Shown piece after piece: positions 1 through 45,544 of a DNA stretch of 45,544 nucleotides. The number at the start of each line of letters is the position of its first letter. The first letter of the stretch is position 1. Under the pieces are notes generated by a model. That model saw nothing but the letters and a program-made list of their open reading frames with translations. It was not told the origin of the DNA and made no database searches. Position numbers and translations under genes: made by a program. The stretch is from Actinomycetota bacterium (lineage in GTDB: Bacteria > Actinomycetota > Actinomycetes > Nanopelagicales > Nanopelagicaceae): contig CANLEG010000004.1 in the NCBI GenBank assembly GCA_947489605.1, forward strand, positions 1 through 45,544. Direction: 5' to 3'.

Positions 1-1
1 T

Positions 2-73
2 TACGCACCAATTCCTGGTGATGGCGCCGAGATTCTTGGAATCGTAACGGCGGTATTGCGCAGTATTCGTTAA
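2..73 (+). CDS. C-terminal fragment of an upstream CDS (…YAPIPGDGAEILGIVTAVLRSIR*), family unknown
   Basis: Open frame from window edge to TAA at 71-73. Confidence 0.5.
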   Translation, partial: YAPIPGDGAEILGIVTAVLRSIR

Positions 74-160
74 TTTTAAGCTGGGCTGAATAGGGATCGA
101 ATAGGAAGAGGTATTGACATATTCGGCTCCCAAAAGGAGAATTCCTGCTAAATAGGAGGA

Positions 161-529
161 ATGCTCTTGAGTTCAAAGCAATTTGATCGCACCCGTTTCG
201 ACCATATCGGCGTTATCACCGAGGAGAAACACGGCGAAGAGAACTTCGTGGATGCAACCCGAGTCTGGGTTACAAATCCAAGAATCCATCCTGCAAATGT
301 CGAATACCTTCGCTACGAACATGACACTCCTGTAACAGGACCAATTCGTCACTTGCCACACGTTGCATACCGCGTTGATAGCGTTGATGAAGCAATTAAA
401 GGCCACGAGATTTTATTAGAACCATGGGATGTCGCTGATGGTTTTGTTCGCGTCGCATTTGTTCTAGTTGATGGCGCAGTCGTTGAATTTATGCAATACC
501 GAAATCCAAATGAAACTGGCTGGTTTTAA
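161..529 (+). CDS. VOC/glyoxalase-like small protein (start may be TTG at 167, better spaced from AGGAGG)
   Basis: RFDHIGVITEE…HVAYRVDSVDEAIKG…VEFMQY pattern; strong SD just upstream. Confidence 0.6.
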   Translation: MLLSSKQFDRTRFDHIGVITEEKHGEENFVDATRVWVTNPRIHPANVEYLRYEHDTPVTGPIRHLPHVAYRVDSVDEAIKGHEILLEPWDVADGFVRVAFVLVDGAVVEFMQYRNPNETGWF

Positions 530-555
530 TAACTTAAGTTCGAAAGGGAGAAAAA

Positions 556-1365
556 ATGAATAATCCAATCTGTCTAAACAGCAACTCGTATCACGGCTTC
601 ACACTTGAAGAGGCTGTCACTGGTGCTAAACGAGCAGGCATTAAGTTGATCGAGCTCGCTGGTGTAATCGGCTGGACCGAACACGTTCGAAATGATTATT
701 CAGATGAGCAGATCGCAAAGGTCCTAAAGCTATTGGCTGACAATGACATTAAGGCAATTGGTATGTGTGGCCACACAAATATTCAAACCGCTGAAGGACA
801 AGAAACTTTTAGAAAGAATCTTCATCTGGCAAAGAAGCTTGGTGTTGATTATGTAACACTTTCAACTGGTGAGACCCATGGCGATGAATCAGTTATTGGC
901 GATGACACTGAACTTGTAAAGATCATTCAAGATTTAGGTACCGTCGCTAAGGGCCTTGGCTTAGTTATGGCGATTGAAACTCACGGAAATAACTATGCAA
1001 CTGGCCAGAGCATCATCGCCCTTCTAAAGAAGGTAAATATGCCGAACGTCCGCCTGAACTATGACACGGGGAACGTAGTGTTTTACGGTGCGATCATGCC
1101 GTACGAAGATCTAGATGCTTCTACTGGATCAATCACAGGTATTCACCTAAAGGAGAAAGCTGGCGCCCAGAACGAATGGAACTTTCCAGCTGTTGGTCGC
1201 GGAGATTTAGATTTCGATCGCATTCTAAAGACGCTAAAGAAGAATGGCTGCACTGTTGCACTAAGTATTGAAATTGAATTCACTCCAGCAGGACCAAATG
1301 GTGTTGAGGATGTTCATGAATCACTCGCTTTTTCAGTGGACACAATCAAGCGGCTATCTGCTTAA
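556..1365 (+). CDS. sugar phosphate isomerase/epimerase (xylose isomerase-like TIM barrel)
   Basis: AIETHGNN…NVRLNYDTGNV…GIHLKEK…VGRGDLDFDRIL motifs. Confidence 0.85.
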   Translation: MNNPICLNSNSYHGFTLEEAVTGAKRAGIKLIELAGVIGWTEHVRNDYSDEQIAKVLKLLADNDIKAIGMCGHTNIQTAEGQETFRKNLHLAKKLGVDYVTLSTGETHGDESVIGDDTELVKIIQDLGTVAKGLGLVMAIETHGNNYATGQSIIALLKKVNMPNVRLNYDTGNVVFYGAIMPYEDLDASTGSITGIHLKEKAGAQNEWNFPAVGRGDLDFDRILKTLKKNGCTVALSIEIEFTPAGPNGVEDVHESLAFSVDTIKRLSA

Positions 1366-1388
1366 GTTCTAGGTTTAGGGGTTTTTAG

Positions 1389-2396
1389 ATGGCTTCGATT
1401 GCAATTATTGGTCAGGGTTACATGGGAAATGCACATGCTGCGGCATGGGCAAGTGCTGGTCAAGCAGATGCAATTAAATACATCTGCACCCCACGTCCTA
1501 AAGAGGGTTCGGTTCCTGCAGCAAAGAACGCTAAATACATAACTGATCTCGATGTAATTCTCAAGGATGCCGATGTTAAATATGTATCAGTCTGTACCCC
1601 AACCCCGACTCATAAAGATATTACGGTTGCCCTTCTTGCGGCCAGCAAGCATGTACTGCTTGAAAAACCAATTGCGCTAACTGTTGCTGATGCAAAAATT
1701 GTTGCGGATGCTGCTGCGAAAAGTTCTGGGTCGTTGATGATTGCACAAGTAGTTCGCTTCTTTCTTGGTTATCAAAAGCTTCGTGAAGTAAGTGAATCTG
1801 GTGAACTTGGCAAACTTCTTTCAGTTCATGCCCGCCGCTTCTCCCCTAAACCAACTTGGGCAACCTGGCTTGGCGATGAGAGCCAATCTGGTGGAATGCT
1901 TGTTGATTTTTCAATTCATGATTTCGATCAGATAAATATGTATTTGGGAAAGCCGGTTGAAGTATTTGCTGCGCAAACTTCAGCATCTGGCCCTGCAGAG
2001 ATAACTGTTAAATATGAAGGTGGTGGCGTCGGCCAAGTTCAAAGTTTTATGAATGCCGCAGAAGGCGTGCCATTCACAAGCACAATTGATCTACTTGGAA
2101 CATCCGGCATCGCGCATTACGAATTTTCTGCAATCTCCGCGACCGAAGAATCTTCATCCGGAAACAATGCGGGCGTGAATAGTTGGCATGTCTTTTCTTC
2201 AAAAGGAAATACTGTTGAACAGATTGCGAGCGATGATCCATATGGTCGCCAAGTTAAGTATTTCTTTGATCAAGCAAGCAGTGGTGGCAAATATGATTTA
2301 TCGCCAACACCATCTGCGATTGCTGCGTTGCAAGTATGTCTTGCAGCAAAGGCTTCCCTCAAAGAGGGTCGCCCGGTTGCAATCTCAGCAAACTAA
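1389..2396 (+). CDS. Gfo/Idh/MocA family oxidoreductase
   Basis: N-terminal Rossmann GQGYMGNAHAAAW, ..HVLLEKPIALTVADAK.. Confidence 0.9.
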   Translation: MASIAIIGQGYMGNAHAAAWASAGQADAIKYICTPRPKEGSVPAAKNAKYITDLDVILKDADVKYVSVCTPTPTHKDITVALLAASKHVLLEKPIALTVADAKIVADAAAKSSGSLMIAQVVRFFLGYQKLREVSESGELGKLLSVHARRFSPKPTWATWLGDESQSGGMLVDFSIHDFDQINMYLGKPVEVFAAQTSASGPAEITVKYEGGGVGQVQSFMNAAEGVPFTSTIDLLGTSGIAHYEFSAISATEESSSGNNAGVNSWHVFSSKGNTVEQIASDDPYGRQVKYFFDQASSGGKYDLSPTPSAIAALQVCLAAKASLKEGRPVAISAN

Positions 2397-2400
2397 TTAA

Positions 2401-3402
2401 TTAGATCTTTACTACTTGCCCAGTTCTAGCTGACTCTTCGGCTGCAAGTGTTGCTTCAAGTGCGCGCATTGCATCTACTGGCGTACTAACTGTTGGTTGA
2501 AGTCCACGAAGTGCGCAATCTGCAAAGTACAAGAACTCTTCGCGAAGTGCGCCGCCACGGTAACCATCGAACTCTGGCCAATATGTTGTATCAGGGCTGC
2601 GAACACCAGTTGTCTTTGTAACAATTCCAAGGTTTGGGAATGTGTCTTGGATGTGAATTAAACCTTCGGTTCCAATAACAGTCATACGCTCGTCGATATC
2701 AAATGGTGTGTGTTCTGGCATGCACCAAACTGTTTCCAAAATTGCAGTAGCACCGCTCTTAAAGCGATACATCGTCTGACCGATATCTGGATACTTCAGG
2801 CCGCGCATATCTGTTGTTTGGGCATACGCACTAACAATTTTGTCGCCGGTTAGCCACAACATAATGTCAGTATCGTGAATTGCATCGCCAACAATTGGCC
2901 CAATCTTGTTTAAAATTTCTGGTGTCCATGCCGCAGGAATATTTCTGCGTGAACTTAGCGATAGAACTTTTCCGATTGCGCCTTCGCTGATGGCTTTCTT
3001 GGCTGCGCGATAACGCGGGTTGAAGCGAACGATGTGGCCAATCTGCAAGATTCCCTTTGCGCCCTTTGATGCCGCAATAATCTTTTCGCAATCTGCAACA
3101 GTTGAAGCCATTGGTTTCTCTAGAAACACATGCTTTCCAGCCTTAAGTGCATCAATTGTTATATCTGTGTGTTGGTCCCACATTGTTGTAATTGAAACCG
3201 CATCGATATCAGGATCGGCCAACATATCTTTATAATCTTTATAAAGTTTCTTAACGCCATACTTCTTACCAAGCTCATTCAAACGATCTTCAGTTCGCGT
3301 ACAGAGCGCAGCTAATTCCAAACTCGGAGTTCCAATAATGGCATCGCAGTGAATTTCCCCAAACCAGCCAAGGCCAATTACGCCGATTCTTAATCTATCC
3401 AT
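2401..3402 (-). CDS. Gfo/Idh/MocA family oxidoreductase
   Basis: GVIGLGWFGEIHCDAI…GKHVFLEKPMASTVADCEK. Confidence 0.9.
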   Translation of the reverse strand: MDRLRIGVIGLGWFGEIHCDAIIGTPSLELAALCTRTEDRLNELGKKYGVKKLYKDYKDMLADPDIDAVSITTMWDQHTDITIDALKAGKHVFLEKPMASTVADCEKIIAASKGAKGILQIGHIVRFNPRYRAAKKAISEGAIGKVLSLSSRRNIPAAWTPEILNKIGPIVGDAIHDTDIMLWLTGDKIVSAYAQTTDMRGLKYPDIGQTMYRFKSGATAILETVWCMPEHTPFDIDERMTVIGTEGLIHIQDTFPNLGIVTKTTGVRSPDTTYWPEFDGYRGGALREEFLYFADCALRGLQPTVSTPVDAMRALEATLAAEESARTGQVVKI

Positions 3403-3436
3403 TTCTTTCTCCTTTGTTTGTTTGGAAATAATCTGA

Positions 3437-4228
3437 CTAAAAATTCTCCAAAGTAAGTTCGCGAGACATCACAATATTTCCGGCAGTTAAACCGCAATCA
3501 ACCGGCAACTCGACTCCAGTAATTGCAGATGCGGCATCCGAGGCTAAGAAGGCCACAGCATTTGTAACATCACTTGGTTCAGCAATTCGAGCCAATGGAT
3601 ACCAACGCATTAAAGTCTTTAAAACTTCTGGATCTTTTGCAGCGCGTGCATTCCAAAGCGGAGTTCTTACGGTTCCAGGTAAAACAATATTTGCGCGAAT
3701 TCCGTATCGACCGTTCTCCATCGCAATTGCTTTAGTCATACTTATTAGCGCTGCTTTTGCTGCGCTATATGCCGGATCACCAAGTGCTGAAACGCCGTTG
3801 ACTGATCCAACCGTGACGATTGCCGCTTTGCCTTTCTTCTTCATTCCTGGCAGAACTGTGTGAACACAGTTGTAGGCACCATTTAGATTGCCGTTAACGT
3901 CATATGCCCAATCCGCAGGAGTAGTTTTTTCAATGGTTGGATGATCTGAAAAACCAGCGTTGTTTATCAAGATATCGACATCGCCAAAATCTTTAATTAA
4001 TTTACCTAATCCGGTTGCAACAGAAGCAGCGTCACCGATATCGCAGGTAAGCGGATGTGCAGTTATTCCTTCTGCCGCCAATTCAATTGCAAAGGTATTA
4101 ACAGAATCCTTTTTATCAATTGCGAAAATTATGGCGCCTTCGCGACCAAAGTGTCTCGATAGTTCTTGTCCGATACCGCCTGCGGCACCAGTAATAGCAA
4201 CTATCTTCTTATCAAATAACTTACTCAT
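3437..4228 (-). CDS. SDR family oxidoreductase
   Basis: TGAAGGIG, NNAG, YSAAK motifs. Confidence 0.9.
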   Translation of the reverse strand: MSKLFDKKIVAITGAAGGIGQELSRHFGREGAIIFAIDKKDSVNTFAIELAAEGITAHPLTCDIGDAASVATGLGKLIKDFGDVDILINNAGFSDHPTIEKTTPADWAYDVNGNLNGAYNCVHTVLPGMKKKGKAAIVTVGSVNGVSALGDPAYSAAKAALISMTKAIAMENGRYGIRANIVLPGTVRTPLWNARAAKDPEVLKTLMRWYPLARIAEPSDVTNAVAFLASDAASAITGVELPVDCGLTAGNIVMSRELTLENF

Positions 4229-5409
4229 TTTTTACTCACCGAGGCCAACGCTTTCCCGATCCAATTGAGACTTTGGCTACGGATGTGGCCATAGTTGTAA
4301 AACCCAATATCTTTAACTCCGCCCTCCCAGAGAGCTCTAACTGCGCCAACGACCTCTTCTTCGCTTGTTAAATCTGGAAATGCTGGTCGCAATATTCCTT
4401 TTATTTTTCCGATGTTATCTGTCCTATTTTTAATGTCAGCCAAATCCCCCTTGATGCGACCTATCGTTGGCTCATAGAAACAAGCTTCGATGACGCCAGT
4501 GGTCTTCGCCATGGCTTTAAAGTCAGTGCCTTCATACCAAGCACCGCCAGAAGGTCTCGCTACAGAAGGAATAATTGCAACTTCTATATCCTTGCGAACG
4601 CCTTGGCGAATCTCTTTCGCAAGTGATGTAACCACTCCACTTCTGAATTCTAGGAATTTATGAAGATCGGGATCACTTGCAACGTCTGCAAGCCAAAGCG
4701 CATCTGCCATATCGTTCTCGTAATCGATATCGCCTTCTAAATAATTATGAATATTAATTGCTATCCGTGCCTTCAAGGCCTTTGCATCAATATTCAATTT
4801 CTCGGCACCGGCTACGCAATATTTGCAGAAGCAGAGTCCAAGGCTTTGCGAGAGCCACTTATTTGGTCTGACATGACTCATCTCATGATGAAAACCATGT
4901 TCGTAAGGTGGGAAACCAATTGATTCAATTGAGATGCCATCTACTTCATAACTTTCTGTTACATCTTTAGCTAAACCAATTGCATAAGCCCGTGCCTCTG
5001 GCGCAGATGGACAGAGTGCATAAATATATGGATCACCGAAAGCATTCTGCACTGCAGAATCTTGATGCTTGGTTCCGAGCGGAGTGTTGTGCAGAAGAAC
5101 TAACCAGGCGCTTACGGAAAGCCCTTTGGTCTCAGTTAGTTCGCGTAAGACTTGGCCATCACCATAAATTGAATTCGGAATTGGCTTGATAGCACCATAT
5201 TTAGCGGCATCAGACTTGAAATAAACTGTGCCATCTTCCGGAAAATAAACTTTGTTTGTCGCACTCTTAGGGCGAAGAAATTTGCCAGCGTGATAACTGC
5301 TAGCCAGCGTTATGGAATTAATTCCAATTTTAGATAACTCATTAACAGTTTTGGCTACGCCATTTTCTGCGAGGTCCCACGAATAGGAAAACATGGATAG
5401 TTTGCTCAT
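4225..5409 (-). CDS. hypothetical TIM-barrel-like protein, possibly carbohydrate-related (likely start MSKLSMF; ORF open to 5424)
   Basis: Long ORF overlapping the SDR by 4 nt; sugar-operon context. Confidence 0.6.
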   Translation of the reverse strand: MSKLSMFSYSWDLAENGVAKTVNELSKIGINSITLASSYHAGKFLRPKSATNKVYFPEDGTVYFKSDAAKYGAIKPIPNSIYGDGQVLRELTETKGLSVSAWLVLLHNTPLGTKHQDSAVQNAFGDPYIYALCPSAPEARAYAIGLAKDVTESYEVDGISIESIGFPPYEHGFHHEMSHVRPNKWLSQSLGLCFCKYCVAGAEKLNIDAKALKARIAINIHNYLEGDIDYENDMADALWLADVASDPDLHKFLEFRSGVVTSLAKEIRQGVRKDIEVAIIPSVARPSGGAWYEGTDFKAMAKTTGVIEACFYEPTIGRIKGDLADIKNRTDNIGKIKGILRPAFPDLTSEEEVVGAVRALWEGGVKDIGFYNYGHIRSQSLNWIGKALASVSKK

Positions 5410-5432
5410 GAGTCCCCCATTCAAATAAAGAA

Positions 5433-5458
5433 GTCGCCCCCGAATTAACGAGGGCGAC
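5433..5458 (-). terminator. rho-independent terminator of the ABC operon
   Basis: gtcgccc…gggcgac stem followed on minus strand by a T-rich tract; 18 nt after the stop at 5476. Confidence 0.7.
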
Positions 5459-5475
5459 CTCGCTTAACTATTTAC

Positions 5476-6681
5476 TTACTTGATTACTACCTTTTCGAAC
5501 ACTGGGCTTAACTTGAAAGCCTTTGCATCCTTGGCAACTGCAGCAAGATCAAACTTATTCGCACCCTTAATAAGTATGTTTGAGTAAGTTTCTGCTGGCT
5601 TTAGAAGACGTGGAGTTTGTCCCATGTCTGCTACAACCTTTAGATAATCAGCCCAAGCTGCTGGATAGTGGTAACCCCAACCCTTGCCATCAAGGCGGGA
5701 GATCATATTTCCTACTTGACCTTCGCGCATTGAATCAACTGCAAGTTGTGGTGACAGTGTCGCACCAAGTGCTGGAAGTGCGTTGTAGGTAATTTGTGCG
5801 GCTGCACGAGGATTTTCCTTGGCAAACTCCAAGCCCATTGCAACTCCACGTAGGAAGCGTGTGTATATATTTCTTCCGGCCGATGTCTTTAGTTCTGAAG
5901 CACGGATGTCATAACCATTTGATGGTTGCTTTGATGTTTCCTTGCCGATGATCCAGTCAACGTCGATACCTGTTGCTGCCCATTGTGCGATAAGTCCATC
6001 CCATGCAAGACCAGCATCACACTTACCTGATGCAATTGCTTGTGACCAAGTTGGCCAACCAGCATCAATGATTTCCACTGACTTATAGTCAACGCCAGCT
6101 TCTACAAGCATTGGGTTGATAATTGCAGCCCATGCTGGTGAACCAACGCAGATCTTCTTGCCAGTGAATTGAGATATCTTCTTTAGCGAACTTCCCTTAG
6201 GAGTTGCAAAGTTGAATACCTGTCCTGGAATCATGTTAAATGCAGAAATAACAGGCACGCCTGCTGCAATTGAAGATAGCAAAATTCCTGGGCTTGGATA
6301 AGAAACGTCTACTTGCTTCTGAGCAACGAACTTAGTTGCTGCAGTTCCATCAGAAGGTCCGGCAATAAGTTTTACATTAATGCCTAGCTTCTTGAAGTAT
6401 CCCTGATCGATGGCTACGTGAAGCATGTAGTCATCCATTACATCTAGTGAACCACGTGGAGACATCCATGTGATTGTGGCTTCTTTAGGTGCAGCGTTTG
6501 AAACGGTCGGCCCAACAACTAGAGAGAGTGCGGCTAACGCCGATACCCCCGCCAGCCATAGCTTTCTATTTTTCATTTCTTTTCCTCTTTCTGTTGTTTG
6601 CGGACTTGCTTTTTTAGTATCTGCGTTCTGGGTTCGGATTAGAACGCAATTCTTTTTATTCTTAAACATCCCAACTTGCAT
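5476..6681 (-). CDS. ABC transporter substrate-binding protein (SsuA/ThiY/NMT1-like); real start probably the internal MKNRKLW
   Basis: Signal peptide, VAIDQGYFKKLGINVKLIAGPSDGTAA…QKQVDVSY pattern; next to permease and ATPase. Confidence 0.85.
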   Translation of the reverse strand: MQVGMFKNKKNCVLIRTQNADTKKASPQTTERGKEMKNRKLWLAGVSALAALSLVVGPTVSNAAPKEATITWMSPRGSLDVMDDYMLHVAIDQGYFKKLGINVKLIAGPSDGTAATKFVAQKQVDVSYPSPGILLSSIAAGVPVISAFNMIPGQVFNFATPKGSSLKKISQFTGKKICVGSPAWAAIINPMLVEAGVDYKSVEIIDAGWPTWSQAIASGKCDAGLAWDGLIAQWAATGIDVDWIIGKETSKQPSNGYDIRASELKTSAGRNIYTRFLRGVAMGLEFAKENPRAAAQITYNALPALGATLSPQLAVDSMREGQVGNMISRLDGKGWGYHYPAAWADYLKVVADMGQTPRLLKPAETYSNILIKGANKFDLAAVAKDAKAFKLSPVFEKVVIK

Positions 6682-7519
6682 ACTTTCTATTTATAAAGGT
6701 GAAGAAGGAATATATGCCAACACCAAAAGTCGCAACAATTACGAGCACTGCTCCGAATTGCGACATCTGTACTAGTGATGAGAAGTAAATTAATCGGTTG
6801 CCAAGACCCATGCCGCCACCGACCATCTCGGCGCCTACGGCTGTTAGTAATCCGAAAATTGAACCAACCATGAAACCAACGATGATCATTGGAAGTGCGA
6901 ATGGGAATCGAATTTTGCGGAAGAGTTGGAATTCAGTTGCACCATAAGATTTTCCAAGTGCGATCAATTCAGCATTTGTTCGTCTAAAACCAGTAGCAGA
7001 GTTGATCATTACCATCGGACCAGTTGCCAGCGAAATTGCAATCACACGAGGGGTCATTCCGAATCCAAACTTAAGCATCAAGAATGGAATCAAAGCAACC
7101 ATCGGAGTTGTAACAAGAATAATGATGTAAGGCGAGATGAAAATATCTAACCCTGGTTTTAGCGTTACTAGCACTGCAAGTGCGAGGCCAATTGTGGCAC
7201 CAATGATTAGCCCCATAAAAAATGTCTGCACTGTCTGGGTTAGTGGCTTCCAGTAAAGGGTGGAAAAGTCGGTAAATAAGCTCTGGATTATCGAGGTTGG
7301 CTTTGGAAAAACATAAGCCTCGGTATTTGACCAGATCAAAATAAATTCAAGAAGGGTTACGACAACAATTGCAAGTGCTAGTACAGATGCAATCTCCTTG
7401 ATGCCTTTAGCACGGCGGATACCAGCGATAGCTGAAACGTCGACCGGGCCATTTCCACCTTGCTTGCCACCTGAAGAATTAAAATCTGGAATTTTATCTG
7501 CAAGATTATCGGTAGCCAT
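6662..7519 (-). CDS. ABC transporter permease (SsuC/TauC type)
   Basis: Multiple TM segments, EAA-loop-like region; operon context. Confidence 0.88.
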   Translation of the reverse strand: MATDNLADKIPDFNSSGGKQGGNGPVDVSAIAGIRRAKGIKEIASVLALAIVVVTLLEFILIWSNTEAYVFPKPTSIIQSLFTDFSTLYWKPLTQTVQTFFMGLIIGATIGLALAVLVTLKPGLDIFISPYIIILVTTPMVALIPFLMLKFGFGMTPRVIAISLATGPMVMINSATGFRRTNAELIALGKSYGATEFQLFRKIRFPFALPMIIVGFMVGSIFGLLTAVGAEMVGGGMGLGNRLIYFSSLVQMSQFGAVLVIVATFGVGIYSFFTFINRKYASWDV

Positions 7520-7521
7520 TT

Positions 7522-8301
7522 CTAATTCCCCTTTCCAGATTTAGAACCTTCAACATCTTCACGAATTGATTTTAAGATTTCAATAAACTTTGGTTCGAAC
7601 TGCAGATCGATGTGACGTGGTCTTGCAAATTCAACATCAACAATTCGAGATAACCGTCCTGGTCTTGGCGACATAACCCAGACTCGGTCGGCTAAAAAGA
7701 TTGCTTCAGATATTGAGTGCGTGACGAAAACAATTGTCTTTCTTGTGCGCTCCCAAATTTTCAATAGAAAGAGATTCATCTCTTCACGAGTGAAAGCATC
7801 GAGTGCGCCAAAGGGTTCGTCCATTAAAAGCACTTCAGGGTCTTGGGCCAGTGCGCGAACAATTGATCCACGTTGTTTCATTCCACCGGATAATTCGCCA
7901 GGGTAGGAATTTTCAAATCCTTTAAGACCAGCTACTTCCAAGAGCTCGTCAACCAATTCGCGATTGACTGGCTTCTTCTTAATTTGAAATGGAAGTTCAA
8001 TATTTTCTATAAGGGTGCGCCAAGGAAGAAGGTTTGAATCTTGGAAAACCATTCCAATGCGATCTGGTAGCGGCTTAGTTAACAACTCGCCATCTATATG
8101 CACAGTTCCTGATGTTGCTGGATGAAGTCCAGATAAACACCAGAGAAGAGTGGTCTTGCCACATCCGCTTGCGCCAACAACACATACAAATTCACCATCC
8201 TTAACACTTTCTGAGAAGTTCTTTACAGCTTCTACAGTCTTTGTTTCGGTCTGATAAATCTTTGAAACGTCCGTAATTTTTATACGTGTCGCTTGCGTCA
8301 C
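7522..8301 (-). CDS. ABC transporter ATP-binding protein (SsuB/TauB type)
   Basis: GASGCGKTT Walker A, LSGGMKQR signature, VLLMDEPFGALD Walker B. Confidence 0.95.
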   Translation of the reverse strand: MTQATRIKITDVSKIYQTETKTVEAVKNFSESVKDGEFVCVVGASGCGKTTLLWCLSGLHPATSGTVHIDGELLTKPLPDRIGMVFQDSNLLPWRTLIENIELPFQIKKKPVNRELVDELLEVAGLKGFENSYPGELSGGMKQRGSIVRALAQDPEVLLMDEPFGALDAFTREEMNLFLLKIWERTRKTIVFVTHSISEAIFLADRVWVMSPRPGRLSRIVDVEFARPRHIDLQFEPKFIEILKSIREDVEGSKSGKGN

Positions 8302-8323
8302 TAATGCTCTCCTTATTAGTTAA

Positions 8324-9691
8324 ATGCTTTGTCCTGCCTGGAAATTACTTTTAGACTGCCCTTCTGCTGCGGTCCACTTCCGTGGTTTACTTAGGGGTAA
8401 TAGAACAAGGAGTCTTCCTATTCTGTCAAGCACTTTCTCAGAGTTTCTTCCGGCAGCTTTCACGAGGTCCTCCTCAGGCTCACCGGCCGGTCTGCGACGT
8501 CTAAATGTGGCTCGAGTTTTCGAAACCGTGCGAACTAACGGCCCTATCACTCGACAGTTAATAGGTGAGATTTCCGGACTATCTAAGCCAACAGTCAATG
8601 AAGCCCTCGATATTTTAAATAAAGAGAAGCTGATCTCGATGAATGAAGCGAAGACAAAATCTGCCGCTGGTCGTCCTGGACCAAAGGCGCAGCAAATATC
8701 TTTTAATAAAGATCGCAAGAAAATTGTTGCAATCGATATTGGTGGATCTAATATCCGGCTACTCGTTTCGGATCTAGATGGAAATATCATCGCAACTCTT
8801 ATGCAGAGCACACCGCTTAAGGGTGGGCGCAAGGCAATTATTGCTAAGGTGAAAGAACTTTACGAAACTGCCTTAACGCAAAACAAAATTAAGGTTTCAG
8901 ATATCGGTTCTGTTGTCGCAGGATCTCCCGGAACCATTGATCCAGAGACCGGCGAAATCACCCGCTCTTACAACTTGCCAGATTGGGAAGGTTTCTCACT
9001 AAGTGATGAACTTTCTAAAGTATTAAAGAAGCAAGTTAATGTTGAAAATGAAGCACACCTTGCAATCTATGGTGAGCACTGGCGCGGTGGTGCTAAAGAT
9101 TTAGCAAATGCTGCGGCAATGTCGGTCGGAGTAGGTATCGGTTTAGGTTTGTTGATCAATGGCCAGGTCTATCGCGGCTTCAACGGAATTGCTGGTGAAG
9201 TTGGAAACTTGCCACTACAGATTGCAGATGAAGTTAAATCTCCGATGAATGCGAACTTTGAATTCCATGCCAGCGCCGTTGGTTTAGAGCGAAATTTTGA
9301 AGCAGTTAAGAACAAAGATGGCGCGAAAGAGATAATCAAACTAGCCGGCGCAAATGGTGTTACTGCAAAAGTTATCTATGAGGCTGCTGCAACTGGAAAT
9401 AAATTAGCCGCTGAACTTGTGAACAATCAGTTAGAACTACTCTCCCGAGGCATTGCCTCAGTTTGTTGCATAACAAACCCTGAAGTATTTATTCTCGAAG
9501 GTGGCCTTGCTCCGGCCCTTGAACCACACTTAAAAACAATCTCCAAAATGGTACAAAAAATTACTCTGATTGCTCCAAAGATAGTGATTTCTGAATTAAA
9601 GGACCTAGCAACTGCATATGGCGCACTGCGCCGTGGAATCGAAAATGTGGACCGCGCTACCCTGATTTCAATTTTGCAAGAAACAGCTTAG
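8324..9691 (+). CDS. ROK family transcriptional regulator/sugar kinase (N-terminus uncertain)
   Basis: wHTH (NGPITRQLIGEISGLSKPTVNEALDIL) plus ROK domain (AIDIGGSNIRLLVSDLDG; GVGIGLGLLINGQVYRG). Confidence 0.85.
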   Translation: MLCPAWKLLLDCPSAAVHFRGLLRGNRTRSLPILSSTFSEFLPAAFTRSSSGSPAGLRRLNVARVFETVRTNGPITRQLIGEISGLSKPTVNEALDILNKEKLISMNEAKTKSAAGRPGPKAQQISFNKDRKKIVAIDIGGSNIRLLVSDLDGNIIATLMQSTPLKGGRKAIIAKVKELYETALTQNKIKVSDIGSVVAGSPGTIDPETGEITRSYNLPDWEGFSLSDELSKVLKKQVNVENEAHLAIYGEHWRGGAKDLANAAAMSVGVGIGLGLLINGQVYRGFNGIAGEVGNLPLQIADEVKSPMNANFEFHASAVGLERNFEAVKNKDGAKEIIKLAGANGVTAKVIYEAAATGNKLAAELVNNQLELLSRGIASVCCITNPEVFILEGGLAPALEPHLKTISKMVQKITLIAPKIVISELKDLATAYGALRRGIENVDRATLISILQETA

Positions 9692-9715
9692 CTAACAGAA
9701 ACTCGAATTGGAAAC

Positions 9716-10330
9716 TTACTGAATTACTACGTTTGTAATTTTACAGATAGTTATTTTCGATTGTAAGAATTCGCCTTCAGTTGGATCAACCGTTAAATCA
9801 AAGCGTGATTTAACTGCAATCCAATTAGAAATATATGCGCACTGCGCCTTTACGGGCAACCAGTCCGCCACATCTCGATCGCCCTTAGAGCGATTTAAAC
9901 TTGCTGTTACTGCCAACAAAGAACGTGAATCTTCTAAATCATTTGCAAATTCCATCCGCTGCGATGCCGTCCAAGCCCATGCCCCAGATCGCCAAGCTTC
10001 AGCAAGGGGAACCATATGATCGATATCTAAACCAGTTGGATTTGTGAAAACTTTTCCATCGTACGAACTCTTCCATTTGCCACCGGTTAAATAACAGCCA
10101 GCACCAACCTTAGGTTTCACAATTGCTTCAGCAATCAATACTTCATACCTTGTATTACAGCCATCTTTATCGGCATCTATCCAATGTTTAAATAAATTTC
10201 GCGAATATCCGCCCACTTGGTCGGCTGTCATTACAAGAGTAATTTTTTCTGCAGCCGAAGTAGGTGAATTACTCAAGGAGAGAATCAGCACCGAGCAGAG
10301 CCCAAGGGCCAAGCGTCTCGATCTATTCAC
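9716..10330 (-). CDS. secreted HNH endonuclease family protein (DUF1524-like)
   Basis: Signal peptide; GLDIDHMVPLAEAWRSGAWAW…NRSKGDRDVADWLP. Confidence 0.85.
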   Translation of the reverse strand: MNRSRRLALGLCSVLILSLSNSPTSAAEKITLVMTADQVGGYSRNLFKHWIDADKDGCNTRYEVLIAEAIVKPKVGAGCYLTGGKWKSSYDGKVFTNPTGLDIDHMVPLAEAWRSGAWAWTASQRMEFANDLEDSRSLLAVTASLNRSKGDRDVADWLPVKAQCAYISNWIAVKSRFDLTVDPTEGEFLQSKITICKITNVVIQ

Positions 10331-10399
10331 ACCAGCAGATTACCGACAGTAAGCGTTTAGGAATAGAAAAAATGGATTTACCGCACTAACCTTCCCCCC

Positions 10400-11131
10400 A
10401 TGACATATCAATTGCGTGACCTAAACGGAAAAGTTGTAATCATCACTGGTGCCACAGCAGGAATTGGTGCCGCTGCTGCAAAAGCCCTTATTGAGATGGG
10501 CTGCAAAGTTGTTTTGAATGCCCGTAACGAAGAGCGCCTTAAGGGCATGGTTGCTGAACTCGGTGCCAGCGCTGTTTATGTCGCCGGTGATTGTTCAGAA
10601 CCAGATCTTGCTCGTAAAGTTGCAAAGGCCGCAATCGATAACTTCGGAACAATCGATGCCGTTGTTCCAAATGCGGGAATCGGTTTCTATGGTTCTATTC
10701 TTGATCACAGCGATGAAGATGTAAATCGCATGATGCGCACAAACTATGAGGGAACAGTTCACATGATTCGGGCCGCGCTTCCAACAATGTTGGCGAAGAA
10801 AGAGGGCGATGTAATTATCGTTGCATCTGTCGCAGGTTTCCGTGGTGGCGATATTGAAGCCATCTATGCCGGAACCAAACATGCCCAAGTTGGTTTTGCT
10901 GGTTCACTTGATCGCGAACTTCGCGCAAAGGGTGTCCGTGTTGCACTTGTCTGCCCTGCCGGAACCGAGACTGAATTCGCACTTGGCTTTGGTCGCACCG
11001 CTGGAGAAGAAAAGTTAAAAAATTATTTGCGACCAGAAGATGTTGCTTTTCAAATCACAACCATCATGAGCCAACCTCGTTCGGTTCGCACACATGTATG
11101 GAAAATGTGGTCCATGCAGCAAGATTCTTAA
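10400..11131 (+). CDS. SDR family oxidoreductase
   Basis: TGATAGIGAAAAKAL, NAGIGFYG, YAGTKHA. Confidence 0.9.
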   Translation: MTYQLRDLNGKVVIITGATAGIGAAAAKALIEMGCKVVLNARNEERLKGMVAELGASAVYVAGDCSEPDLARKVAKAAIDNFGTIDAVVPNAGIGFYGSILDHSDEDVNRMMRTNYEGTVHMIRAALPTMLAKKEGDVIIVASVAGFRGGDIEAIYAGTKHAQVGFAGSLDRELRAKGVRVALVCPAGTETEFALGFGRTAGEEKLKNYLRPEDVAFQITTIMSQPRSVRTHVWKMWSMQQDS

Positions 11132-11136
11132 ATTAG

Positions 11137-11544
11137 CTAGCCCTTAACTACCGCTTTAATAATCGCTTCAGGTGTTGCATGCTCGCCAACTTTTGCATCA
11201 ACACTTGTAACGATTCCATTTTTCTGAGCCGCTGCCAAGAATGCCAATTGCGCAGCAATATCAGTCATCCAATACAACGCGGATGGCCCGGCTCGATCCA
11301 AGATTCGCTCAGCCTGTTCAATTCGCGCATCAGAGAATTTTTCAACATCGTTCTTGTCATCTTCAACAATCGCTAACAAATATTGCTTTATCTCAAATGC
11401 AATTCCAGTCTTATCGCCATCATCTTCGATTAAAGATTTAAGTTCGGCATCCAGGCCGCGCATCTTTCGTCCTTCGCGCTTTTTTCGGGACTTGCGCTCC
11501 ATATATAAATAGACCAGCGCTGCAATGAATAGAAATTCAAACAT
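11137..11544 (-). CDS. hypothetical protein with N-terminal TM segment
   Basis: 135-aa ORF, MFEFLFIAALVYLYMERKSRKK start, SD upstream. Confidence 0.6.
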   Translation of the reverse strand: MFEFLFIAALVYLYMERKSRKKREGRKMRGLDAELKSLIEDDGDKTGIAFEIKQYLLAIVEDDKNDVEKFSDARIEQAERILDRAGPSALYWMTDIAAQLAFLAAAQKNGIVTSVDAKVGEHATPEAIIKAVVKG

Positions 11545-11649
11545 TTTCTGCCCCTTTCAATGATCTAAAGCTAGATTTAAACCTATTCCCTACCTCTGAC
11601 ATCACGGTAATCCCCCAGATTCAAGCCCGCCAGGGTTACCCTTTTGCCC

Positions 11650-12414
11650 ATGAGCAAAGAAATCACATCCCAAAGTCTTCGCAAGATAAACATCTTCGCT
11701 GGAATTCTTCATCTGGCACAAATGGCTGCAGTCCTCGCACTCAGCAACGACTTCGCACTTCCAGTCACTGCCAACTACATGTCTGGTCCGCCGGGATCCA
11801 CATACGCCGATCCAGTCATTCTTTTTAGTACTCCAGTTGGTTTAACAGTTGCAATCTTTCTTGGTCTTTCTGCACTCGCTCACTTCATCGTCGCAAGTCC
11901 ACAATTTTTCCCACGTTACAGCGCAGGCATGGCCGCAAAGCGAAACTATTTCCGCTGGGTTGAATACTCAATTAGCTCTTCAGTAATGATTGTTTTGATC
12001 GCCCAAGTAACTGGCGTTGCAGAAATTTCAGCAATAATCTCAATCTTTGGTGTCAACGCATCGATGATTTTATTTGGTTGGTTACAAGAGAAATATGAGA
12101 ACCCAGGAAGTGGCGGTTGGCTTCCATTCATCTTTGGTTGCATCACCGGAATCGTTCCGTGGATTGCGCTTCTCTTTTATGTCTTCTCAATTGGTGGCCC
12201 TAGCGATGCCTCTGCCCCAGCATTCGTCTATGGCATCGTTTTGACGATATTTATCTTCTTCAACTCATTCGCACTCGTGCAATGGTTGCAATACAAGAAG
12301 GTCGGAAAGTGGTCAGAATACATTCGCGGTGAACGTACTTACATCACGCTTTCACTCGTTGCTAAATCACTTCTGGCTTGGCAGATCTTTGCCAACACTT
12401 TAATTCCTGCTTAA
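11650..12414 (+). CDS. heliorhodopsin
   Basis: 7-TM protein; RWVEYSISSSVMIVLI (TM3, Glu counterion region) and TM7 YITLSLVAKSLLAWQIFANTL with retinal-binding Lys. ATG at 11650 preferred to the ORF-track TTG at 11644. Confidence 0.93.
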   Translation: MSKEITSQSLRKINIFAGILHLAQMAAVLALSNDFALPVTANYMSGPPGSTYADPVILFSTPVGLTVAIFLGLSALAHFIVASPQFFPRYSAGMAAKRNYFRWVEYSISSSVMIVLIAQVTGVAEISAIISIFGVNASMILFGWLQEKYENPGSGGWLPFIFGCITGIVPWIALLFYVFSIGGPSDASAPAFVYGIVLTIFIFFNSFALVQWLQYKKVGKWSEYIRGERTYITLSLVAKSLLAWQIFANTLIPA

Positions 12415-12429
12415 CACTTCTTAGAGTTT

Positions 12430-12467
12430 TAAAAAAATGACTCCCGGTGACTAAATCGGGAGTCATT
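12430..12467 (-). terminator. rho-independent terminator downstream of the minus-strand tRNA
   Basis: atgactcccg…cgggagtcat 10-bp stem (12437-12466) followed on minus strand by TTTTTTT. Confidence 0.8.
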
Positions 12468-12476
12468 TGGTGTGCG

Positions 12477-12550
12477 TATGACTGGTGGGAATCGAACCCA
12501 CGACCTTCCTCGTAGTCAGTGAGGTGCTCTATCCGCTGAGCTACAGTCAT
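12477..12550 (-). tRNA. tRNA; anticodon by position GAC (Val), assignment uncertain because of an atypical anticodon arm
   Basis: Minus strand ATGACTG TA GCTC AGCGGATA GAGC A CCTCACTGACTACGAGG AAGGTC GTGGGTTCGATTCCCAC CAGTCAT: acceptor, D and T arms intact. Confidence 0.8.
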
Positions 12551-12673
12551 ACGCATGCGAAAATTAGCCCTGATTACATTCTGTTAAATTTTTTGAAAAC
12601 GATTTTGTGAATAAAGATCAGTTGTGTAAAAAGAATTGCAATCAGCCCAAAAGTTGATGTTAAGGTTCATCCG

Positions 12674-12755
12674 CGTAGTCAGTGAGGTGCAAGTCCAGAT
12701 GTTATAGTTTTGGCACTTAGTCATAGAGGTGTGCAATACAATCTGAGCTACAAGA
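12674..12755 (-). repeat. tRNA-derived fragments: exact 17-bp anticodon-arm repeat (12674-12690) and a degraded 5'-half-like segment (~12716-12755)
   Basis: cgtagtcagtgaggtgc identical to 12511-12527; minus-strand TGTAGCTCAG…ACCTCTATGACTAAG resembles the tRNA 5' half. Confidence 0.6.
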
Positions 12756-12757
12756 AA

Positions 12758-12788
12758 GAGCCCCGCAGAGAAATCTGTGGGGCTCTTT
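12758..12788 (-). terminator. rho-independent terminator (bidirectional), probably for the minus-strand hydrolase gene
   Basis: gagccccgcaga-gaaa-tctgtggggctc stem with one G-U. Confidence 0.75.
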
Positions 12789-12821
12789 GCTTATCCTAGA
12801 TAAGTGCAGTAATTAATTTCC

Positions 12822-14003
12822 CTATTTTTTATGGGCCAACAGAAAGTCGAAGACTGAAGAAATGAATGCGGCATTTATCTTTGGTAAGTGCTTTCCTCCA
12901 GCGATCGTCCACATTTCAACGGCCACACCCTTAGGGCACTTGTAAGCCGCTTTGGTTGTCTCAGAACCAGCAAGAACTGATTCGTAATTAAATTTAGCCT
13001 TGTTCTTAATCAGCGCCGCTGAAGTAGAACAGCCATTTATTTCCGCCCATTTACTTGTTTCAACAGCAACGCTTGGATACGGCTGCTTCGGATCATCAAA
13101 GACATCTCCGCCAGCAATATGAATCAATTCATCTTCGGTACCGTTAATTTGCAAGACGCTAACAGGTCGATCTGCCTTACATAGTGACATATCTGCAAAG
13201 CTTGATCCGTTGAAATTCACAAGCGCCGCTATCTTGCTCGAATTATTGCAAGCAGTCGTATACGACATGAAGCCGCCATTTGAATGTCCAAAGAAATAAA
13301 CGCGCTTGGCATCAATCGAAACCTTCGCACTTATTTGTTTCACAAGATCCATCAAATACTTGGAATCATCAACGCCGCTTTTTTCAAAATCACAACATGA
13401 TCCAGTCGCATTCCAAAAAGGTAGTCCACCACTATTCTTCGAACCAGATGGCAGAGCCAGAACAACTCCCCTTTTATATGCCTCAGCGGTTAAATCCACC
13501 AGTGCCAGTAAATCATTCGGTGTTGCCGTAAAACCAGGAAGTGCAACTAGCAACGGCGCTGCTACTTTGGCTTTCAACGTTCCAGGGATTAATACTTGAG
13601 CCGGGCGCACATCGCCAACCTTTATTAATTTGCTTCCCTTCTTTAAAGTTATCTTCAAGCCTTTTTCTAGAACAAATTGATTACCGGTACTTGCCGGCGC
13701 AGTTGGTTGGGCTGATGCGGTTGGTTTTGCCGCAGGTGTTTCAACCGCAGGAAGTGGATCTCCATCAATCCACCACTTTGCGATTCCATAAATAAGAATG
13801 CATGAAAGATTTTTGCCACTATACGAACTAAGTTCTTTCTGCCCTACTGCATCGGTCGAACATGTGCGTCCTGGTGCCGCAGCCCCTTCAGGATATCCAT
13901 CATCTAATGCGGCAGCAGTTGCAGATGAAGTAAGAAATAGTGAAAGTAAAGAACCAGCTGCCAATACAGTAAACAACTTACGCAGCGATAATTTCATACC
14001 CAA
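12822..14003 (-). CDS. secreted PHB depolymerase/LpqC-like alpha/beta hydrolase
   Basis: Signal peptide; PLLVALPGFTATPNDL…KRVYFFGHSNGGFMSY (G-H-S-N-G nucleophile elbow)…GGKHLPK. Confidence 0.8.
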   Translation of the reverse strand: MGMKLSLRKLFTVLAAGSLLSLFLTSSATAAALDDGYPEGAAAPGRTCSTDAVGQKELSSYSGKNLSCILIYGIAKWWIDGDPLPAVETPAAKPTASAQPTAPASTGNQFVLEKGLKITLKKGSKLIKVGDVRPAQVLIPGTLKAKVAAPLLVALPGFTATPNDLLALVDLTAEAYKRGVVLALPSGSKNSGGLPFWNATGSCCDFEKSGVDDSKYLMDLVKQISAKVSIDAKRVYFFGHSNGGFMSYTTACNNSSKIAALVNFNGSSFADMSLCKADRPVSVLQINGTEDELIHIAGGDVFDDPKQPYPSVAVETSKWAEINGCSTSAALIKNKAKFNYESVLAGSETTKAAYKCPKGVAVEMWTIAGGKHLPKINAAFISSVFDFLLAHKK

Positions 14004-14087
14004 TTAGATTGCATTAATCGGCATATAGCAAGGGTAAATGAATGAACTCAACAAGAGATTTGCAATAAAAGTTAAGTAAAATCAGGC

Positions 14088-14231
14088 ATGCCTCGCACCG
14101 CAAAAACGAAGAATGGTTTCGCACCCAAAATCTGCGTTCGCTGCGGCCTGGAATTTGAATGGCGAAAAAAATGGGCCAAGAACTGGACCGAAGTTAAGTA
14201 CTGCAGTGAAAGATGCCGTGAGAATAAATGA
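14088..14231 (+). CDS. DUF2256-like zinc-binding small protein (47 aa), absent from the ORF track
   Basis: [47 protein letters not shown]: CxxC + CxxxC, WRKKW…[13 protein letters not shown] overlap with the next gene. Confidence 0.85.
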
Positions 14232-15700
14232 AGCGCATCATCTACATTCCATTCGATCACTTGCATCGAAACTTTGGCGCACTCAAGGAAGCTGATCCAA
14301 AACAAGATGTAATGGCAATGGTTGAAAGTGCTCGAATGACAACTGGGCGCAATTGGCACAAAGAACGTCTCTTCTTTTTAATCTCCAGCGCTCGACATTT
14401 TGCCGAGTCACTGAAAGATGAAGGCTTCACAGTTGAATATGTAAAGGCTGCAACAACTATTGATGGCCTCGAAACTATCAAAGCAAAACACAAACTCAGC
14501 GAAGTCATCTGTGCTGAACCATCTTCATTCCGACAGTTCGAAGCGCTACAAAAGTGTGGTGTCACATTCATCGCTAATGATTTCTTCTTAACTCCTCGCC
14601 CACTCTTCAAAGAATGGGCTGATTCGCAGAAGTCGTTTCTGATGGAAAATTTCTACCGGTTACAACGAAGTCGATTAAATAATCTGATGGAAAAAGGAAA
14701 ACCAACCGGTGGCGCCTGGAACTTCGATAAAGAGAACCGCTTGCCACCACCAAAGAAGTATGAAGGCCCGGCATATTTAGAACATAAGCGCGATCAAATT
14801 GATATTGAAGTTGCCAAAGAACTTGGCCACACACCAACAACAACTTGGGCTACGACGCGTAAGGGCGCACTTGATCAGTTGAAAAACTTTATTGATAACC
14901 ACTTTGCAGAATTTGGTCCACTTGAAGATGCGATGACCACAGATAACTGGGCGCTTCACCATTCACTTCTTTCGCCCTACTTAAACAATGGTCTTATCCA
15001 TGCCGAAGAAGTTATCGCTGAAGCAGTCAAAGCTTTCAACTCCGGCAAAGTTCCCATTGAATCCGCAGAAGGCTTTATTCGCCAAATTATTGGCTGGCGC
15101 GAATATGTAAACGGCATGTATTGGTTCCTCGGCCCTGATTACCGCGAAAATAATCAACTAAAAGCGACTAGAAAACTTCTTCCACTATTTACTGATTCCA
15201 ATAAAACCAAGATGAATTGCATAAAGGAAACGGTTGCCGATATCGAAGAACGCGCCTGGGTTCATCACATCCCACGCCTTATGCTGCTAAGTAATCTCGC
15301 ACTAGTCACCGGCACCAATCCCCAAGAATTTCTTGATTGGATGCGTGAAGTATTTATCGATGCAACTGAATGGGTAATGGTTCCGAATGTAATTGGAATG
15401 GGCGTTCATGCCGATGGTGGCGCAATGATGACAAAACCATATGCGGCGGGCGGTGCTTACATTTCGCGGATGTCTAACTACTGCAAACCTTGTGTCTACA
15501 ACCCTAAGTTGCGAACTGGCGAAGACGCTTGTCCGTTCACAACCTTGTACTGGGATTTCCTAGATCGACATAAAGAAACTTTCGCAAAGAATCATCGCAT
15601 GAGCCAACAATTCTTTGGTCTTAACCGGTTAAGTGATCTTCCAGAGCTAAAGCAAAGGGCTAAAGAAGTTCTCGAAGGGTTAGAGCAAGGAACAATCTAA
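14228..15700 (+). CDS. cryptochrome/photolyase family protein, FeS-BCP/PhrB-like (prokaryotic 6-4 photolyase type)
   Basis: IPFDHL…, [13 protein letters not shown]-terminal CKPC…GEDACPF cluster cysteines, W.FLDRH. Confidence 0.9.
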
Positions 15701-15703
15701 AAC

Positions 15704-15853
15704 TTAGTTGTTCTTCACGTATTCAGATGCGTGCGGAAAACCATTTGCTTCAAGCTTCTCCGCTAAATCAGCCTTTACTGCCTTAACAACCTTGTGGGTT
15801 CCATCGCAGTTCTTCTCTTCATCTCTTGTGTAACCACACTGACATGCACCCAT
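15704..15853 (-). CDS. 49-aa CDGSH-like iron-sulfur protein, absent from the ORF track
   Basis: MGACQCGYTRDEEKNCDGTHKVVKAVKADLAEKLEANGFPHASEYVKNN*: CxC…CDGTH. Confidence 0.7.
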   Translation of the reverse strand: MGACQCGYTRDEEKNCDGTHKVVKAVKADLAEKLEANGFPHASEYVKNN

Positions 15854-15901
15854 GAAAATCTCGTTTCTAATTGAAGTTGATGTAACTCTAACTAACTTTT
15901 C

Positions 15902-16021
15902 TTACTCGAAATCGCCGCCCCTGCCAGTGATTTTCTTCTTGCTTCGCGTAGGACGTTCATACGAGATAAGCAAACCAAAGAGAATCACGGCAAAGGCACC
16001 GATAACAATAAATTTTTCCAT
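15902..16021 (-). CDS. 39-aa single-TM protein
   Basis: MEKFIVIGAFAVILFGLLISYERPTRSKKKITGRGGDFE*: TM then basic tail. Confidence 0.6.
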   Translation of the reverse strand: MEKFIVIGAFAVILFGLLISYERPTRSKKKITGRGGDFE

Positions 16022-16025
16022 GTAG

Positions 16026-16400
16026 TTATCCGAGAACTGCCCATACAACTAGTGCAAATACAGCAATACCAAGACCGACCATTGCAGTCGCAGATAGCGA
16101 TAAGAATCCACGTGATGCTGAAATTCTCTTCGATAGTTCTGATGGCTTTTCAATTCTCTTGAGATCAATAAGCAAAACTTCTGCTTCACGAATAGTTGCA
16201 TACTGGGAAATGATTGCAAGAATTCCAGTGGCTGCGGCAACACCAAGTGTTAGATACTTAGCGCCATCGGTTGCGTTTTCGAATACACCAAGGGCTGCCA
16301 TTACAAAAACACCAATCAACATCAGAGTTGGCGCAATTTGAGCATTAATGATTTGTGAGCGCTTTGTGTTCCAAAGCTCTAATAATCCTTTTTCATCCAT
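16026..16400 (-). CDS. hypothetical membrane protein
   Basis: 124 aa, several TM segments, SD upstream. Confidence 0.65.
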   Translation of the reverse strand: MDEKGLLELWNTKRSQIINAQIAPTLMLIGVFVMAALGVFENATDGAKYLTLGVAAATGILAIISQYATIREAEVLLIDLKRIEKPSELSKRISASRGFLSLSATAMVGLGIAVFALVVWAVLG

Positions 16401-16496
16401 AGTTTCTCTCCTTGTTCCTACCTTGTTATTACCTGGTTCTTGGCTCCCGCTTAGGAGTCGGTAAATATTAAGTCCTAAACCCTAAATCCGCGTGTC

Positions 16497-16742
16497 CTAA
16501 TTCGAAAGGCTCGCCAGCTTCTCCACAACCGCATTGGCCGAAGGGTTTGTCATCGCGGTTCCATCAGAGAAAACCAGCGTTGGCACAACCTGATTTCCAC
16601 CAGTAATTTTCTCAACAATCTCGGCAGTGCCTGGAACCTCTTCAATATTAATCTCTTCAAAGGTAACCCCAAGGCGACCCAACTGCGACTTCAACCTCTT
16701 GCAATATCCACACCAGCTAGTCGAATACATTACGAATGACAT
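16497..16742 (-). CDS. glutaredoxin-like/mycoredoxin-like protein
   Basis: MYSTSWCGYCKRLKSQL; VPTLVFSDG. Confidence 0.85.
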   Translation of the reverse strand: MSFVMYSTSWCGYCKRLKSQLGRLGVTFEEINIEEVPGTAEIVEKITGGNQVVPTLVFSDGTAMTNPSANAVVEKLASLSN

Positions 16743-16744
16743 TC

Positions 16745-17539
16745 CTACCTCTTCCTTAAAAACTCTAGAACCAACTTCGAAACTTCCTGATGCTTCTCTT
16801 CCATCAGCGGAATCATTCCGCCTTGGATTACCGCTTTCGATATCCCCTTGGAATTCTTCAAACCGTGAAGAAACTTGTCGGCCTGTGGGAAAGCAAATGG
16901 ATCATCCGAAGGAGCCAAGATTAATACTTCCGAAGTTATTTTCTCTACTTGATCTTCTATGACATATGCAGCACAAGCAGCATGCCCATCAAGTGGATTC
17001 AGTCCAACAGCAAGTGAATCGTGAATAAATCGATTCAATATCTCTGGCTTATTCTTTGGATAATACTTATATCGCTTCGCCCAATTCGAAGTTAAATGTG
17101 AACCATCTTCGGCAATAACCGCATCGTCCACACCATCGCCATCTTTATGCTTCTCTCGATATTCCTTATCTGCAAATGGCGCAGCCGAAATAATTAACTT
17201 TTTCACTCGATTCGGATACTCCGCCGCAACAGCGAATGCAACAAGCCCGCCAGTGTGATGGCCTAGCAAATTAAAACTCGGCAAACCCATCGCATCTGCC
17301 AATGCAATTACTCCTGATGTATATTTCTCAATTGTCTGCGGCGCAGCAAACTTCGCACTCTGACCAAACCCATACATATCCATTGCAATCACTCTGTGTT
17401 CCACAGCCAACAACGGAATCAATTCCCGAAATTCATCCCAAGATCTTGGGGTTTGATGCAGAAGAATTATTGGCTCGCCTTGGCCCGCTGTAGCAATATG
17501 CAATTGCCCAAGTTCAGTTGTTATGTATTGAAATTCCAT
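16745..17539 (-). CDS. alpha/beta hydrolase
   Basis: ILLHQTPRSWDEF; VIAMDMYGFGQS; LLGHHTGGLVA. Confidence 0.88.
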   Translation of the reverse strand: MEFQYITTELGQLHIATAGQGEPIILLHQTPRSWDEFRELIPLLAVEHRVIAMDMYGFGQSAKFAAPQTIEKYTSGVIALADAMGLPSFNLLGHHTGGLVAFAVAAEYPNRVKKLIISAAPFADKEYREKHKDGDGVDDAVIAEDGSHLTSNWAKRYKYYPKNKPEILNRFIHDSLAVGLNPLDGHAACAAYVIEDQVEKITSEVLILAPSDDPFAFPQADKFLHGLKNSKGISKAVIQGGMIPLMEEKHQEVSKLVLEFLRKR

Positions 17540-17630
17540 AGACCCAAAAGACTACCCAGAATTAATCTAACGGCAGTATTCGCCCCCGCGAGTCCCTTGA
17601 CCCAAAAATACCCTTTGTTATTCTTATCCC

Positions 17631-17837
17631 ATGAAAAAAATAACTGCCATGGTTCTAGCGCTTACATTCTCACTAACCCTCGCTGCTTGTGGTGGCGACA
17701 AGGCTGAAGATACAAACACTGCAGCCACATATTCAAAGTGTCTTGAGACCGAAGCAGCAAAGTTATTGGATGAAACCGGATCTAACGCCGACTATGCCAA
17801 CGAAATGGCAGCAAAGGCCTGCGAAGCGCTTAAGTAA
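17631..17837 (+). CDS. small lipoprotein
   Basis: Signal with LTLAAC lipobox. Confidence 0.65.
   Translation: MKKITAMVLALTFSLTLAACGGDKAEDTNTAATYSKCLETEAAKLLDETGSNADYANEMAAKACEALK
17794..17837 (+). repeat. direct repeat a1 (3' end of small lipoprotein gene)
   Basis: 42/44 identical to 19286-19329. Confidence 0.9.
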
Positions 17838-17844
17838 TTTAGGG

Positions 17845-18285
17845 ATGCGACGCTTAATTGCAGCAATCTCAATTGCAGTGCTTCTAACTGGCTGTGCTCA
17901 AAAGTCTCCCCTTGAGAATCTTGCTGATGGTCCTTGCACGGGCGCACAAGTTAAGTTAATTGATAAACATATTTCAGGCCAGATAAATGCCTTGGCTAAG
18001 AAGAATTGGAAGTTGGCTTATTCATTTGCCTCACCTGATTTCAAGGCAGGAGTTGGGATAACTGACTTCAGTTACATCATCGTTGCGCAGTATTCAATGC
18101 TAATTAAGAACCAAGGCTTTCGCTTTAACAATTGCACCATTGCCGATAGCTTGATCACGCAAGAAGTAAGCGTGACGAGTGGCGGGCAGATTTATGACCT
18201 TAGCTACAAGCTCTCAGTAAATGAATCAAAACTTGGAATTGAATCAGCGGTGATTAATAAGGCCGGAACTAAATTAAGTACCTAG
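17845..18285 (+). CDS. lipoprotein, hypothetical
   Basis: MRRLIAAISIAVLLTGCAQKS lipobox; in frame with the longer ORF of the track. Confidence 0.65.
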   Translation: MRRLIAAISIAVLLTGCAQKSPLENLADGPCTGAQVKLIDKHISGQINALAKKNWKLAYSFASPDFKAGVGITDFSYIIVAQYSMLIKNQGFRFNNCTIADSLITQEVSVTSGGQIYDLSYKLSVNESKLGIESAVINKAGTKLST

Positions 18286-18337
18286 CTCCAAAGCCACGGC
18301 AGTTCCCAATGTCAGTACACACTGCCATAATTGCAAC

Positions 18338-19282
18338 ATGGCCGAAAACGAACTGACTCCCAATGAGATTGAGTATCTCTCTTGGAAGCTCATGTCCAGA
18401 GCGTTGGAATTCCTTGATTTAGATTTGCATCTCGCAGATTTGCATCCAGGCGGCGGCCAATATGATTGTTTGTCACTTATTACAAATGATGGTGACATTT
18501 TTTTAATGCTCAATCGCAATGGCACATCTGCAAAATCAAATACTGGAATTGTTCACGATATCTGGGAGAACGCATCTAAAAATGGTGCCCGTTCAACAAT
18601 AATGGACACTTTCACTGAACTAGATATCGATATGTACGATGTAGCAAAAGAAAACGCAGCTTTAATCCTTACCTGTAAGCGTATGGTTCGATGGATTCGG
18701 CACCAATCAAGCAAAAAAGGTAGCGCTATTTGCTGTTGGATAGATGATTCTTATTTTGTTGGTCCATCCAAAAACTTACTTTCTCAAGTAATGATTCCTG
18801 GATCGTGGACCACTCAAGATCCCCCACGTGAATCAACAGATTGGTCAGCCTGGCTATATGCCTTAACTATTGATGAAAAAGTAATAGGACTTGTTAACAT
18901 GAAAACTGGTGATGCCGTTAACCCTGATGGCACACCAATGGCACAGTGGTATGAAGAAAAATTTCTTGTTGCAGCCAAAAAAATCAAAAAGGTTGAGCCA
19001 TTCATACAGCCAATTGAAATGCCCACTGAAGAAGTTCTAAAGATTTTCCGAAAGGTTAGTACCTTCAACGGCTATAACGTATTTGGCGATGAACTAGCAT
19101 CGGTCGCAACTTCTGTGGCAGAGGATTGGTCAAACACGGGCGAACTTCCTGAAGACATTGAAAAAATCAAGGGCGCTCTCTTCTTCGAATTCCGTAGAAC
19201 TCATCACACAGGTCAATACCCAGAAGGCAACGATCTTTTATACGTGAAGGCCTTAGGACAAGCCATTGATAAACATAAATAG
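18338..19282 (+). CDS. hypothetical protein, possibly TY-Chap2-like (putative peptide chaperone)
   Basis: LHLADLHPGGGQYDCLSLI… motif recalled from that family; not verified. Confidence 0.45.
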   Translation: MAENELTPNEIEYLSWKLMSRALEFLDLDLHLADLHPGGGQYDCLSLITNDGDIFLMLNRNGTSAKSNTGIVHDIWENASKNGARSTIMDTFTELDIDMYDVAKENAALILTCKRMVRWIRHQSSKKGSAICCWIDDSYFVGPSKNLLSQVMIPGSWTTQDPPRESTDWSAWLYALTIDEKVIGLVNMKTGDAVNPDGTPMAQWYEEKFLVAAKKIKKVEPFIQPIEMPTEEVLKIFRKVSTFNGYNVFGDELASVATSVAEDWSNTGELPEDIEKIKGALFFEFRRTHHTGQYPEGNDLLYVKALGQAIDKHK

Positions 19283-19285
19283 ATC

Positions 19286-19329
19286 ATGCCAATGAAATGG
19301 CAGCAAAGGCCCGCGAAGCGCTTAAGTAA
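19286..19329 (+). repeat. direct repeat a2 (remnant 3' end of small lipoprotein gene)
   Basis: 42/44 identical to 17794-17837, including the stop. Confidence 0.9.
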
Positions 19330-19332
19330 ACC

Positions 19333-20565
19333 TTAGTACGGAATACCATTACAAACATTACATAAATCAGCAACTGGAAACGTTTCCTCTAAGTTGCTGG
19401 AGATAAAAGTAAATTCTTTTTTATCGTAATCAATAGAATCTGATGCAGTTTTACAAAAGTCACAAACAAGAGCCCAGTAGTGCATATCCTTTCCGTATCT
19501 CTTGAAATGTTTCCTATAGGAATGGAGCGCAATAGTTCCACATTTTGGACAAGGGATATTGCTCAGCCCTTGGAGAAACCAGCTATCCTCACTAAATCTA
19601 ATTTTCATTTTCCGCAGATCTTGAATTTCAGGCTTGAAACCTTCATCTCTATGAACTAATTCAATTAGCGAATTGAATCCTCCAAGATTTCCCTTACTAT
19701 CAAATTCATCGAAAACTTCAACTACTTCAGCAGTTGGTGCAAGAGCCTGTGCGGTTTTGTACGCCTGAATTATGGCCGAGATATCAGGTGTTTTGAGTTG
19801 AGGTTCCGCCTTTTCCAATATTTCCCTTGCGAACACAATTTGTCTTTCATCCATTGAAGCAATAGCTGCGGCGATGAAGGCATTTGCTGCATAAATATCG
19901 AGTTTGAGGTCAATTGATTCGTGGCCATAAGCTAAAGCTTTTTCTATTTCAGAGAAATCTCCAGTTGACTTGAATTTCAAAGTATGTGCTCGCACCAATG
20001 CATTGAGCGAAAACGTGCGACCTGAATCTGCCTGAAATTTGAGAGCAATATCTGCAGCTGCAATAGCTTTGTCGAACTCCCCTAGATCACAATAGGCTCC
20101 ACATAAAACTGTTAATGAATAGTAATTTAGCCTGGTCTTATCTAATATCTGCTTGCATATAATTATTGAGATATCAGGGCGAGCAATTTCACGGAGGTAT
20201 TTGCCAATCTTATTTCTATTGGCTGGTATAGGTTCAAGTGCCAATAAAGAGATTTCTCTGGCAGCATGCACAACTGAATCAATTGAGTTAAATCTGTGTG
20301 GCTTTTGGCCCAAGAAATCCAACAGTTTGTTCAGCCCTACCTGATATTGTTCAAGATTTCCTTGTGATAGCTGTGTTAGAAATTCCCCTGTTCCAACAAT
20401 TGAAGATAAATAGTTCTGTACAATTTTCTTAAGGGAATCTTCTTCTGGCAGACTTCCCTTCTGAATAGTTTGAAAAATCTTAATTGAAATCTCTTCTAGC
20501 GCTTTCCAATCATTTACTGAACGGGCATTCTCGCTTTGGTCCAGAAGGGTTGGGATTGTTTCCAC
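19333..20565 (-). CDS. TPR-like protein with C-terminal zinc-ribbon-like cysteines
   Basis: Helical repeats; CPKCG…CDFCKT…CNVCNG. Confidence 0.6.
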   Translation of the reverse strand: METIPTLLDQSENARSVNDWKALEEISIKIFQTIQKGSLPEEDSLKKIVQNYLSSIVGTGEFLTQLSQGNLEQYQVGLNKLLDFLGQKPHRFNSIDSVVHAAREISLLALEPIPANRNKIGKYLREIARPDISIIICKQILDKTRLNYYSLTVLCGAYCDLGEFDKAIAAADIALKFQADSGRTFSLNALVRAHTLKFKSTGDFSEIEKALAYGHESIDLKLDIYAANAFIAAAIASMDERQIVFAREILEKAEPQLKTPDISAIIQAYKTAQALAPTAEVVEVFDEFDSKGNLGGFNSLIELVHRDEGFKPEIQDLRKMKIRFSEDSWFLQGLSNIPCPKCGTIALHSYRKHFKRYGKDMHYWALVCDFCKTASDSIDYDKKEFTFISSNLEETFPVADLCNVCNGIPY

Positions 20566-20660
20566 TATTGAATTATTGAGTATCTAATTGAGGAGCGCAA
20601 TGCTTTCGAAGCACGAGGAAGGATGAGTTCAATGTCAGCACCCATCCATAAACTTCAAGC

Positions 20661-20897
20661 ATGGACTTTTCTCTAGAGAGAATTCGCACCCTCGAACCCG
20701 ATAGCGATGACGAGCGCTACCTGCTCGAAATCTCTTGGCTCTATCACCGCATAGTTCTAACTGGCTCTCAAATACCCGTTATCGATCTTGCCTACGAATT
20801 AGTTTTACCTGAAGACTTCATCGGTGAATGCGTCAGCACCGCAATGGAACTTGGCCTTCTAACTAATCCAAAGCGTGGAACATCTGGGCGAGAATAA
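20661..20897 (+). CDS. small hypothetical protein
   Basis: 78-aa ORF. Confidence 0.4.
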   Translation: MDFSLERIRTLEPDSDDERYLLEISWLYHRIVLTGSQIPVIDLAYELVLPEDFIGECVSTAMELGLLTNPKRGTSGRE

Positions 20898-21289
20898 TTT
20901 GAGGGTATATCTGAATAAGGAAAGACTAAATTTGGGCGTGCAGCAAAGTGCTTAATACTGCTCTTTCTTTCTAAGAAATTCTTTAGTGCATATAGATTCT
21001 GCGTAACTTGGGTAATCGGATCTATTTCACGAGAACCTTTGGCATCTTTTTGCTTGAAAGTTGAGTCAGTGTTTGGCGTAACCTCTCCACCTTTCACTTC
21101 AAGAACAGCGATCCCTACTTCCGGAATGGCAACTATGAAGTCAATTTCAAATCTTTTACCTGGTTCTAAAATCACTAAATTGCATATAACTGCCGCATCA
21201 ACTGGAAGTTGTTTAAGCAGCTCGGCCCAAACCACCCTCTCAGAGGGGTCAGCGAAGATTGGTTCTTTCGGGAAAGATAGGGCTGGCAT
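20898..21289 (-). pseudogene. truncated NERD-domain (nuclease-related) protein
   Basis: FEIDFIVAIPEVGIAVLEVKGG NERD core; C-terminal part of the ORF runs antisense through 20661-20897. Confidence 0.55.
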
Positions 21290-21377
21290 AGGAGAATTCT
21301 CTTGAACTTTGCGCTTATCGGCAATGAGTACACGATTTTAGGTGCGGATGTCGGTCGATTAAGGTTAAATTCTCGTC

Positions 21378-22574
21378 ATGAGCAATGGTGAAAATATCGA
21401 AATCTTTGAAGATCGCGTGGTTCTCAATAATTTCGAAATAAGGGACTCAGCTCTTGCTGAATATCTAGCGACCGTCGAAGATCCTGAATCTGAAATTAGA
21501 GATTTGATTGATATATCAATGACAATGAGGTCACGATTCAATACGGACCTCGAAACTCAAAATATTAAAGCATCTGCCGATGCAGTAATCGAAAAAATTG
21601 AAACGACCTACAAGGAATTCATAAAGGAACTTGAGGAAGAAGCCAAGAAATTAGTTGACCCAAAGGATGGCCCTGTTGTTAAAGCCTTAGAAAAAGCGGC
21701 TGAGGGAACTTTCACGAAACTTTTGAATCCAGAATTTGATCCCGAGGCACCAAGCCCTATATCCCGGTTAAAGTCAGCACTAAGTGAAGAGATTGATGAG
21801 TTTAAGGAAGACATAGAAGAGACCCTTAGAGAAATCAAAACTAAACTGGGAATTGGGGCCAAAACTAGAAAAACTGCGGCCGATGGAAATGACTTCGAAG
21901 CAAGCGTTGATTCTGTAATCCAAGATCTTGCAAAGATTTATGGGGATACTGCAATCTCGATAGGCGCCCAGCCAGGAATAGCAGGATCTAAAAAAGGTGA
22001 CACGCTTGTAACTCTAAATTATGACGATACCCAAAGCCAGCGCTGTGAGATTGTTTGGGAATCCAAAACAGAAGCAAGGTTTAAGGGAGACTCAAAAACC
22101 AAATCTCCTAAAGTAATTGATGATCAAGTAAAGATTGAATTAAACAAAGCAATTAGTACGCAGAGTGCCAATGCGGGAATTCTTGTTTTGGATTCTGCTG
22201 GTTTAGACATGGATGCCCAACCAGTGTGGCGTGAATATGAAGGCAATAAGTTGCTTGTAGTTGTTGATCCGAATGTTGTTGATGAAGATTTGATTCGACT
22301 TGCTTACCTTTGGGGCCGCTGGAAAGCGCGTTCCTCAATTGGAAAACTTGAATCAACAATAGATTCCGATGGTATTAGAGACACGATTGAAACCTTAAGG
22401 TTACGACTCAAAGAACTGCGTAAAGTAAAGCTTCACCATACGGCTTCAATCGATGCGATTAATTCAGCAGATTTACTTCTCAAATCATTCCGAAAAGATG
22501 CAAAAACCATGATGGAAGATTTAGCAGGAATGGTTAACATTAAAATTGAAGACGATCCAGATGGGGATGATTAA
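21378..22574 (+). CDS. coiled-coil protein with PD-(D/E)xK-like nuclease motif
   Basis: GSKKGDTLVTL…CEIVWESKTEARF; long acidic coiled coil N-terminal. Confidence 0.5.
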   Translation: MSNGENIEIFEDRVVLNNFEIRDSALAEYLATVEDPESEIRDLIDISMTMRSRFNTDLETQNIKASADAVIEKIETTYKEFIKELEEEAKKLVDPKDGPVVKALEKAAEGTFTKLLNPEFDPEAPSPISRLKSALSEEIDEFKEDIEETLREIKTKLGIGAKTRKTAADGNDFEASVDSVIQDLAKIYGDTAISIGAQPGIAGSKKGDTLVTLNYDDTQSQRCEIVWESKTEARFKGDSKTKSPKVIDDQVKIELNKAISTQSANAGILVLDSAGLDMDAQPVWREYEGNKLLVVVDPNVVDEDLIRLAYLWGRWKARSSIGKLESTIDSDGIRDTIETLRLRLKELRKVKLHHTASIDAINSADLLLKSFRKDAKTMMEDLAGMVNIKIEDDPDGDD

Positions 22575-22646
22575 TCCTTAACTTCTTAATTTACTGCCTC
22601 GTGCAAATCTTTTAAGTGTATGAAAATCATACAGTTTAGAAAATTT

Positions 22647-23873
22647 TTACCGCGTCATTGAAACAATTTTTATATTTCCACCAACGCTTGGCAAATACTC
22701 AACAAGAAATGAGCCCAAACTTTCCATTTCGACAAAAGATCGGGCGACAAATTCGAGTTTTGATATTGATAGTTGACCTACTTTTTCTCTCATTTTTGCA
22801 ATTCGATTTTTTTCAATTTCAAAGAGTTTTTCTCCAAATTCTGCCCTCTTTTTATCTGAAATATTCTGCAGTAATTCGTCCTTATAGGCTCCATCAATTC
22901 CGCGTAAGAACATTTCTACCTGCTCATTTTGTGCCAAATCTTCATACCAAACAAATTCTGGCGTAGTTACTTTCGCTAAAGTTGCCCGTGGACTATTCGC
23001 AGCGTGAGGTCGCAATTCTATTTTTATGGCACTTGGAATCCACTCATCTTCTCCATACCCAACGAAAAGCAATCTTGCGAGCTTTTCCGCATCTGGGTGA
23101 TTGAATAAATATGGAACAAGAAGTTCCATTATAAGTGCGTGCCAATCAATATTTTCGTCAAATTCAAAATTAAAAACATCTTCAAAGCTAGTTCTTACAT
23201 GATTTCCGTAAATTGCCACCATCTCTACTGGGTTTTCAATTTCACTTCGACTTTGCGCCCATTCTTCAAGAAATTTTAACTTTCGTAAGGGTTCACTGTC
23301 CTCGGTTTCATCGCTAAGAAGGGCATGTTTAACGTATTGAGGGAGTTCATTGCCATAAACATTTATTGGTTCCAAACCTCGCCATAAGTTGATCATTTCA
23401 ATTATATAGAGAGAAATATTCTCTGAATTTCGCTCTAGTTCATCTTTAAAATTCATAAGAATGGGCCGAATCCTTGTAGGTAATGTGTCCTCAAATGTTT
23501 CCAGGTTAGGTAGACCTGCATTTTTATAAAATTCAAGAAAATTTAATGCGTAATCTCCCATACGTGGGAATGGTTCCCCTAGGGTCTTGCCCCACTTATT
23601 CAAGATTGCATTAATTGGAATCAGATTAATTGTTGCTAACCCTGCAGTTGCGACGGCAATTTTATGTCCTGGAATTTCAATTATTTTCTCAGCTGTATCG
23701 GTCCATAGAGTTTGATTGATTCCTTGATTGTCTGGTTCGGTAATCGACACACTTTCATCTGCAGCGAGCGCAAATCCAGTAGTATTCCAAACCATAAATA
23801 TTGCTGTCATGGCAAAATCATTCACGAGATTGTTTGTTTTGTCACTCCCCTCTGCTATCTTTTCCTGGGTCAA
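22647..23873 (-). CDS. proteasome-beta/HslV-like Ntn hydrolase with long C-terminal extension
   Basis: MTAIFMVWNTTGFALAADES…AEKIIEIPGHKIAVATAG; Thr23 as T1 places Asp39 at D17 and Lys63 as the K33 equivalent. Confidence 0.65.
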   Translation of the reverse strand: MTQEKIAEGSDKTNNLVNDFAMTAIFMVWNTTGFALAADESVSITEPDNQGINQTLWTDTAEKIIEIPGHKIAVATAGLATINLIPINAILNKWGKTLGEPFPRMGDYALNFLEFYKNAGLPNLETFEDTLPTRIRPILMNFKDELERNSENISLYIIEMINLWRGLEPINVYGNELPQYVKHALLSDETEDSEPLRKLKFLEEWAQSRSEIENPVEMVAIYGNHVRTSFEDVFNFEFDENIDWHALIMELLVPYLFNHPDAEKLARLLFVGYGEDEWIPSAIKIELRPHAANSPRATLAKVTTPEFVWYEDLAQNEQVEMFLRGIDGAYKDELLQNISDKKRAEFGEKLFEIEKNRIAKMREKVGQLSISKLEFVARSFVEMESLGSFLVEYLPSVGGNIKIVSMTR

Positions 23874-23939
23874 GAAATCAAGCGTTAAGCCCTTCGGCTA
23901 GCTTGATACCAACCGCGCTAACCGCGCACGGTGGTTCCG

Positions 23940-24191
23940 ATGGAAGACCTGCTGGCGTTGAAACTCACCGTCAGAAGAGCGGATCTTCTGTTTATGGGGT
24001 CCATTAAGGGCTGGTTTGTTATGAGCGAAATAAATAGTGGGGCTGAACCAAAAAAATTCTTCTTCCCGATTCCAGAAGGATTTTCCAGTTTCACCAAGGA
24101 GCAAAGGGCGGAATACGCGAATGCTCTGTTCGAATTCATGCTTGCTAAGCACATCAAGCCTGAGAATGGTGATGTCAGTGGGGACAATTAG
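23940..24191 (+). CDS. small hypothetical protein (MEDLLALK…)
   Basis: 83-aa ORF preceded by two hairpins. Confidence 0.4.
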   Translation: MEDLLALKLTVRRADLLFMGSIKGWFVMSEINSGAEPKKFFFPIPEGFSSFTKEQRAEYANALFEFMLAKHIKPENGDVSGDN

Positions 24192-24221
24192 GTTGAGCAG
24201 TCCTAGGGAATTGGGGGCACG

Positions 24222-25070
24222 GTGGAAGAGAACAGATTTATTGATGATGGCGAAGGCATGGTTTGGCTTGAGAAGAAAGAATCAAAGTTCAAGTTGGTCG
24301 TGCGCAAATTTCTAATTCCATTTAAGTTCTTTAATCGTGGTGCAAAAAGATTTGCTGGCGCGATTGCGATAGTTGCATTGTTGCTGGGTGGTGGTGGTGT
24401 GTATCTAGGTATTGGGCCATATTTGAATTACAACAACACTGATCCTGAAGATGATGGCTATGTTCAACCAAGAGGGCTGCAAAATTTGGTTTCTCGAGTC
24501 CTTGAATCAACAGTCACGATTACTTGTGATGCAGATGAGGATTTTTTTACACAAGGCAGTGGTTGGGCGATTGATTTACCGATTAAAGATAAGAAAAAGT
24601 ATTTATCGGTGATCATTACAAATCATCATGTTATTGAGGATTGCATTGGCAACAAAGGTGAGTTGAGAGTTAAAACTTACTTTGGCAATGATTATGTCGC
24701 TGATGTTGATCGTTGGGATAAGAAGAATGACTTAGCTGTTGTGATGACCGAAGCAAAGGTAGAGCCGTTGTCGCTTTCCCAAGCAATTCCATATCCAGGT
24801 TATTGGGTTATGGCTGCGGGAACCGCGGATGGATACGAAGGATCTATCTCATTCGGAAATGTTTTAAATGGCACCGATACTGAGGTTTTGATAACAGCCC
24901 CTGTGTCTCATGGCAATAGTGGCGGGCCACTTGTTGATAACGAGGGAAATGTAATTGGAACTAATACTTGGAACCAAGAAGGTGAGCAATACAACGGGGC
25001 ATATTCGTTGGATGCGATGTGTAAGAAGATTATGAAATGCAAAGGCAAGTTTTATTGGTCACGTGATTAA
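24222..25070 (+). CDS. membrane-anchored trypsin-like serine protease (S1C-like)
   Basis: TM near N-terminus; ITNHHVIEDC (His), KKNDLAVV (Asp), SHGNSGGPLV (Ser); GTG start. Confidence 0.85.
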   Translation: MEENRFIDDGEGMVWLEKKESKFKLVVRKFLIPFKFFNRGAKRFAGAIAIVALLLGGGGVYLGIGPYLNYNNTDPEDDGYVQPRGLQNLVSRVLESTVTITCDADEDFFTQGSGWAIDLPIKDKKKYLSVIITNHHVIEDCIGNKGELRVKTYFGNDYVADVDRWDKKNDLAVVMTEAKVEPLSLSQAIPYPGYWVMAAGTADGYEGSISFGNVLNGTDTEVLITAPVSHGNSGGPLVDNEGNVIGTNTWNQEGEQYNGAYSLDAMCKKIMKCKGKFYWSRD

Positions 25071-25098
25071 TGAGTAACTACGGAAAGAAAGAGGTTGG

Positions 25099-26025
25099 AT
25101 GAAGAACGAGGATGAGAAGTTAGAGGCCGAGCTTTGGGAGACGGCTTCCAATTGTGATGGTGAAGAGAAAGTTGATGCGTTAATTCAGTTGAGTTATCGC
25201 TCGTTTAATCGCGGGGATCATGCGGAATCTTTGGCGCTATGTGAGACTGCGCGGGATTTGTATGAAGCACTTGGTGCGGGTGCAAATACTTCAACGTTGG
25301 CACATATCTATACCGGTATTGGGTATTCGCTAAATAGATTGCGTCGTCACACCGATGCTGCTGCGGCTTTGGATCGTGCGGTTGTTTTGTATCGCGAGAT
25401 TGGATCGACGGAGGCTGTTGTGCAACTGCGATGCGAAGGTGATTCTTGGTATGACGCGAAGGAATATGAGAAGGCGCATGGCGCTTATGTTGCGGCGATT
25501 AATGAGGCGAATCCAGATGTTGCCGATCGCGAGGTTGCAATTAATTATGCGAATGCGGGAAGTGCGTTAATAAAGTTAAAGCGTTGGAGTGAGGCTTTGA
25601 CTAATTTCTTAGCGGCGAGGGCGATTTATAAGACGTTGAAGATGCCGGGTGAGATTGTGCACTGCGATGAAGAGATTGCGCTCTGTTATTACTGGCTGGG
25701 CAATGGCATGGAAGCTTTGCATCATGCCCAACTTGCAATGGATTTTGCAGACACCGCTGAAGATGATTTCCATAAGATGTGGGCGGTTGCTCGGATGGGA
25801 TTAGCGAAGAAGGTTTTGGAAGAGTATGACGAGGCGTTGGAATTATTTGCCGATGCGAAGTCGCGGATGGTTCGGGCAGAGAATCCGAATTGGCGGGCCG
25901 TAATTAAAATGGAACGGCAGGTTGCATCGATCCTTGTGATTAAGGGACGAGTTTCTGAGGCGCAAGAAATTGAGCGACGCATTGCGGCAATGGCTGAGGT
26001 TGTCTTCGATGAGGGTGAAGAATAA
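25099..26025 (+). CDS. tetratricopeptide repeat protein
   Basis: Multiple TPR-like helical repeats. Confidence 0.75.
   Translation: MKNEDEKLEAELWETASNCDGEEKVDALIQLSYRSFNRGDHAESLALCETARDLYEALGAGANTSTLAHIYTGIGYSLNRLRRHTDAAAALDRAVVLYREIGSTEAVVQLRCEGDSWYDAKEYEKAHGAYVAAINEANPDVADREVAINYANAGSALIKLKRWSEALTNFLAARAIYKTLKMPGEIVHCDEEIALCYYWLGNGMEALHHAQLAMDFADTAEDDFHKMWAVARMGLAKKVLEEYDEALELFADAKSRMVRAENPNWRAVIKMERQVASILVIKGRVSEAQEIERRIAAMAEVVFDEGEE
25964..26023 (+). repeat. direct repeat b1 (3' end of TPR gene)
   Basis: 54/60 identical to 27045-27104. Confidence 0.9.
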
Positions 26026-26028
26026 CTT

Positions 26029-26907
26029 TTACTTTCCCCGCGGATCTTTTAGATTCAAAATCCCCAATGCATCAGCATGAATGATTAGTTCTATCTGCTC
26101 CAGTGAGATTTTCGGAAGGTTTGTTCCTTCTACTATCTCATTTACTGCCCGCAGGCGCTCCATGGCGTATTTGGGAGTCGTAATTGGGAAGTCAGAACCA
26201 AATAATAATTTGTGCATAACGCCCCATTCGGTTGCCATAAGCATCGCCTCGTATGTCATCCAAGGGCGAGTGTAAATTGCAGAGACATCAGCATAAACAT
26301 TGGGATGCTTGCGAATAGTGACGACAGTTTCTCGGACCCAAGGATGACCGACATGTGCCATTACTATTTTTAGATCCGGAAAACGAATTGCTACTTCATC
26401 CGTAACGAGAGGATGCGCATACTGTAACGGCGCTTCACGAACTGGTGAGGCACCAGTGTGAAAGAGAATTGGTAGAGACAATTTTTCAGCACGAGCATAA
26501 AGGGCAAGTGCTTCACGACTTAACGGATCAAACCGCTGGTAGTTCGCACCTAACTTAATTCCCACTAGCCCCAGACCAATGGATTTGTCCATCTCCTCTT
26601 TCCAGTCATGTCTCATAGGATCAACCGACATAAAACCGATTCGATTTGAATCCAATGCGACGAAAGCGGCCGTGTCTTCATTGATTCGAGTAGCGTCACC
26701 AGGGGTTCCAACAAAACGTTCAGTATCTGGAACATGAATATTAAAGACGATAGATACATCAGCGCCAGCCATGCCTGTTTGGTAGTCCAAATAACTATTG
26801 GTGGTAGCAACAGGATCTCCTGAATGCCAACCTAGATATGTTCTCTTTTCATTCTCCGGTACAGCGTGAACGTGTGTCGGAGAATGAGTGTGAACGTCAA
26901 CAATCAT
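26029..26907 (-). CDS. amidohydrolase family protein
   Basis: IVDVHTHSPTHVH; GVKLGANYQRFDP; HTGASP; LLFGSDFPITTP. Confidence 0.88.
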   Translation of the reverse strand: MIVDVHTHSPTHVHAVPENEKRTYLGWHSGDPVATTNSYLDYQTGMAGADVSIVFNIHVPDTERFVGTPGDATRINEDTAAFVALDSNRIGFMSVDPMRHDWKEEMDKSIGLGLVGIKLGANYQRFDPLSREALALYARAEKLSLPILFHTGASPVREAPLQYAHPLVTDEVAIRFPDLKIVMAHVGHPWVRETVVTIRKHPNVYADVSAIYTRPWMTYEAMLMATEWGVMHKLLFGSDFPITTPKYAMERLRAVNEIVEGTNLPKISLEQIELIIHADALGILNLKDPRGK

Positions 26908-27044
26908 TTTGATTCACCCATTTCCTCTTCTAAAAAGATTAAAACGAAAGTTTGGTTTGCCCGAGCCTCGAAAACTACTTCCGAGTGAGGCCAAATTTAG
27001 ACACAATCTGTGAAGATATCTAGTGTTAAAAGGTTCAATCGGTT

Positions 27045-27104
27045 AAGAAATTGAGCGACGTATTGCGTCAATGGTCGAAGTTGTCTTCGATGATGGTGAA
27101 GAAT
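27045..27104 (+). repeat. direct repeat b2 (remnant TPR-gene 3' end)
   Basis: 54/60 identical to 25964-26023; encodes EIERRIASMVEVVFDDGEE in frame. Confidence 0.9.
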
Positions 27105-27110
27105 GGCGTT

Positions 27111-27611
27111 GTGAAAAAAGTTGCCATTGGGCTGGTTGTGGTTCTGCTTGGTGGTGCTTTGTTATCGGGGATTTCAGGGATAACTGGGGCTGGAGTGGAT
27201 CAGTCCGATGAATCTGAATTTGTGGTTCCTAAAGGTGAACCAATTTCAATTGATGGAGTCTTATCCGAGGATGTCTACACATTTGTCTGCGAGATTCCAA
27301 AACAACAGAAGCCAGAGCTAATTTATTTCGCTTGCGCTGATGGAAATACTGGGATTGGAAAGATTGAGTGGAGTACGTGGGAAGCAACGGGCGCCCGAGG
27401 TGTTGGTGAATATTTCGCTAATGATTGTGATCCAGATTGTGCAAACGGTGAATTTGAATTTACCAATGTGAATGTTGCAATTGATAAGGCAATTGGGGTT
27501 AAAGGCAAGGTGCATTTAACAGACCTTACTTATGAATCAGTTGATGAAGGTGGCGTTTCTGGTGAGTGGAATTTAGCCGAGTTTTATCTGGTGATGGATA
27601 AGAACAAGTAA
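27111..27611 (+). CDS. hypothetical exported/membrane-anchored protein (start 27111 GTG or 27093 ATG; track ORF starts at 27051)
   Basis: VKKVAIGLVVVLLGGALLSG TM start after the repeat b2. Confidence 0.6.
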   Translation: MKKVAIGLVVVLLGGALLSGISGITGAGVDQSDESEFVVPKGEPISIDGVLSEDVYTFVCEIPKQQKPELIYFACADGNTGIGKIEWSTWEATGARGVGEYFANDCDPDCANGEFEFTNVNVAIDKAIGVKGKVHLTDLTYESVDEGGVSGEWNLAEFYLVMDKNK

Positions 27612-27626
27612 TTAAGGTTGTAATAC

Positions 27627-28502
27627 TTAACCGGCAAAATTATTTTGCAATCGGCCTTGTGCGCCGACATCTGCTTTAAATAATGAACCTGCGAGTGGTT
27701 CGTCGCCATTTACGAAATCCTCATAACTTGCGACTGCACATGTTATAAATAGCGTTGAAAGATCGGGTCCACCGAATGCGCAGTTGGTAACGAGAGTTGC
27801 TGCAACATCGACTTGTGCAAGAAGTTCGCCACTTGGCGAGAAACTTCTAACGCAACCGCCACCCCAAAATGCGACCCAAAGATTGCCTAGTGCATCTACA
27901 CACATTCCATCGGGCGCCCCGGAATATCCACTGACATCTATCGCTTCTAGTTCGCCTTCGAGTTCAGAAGTTTCGATATTGAATTTAAAACGGCTTACTT
28001 TCTTAGTAGGCGTATCGATGTAGTAGCAAATCTTGTTATCAGGTGACCAATCCATGCCGTTTGCAATAGTTATATCTTTTAAGAAAACTTTGGAATCAAG
28101 ATTCGGCGAGATTCGCCTTAAATTTCCTTGGTGGGGTTTGGCATCATTAGCGAAAGCGCCAACCCAGTAATTGCCATTGATATCGACGTTTCCATCATTG
28201 GTTCGAACATTATCGAAGGGCATTTCAAGTGGCGTGGACTTTGTAACTTTGAGATCGTTATCTAGTTCTATAAGTTTCAATCCTGCGGCTACGACATATC
28301 CCCCAGATTCGCGCTTAGCTATTGAGGTAACGATTGAATCAAATTCTTGTGACTTCAGGTTTTTAGTTGCTGGATTCCAAACATTAATGATTTTCTTGAA
28401 GGCATCGACCCACATGATTGTTTCGTTGCGCTCATCCCAAAGTAAGCCCTCGCCAAGATCTCCCTTGGTATCTGGGATGCACTCTGAAGAAAATAGTTTC
28501 AC
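27627..28502 (-). CDS. SMP-30/gluconolactonase/LRE family protein
   Basis: GEGLLWDERNETIMWVDAF; DGNVDINGNYWVG; NGMDWSPDNKICYYIDT; PDGMCVDALGNLWVAFW. Confidence 0.92.
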   Translation of the reverse strand: MKLFSSECIPDTKGDLGEGLLWDERNETIMWVDAFKKIINVWNPATKNLKSQEFDSIVTSIAKRESGGYVVAAGLKLIELDNDLKVTKSTPLEMPFDNVRTNDGNVDINGNYWVGAFANDAKPHQGNLRRISPNLDSKVFLKDITIANGMDWSPDNKICYYIDTPTKKVSRFKFNIETSELEGELEAIDVSGYSGAPDGMCVDALGNLWVAFWGGGCVRSFSPSGELLAQVDVAATLVTNCAFGGPDLSTLFITCAVASYEDFVNGDEPLAGSLFKADVGAQGRLQNNFAG

Positions 28503-28623
28503 GGGACTCCTTACTTGGACTCGGCTTGAAGTTTAATACTTGGCCCTTGGAAATAGCTTCCATAAACAGCTTTTTGTTTTCCACATTTCGTTAGCAACAA
28601 AAAATATCAAAGTTAGCACCAGG

Positions 28624-28902
28624 TTAGTTTTCGCCTGCCCGTTTCTTTCTCGAAACAAGTGAGCACGCCGCCAGCGTTCACTCACTTGATTTCCCTGCTA
28701 ATCGCAGGGGATTTCGAGAATGGAGGATGTTATGGATCTTGGAAACGCAATCGCAGTTACTGCGATTATGGCCAACATTATGATTGCAGTCATAAGTTGG
28801 CTAATCGCTCATCGTAAGAAACGATGAGAGTAGGCAGTACCAAATCCCTCTAACGGAGGGTAGGTGGCTCGGGAAGAAATTCCCGGACCATCTGGCGAAA
28901 GC
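28624..28902 (+). ncRNA. putative structured RNA element copy 1 with embedded sORF
   Basis: Helices at 28647-28720, 28808-28828, 28846-28860, 28864-28893; closing tttcgcc (28629-28635)/ggcgaaa (28894-28900); homologous to 29846-30124. Confidence 0.7.
28732..28827 (+). CDS. 31-aa hydrophobic micropeptide (MDLGNAIAVTAIMANIMIAVISWLIAHRKKR)
   Basis: GGAGG SD; TM plus basic tail; position conserved in second copy. Confidence 0.6.
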   Translation: MDLGNAIAVTAIMANIMIAVISWLIAHRKKR

Positions 28903-28961
28903 GTATCTTAAGAAATGGCTTTGCAGTTGAATTCTTAACAAATATTGCAAACTACTTTAAG

Positions 28962-29768
28962 TTAAACAGTTCGGGAACCGATTAATTCTCCCGCTGCATT
29001 TACTAACAAAACTACATCTAGTAGTGCCACCAACATAAGAAGCTTGAAGAGAATAAATTTCGGGGCAAAGATACTTAGCGTTGCAGCGATGATTCCGATT
29101 ACAAGGATTGGCGTATTTGCACTTGCGCTATTTAGAACAATTGTGGCTGCGATAAGAAATGTTGCCGCGATAAGCCTTGATGGGATACGGCCTAAAGTTA
29201 TTGGAAGGCTTTGGATTCCACTTGCTTTATCTTCCCTAAAATCTTTCAAAACATTTGCGAAGTGCGCGGACATACCAAGTAGGCCGCCGGCCCAAAGTAA
29301 CCACAGTGGTGGTGTGCGATCGGTAGAGATAACGAGAGCTGCTGGCAGAAGTGCAAAGGCAAGTGCGTAAGGAATTGGCGAGAGCGCAGTTGGCTTTAAG
29401 TAGAAGTTATAAGCAACACCGATCCCGATACCCAGAATAGAAATTGATCCAGCCTTTAGCCCAAGTGGGCCAAGAAGATTTACGAATAATGCAATTGGCA
29501 TCATGATAAAAATTGCACGCTTTAATTCCGCTGGTTTAAGTGCGCCAGAAACCAATGGCTTGTTGTTTCGATTATGTTTTAAATCATCGCGGAAGTCGTA
29601 GAGATCATTGGTCCAACCGACTATTAATTGACCTAGGAAAATACCGAATGCGATTATAAACGCGGGGCCTTCCCACCAAAGTTGGGTAGCGAGCAAGAAA
29701 GTAACTGTTGTTACAAGAAGCGTTGGACCAAAGTGAGATGCAACTAAAAAGCCTTTAATCTTGACCAT
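28962..29768 (-). CDS. UbiA family prenyltransferase
   Basis: GWTNDLYDFRDDLKHNRNNKPLVSG and LKDFREDKASGIQSLPITLG Asp-rich motifs; start MVKIKGF preferred to the track start at 29909. Confidence 0.9.
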   Translation of the reverse strand: MVKIKGFLVASHFGPTLLVTTVTFLLATQLWWEGPAFIIAFGIFLGQLIVGWTNDLYDFRDDLKHNRNNKPLVSGALKPAELKRAIFIMMPIALFVNLLGPLGLKAGSISILGIGIGVAYNFYLKPTALSPIPYALAFALLPAALVISTDRTPPLWLLWAGGLLGMSAHFANVLKDFREDKASGIQSLPITLGRIPSRLIAATFLIAATIVLNSASANTPILVIGIIAATLSIFAPKFILFKLLMLVALLDVVLLVNAAGELIGSRTV

Positions 29769-29845
29769 AGCTAAGAATAATTGATTAACAGTTTTAAAGT
29801 ATCCACATTGACAGTTGAAAAAACTTTTCCAAATTTCTTGCCGGG

Positions 29846-30124
29846 CTAGTTTTCGCCTGCCCGTTTCTTTCTCGAAGCATGTGAGCACGCTCGCCAGCGT
29901 TCGTCTCACTTGTTTTCCCTGCTAACCGCAGGGGATTTCGAGAAAGGAGGATGTTATGGATTATGGAAAATGGATTGCATTCATTGTGATCATCGCCAAC
30001 TTGATACTAGCTATCTTGCACTGGCGATCGGCCTACTAGCGCGAACTGGTAGGCCCGTTACCAAAATCCCTCTGACAAAGGGTAGGTGGCTCGGGAAGAA
30101 ATTCCCGGTCCATCTGGCGAAAGA
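29846..30124 (+). ncRNA. putative structured RNA element copy 2 with embedded sORF
   Basis: Same helices as copy 1, with compensatory changes in the post-ORF hairpin. Confidence 0.7.
29956..30039 (+). CDS. 27-aa hydrophobic micropeptide (MDYGKWIAFIVIIANLILAILHWRSAY)
   Basis: GGAGG SD, same location in element copy 2. Confidence 0.6.
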   Translation: MDYGKWIAFIVIIANLILAILHWRSAY

Positions 30125-30187
30125 TTACCGCAAACAAAACTAATTAAGTAAGAAAACCTTGCAAAATCACTAACTACTTTAAGTTAC

Positions 30188-30868
30188 TTATTGAGGCTTT
30201 GGAGCTTCGATCACTTTCTGTAATTTTGGTTCCTCGGTAGGAATACGTTCTTCAAGACCCGCGATTTCTTTCATTACACGTTCAATTCCATCATTAACGT
30301 GGATTAATGCAAATGCTAAGAAACGATTGAACTCTTCGCCGACATCTTTATCAAATAATATTCCGGAAGACTTCTTGCGATTCGAAACGTGGAAAATAAA
30401 GTCTCCCCCATCAGGGCTTGCGCCAGCACCCAACCACTTATCGAATTTCCATTCTGCGGTGTTTGTGCTGCCATTGAAAACCAAACGGTCGGTTGTTAAA
30501 TAAACTTGACCAGTATCTTTATAGATTTGAATTTCTTCACCTGGGATAAAAGTTCCACGTTGTGCGCCAACGCGGTAACGAATTCCGGCAACAACTGGGA
30601 TGCTAAAACCTTGGCTTGATCCAACATATTGCCCAGCTGTTCTTCCTGCTTCGTGATACTGACCGATACCGGCCCAGATAACTATTTCACCGGCCTTAGT
30701 AACCATTTCATGGTTTTCAGAATCTTCGCCATCTTGCACACTGATGAATGCCTCTTTTAATTTGGCGAGAGTTGCAACATCTTCAGACCACTCTTTATGC
30801 AAACGCTCGACTTCGCTTTGGGCTTTCTTGCCCTGGCGATCACCAAACAAGTCGTTAAAGAATCCCAT
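30188..30868 (-). CDS. hypothetical protein
   Basis: 226-aa ORF, MGFFNDLFGDRQGKKAQ; overlaps neighbour by 1 nt. Confidence 0.65.
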   Translation of the reverse strand: MGFFNDLFGDRQGKKAQSEVERLHKEWSEDVATLAKLKEAFISVQDGEDSENHEMVTKAGEIVIWAGIGQYHEAGRTAGQYVGSSQGFSIPVVAGIRYRVGAQRGTFIPGEEIQIYKDTGQVYLTTDRLVFNGSTNTAEWKFDKWLGAGASPDGGDFIFHVSNRKKSSGILFDKDVGEEFNRFLAFALIHVNDGIERVMKEIAGLEERIPTEEPKLQKVIEAPKPQ

Positions 30869-31308
30869 TAGATTGGTAGTCCAAGTTGTTTGCGAAAGTT
30901 AAGAGAGTCCCAGGCATCGAAGCCAGAAACAACTTGGCCATTTTCAATTTTATCAATGCTTACGCCATCAACCGATACCTTCTTATTAGATGGTGGCATA
31001 CCTTCTAATTCGCCAGTCTGGGTTCCGGTCAAATGCCATTTAGTTACAACTTGATTGCCTTCGACAATTACATCATCGATACGAAAATGAATGTCGGGAA
31101 ATGCGTTCTGCCATTCGCGCCACTTAGCTCTAAAACTTTCGCGGCCCGTACCGAATTGCGGATCGTTTCCAAATGTATCTGCTGAAATAAATCTATCAAT
31201 AGCGCTTTCATCGCCCTGGTTCCAGATTTGTTCGAAGAATTCCTTGGCTATTTGGCGAATGGTCTCGTTGGATTGGTTGGCATCGCCCTTGGGTGAGTTT
31301 TGATTCAT
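30868..31308 (-). CDS. SnoaL-like polyketide cyclase/ester cyclase family protein
   Basis: FFEQIWNQGDESAIDRFIS…FRAKWREWQNAFPDIHFRIDDVIVEGNQVVTKWHLTGTQTGE. Confidence 0.85.
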   Translation of the reverse strand: MNQNSPKGDANQSNETIRQIAKEFFEQIWNQGDESAIDRFISADTFGNDPQFGTGRESFRAKWREWQNAFPDIHFRIDDVIVEGNQVVTKWHLTGTQTGELEGMPPSNKKVSVDGVSIDKIENGQVVSGFDAWDSLNFRKQLGLPI

Positions 31309-31335
31309 ATGGCAATTATGGCGCTAGCGCCCTGA

Positions 31336-31368
31336 TTCCAAAAGATTTCCAAAAGATATCCAAAAGAT
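31336..31368. repeat. three tandem 11-bp units ttccaaaagat/atccaaaagat
   Basis: Read directly; upstream of the minus-strand gene at 31308. Confidence 0.8.
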
Positions 31369-31373
31369 ATCGC

Positions 31374-31844
31374 TTATTTGAGTGAAAAAATTGCGTCAAC
31401 CTCAACCGGGCTGTTCAAAGGAAGGGATTTAACTCCGATTGCAGTTCTGGTGTGGCTTCCACTGTCAGGACCGAATACATCAAGAATCACTTGACTTGCC
31501 CCGTGTGCGACTAAATGTTGATCTGAAAATCCATCAGCACTTGCGACATAAATTCCTAGGCGAGCAACGTAATTGATTTTGTCGAGAGAACCAAGTGCGT
31601 TCTTTACGGACTCTAAGACATTTATTGCACATTGCCATGCGCATTGTTGTGAAAGTTCTAAATCTACTTCGCTGCCAACAAGGCCAGTTGCAATCATAGT
31701 TTCACCAATACGTGCTACTTGGCCTGATGCATAAAAAGTTTTATCCAAATTACGAATAGGCGCTAGCGAAATATTAAATGTTGATGGTGCTTTTTTGCTT
31801 AGGTTTAGTAAATTCTGATCGAAACTCATTGAATTACCCTTCAA
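31374..31844 (-). CDS. RidA/YjgF-like family protein
   Basis: FYASGQVARIGETMIATGLVG…ALGSLDKINYVARLGIYVAS…SHTRTAIGVKSLPLNSPVEVDAIFSL. Confidence 0.8.
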   Translation of the reverse strand: MKGNSMSFDQNLLNLSKKAPSTFNISLAPIRNLDKTFYASGQVARIGETMIATGLVGSEVDLELSQQCAWQCAINVLESVKNALGSLDKINYVARLGIYVASADGFSDQHLVAHGASQVILDVFGPDSGSHTRTAIGVKSLPLNSPVEVDAIFSLK

Positions 31845-32095
31845 AATAGTTTGTTAGTCGAATGTGATTAAGCCGCGACCTGCGCCGCCTTTTGCAAGAA
31901 CTTCAAAAGGTTATTAGTAACCGCTAATATCTTTGGAAAGCGTATACAGGTAACTGGCGCCTAATCAAGAACTATCTTGAATTATCTCCGGGAATTCTTG
32001 AATGTTTCACTATGTGAAAATGATGCCATATTCAGCAAGGCCAGAATGGCATATGATTTGAAGGTGGAGGTAGGAAGAGCGGAAAGGAGAACTAG

Positions 32096-32899
32096 ATGTC
32101 ACTCGACGAGCGTAATGAGTTGAGCAATACCGTCATGGTGATTACAGGTGCGGGCCGTGGAATCGGTAAGGAAATCGCTAAATTGGCGAGCAGCGTTGGT
32201 GCTCAAGTCGCTCTGTTGGATATAAACGTTGAGAATTTAACTAAGACAGTTGATGAGATTAATGCTTTAAATGGCCGCGCAAAGGGTTACACCATTGACC
32301 TATCTTCGGAAGCCGAGATAAATTCGGTTATAGATTCAATCGAAGCTGAATACGGAAGAATTGACTGTCTTGTGAATAATGCAATGTCTGTCGGTGCGGA
32401 AGATTTCTTGAAATCCTCACTTGAAGATTGGGAATTCCAAATCAAAGTAACTCTGACAGCTGCATTTCTAAATATAAAGAGGGTGCTTCCAGGAATGATT
32501 GCAAGAGGCGCCGGTAACATCATCAATATAGGTTCAGTAAATGCAAAGACGATGGTAGGCAGTGATGCATATTCTGTGGCAAAAGCTGGCCTTCATGCAT
32601 TGACTCGCGCAGTTGCTGTGCGATACGGATCAAGTGGTATTCGATGTAACAGTGTTATGCCTGGAAGTATCGCAACAGATGTTTGGTTACAACGTGCTGA
32701 GCGGAATCCAAAAGTTTTCCAGGATTTAAAACCTTGGTATCCACGTGGTCGTATTGGCACCCCAACTGATATTGCTGAGGCTGTTGTATTTCTAGCTTCT
32801 TCACGTTCTGATTGGATGACGGGAACTGAAATGATTGTTGATGGTGGACTTACTGCCGGGCTGGCTCCTATGCTCAAAATAATTGAAGCTTCGGAGTAG
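32096..32899 (+). CDS. SDR family oxidoreductase
   Basis: TGAGRGIGKEIA; NNAMS; YSVAK. Confidence 0.9.
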   Translation: MSLDERNELSNTVMVITGAGRGIGKEIAKLASSVGAQVALLDINVENLTKTVDEINALNGRAKGYTIDLSSEAEINSVIDSIEAEYGRIDCLVNNAMSVGAEDFLKSSLEDWEFQIKVTLTAAFLNIKRVLPGMIARGAGNIINIGSVNAKTMVGSDAYSVAKAGLHALTRAVAVRYGSSGIRCNSVMPGSIATDVWLQRAERNPKVFQDLKPWYPRGRIGTPTDIAEAVVFLASSRSDWMTGTEMIVDGGLTAGLAPMLKIIEASE

Positions 32900-32904
32900 C
32901 GAAA

Positions 32905-34530
32905 ATGAATGACTCAACCTTTACGATTCGCGGTGCCGTCGCAATGGATGGAACCGGATCTAAATCAACTCGCTCTGATCTAATTGTAAAAGATGGAGTG
33001 ATAGCTAAATTTGGCTCAATACTAAAAGGTGAAGAAGAAGGAAAGATTGTTGATGGTTCAGGGCTCACTGTTTCTCCTGGATTCATCGATCTTCATTCGC
33101 ACTCAGATTTAGCTGTTATTACCGATAAAGAACATCTTTCAAAGGTTACACAAGGCGTAACTACGGAAGTAGTAGGTCAAGATGGCCTGAGTTATGTTCC
33201 ATCAAGCGAAGAGACTCTTAGTATTCTTCGTGAACAACTTTATGGTTGGAATGGTGAACCGGCAGGTCTGTCTTGGAATTTTCGTTCAGTTGCGGATTAT
33301 TTATCGATAGTTGATAAAGGTGCTCCGGTTAATGTTGCCTATTTAATTCCACATGGAAGCGTTCGAATGCTTGTTAGAGGAAATGTTGCAGGGCTAGCGA
33401 GCAAAGCGGAACTTAGCAAAATGTCAGAAATTGTTGAGCAAGGAATGCAGCAAGGCGCAGTTGGGTTATCTGCTGGATTAACTTATACGCCTGCCATGTA
33501 TGCCGATGATGCTGAAATAATTGAATTGTGTCGAGTAGTTGCGAAGTATTCTGGATTCTACGCACCTCATCATCGAAATTATGGTGCGCAATTTCTTACC
33601 GCAGTGGATGACTGCATAGAAATAGCAAGAGCATCTAAAGCAGCACTTCACTTGACGCATTGTCATATGAGTGCTCCAGTAAATCATGACAGAACAGATC
33701 TTTTGTTTGATCGCCTTTCTAGCGCTGAATCAGAAGGTATTGATGTCACTTTAGACAGTTATCCATATCTAGCTGGTTCTACTTATCTTCATGCAATGCT
33801 TCCATCTTGGATTCAAGATGGGGGTAATGACGCAATGAGATCTCGTTTAGCACAACCCGAAATGCGAGCGAGAGCAATTCACGAATTAACAGTTTCTGGT
33901 AGCGATGGAAATCAAGGCGGGACCATGAACTGGGAAATTATAAAAATTGCTGGTGTCCAAAGAGCTGAAAGTTTGAAACTAGTTGGCCTATCGATAGTGG
34001 AAGCAGCGAAAATATCTGGGAAGGATCCAGTAAATTTCTATCTAGATTTTCTTGTTGGCGAAGATTTTCGGGCCTCTTGCGTAATATTTGCGGGTCATGA
34101 GGGAAATATGCGATCGATTATGGCTCACCCCCGTCATATGGCAGGAAGCGACGGAATATTGATGGGCAATAGACCACATCCACGTGCGTATGGAACTTTT
34201 GCGCGCTATCTGGGGCACTATGCCCGGGAAGAAAAAGTCTTTTCTATGGAAGAGGCGGTTGCGCATATGACCGGCAGATCTGCCGCACGCCTTTCGTTAA
34301 AAGATAGAGGTTTACTTAAAGCAGGCTTTAAAGCCGATTTAGTGCTCTTTGATGCAGAGAGCGTTTTAGACCTTTCAACATACGAGTCCCCTCGAATTGC
34401 GGCACGAGGATTTGAATCAGTTTGGATTGATGGCGTAAAAACTTTGAGCAATGGTGAAAGAACTTCTCACCTTCCAGGAAAAGCTATTCGTTCTAATGCA
34501 TCTAACAAATCTAATACAAAAGCGAAATAA
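32905..34530 (+). CDS. N-acyl-D-amino-acid deacylase family amidohydrolase
   Basis: VSPGFIDLHSHSDLAV; GVTTEVVGQDG; GAVGLSAGLTYTPAMYA; FKADLVLFDAE. Confidence 0.9.
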   Translation: MNDSTFTIRGAVAMDGTGSKSTRSDLIVKDGVIAKFGSILKGEEEGKIVDGSGLTVSPGFIDLHSHSDLAVITDKEHLSKVTQGVTTEVVGQDGLSYVPSSEETLSILREQLYGWNGEPAGLSWNFRSVADYLSIVDKGAPVNVAYLIPHGSVRMLVRGNVAGLASKAELSKMSEIVEQGMQQGAVGLSAGLTYTPAMYADDAEIIELCRVVAKYSGFYAPHHRNYGAQFLTAVDDCIEIARASKAALHLTHCHMSAPVNHDRTDLLFDRLSSAESEGIDVTLDSYPYLAGSTYLHAMLPSWIQDGGNDAMRSRLAQPEMRARAIHELTVSGSDGNQGGTMNWEIIKIAGVQRAESLKLVGLSIVEAAKISGKDPVNFYLDFLVGEDFRASCVIFAGHEGNMRSIMAHPRHMAGSDGILMGNRPHPRAYGTFARYLGHYAREEKVFSMEEAVAHMTGRSAARLSLKDRGLLKAGFKADLVLFDAESVLDLSTYESPRIAARGFESVWIDGVKTLSNGERTSHLPGKAIRSNASNKSNTKAK

Positions 34531-34533
34531 CCG

Positions 34534-36162
34534 ATGACTGTGGAATCTTTGGATTTCTCAATTACTGGCTTAATTTATGACGGATTAGGCAATCCCCCTA
34601 AAGCAGGAACTATCGGAATTCGCGACGGCTTAATTGTTTCAATTTTTCCAATTTTATCAAGTGGAGATACGCCAGTTATTGCTGACCGGCATATCGATGC
34701 AGATGGTCTAGTCATCTCGCCCGGATTCATTGATGTGCATACTCATTCTGACGTGAGTCTTTTTATTGACGGTCGAGGTCAGAGTAAAGTTTTTCAAGGT
34801 GTTACCACCGAAGTGACGGGTAATTGTTCGTTTTCGGCTTTTCCAATAGTCGAAAGCAAAAAGCAGCAACAATCTGATTTTTTAGTCGGTATCGGAGATG
34901 ATCAAATCGATCTTGAATGGTCTGATTTAGAAGGATATAGAGCAGCGGTTCACAAAAGAGGTGTTGCAATTAATATTGCACCACTTGTTGGTCATGGCAC
35001 TTTACGAATTGCAAGTATGGGGCTCGAGGAAAGTGCACCAACATCTAATGATTTAGAGCGGATGAGCAAGCTTCTTAAAGAAGCTTTTAAACAAGGGGCA
35101 TTTGGAATGTCTACAGGCTTAACTTATGTGCCCTCACGCTACGCACCATTTGAAGAATTGATTTACCTATGTCGAGTCATTAAAGAAGCTGGAAGAACTT
35201 ACACATCTCATGCTCGTGACTACGATATTTTTGGTCAGGACTTTTTTCTAGGTCCGCTTAAGGAAGCTTTTGCACTCGCTCGCGAAACCGGAGTTCGTGT
35301 TCAATTTTCCCACGCAGCTATAAACAACCCATCCTTATGGGGTAGAGCACAAGATTGGGTAGATCTTTTTGATTCACCTGAGGCAAAAAATTTAGATGTT
35401 GCATTTGATGTTTATCCATACAACGCATCGAGTTCAGCTCTTACTCAGTATCTTCCAGAATGGGTTCAATCTGGTGGGGTTGAGGCAATGAAAGAGCGGC
35501 TTTCAGATCCTGCTACTTTTAATCGGGCAGCAGAAGAATTATCACTAGGTTGGTCTGCGCATAAGATTATTTGGATGTGGGATCGGGTAGTAATCGCTCG
35601 CGGTAATGGACTTCTGGGTGTGGAAAATGGCGATTCAATTGAAGTTGCTGCAAAGAAGTTAGACATTGCTCCGGAAAATCTAGTTCTGGAATTATCTCGC
35701 TTGGGTGGCAACTCGGTCATGGTGGTTCTCTTCTACAGAACTGATGAGGATATGCGAACTTTTGCCCGATCTAAACATTCGATGATCTGTTCTGATGGAT
35801 CTGCAATTCCCTTTGATCAAAAAGGGAAGTTGCCACATCCAAGATCTTTTGGAGCAAGCGCGCGCGCTTTAGGCTATCTGTCGAGAGAGTTAGGCGACAT
35901 GTCATTTGAAGAAGTCATCTTCAAGATGTCAGGAAAAGTAGCAGCTCGCTTTGGTATTCACGATAGAGGCTCGATTGAAGTTGGGAAAGCAGCCGATATT
36001 GTAATTTTCGATCCACTAACCATTAAGGACCAGGCTTCATTTCTCAACCCTTCACAACCACCAATTGGAATTGAGTATGTATTTGTGAATGGCGAAATCG
36101 TTGTTGAGAGAGATTTACAGACAAGCGCACTGCCAGGTAAAGTCTTAAACGCTAATCTTTAG
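34534..36162 (+). CDS. N-acyl-D-amino-acid deacylase family amidohydrolase
   Basis: ISPGFIDVHTHSDVSL; GVTTEVTGNCSFSAFP; GAFGMSTGLTYVPSRYA; GKAADIVIFDP. Confidence 0.9.
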   Translation: MTVESLDFSITGLIYDGLGNPPKAGTIGIRDGLIVSIFPILSSGDTPVIADRHIDADGLVISPGFIDVHTHSDVSLFIDGRGQSKVFQGVTTEVTGNCSFSAFPIVESKKQQQSDFLVGIGDDQIDLEWSDLEGYRAAVHKRGVAINIAPLVGHGTLRIASMGLEESAPTSNDLERMSKLLKEAFKQGAFGMSTGLTYVPSRYAPFEELIYLCRVIKEAGRTYTSHARDYDIFGQDFFLGPLKEAFALARETGVRVQFSHAAINNPSLWGRAQDWVDLFDSPEAKNLDVAFDVYPYNASSSALTQYLPEWVQSGGVEAMKERLSDPATFNRAAEELSLGWSAHKIIWMWDRVVIARGNGLLGVENGDSIEVAAKKLDIAPENLVLELSRLGGNSVMVVLFYRTDEDMRTFARSKHSMICSDGSAIPFDQKGKLPHPRSFGASARALGYLSRELGDMSFEEVIFKMSGKVAARFGIHDRGSIEVGKAADIVIFDPLTIKDQASFLNPSQPPIGIEYVFVNGEIVVERDLQTSALPGKVLNANL

Positions 36163-37645
36163 CGTCCCAACTTGTATCTTCTTCAAATGGATACATTGGA
36201 AAACGTCGATGAGCATATTTAAAGTTCGATAAATCTGCTGTAGAAGCTCCGGCTGTATCTAGCCAATACATTTTCTTGGCAATTGCTTCATAAGCAGGTC
36301 GCGGTGAATGTACGCCCTTAACAACAATAATCTTGTGATCAAGAGGCTCTAAACCTGCATTTCGGAACTGGAGCAGTGAACTAGACATTGCTGGCAACGA
36401 AGTTAAGAGAATGTTGTATCCATCATCGGTTTTGATTGCGGCACTTGGGCCATCGTTGTAATAGAGAAAACCGCCGTGTGAAGGTTTGGTTTCGGCATAA
36501 GTTCCATTAGTGATTGCAGTGACAATCCCTTTAATAGGGAATGGCGTGCCGTGCATGTCATCGAACTTACCGCCAACTTCGGCTTCAACCCTGGCACCAA
36601 TTCCTAAACTTGCACAAAGTTTTACGATAGCGGGATCGCAGAGTGCCTGAAGAACCCCTGATACTCCAAGTCGACGGGCAGCATGCAAGACAAAAGTTGA
36701 ATCCCCTGGTGTTCCAGCGCCGACGTTGTCACCAACGTCAAAAAGAACAATCGGTTTTTCAGATTGATTATTTGCCTCGGCCAGCGCCTTTTCGGTGGAT
36801 GTAGCTACACCATTTAAATCAGCTCGCATATTCCAAGCGTGCAATCCAATTTTATTTGCAACTGATTCCGCTAGGGCTGCATCATTATTTGTTATCGCTA
36901 GAAAAGTCATTCCCATCTGAGGAACATCCGAATATGGATATCCCTCGACAACACTTACTGATAGAACTTTTGAATTTTTCATCTCTAATTCTGCGAATTT
37001 TAAAAGGTCTGACATTGGTTTATCACTAGTGCCTTGTTTCAAAATATTCACAACTAAAGGCGGGGTCGACAAATACATCGTTGGCTTAATCTCACCTTTA
37101 AAGTACTTAACTGCTAAATCGGCCGATTCAAAGGCTCGCTCAAAGGTATCCAAATGTGGGTTGGTCTGGTAGACCTTCACGATATCTGAGTTCGCAACTA
37201 ATTTTCTAGAAATATTGCCGTGCATATCAAGATTGGTAACAATGATTACATCCGGCCCCACAATTGCTCTAACTCGCTCTGCTACCTCGCCATCTGGATC
37301 TTTGTATTTGTCAGAAACAGCAGCCCCATGTTGCGCTAAAAAGACAATATCCCAAGGTCCCTGCTCTTCAATCAATTTCAAAATTTCATTTACTAAATAA
37401 TCTGTTGCTTCAACTGTCATATGACCCATTGGCATCAGTCGTGAAAAAACGAGTGGCACTAAATCAACGTCGGTTTCAGTTCCTAAGCGAGAAAGAATTC
37501 CGGCAATAGTGGCTTTGGATTCTTTGTATTCCTTTACTATCTCGTCTCCGTGCAGAATGCCCGCTTCTTGCCACTTAGCTAAAGATGCTTTAACTTTGGC
37601 GAACGAATTAGTTTCATGCTGAAAACCTGCTATTGCTACTCTCAT
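36152..37645 (-). CDS. M81 family metallopeptidase (MlrC-like); start MRVAIAGF
   Basis: MRVAIAGFQHETNSFAK; FLAQHGAAVSDKYKDPDGE; TNLDMHGNIS; NVGAGTPGDSTF. Confidence 0.92.
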   Translation of the reverse strand: MRVAIAGFQHETNSFAKVKASLAKWQEAGILHGDEIVKEYKESKATIAGILSRLGTETDVDLVPLVFSRLMPMGHMTVEATDYLVNEILKLIEEQGPWDIVFLAQHGAAVSDKYKDPDGEVAERVRAIVGPDVIIVTNLDMHGNISRKLVANSDIVKVYQTNPHLDTFERAFESADLAVKYFKGEIKPTMYLSTPPLVVNILKQGTSDKPMSDLLKFAELEMKNSKVLSVSVVEGYPYSDVPQMGMTFLAITNNDAALAESVANKIGLHAWNMRADLNGVATSTEKALAEANNQSEKPIVLFDVGDNVGAGTPGDSTFVLHAARRLGVSGVLQALCDPAIVKLCASLGIGARVEAEVGGKFDDMHGTPFPIKGIVTAITNGTYAETKPSHGGFLYYNDGPSAAIKTDDGYNILLTSLPAMSSSLLQFRNAGLEPLDHKIIVVKGVHSPRPAYEAIAKKMYWLDTAGASTADLSNFKYAHRRFPMYPFEEDTSWDAKD

Positions 37646-37679
37646 ATCCGACAGCCCTCTCGTGGATTTGATTGTGGAA

Positions 37680-38585
37680 TTATTTGACACTGCCTGCCGT
37701 AAGGCCGCCCACCAAGTATTTCTCAATAGAAATGAACAGAATGATAATTGGAATAATTGCGATCAAAGAACCCGCAAAGAGGAAGTTCCATTTGACTTCA
37801 TATAAACCAGTCAGGAGCGAAAGCCCTACCGAGAATGGTTGCTTTTCAGGTGAACTGGCTAATGTGTAGGCAACAACATATTCGTTCCATGCAGCAATAA
37901 AGGTAAAGATTGCCGTCGTGACTATGCCGGGAGCCGCTAACGGTAAACTTATTTTTCTAAATGTTTGGAACCGGCTCGCACCATCGATGAAAGCGGCCTC
38001 TTCAATCTCAACAGGAATACTTTTAAAGAAACTCGACAAAATCCAAACTGAAAAAGCTAAATTGAATGATACGTTGACCAAAATTAAGCCCTGATACGTG
38101 TTAACTAGATTGAAAATGCTCAACTCACGATAAATACCAATTAGCAAGGAAGTTGGCGAGAACATTTGGGTTATAAGTACTAAGAGCAAGAATGGCGTCC
38201 TGAGCCGAAAATTATTTCTTGCAACATAATATGCGGCCGGGACTGCCACAATTATTCCAATAATCATAGTTGCGATCGAGATAACTAAAGTGTTTCGCAT
38301 ATACATTCCAAAAGGTATCTCTTGGAATACTTTAATGAAATTACCCCACTCATAAATCTTGGGAAAATAAGTTGGAGGCATGTCAGTAATATCACTCTTT
38401 GGCTTTAGGGCTGTTGAAAGCATAGTTACGTAAGGGAAGATAAATAAAAATGCCACGATAATTCCAGTCAGTGACAAACTAACTGATTTTATCCTTGAAT
38501 TTTTACTTCTCTTTTTTCTTGAAGTTTTTCTTTTCTTATTTATCTGTGTAATAGTCATGTTTATCGTTGATCCAATTCTTTCCAT
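37680..38585 (-). CDS. carbohydrate ABC transporter permease (MalG type)
   Basis: 6-TM; EEAAFIDGASRFQTFRKISLPLAAPG EAA loop. Confidence 0.92.
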   Translation of the reverse strand: MERIGSTINMTITQINKKRKTSRKKRSKNSRIKSVSLSLTGIIVAFLFIFPYVTMLSTALKPKSDITDMPPTYFPKIYEWGNFIKVFQEIPFGMYMRNTLVISIATMIIGIIVAVPAAYYVARNNFRLRTPFLLLVLITQMFSPTSLLIGIYRELSIFNLVNTYQGLILVNVSFNLAFSVWILSSFFKSIPVEIEEAAFIDGASRFQTFRKISLPLAAPGIVTTAIFTFIAAWNEYVVAYTLASSPEKQPFSVGLSLLTGLYEVKWNFLFAGSLIAIIPIIILFISIEKYLVGGLTAGSVK

Positions 38586-39484
38586 TTAGATAACTTAAGA
38601 AACAACATGATAAAAATTAAGATTACAAAGAAATTACCAACCGCTAGGGACGCAGACTGTCCTATGTCCTGGTCCCGAAAAGCAACCTTGTATGCGAACG
38701 TTGTAGTTGTATCTGTTTCGTACGCTGGCCCACCTTTAGTCATGACCCAGATAATAGGAAAACTATTAAAAACGTAAACTGAATTAATTACTGCCGCAAC
38801 TAGAAATGCTGGGCGCAATAATGGAAACGTGATTGCCCAATAACCCTTCCAAGCACTTGCTCCGTCTACTAGTGAAGCCTCCATTATCTCCTTCGGTATC
38901 GCCTGAAGCCCGGCGAGCAGAACATAACTTGTGAAAGGAAGTGATACGGTAATTCCGACTGCTAATAGAACTATGAATGATGTCCTTGGATCTCCCAATA
39001 AATCCACTGGCTCTTCCGCTATACGTAAGTCAACGATAATTCGAGTAACAATTCCGAAATAGGGATCGAGAATCCATTTCCACGATGTAGCAGTAATTAC
39101 TAGAGATGCAGCCCAAGGTACGATTACTGAATAGCGAAGAAATCTTCTTCCGCGAAAGTTGGCATTCATTAATTGAGCCAACGGCAGAGATAGTGCCATT
39201 GTTAATGTGACCACGACGACAAGCCAGATGGCCGTTCTCCTGAGGGTTCCGCTTAGATCACTGTTATCTAATAGCGCTTTGTAATTTTCAGTTCCGGCCC
39301 AACCTTTAATAAGTCCGCTAACACTAATTTCTCTAAATGATACGAGGAATAGCTCTACGACCGGCCACAAAACGAAGATAAAAATAAGAAGCAATGCTGG
39401 ACCGATCCAAGGCAAAGATCTGAAGCTCGAACCTTTTTTAAACGTCTTAGTGGACAAGTTCTTCCTTCTTCCAGCTTTAATCAA
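38561..39484 (-). CDS. sugar ABC transporter permease (MalF type)
   Basis: MEASLVDGASAWKGYWAITFPLLRPA EAA loop. Confidence 0.92.
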   Translation of the reverse strand: MIKAGRRKNLSTKTFKKGSSFRSLPWIGPALLLIFIFVLWPVVELFLVSFREISVSGLIKGWAGTENYKALLDNSDLSGTLRRTAIWLVVVVTLTMALSLPLAQLMNANFRGRRFLRYSVIVPWAASLVITATSWKWILDPYFGIVTRIIVDLRIAEEPVDLLGDPRTSFIVLLAVGITVSLPFTSYVLLAGLQAIPKEIMEASLVDGASAWKGYWAITFPLLRPAFLVAAVINSVYVFNSFPIIWVMTKGGPAYETDTTTTFAYKVAFRDQDIGQSASLAVGNFFVILIFIMLFLKLSKWKELDQR

Positions 39485-39545
39485 CTCTTAAAAATCTTTA
39501 TCAATCTTTAGCAATTTTAGAAATCTTATTTTATTGGAGATAAGA

Positions 39546-39591
39546 AAAACAAGACAAGCAACGCATTTTCAGCAATTGCTTGTCTTGTTTT
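39546..39591 (-). terminator. hairpin terminator/attenuator between substrate-binding protein and permease genes
   Basis: 16-bp stem aaaacaagacaagcaa/ttgcttgtcttgtttt with 14-nt loop, T-rich tract on both strands. Confidence 0.7.
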
Positions 39592-39599
39592 TCAACTAC

Positions 39600-40850
39600 T
39601 TATCCAGCGTTTGCAGCATCACACTTCTTCTGAATGTTAGTCAGAGCTTTCTTTGGATTCAGCATTGCTGTACCCATTTGAGTGACGATATCTGCTTTAC
39701 AAGCTGACCATGAACCAACAGTTCCTGGGTAGAAGATAGCCTTAGGCAATAGCTTGATATAAGGTCCAATGATTGGATCTGATTCAGCTAATTTTCCGGC
39801 TGATTTTGTAGCAGGAATAAATCCGCCAGCAGCCTTCAAGAAGCCTGCATAGTTAGCGGGTACGAAAATGAAATCCAAGAACTTACGGATTTCTGTTTCG
39901 CGACCGTTCGCCTTGTATCCCTTGAAGTAATCCTGCACACCGAGGGTGATATCTGTCTTACCAGGAGCGTGTGGGAATGCTGATGCGCCCCACTTAATCT
40001 TCTCGCCACCATTCTTTGATAGCCAGTCTGGCAAGAATACGCCGCCGTTGACCATAGCAACTTTGCCCTTAGCGAATAATGACCAAGCACCATCGGTACG
40101 ATTTGTCTTACCTGGATTTGGTTGAGTCAACTTTGAATCAACAAGTCCCTTTAAGAAAGTAAGGGTTTCTAGGTATTCCTTTGTATCGATTGTGTACTTC
40201 TTGGTTTTTGCGTTGTAGAGGCGTCCACCATTTCCGCCACCCCAAACTGTAAATTCAGCTTGGCCTTCTTCTACACCTAGAGGTAATCCAAGAGGATATA
40301 CATCTGGATACTTGGCTTTGATTTTGATTGCTGCAGCCTTAAGTTCTGTCCAAGTTGCAGGTGGCTTTGTGACTCCTGCACCCTTCAGAATTGTCTTGTT
40401 ATAGAAGAACGCTCTAGCTGAAGCTAGATCAGGGACTGCGTATTCAACACCGTTGTACTTAGAGTTATCTCTAAATGCAGGAATAATATCTTTAAGCGTT
40501 GCTGCGCTAACAATTTTGTTAGCAGGATAAAGAAGTCCATCTGCTGCTTCTCCAGCAAATTCATCATTGTTAACAATGTCTGGGGATTGACCTGAAGCAA
40601 TGAGTGTCTTTACTTTTTGTCCAATTTCTGGCCATGCAACTACATCGAGATCGACTTTGATACCTGCATTCGCAGCTTCAAATCGTGTAATCAAGTCTGT
40701 GTAATAAGGCAGCATGTCATCGGTATAAGAGGCCATGACTAACTTAAGAGTTACATCTTCAGCCTGAGCAGACGATAAAGGCAGCGCCAAAGAAGCGCCA
40801 AGACTTATCACTGCTGCAGTTGAAAGAAGGGATAATTTTCTCTTCAACAT
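39600..40850 (-). CDS. sugar ABC transporter extracellular substrate-binding protein (track ORF extends to 40895)
   Basis: MLKRKLSLLSTAAVISLG signal; YTDLITRFEAANAGIKVDLDVVAWPEIGQKV. Confidence 0.92.
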   Translation of the reverse strand: MLKRKLSLLSTAAVISLGASLALPLSSAQAEDVTLKLVMASYTDDMLPYYTDLITRFEAANAGIKVDLDVVAWPEIGQKVKTLIASGQSPDIVNNDEFAGEAADGLLYPANKIVSAATLKDIIPAFRDNSKYNGVEYAVPDLASARAFFYNKTILKGAGVTKPPATWTELKAAAIKIKAKYPDVYPLGLPLGVEEGQAEFTVWGGGNGGRLYNAKTKKYTIDTKEYLETLTFLKGLVDSKLTQPNPGKTNRTDGAWSLFAKGKVAMVNGGVFLPDWLSKNGGEKIKWGASAFPHAPGKTDITLGVQDYFKGYKANGRETEIRKFLDFIFVPANYAGFLKAAGGFIPATKSAGKLAESDPIIGPYIKLLPKAIFYPGTVGSWSACKADIVTQMGTAMLNPKKALTNIQKKCDAANAG

Positions 40851-40992
40851 CGGTTTTCGACTCCTAACTAGGTTTGTAGCACAAGCCCTCAGCAAAGAAG
40901 GCCCGCACTTGGTGATAGAACTTCACCACATTTGGGTGTGGATTGGCAAGGATTCGGCAGGTAAAGAAATTGTTATAATCGGTGAATTTGAT

Positions 40993-41778
40993 TCACCAAG
41001 AGCTCCATCCGCCATCGATAATGACGTTCTGTCCTGTCATATATTTGGAGCCAAGAGATGCCAAAAATACGGCGGCGGCTGATATGTCATCGCTGCCACC
41101 GAGTCGGCGCATCGGAACCGCGTTGTAAAACGCTTCAAGCATTTCACTAGAGCCGGCCCCTGCCTTCTCGTTCATTTCAGATCCTGCAAAACCACCAGGC
41201 GAGAGGGTATTAATCGTTGTTCCAAACATCGCCAATCGCGGGGCTAAATAATGAGTGATTCCGTGAACTGCATGTTTGCTTGCAAAATAAGGTGCAATGT
41301 CCCAATCCATCCCAGGATACAGAGCAGGATTTCCACCCATCACGCCGTAGACAGATCCGATATTAATTATTCTTCCGTACTTTCGTTCCATCATTAGTGG
41401 AGCAAATATTTGGCAGAGTCTAAATGGCGCCTCCACATTGACCGCAAAGGTATTTCGCCATTTTTCAATTGAGATACTTTGCCAAGGGCCATAATCCGAT
41501 GCTCCGGCGTTGTTGCAAAGAACATCAACTTGTCCAGCTTCATTTGCAATTTTTTCTAAACCTAAAGTTGTCGTGATGTCGGCTGCGATAATCGTTGGAG
41601 TTAGGTCACTGTATTTTTTTAAAATCTCAGCTGTTCGTTGAAGTGCCTCTTCACGACGCCCAACAAGAATTAGGGCTGCACCTGCTTCAGCAAATCCTTG
41701 TGCAATCTGGCGCCCAATACCTGAACCAGATCCAGTAACTAAGGCACGGCTACCCTCTAGAGATAAAGATTTCAGCAT
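40993..41778 (-). CDS. SDR family oxidoreductase
   Basis: TGSGSGIGRQIA; NNAGASD; YFASKH. Confidence 0.9.
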   Translation of the reverse strand: MLKSLSLEGSRALVTGSGSGIGRQIAQGFAEAGAALILVGRREEALQRTAEILKKYSDLTPTIIAADITTTLGLEKIANEAGQVDVLCNNAGASDYGPWQSISIEKWRNTFAVNVEAPFRLCQIFAPLMMERKYGRIINIGSVYGVMGGNPALYPGMDWDIAPYFASKHAVHGITHYLAPRLAMFGTTINTLSPGGFAGSEMNEKAGAGSSEMLEAFYNAVPMRRLGGSDDISAAAVFLASLGSKYMTGQNVIIDGGWSSW

Positions 41779-41892
41779 GCGGAACTCCTTTTTTAAAGTT
41801 TTTGGAAGTCTTGAATTTTATACATAGTAAGGCATAGTGTTCGAATACTGAAGAATATTTGGAAATTTTATTTGGAGCGGGAGTAATAAATA

Positions 41893-42672
41893 ATGGTGAT
41901 GACTGATTTTGATTTATCGAAGCGCAGAGCCTTGGTAACTGGTGGAAGCGATGGGCTGGGAAGACAATTTGCAGAAGCGCTGCTAGACGCTGGTGCAGAA
42001 GTTGTAATTTGTGGTCGCAGAAAAGATTCGCTCGACTTAACTGTTAGCGAGTTATCAGAGCGCTATTCTGGAATCTCATCCATGGTTTGCGACGTGACCG
42101 ATCAAGATCAAGTCTCTAAATTAGCAACAGATCTTGGCGGAATAGACATTTTAGTAAATAACGCAGGTTTATCTCACCGCGCTAAGTGGGACTTAGAACA
42201 ATCTGAAGAATGGCGCCGAATTATGATCCTTAACTTAGAGGCGCCGTTCTGGCTTTCGCAGAAATTCTTACCGGGAATGATTGAAAAAAGATGGGGAAGA
42301 GTAATCAACATCGCTTCTATCTGTGGAATAGGGTCTTTGGATTCAAACCTCTTTCCAGGATTAGGTGTGGACATGCCCTCATATTTCGCAAGTAAACATG
42401 GACTTATTGGTTTAACTCGATTTTTATCAACTCAAGTAGCAGACACCGGCGTTACGGTAAATGCAATTTGCCCTGGCTTCTTTGATTCTCCAGCAAATCA
42501 TGAAGTGTTTAAACCTGGACCGTTGCTAGATGCCCTCTCTGGAGCCACACCTATGCGCAGAATTGGAACAAACACTGAATTACGAACCGCTCTCCTCTAC
42601 TTGGCTGCACCAGGATCATCCTTCGTTACTGGACAGAGCATTGTCGTCGATGGTGGCTGGTCTATCTGGTGA
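41893..42672 (+). CDS. SDR family oxidoreductase
   Basis: TGGSDGLGRQFA; NNAGLSH; YFASKHG. Confidence 0.9.
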   Translation: MVMTDFDLSKRRALVTGGSDGLGRQFAEALLDAGAEVVICGRRKDSLDLTVSELSERYSGISSMVCDVTDQDQVSKLATDLGGIDILVNNAGLSHRAKWDLEQSEEWRRIMILNLEAPFWLSQKFLPGMIEKRWGRVINIASICGIGSLDSNLFPGLGVDMPSYFASKHGLIGLTRFLSTQVADTGVTVNAICPGFFDSPANHEVFKPGPLLDALSGATPMRRIGTNTELRTALLYLAAPGSSFVTGQSIVVDGGWSIW

Positions 42673-42681
42673 GTAATTCTC

Positions 42682-43764
42682 TTGGCTAAACCATTATCAA
42701 AAATTAGGTTAGGAATTATTGGCTGCGGCGATATGCAAAAATCGCATCAGCAAATTTTTCAAGATTTACAAGACAAAGTTATAGTCACTGCAACCGCTGA
42801 TATAGATCTTGAACGCGCAAAAAACGCTGCCGAAATTTTGGGCGCTGATCATGCATTTGTTGACTACCGGGAACTCTTCCCTCATGTTGATGCAGTTCTA
42901 ATTGCAACACCTCACGATTTGCATCACGAAATAGGAATTGCAGCTTTAAAAGCGGGAAAGCACGTACTAATGGAGAAGCCAATGGCCATTAGTGAATTTG
43001 AATGTTTGGACCTTATCAACGGTGCAAAAGCAGCTGACAAGACTTTAATGACTGCATATCCAATGCGATACCACCCCCTTATAGTCAGACTTAAATCACT
43101 ACTCGATGAGGAGTACTTAGGAAAAGTTTTTCATATTGGAATTTTTACCGAACAATTAACGCAGGCTCCAGTCGGACATTGGTTGAGATCAGCTAAACAA
43201 CTTGGCGGTGGCCAATTTTTTAGCCATGGCTGCCACTACATAGATTTATTGCTCTGGTTTCTTGGACGCCCAACTACTGGAATTCATATGGGAACGCGAT
43301 TGGGAACACCTTGGATGGAGCGCGAAGGAACCAGCGATGCTGTAATCGCTTTCGAGTCAGGTGCTTTAGGCCATCATTTTGGAACTTGGGGAGCTAGAGC
43401 TACTAGACATGGTTATGCAATCCATGCACATTGTGAAAAGGGCATGCTTGAAGTTAATATCACTGCCGGATTTTTATATGCCCACCATGGATTTGAAGGT
43501 GAACCACCAAAGGGTGGGATTGGTGGAACACTTTCGCCCGATCCATTACAGGCGGAAATTATTTTACAAACTGATAGGGAATCTAAGCATCTTCAAGGAG
43601 AACTAATTCATTTCGTAGATTGCATAGTTCAATCACTTGAACCACTAACAAGTGGTCCGGAAAGTCTTCAAGGTTTGAGAGTTATTTGGAAACTACAAGA
43701 GGCCGAAGAGCTAGGAAAGTTTGCTGACTTAACGGGCTTAGGGTTTGATCAGTTTGAGAAATAG
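42682..43764 (+). CDS. Gfo/Idh/MocA family oxidoreductase (TTG start)
   Basis: LGIIGCGDMQKSHQ; GKHVLMEKPMAISEFE. Confidence 0.92.
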   Translation: MAKPLSKIRLGIIGCGDMQKSHQQIFQDLQDKVIVTATADIDLERAKNAAEILGADHAFVDYRELFPHVDAVLIATPHDLHHEIGIAALKAGKHVLMEKPMAISEFECLDLINGAKAADKTLMTAYPMRYHPLIVRLKSLLDEEYLGKVFHIGIFTEQLTQAPVGHWLRSAKQLGGGQFFSHGCHYIDLLLWFLGRPTTGIHMGTRLGTPWMEREGTSDAVIAFESGALGHHFGTWGARATRHGYAIHAHCEKGMLEVNITAGFLYAHHGFEGEPPKGGIGGTLSPDPLQAEIILQTDRESKHLQGELIHFVDCIVQSLEPLTSGPESLQGLRVIWKLQEAEELGKFADLTGLGFDQFEK

Positions 43765-43816
43765 TTTGAGAAATAGTTTGATTGAATAACGCAATCCATT
43801 TGTTATATTTACTCTA

Positions 43817-44314
43817 ATGAAAATTCGTGAATTCCTACCGGCCGATCTCCCAATGATCCATGGCTTTTTTGATCAAATGGGCAAGGAGAGCACTACTTTC
43901 TTTAATCAGAATGATGTTAATCGTAACTTTGCGGTGAAATTTGTAACAGAGAAGAACAAATCAATCATTCGCTGGTTAGCAGAGGAAGATGGAAAGATGT
44001 TGGGCTATGTATTCCTCTGGGATATAGATACCACCCTTCCGTGGTTAGGTATAGCAGTGCGCGAAGATAGAAAGGGGCAAGGTATTGGTAAGAAACTTGT
44101 CGAACATGCAAATCATTGGGCCGAACAAAACGGCAAAGGCGGAGTAATGCTTATAACCGCTAGTGATAACAGTAGAGGTCAATATCTCTATGAATCTACC
44201 GGTTACGAAAAATTTGGAGTTCACCCTTCAGGTGAATTGCTATACATCAGACGCTTCATCACATTTTTGGACCCAGAATTAGAAGGGCGATTTCCTTACA
44301 TACCTGGGTTTTGA
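43817..44314 (+). CDS. GNAT family N-acetyltransferase
   Basis: LGIAVREDRKGQGIGKKLVEHANHWA. Confidence 0.9.
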   Translation: MKIREFLPADLPMIHGFFDQMGKESTTFFNQNDVNRNFAVKFVTEKNKSIIRWLAEEDGKMLGYVFLWDIDTTLPWLGIAVREDRKGQGIGKKLVEHANHWAEQNGKGGVMLITASDNSRGQYLYESTGYEKFGVHPSGELLYIRRFITFLDPELEGRFPYIPGF

Positions 44315-44389
44315 TTTTATTTTTTCACATCTCGATAAAATCTATTAATACTATTGATGACACATGGGTCTTAGTTTATAGTCAAGAGC

Positions 44390-45514
44390 GTGATGCGTAG
44401 GCCAAGTACTTTTGAAGCAATTGTTTTTCAAGCAGTATTTGGCTCTTATTTATTGTGGGCAGCAGGTAGTGCAATACCGCTGATTCGTATTGATTTTGGA
44501 ATTAGCAGAACACTTGCCAGCATGCATAGCATTTCTGTGGGAATTGGCGCGGTGCTAGGGGCTCACCTTGCAGTAAGCCTTGTGAAAAAAATTAGCCGCG
44601 AAAAAATAATGAGATTATCAATTCCAATCATGTCTTTAGGAATATTAGGTCTTACTCTCGGACCATCCATGTGGATTACCGTGCCAGGTTGTGGTCTCGC
44701 TGCATTTTCACAGTCGCTTGTAAACTCACTTAGCCTCTCTCAAATTTCACTCGATGCTAAGCCATCACTTCGAAGAATATATATTCAGAGTGGGATCCAA
44801 GCCTGCTTGGGTGCAAGTGCCATCTTTTTTATTAGCATTTCTCTCAATGCAGAATTGGGATGGCGATTGCCAATATTACTAGGGGTTTTAATCCTTGCTC
44901 CACTGACCATGATTGTTGTTTGGAAAGTAAAATTCTTAGTTTCTGCATCCGCTAAAACATCTAAGGTAGAAGGTTTGCCAAATCACTCTTCCAAGAACTA
45001 CCGGAAAATATTTCTTGCTGGTTTCTTGATGTCGTTCTGTGAGATGGGAATCGGATTTTGGGCTATTGATTTATTAATTGACCGAGGAGCGGGCGTCGCG
45101 TTAGGGGCCTTCGGCTTAGCATTATTGAGCTTAGTTACGGGAATTTCCCGAATTGGATTTGCCACTCTAGGCCATCCTGTTAAAAAAACTATGCGTCTAG
45201 TCCTTGTTCTTTATCCAATTGGGGTTGTGACTATTTGCCTAACTCAATCTTCTGCGATAACCGTGATTGGTTTATTGATTGCGAGTATCGCTGGCTCTGC
45301 TCTCTATGGCGTGGGAGTATTTCAAGTTTCCGAAGGATTCGCAGATCCTTCGGGCAAGATTTCAAATTTTATGACTGGTATGGCTGCTTCATATGGGGTG
45401 ACTCCATTAATTCTTGCGATTATCTTCGATAATTTAGGATTCATCGCTGGGTATTTAACAATGCCCGTAGCGCTATTTTTTGCATACTTGTTATGGCGAG
45501 ATTTGGGGAGTTAA
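44390..45514 (+). CDS. MFS transporter
   Basis: Multi-TM ORF; RIDFGISRTLASMHSISVGIGAVLGAHLA. Confidence 0.85.
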   Translation: MMRRPSTFEAIVFQAVFGSYLLWAAGSAIPLIRIDFGISRTLASMHSISVGIGAVLGAHLAVSLVKKISREKIMRLSIPIMSLGILGLTLGPSMWITVPGCGLAAFSQSLVNSLSLSQISLDAKPSLRRIYIQSGIQACLGASAIFFISISLNAELGWRLPILLGVLILAPLTMIVVWKVKFLVSASAKTSKVEGLPNHSSKNYRKIFLAGFLMSFCEMGIGFWAIDLLIDRGAGVALGAFGLALLSLVTGISRIGFATLGHPVKKTMRLVLVLYPIGVVTICLTQSSAITVIGLLIASIAGSALYGVGVFQVSEGFADPSGKISNFMTGMAASYGVTPLILAIIFDNLGFIAGYLTMPVALFFAYLLWRDLGS

Positions 45515-45543
45515 TCAGAGCCTTCAACAACTGGATACATTGG
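45511..45543 (-). CDS. C-terminal stub of a minus-strand CDS (…PMYPVVEGSD*), possibly a second M81 family protein
   Basis: Open to the window edge; resembles the C-terminus RRFPMYPFEEDTSWDAKD of 36152-37645. Confidence 0.35.
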   Translation of the reverse strand, partial: PMYPVVEGSD

Positions 45544-45544
45544 T

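Follow-up and report, generated by a model that had tools for sequence, protein, structure and literature searches.

The toxins of the Ldr/Fst and TxpA/BsrG (Hol_Tox) groups are short peptides with a single transmembrane segment and a charged C terminus. Sda of Bacillus is a small regulatory protein with DnaA boxes at a DnaA-controlled promoter. Sequestration of the Shine–Dalgarno sequence (SD) has been called a hallmark of type I toxin mRNAs, and the AapA/IsoA modules of Helicobacter combine a peptide of about 30 amino acids, an upstream anti-SD hairpin over the SD and an antisense gene that overlaps the mRNA (PMC6733600). A 2025 paper states that, until its own cyanobacterial case, reports of type I systems had been confined to Proteobacteria, Firmicutes and Tenericutes; that case, msoT1/msoA1 of Microcystis, is a candidate type I module found de novo outside these classical phyla (PMC12390103).

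Here we describe twin elements in a stretch of actinobacterial DNA of 45,544 nucleotides (the window). On balance, we consider each copy to be a type I toxin–antitoxin-like cassette that is unrelated to described families, a reading held with moderate confidence. Each would be a stand-alone cassette of about 390 bp behaving like a type I toxin–antitoxin locus. Its promoter, with a DnaA-box-like sequence as the activator site, would drive a structured mRNA in which an upstream anti-SD would hold the SD in a stem; the membrane peptide of 27–39 amino acids would stay silent before processing or remodelling of the RNA. The antitoxin would be a cis-antisense RNA covering the mRNA and transcribed from a second, opposite-strand promoter at the RNA 3′ end, and an MtrA-type box beyond the antisense promoter may set the antisense level. 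Transcription of both strands, toxicity of the peptide, antisense action and the binding of DnaA and MtrA are parts of this reading that we infer.

The twin elements and their distribution

Copies A and B (positions 28624–28902 and 29846–30124 of the window) are 79% identical overall and 93% identical in their 3′ modules (Table 1). The preliminary description had placed two copies of about 280 nt at these same coordinates, and both fold far beyond shuffled sequences: the folding energy is -124.5 kcal/mol for copy A (z -9.56) and -119.4 kcal/mol for copy B (z -7.35), with 0 of 200 dinucleotide shuffles as good in either case. ORFs of 31 and 27 codons, respectively, lie 5 nt downstream of GGAGG. 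An Rfam scan of both copies returned nothing at gathering level, with chance-level matches only (E 3.7 or worse). Elsewhere in the window are a SAM-IV riboswitch match (73.2 bits; 23868–23985, plus strand), with an ORF start at 24222, and an 11-bp unit, TCCAAAAGATW, present three times in tandem (31337–31371).

Table 1 Features of copies A and B, in window coordinates
Feature	Position	Strand	Comment
Copy A DnaA-box-like 9-mer TTTTCCACA	28577..28585	+	NTWTNCACA at fixed spacing in 30 copies; 39 bp before the -10
Copy A -10-like TAGTTT (TAnnnT)	28625..28630	+	
Copy A structured 5′ module (SD-sequestering stem around two hairpins)	28633..28729	+	Covariance-model match and covariation
Copy A Shine–Dalgarno GGAGG	28722..28726	+	Predicted partly paired with upstream anti-SD; less hidden than in other copies
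Copy A micropeptide ORF, 31 aa MDLGNAIAVTAIMANIMIAVISWLIAHRKKR	28732..28827	+	In-frame purifying selection
Copy A 3′ module with GAAA-loop hairpin	28842..28901	+	
Copy A -10-like TACGCT at RNA 3′ end	28900..28905	-	Candidate antisense promoter; T1, A2 and T6 kept in 14/14, middle three vary
Copy A direct-repeat box TTAAC-N5-GTAGT (MtrA/OmpR-type)	28951..28965	-	
Copy B DnaA-box-like 9-mer GTATCCACA	29799..29807	+	
Copy B -10-like TAGTTT	29847..29852	+	
Copy B structured 5′ module	29855..29953	+	Covariance-model match and covariation
Copy B Shine–Dalgarno GGAGG	29946..29950	+	Predicted mostly sequestered; unpaired probability ~0.0-0.1 over core, 0.38 at last base scored
Copy B micropeptide ORF, 27 aa MDYGKWIAFIVIIANLILAILHWRSAY	29956..30039	+	
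Copy B 3′ module	30064..30123	+	
Copy B -10-like TAATCT	30122..30127	-	
Copy B direct-repeat box GTAAC-N5-GTAGT	30173..30187	-	

By nucleotide search, 9 of the 27 genomes in the genus have copies, one of them as many as six. A covariance model of the 5′ module, and then a second model that included divergent matches, detected the element in 28 of 298 genomes of the taxonomic family (4 of 17 genera) and nothing outside it in an even draw of 297 genomes of the class. A peptide profile (E <= 0.01) raised the total to about 50 of 298 genomes in five genera, a count that takes in the weakest dozen or so matches (E above ~1e-4) without one-by-one inspection. Profile matches in five genomes of the class outside the family (E 5e-4 to 7e-3) were judged to be chance, four of the five lying inside long open frames; neither the covariance models nor the profile gave anything convincing beyond the family in this class-level draw. 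The public contigs with matches are titled lake metagenome assemblies, one of which is labelled Bifidobacterium breve, a public label that looks wrong (locus L021). These lake titles and genome sizes of mostly 0.8–2 Mb together suggest the freshwater acI group (Nanopelagicaceae). Phage and plasmid records, and viral contigs scanned with exact patterns, contained no match to the element. DNA methyltransferases lie near the elements at two loci (L066 and L069), together with a restriction enzyme at L069. Four further loci (L222, L223, L224 and L225) represent more subfamilies with the same architecture and other 5′ modules, for example MKILDWLSLITAIGKLVYLAIEIRNARRGNDGR and MYGIENWLMFIVAISKLVLEYVEKRKARRSNDEPTS.

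The preliminary description was right about the object and its resemblance to type I loci, and missed the multi-genus family, the geometry of DnaA box and -10, the direct repeat, the minus-strand -10 and the truncated copies, which together are the informative evidence.

RNA structure and micropeptide

The 5′ module is built around a long stem between the SD and a pyrimidine tract upstream of it; two hairpins lie within this stem, and one of them bears the nearly invariant CGCCGCCAGCG. Across 30 distinct sequences, 94.8% of the alignment cells pair and double changes occur at 18 of 34 pairs; the cell count is 116 against 34.5 in shuffles, and 0 of 500 shuffles attain such values. For the second subfamily, the whole RNA was assessed as a structure of 57 pairs that includes a coding-region hairpin and a closing GCC/GGC stem. 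Double changes are present at 22 of the 57 pairs (0 of 500 shuffles), and the closing GCC/GGC is invariant (16/16). Because the DNA alignment of this subfamily (A5) misplaces part of the 5′-module helices, the covariance-model alignment (A3) was used for that module. In the subfamily of the window, the coding-region hairpin also co-varies (ATCGCA..TGCGAT, ATCGCC..GGCGAT and ATTGCA..TGCAAT). A divergent subfamily (L063, at G273 C2:744151, and L061) is without the CGCCGCCAGCG loop, and its 3′ hairpin is followed by a T-run, making a proper terminator.

Partition-function folding gives an unpaired probability near 0 for the SD core in most copies tested, and the same result was obtained with the nascent 5′ part alone. 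Hiding of the SD is less complete in copy A, where the first two GGAGG bases are mostly unpaired in the prediction. The SD is occluded in silico, as in type I systems, and partially so in copy A.

These results bear on several readings made by eye from the two copies. Helices 1–3 and 6 are supported as read. Helix 4, the post-ORF hairpin, is built from different sequences in different copies, and helix 5 is predicted by folding with a sequence that is nearly invariant among copies. A long-range stem, tttcgcc/ggcgaaa, had been proposed to close the whole element; it co-varies in L010 and partly in L027, but is broken in L009, L046 and L029, and its TTT overlaps the putative -10 (TAGTTT), so the stem has only partial support and was overstated in its full length. 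The proposal of a structured RNA encoding a hydrophobic micropeptide in a type-I-toxin-like organization is borne out, and now extends to about 40 intact homologues with covariation. A covariance-model search with a covariation check had been suggested for this purpose; it recovered homologues in which the helices are kept, and Rfam gave no match. The absence of any known class holds against Rfam, Pfam, NCBIfam, PHROGs and PDB.

All intact copies examined carry an ORF of 27–39 codons located 5–10 nt past the SD. The ORF is under purifying selection: pN/pS in frame is 0.47 for the 31-aa type and 0.59 for the 39-aa type, compared with 1.14–1.51 in the other frames, the 27-aa set of three sequences being too small for a judgement. 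The peptides have a hydrophobic core and a polar or basic C terminus, and the core ANLIL of the 39-aa type (VAIANLILRVWEMRK) recurs in the type found in copy B. The statement that the RNA modules are better conserved than the peptide is correct between copies A and B only; across genera, the peptide is under purifying selection and keeps a core A-[IL]-A-N-L. As in type I loci, the ORF encodes a small (<60 aa) hydrophobic peptide. Searches of Pfam, NCBIfam and PDB gave no match, and PHROGs gave weak matches at chance level only; none of the profiles of known type I toxin families (Fst, Hok, TisB, Hol_Tox, Ldr and others) matched. This lack of sequence relation to known type I toxins in Pfam, NCBIfam, PHROGs and PDB counts against the type I reading.

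Candidate promoters and regulatory boxes

In 30 copies, an NTWTNCACA box precedes a TAnnnT hexamer at a spacing of exactly 39 bp (27 copies) or 38 bp (3 copies), and this geometry is present even in the very divergent subfamily of genome G273. Exceptions are L005, in which the box is present and the -10 mutated, and L017, which also deviates. The same 9-mer, TTATCCACA, occurs in the dnaA/oriC regions of seven genomes and is the DnaA-box consensus given in PMC8203912. At motif level, the box at the promoter (TTATNCACA) matches the oriC boxes of the genome, as in a DnaA regulon, and DnaA would bind there.

The same promoter is found on other genes. In the window, an unusual accessory tRNA-Val-like gene (12477–12550, minus strand; loop CUGACUA, U37) has a box-N39-TAnnnT promoter (12561–12613, minus strand) as in the micropeptide elements, and is followed by the trailer GCACACCAAATGRC and a terminator. 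Seventeen such tRNA-like genes were collected in related loci, often near micropeptide elements. That this is a general tRNA promoter was rejected, as only 1 of 20 and 2 of 31 tRNAs in two genomes have it, those being accessory. An ORF resembling a secreted protein has a box-N39-TAnnnT promoter in two genomes (L106 and L112).

On the minus strand, a TAnnnT hexamer abuts the RNA 3′ end in all 14 copies of the window's subfamily (register set by eye), in the variants TACGCT, TAATCT, TAAGAT, TAGGCT and TATGCT, which differ in the middle three bases. This candidate antisense promoter lacks an obvious -35 and is harder to discern in the second subfamily; a scan with the sigma-70 consensus gave matches no more frequent than chance. 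Beyond it, a distal box, G-T-N-A-C-N5-GTAGT, lies at a fixed distance in most copies, two intact copies being without it (L008 and L029). The box is close to the Streptomyces MtrA consensus quoted in PMC13189361: relative to the repeat GTnAC-n5-GTnAC, the first half-site fits and the second is mostly GTAGT, with perfect repeats in L040, L043 and L057. An MtrA orthologue is encoded in 7 of 7 genomes tested, and MtrA may bind the distal box. The orientation of the direct repeat differs between subfamilies, and the target of the box is therefore uncertain.

Cassette unit, decay and relation to known systems

Genomes G010 and G016 differ at one site by the presence or absence of a unit of about 390 bp that starts immediately upstream of the DnaA-like box and stops shortly past the direct repeat. 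Two sites next to the UbiA gene in the window's genus are occupied by ORF types that vary among genomes, indicating that the types replace one another. The elements are multi-copy and patchy, and are without linkage to any partner gene.

Beyond contig-end effects, 20 copies are degenerate (L013, L014, L016, L018, L188, L192, L207–L210, L212, L213 (=L214), L215–L221 and L226). All have lost the promoter, the 5′ module and/or the start but retain the 3′ half, nearly all together with the minus-strand promoter region and the distal box. In several, the breakpoint is no more than about 10 nt from the start codon, and L188 matches L042 except for a deletion that arose in place. The reverse loss, with the 5′ module kept and the 3′ module gone, was seen in 0 of 33 copies with a 5′ module, contig ends aside. 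Because some deletions may be shared by descent (L217, L220 and L221), independent events are fewer, perhaps 15. This asymmetry is what a toxin–antitoxin locus predicts, since loss of toxin expression is viable and loss of the antitoxin is not; a 5′-truncating insertion mechanism is a less likely source of it.

The purifying selection on the peptide, the retention of 3′ halves alone and the fixed DnaA-box promoter would also suit a dual-function or regulatory RNA, encoding a benign small membrane protein (an AcrZ/MgtS-like regulator) under replication control, with the 3′ half kept as an sRNA. We regard this as unlikely, although it is the strongest of the alternatives: the elements are patchy, multi-copy and unlinked to a partner gene, losses concentrate on the translation start, and the putative cis-antisense -10 is conserved in the window's subfamily. 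Retrotransposition was considered because of the 5′ truncations, and is disfavoured. A mobile structured-RNA element (MITE- or retroelement-like) truncated by its insertion mechanism, with the ORF as passenger, would account for the multiple copies, the empty site, the intact 3′ ends of truncated copies, the tandem arrangement in L216 and the two boxes in line in L215. However, the insertion unit includes non-transcribed DNA on both sides, neither terminal repeats nor a target duplication were recognized, no reverse transcriptase or transposase is linked, the ORF is under selection, and some truncations are deletions inside a syntenic copy (L188 versus L042), which makes such an element improbable. 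Restriction-modification genes near some copies might point to an effector peptide of the bacteriocin, holin or phage-defence type instead of an addiction module, but the lack of an export or immunity gene and of matches in viral contigs, phages or plasmids renders this very improbable. A riboswitch or leader-peptide attenuator, which the SD-sequestering structure could evoke, is rejected as contradicted by context: the gene that follows each copy in the window is encoded on the other strand, there is no co-directional downstream gene, and neighbours vary among genomes.

If the type I reading is true, this would be the first such system in Actinobacteria, judging from the literature found, because PMC12390103 limits earlier cases to three phyla. 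A family in about one-sixth of the genomes of apparently streamlined lake actinobacteria would extend type I to Actinobacteria, and its truncated copies would form a natural deletion-derivative series testing toxin–antitoxin logic. More tentatively, the cassette may be a replication-coupled module, with DnaA as activator of the micropeptide mRNA and MtrA, a regulator of cell envelope and cell cycle, setting the antisense RNA, their balance reading replication against envelope state; this is possible, though we doubt it more than the type I reading itself. Such a module would be linked to the replication initiator through a promoter of fixed 39-bp geometry, and the accessory tRNA-like genes would be a companion family driven by the same DnaA-box promoter.

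Among known systems, AapA/IsoA shares the peptide length and the upstream anti-SD over the SD, and would share the overlapping antisense gene, with no sequence similarity; in the window the anti-SD stem encloses two extra hairpins, the promoter has a DnaA box, and the antisense RNA is putative. The peptides resemble those of Ldr/Fst and TxpA/BsrG (Hol_Tox) in being short and single-TM with a charged C terminus, but have no match in Pfam, NCBIfam or PHROGs, and the RNA is different. With hok/Sok the elements share a structured mRNA, a hidden SD and, presumably, cis-antisense logic, whereas peptide length and sequence differ and a mok-like overlapping frame is not conserved. The family is also unrelated to msoT1/msoA1 and to Sda, which is not a membrane peptide encoded in a structured RNA.
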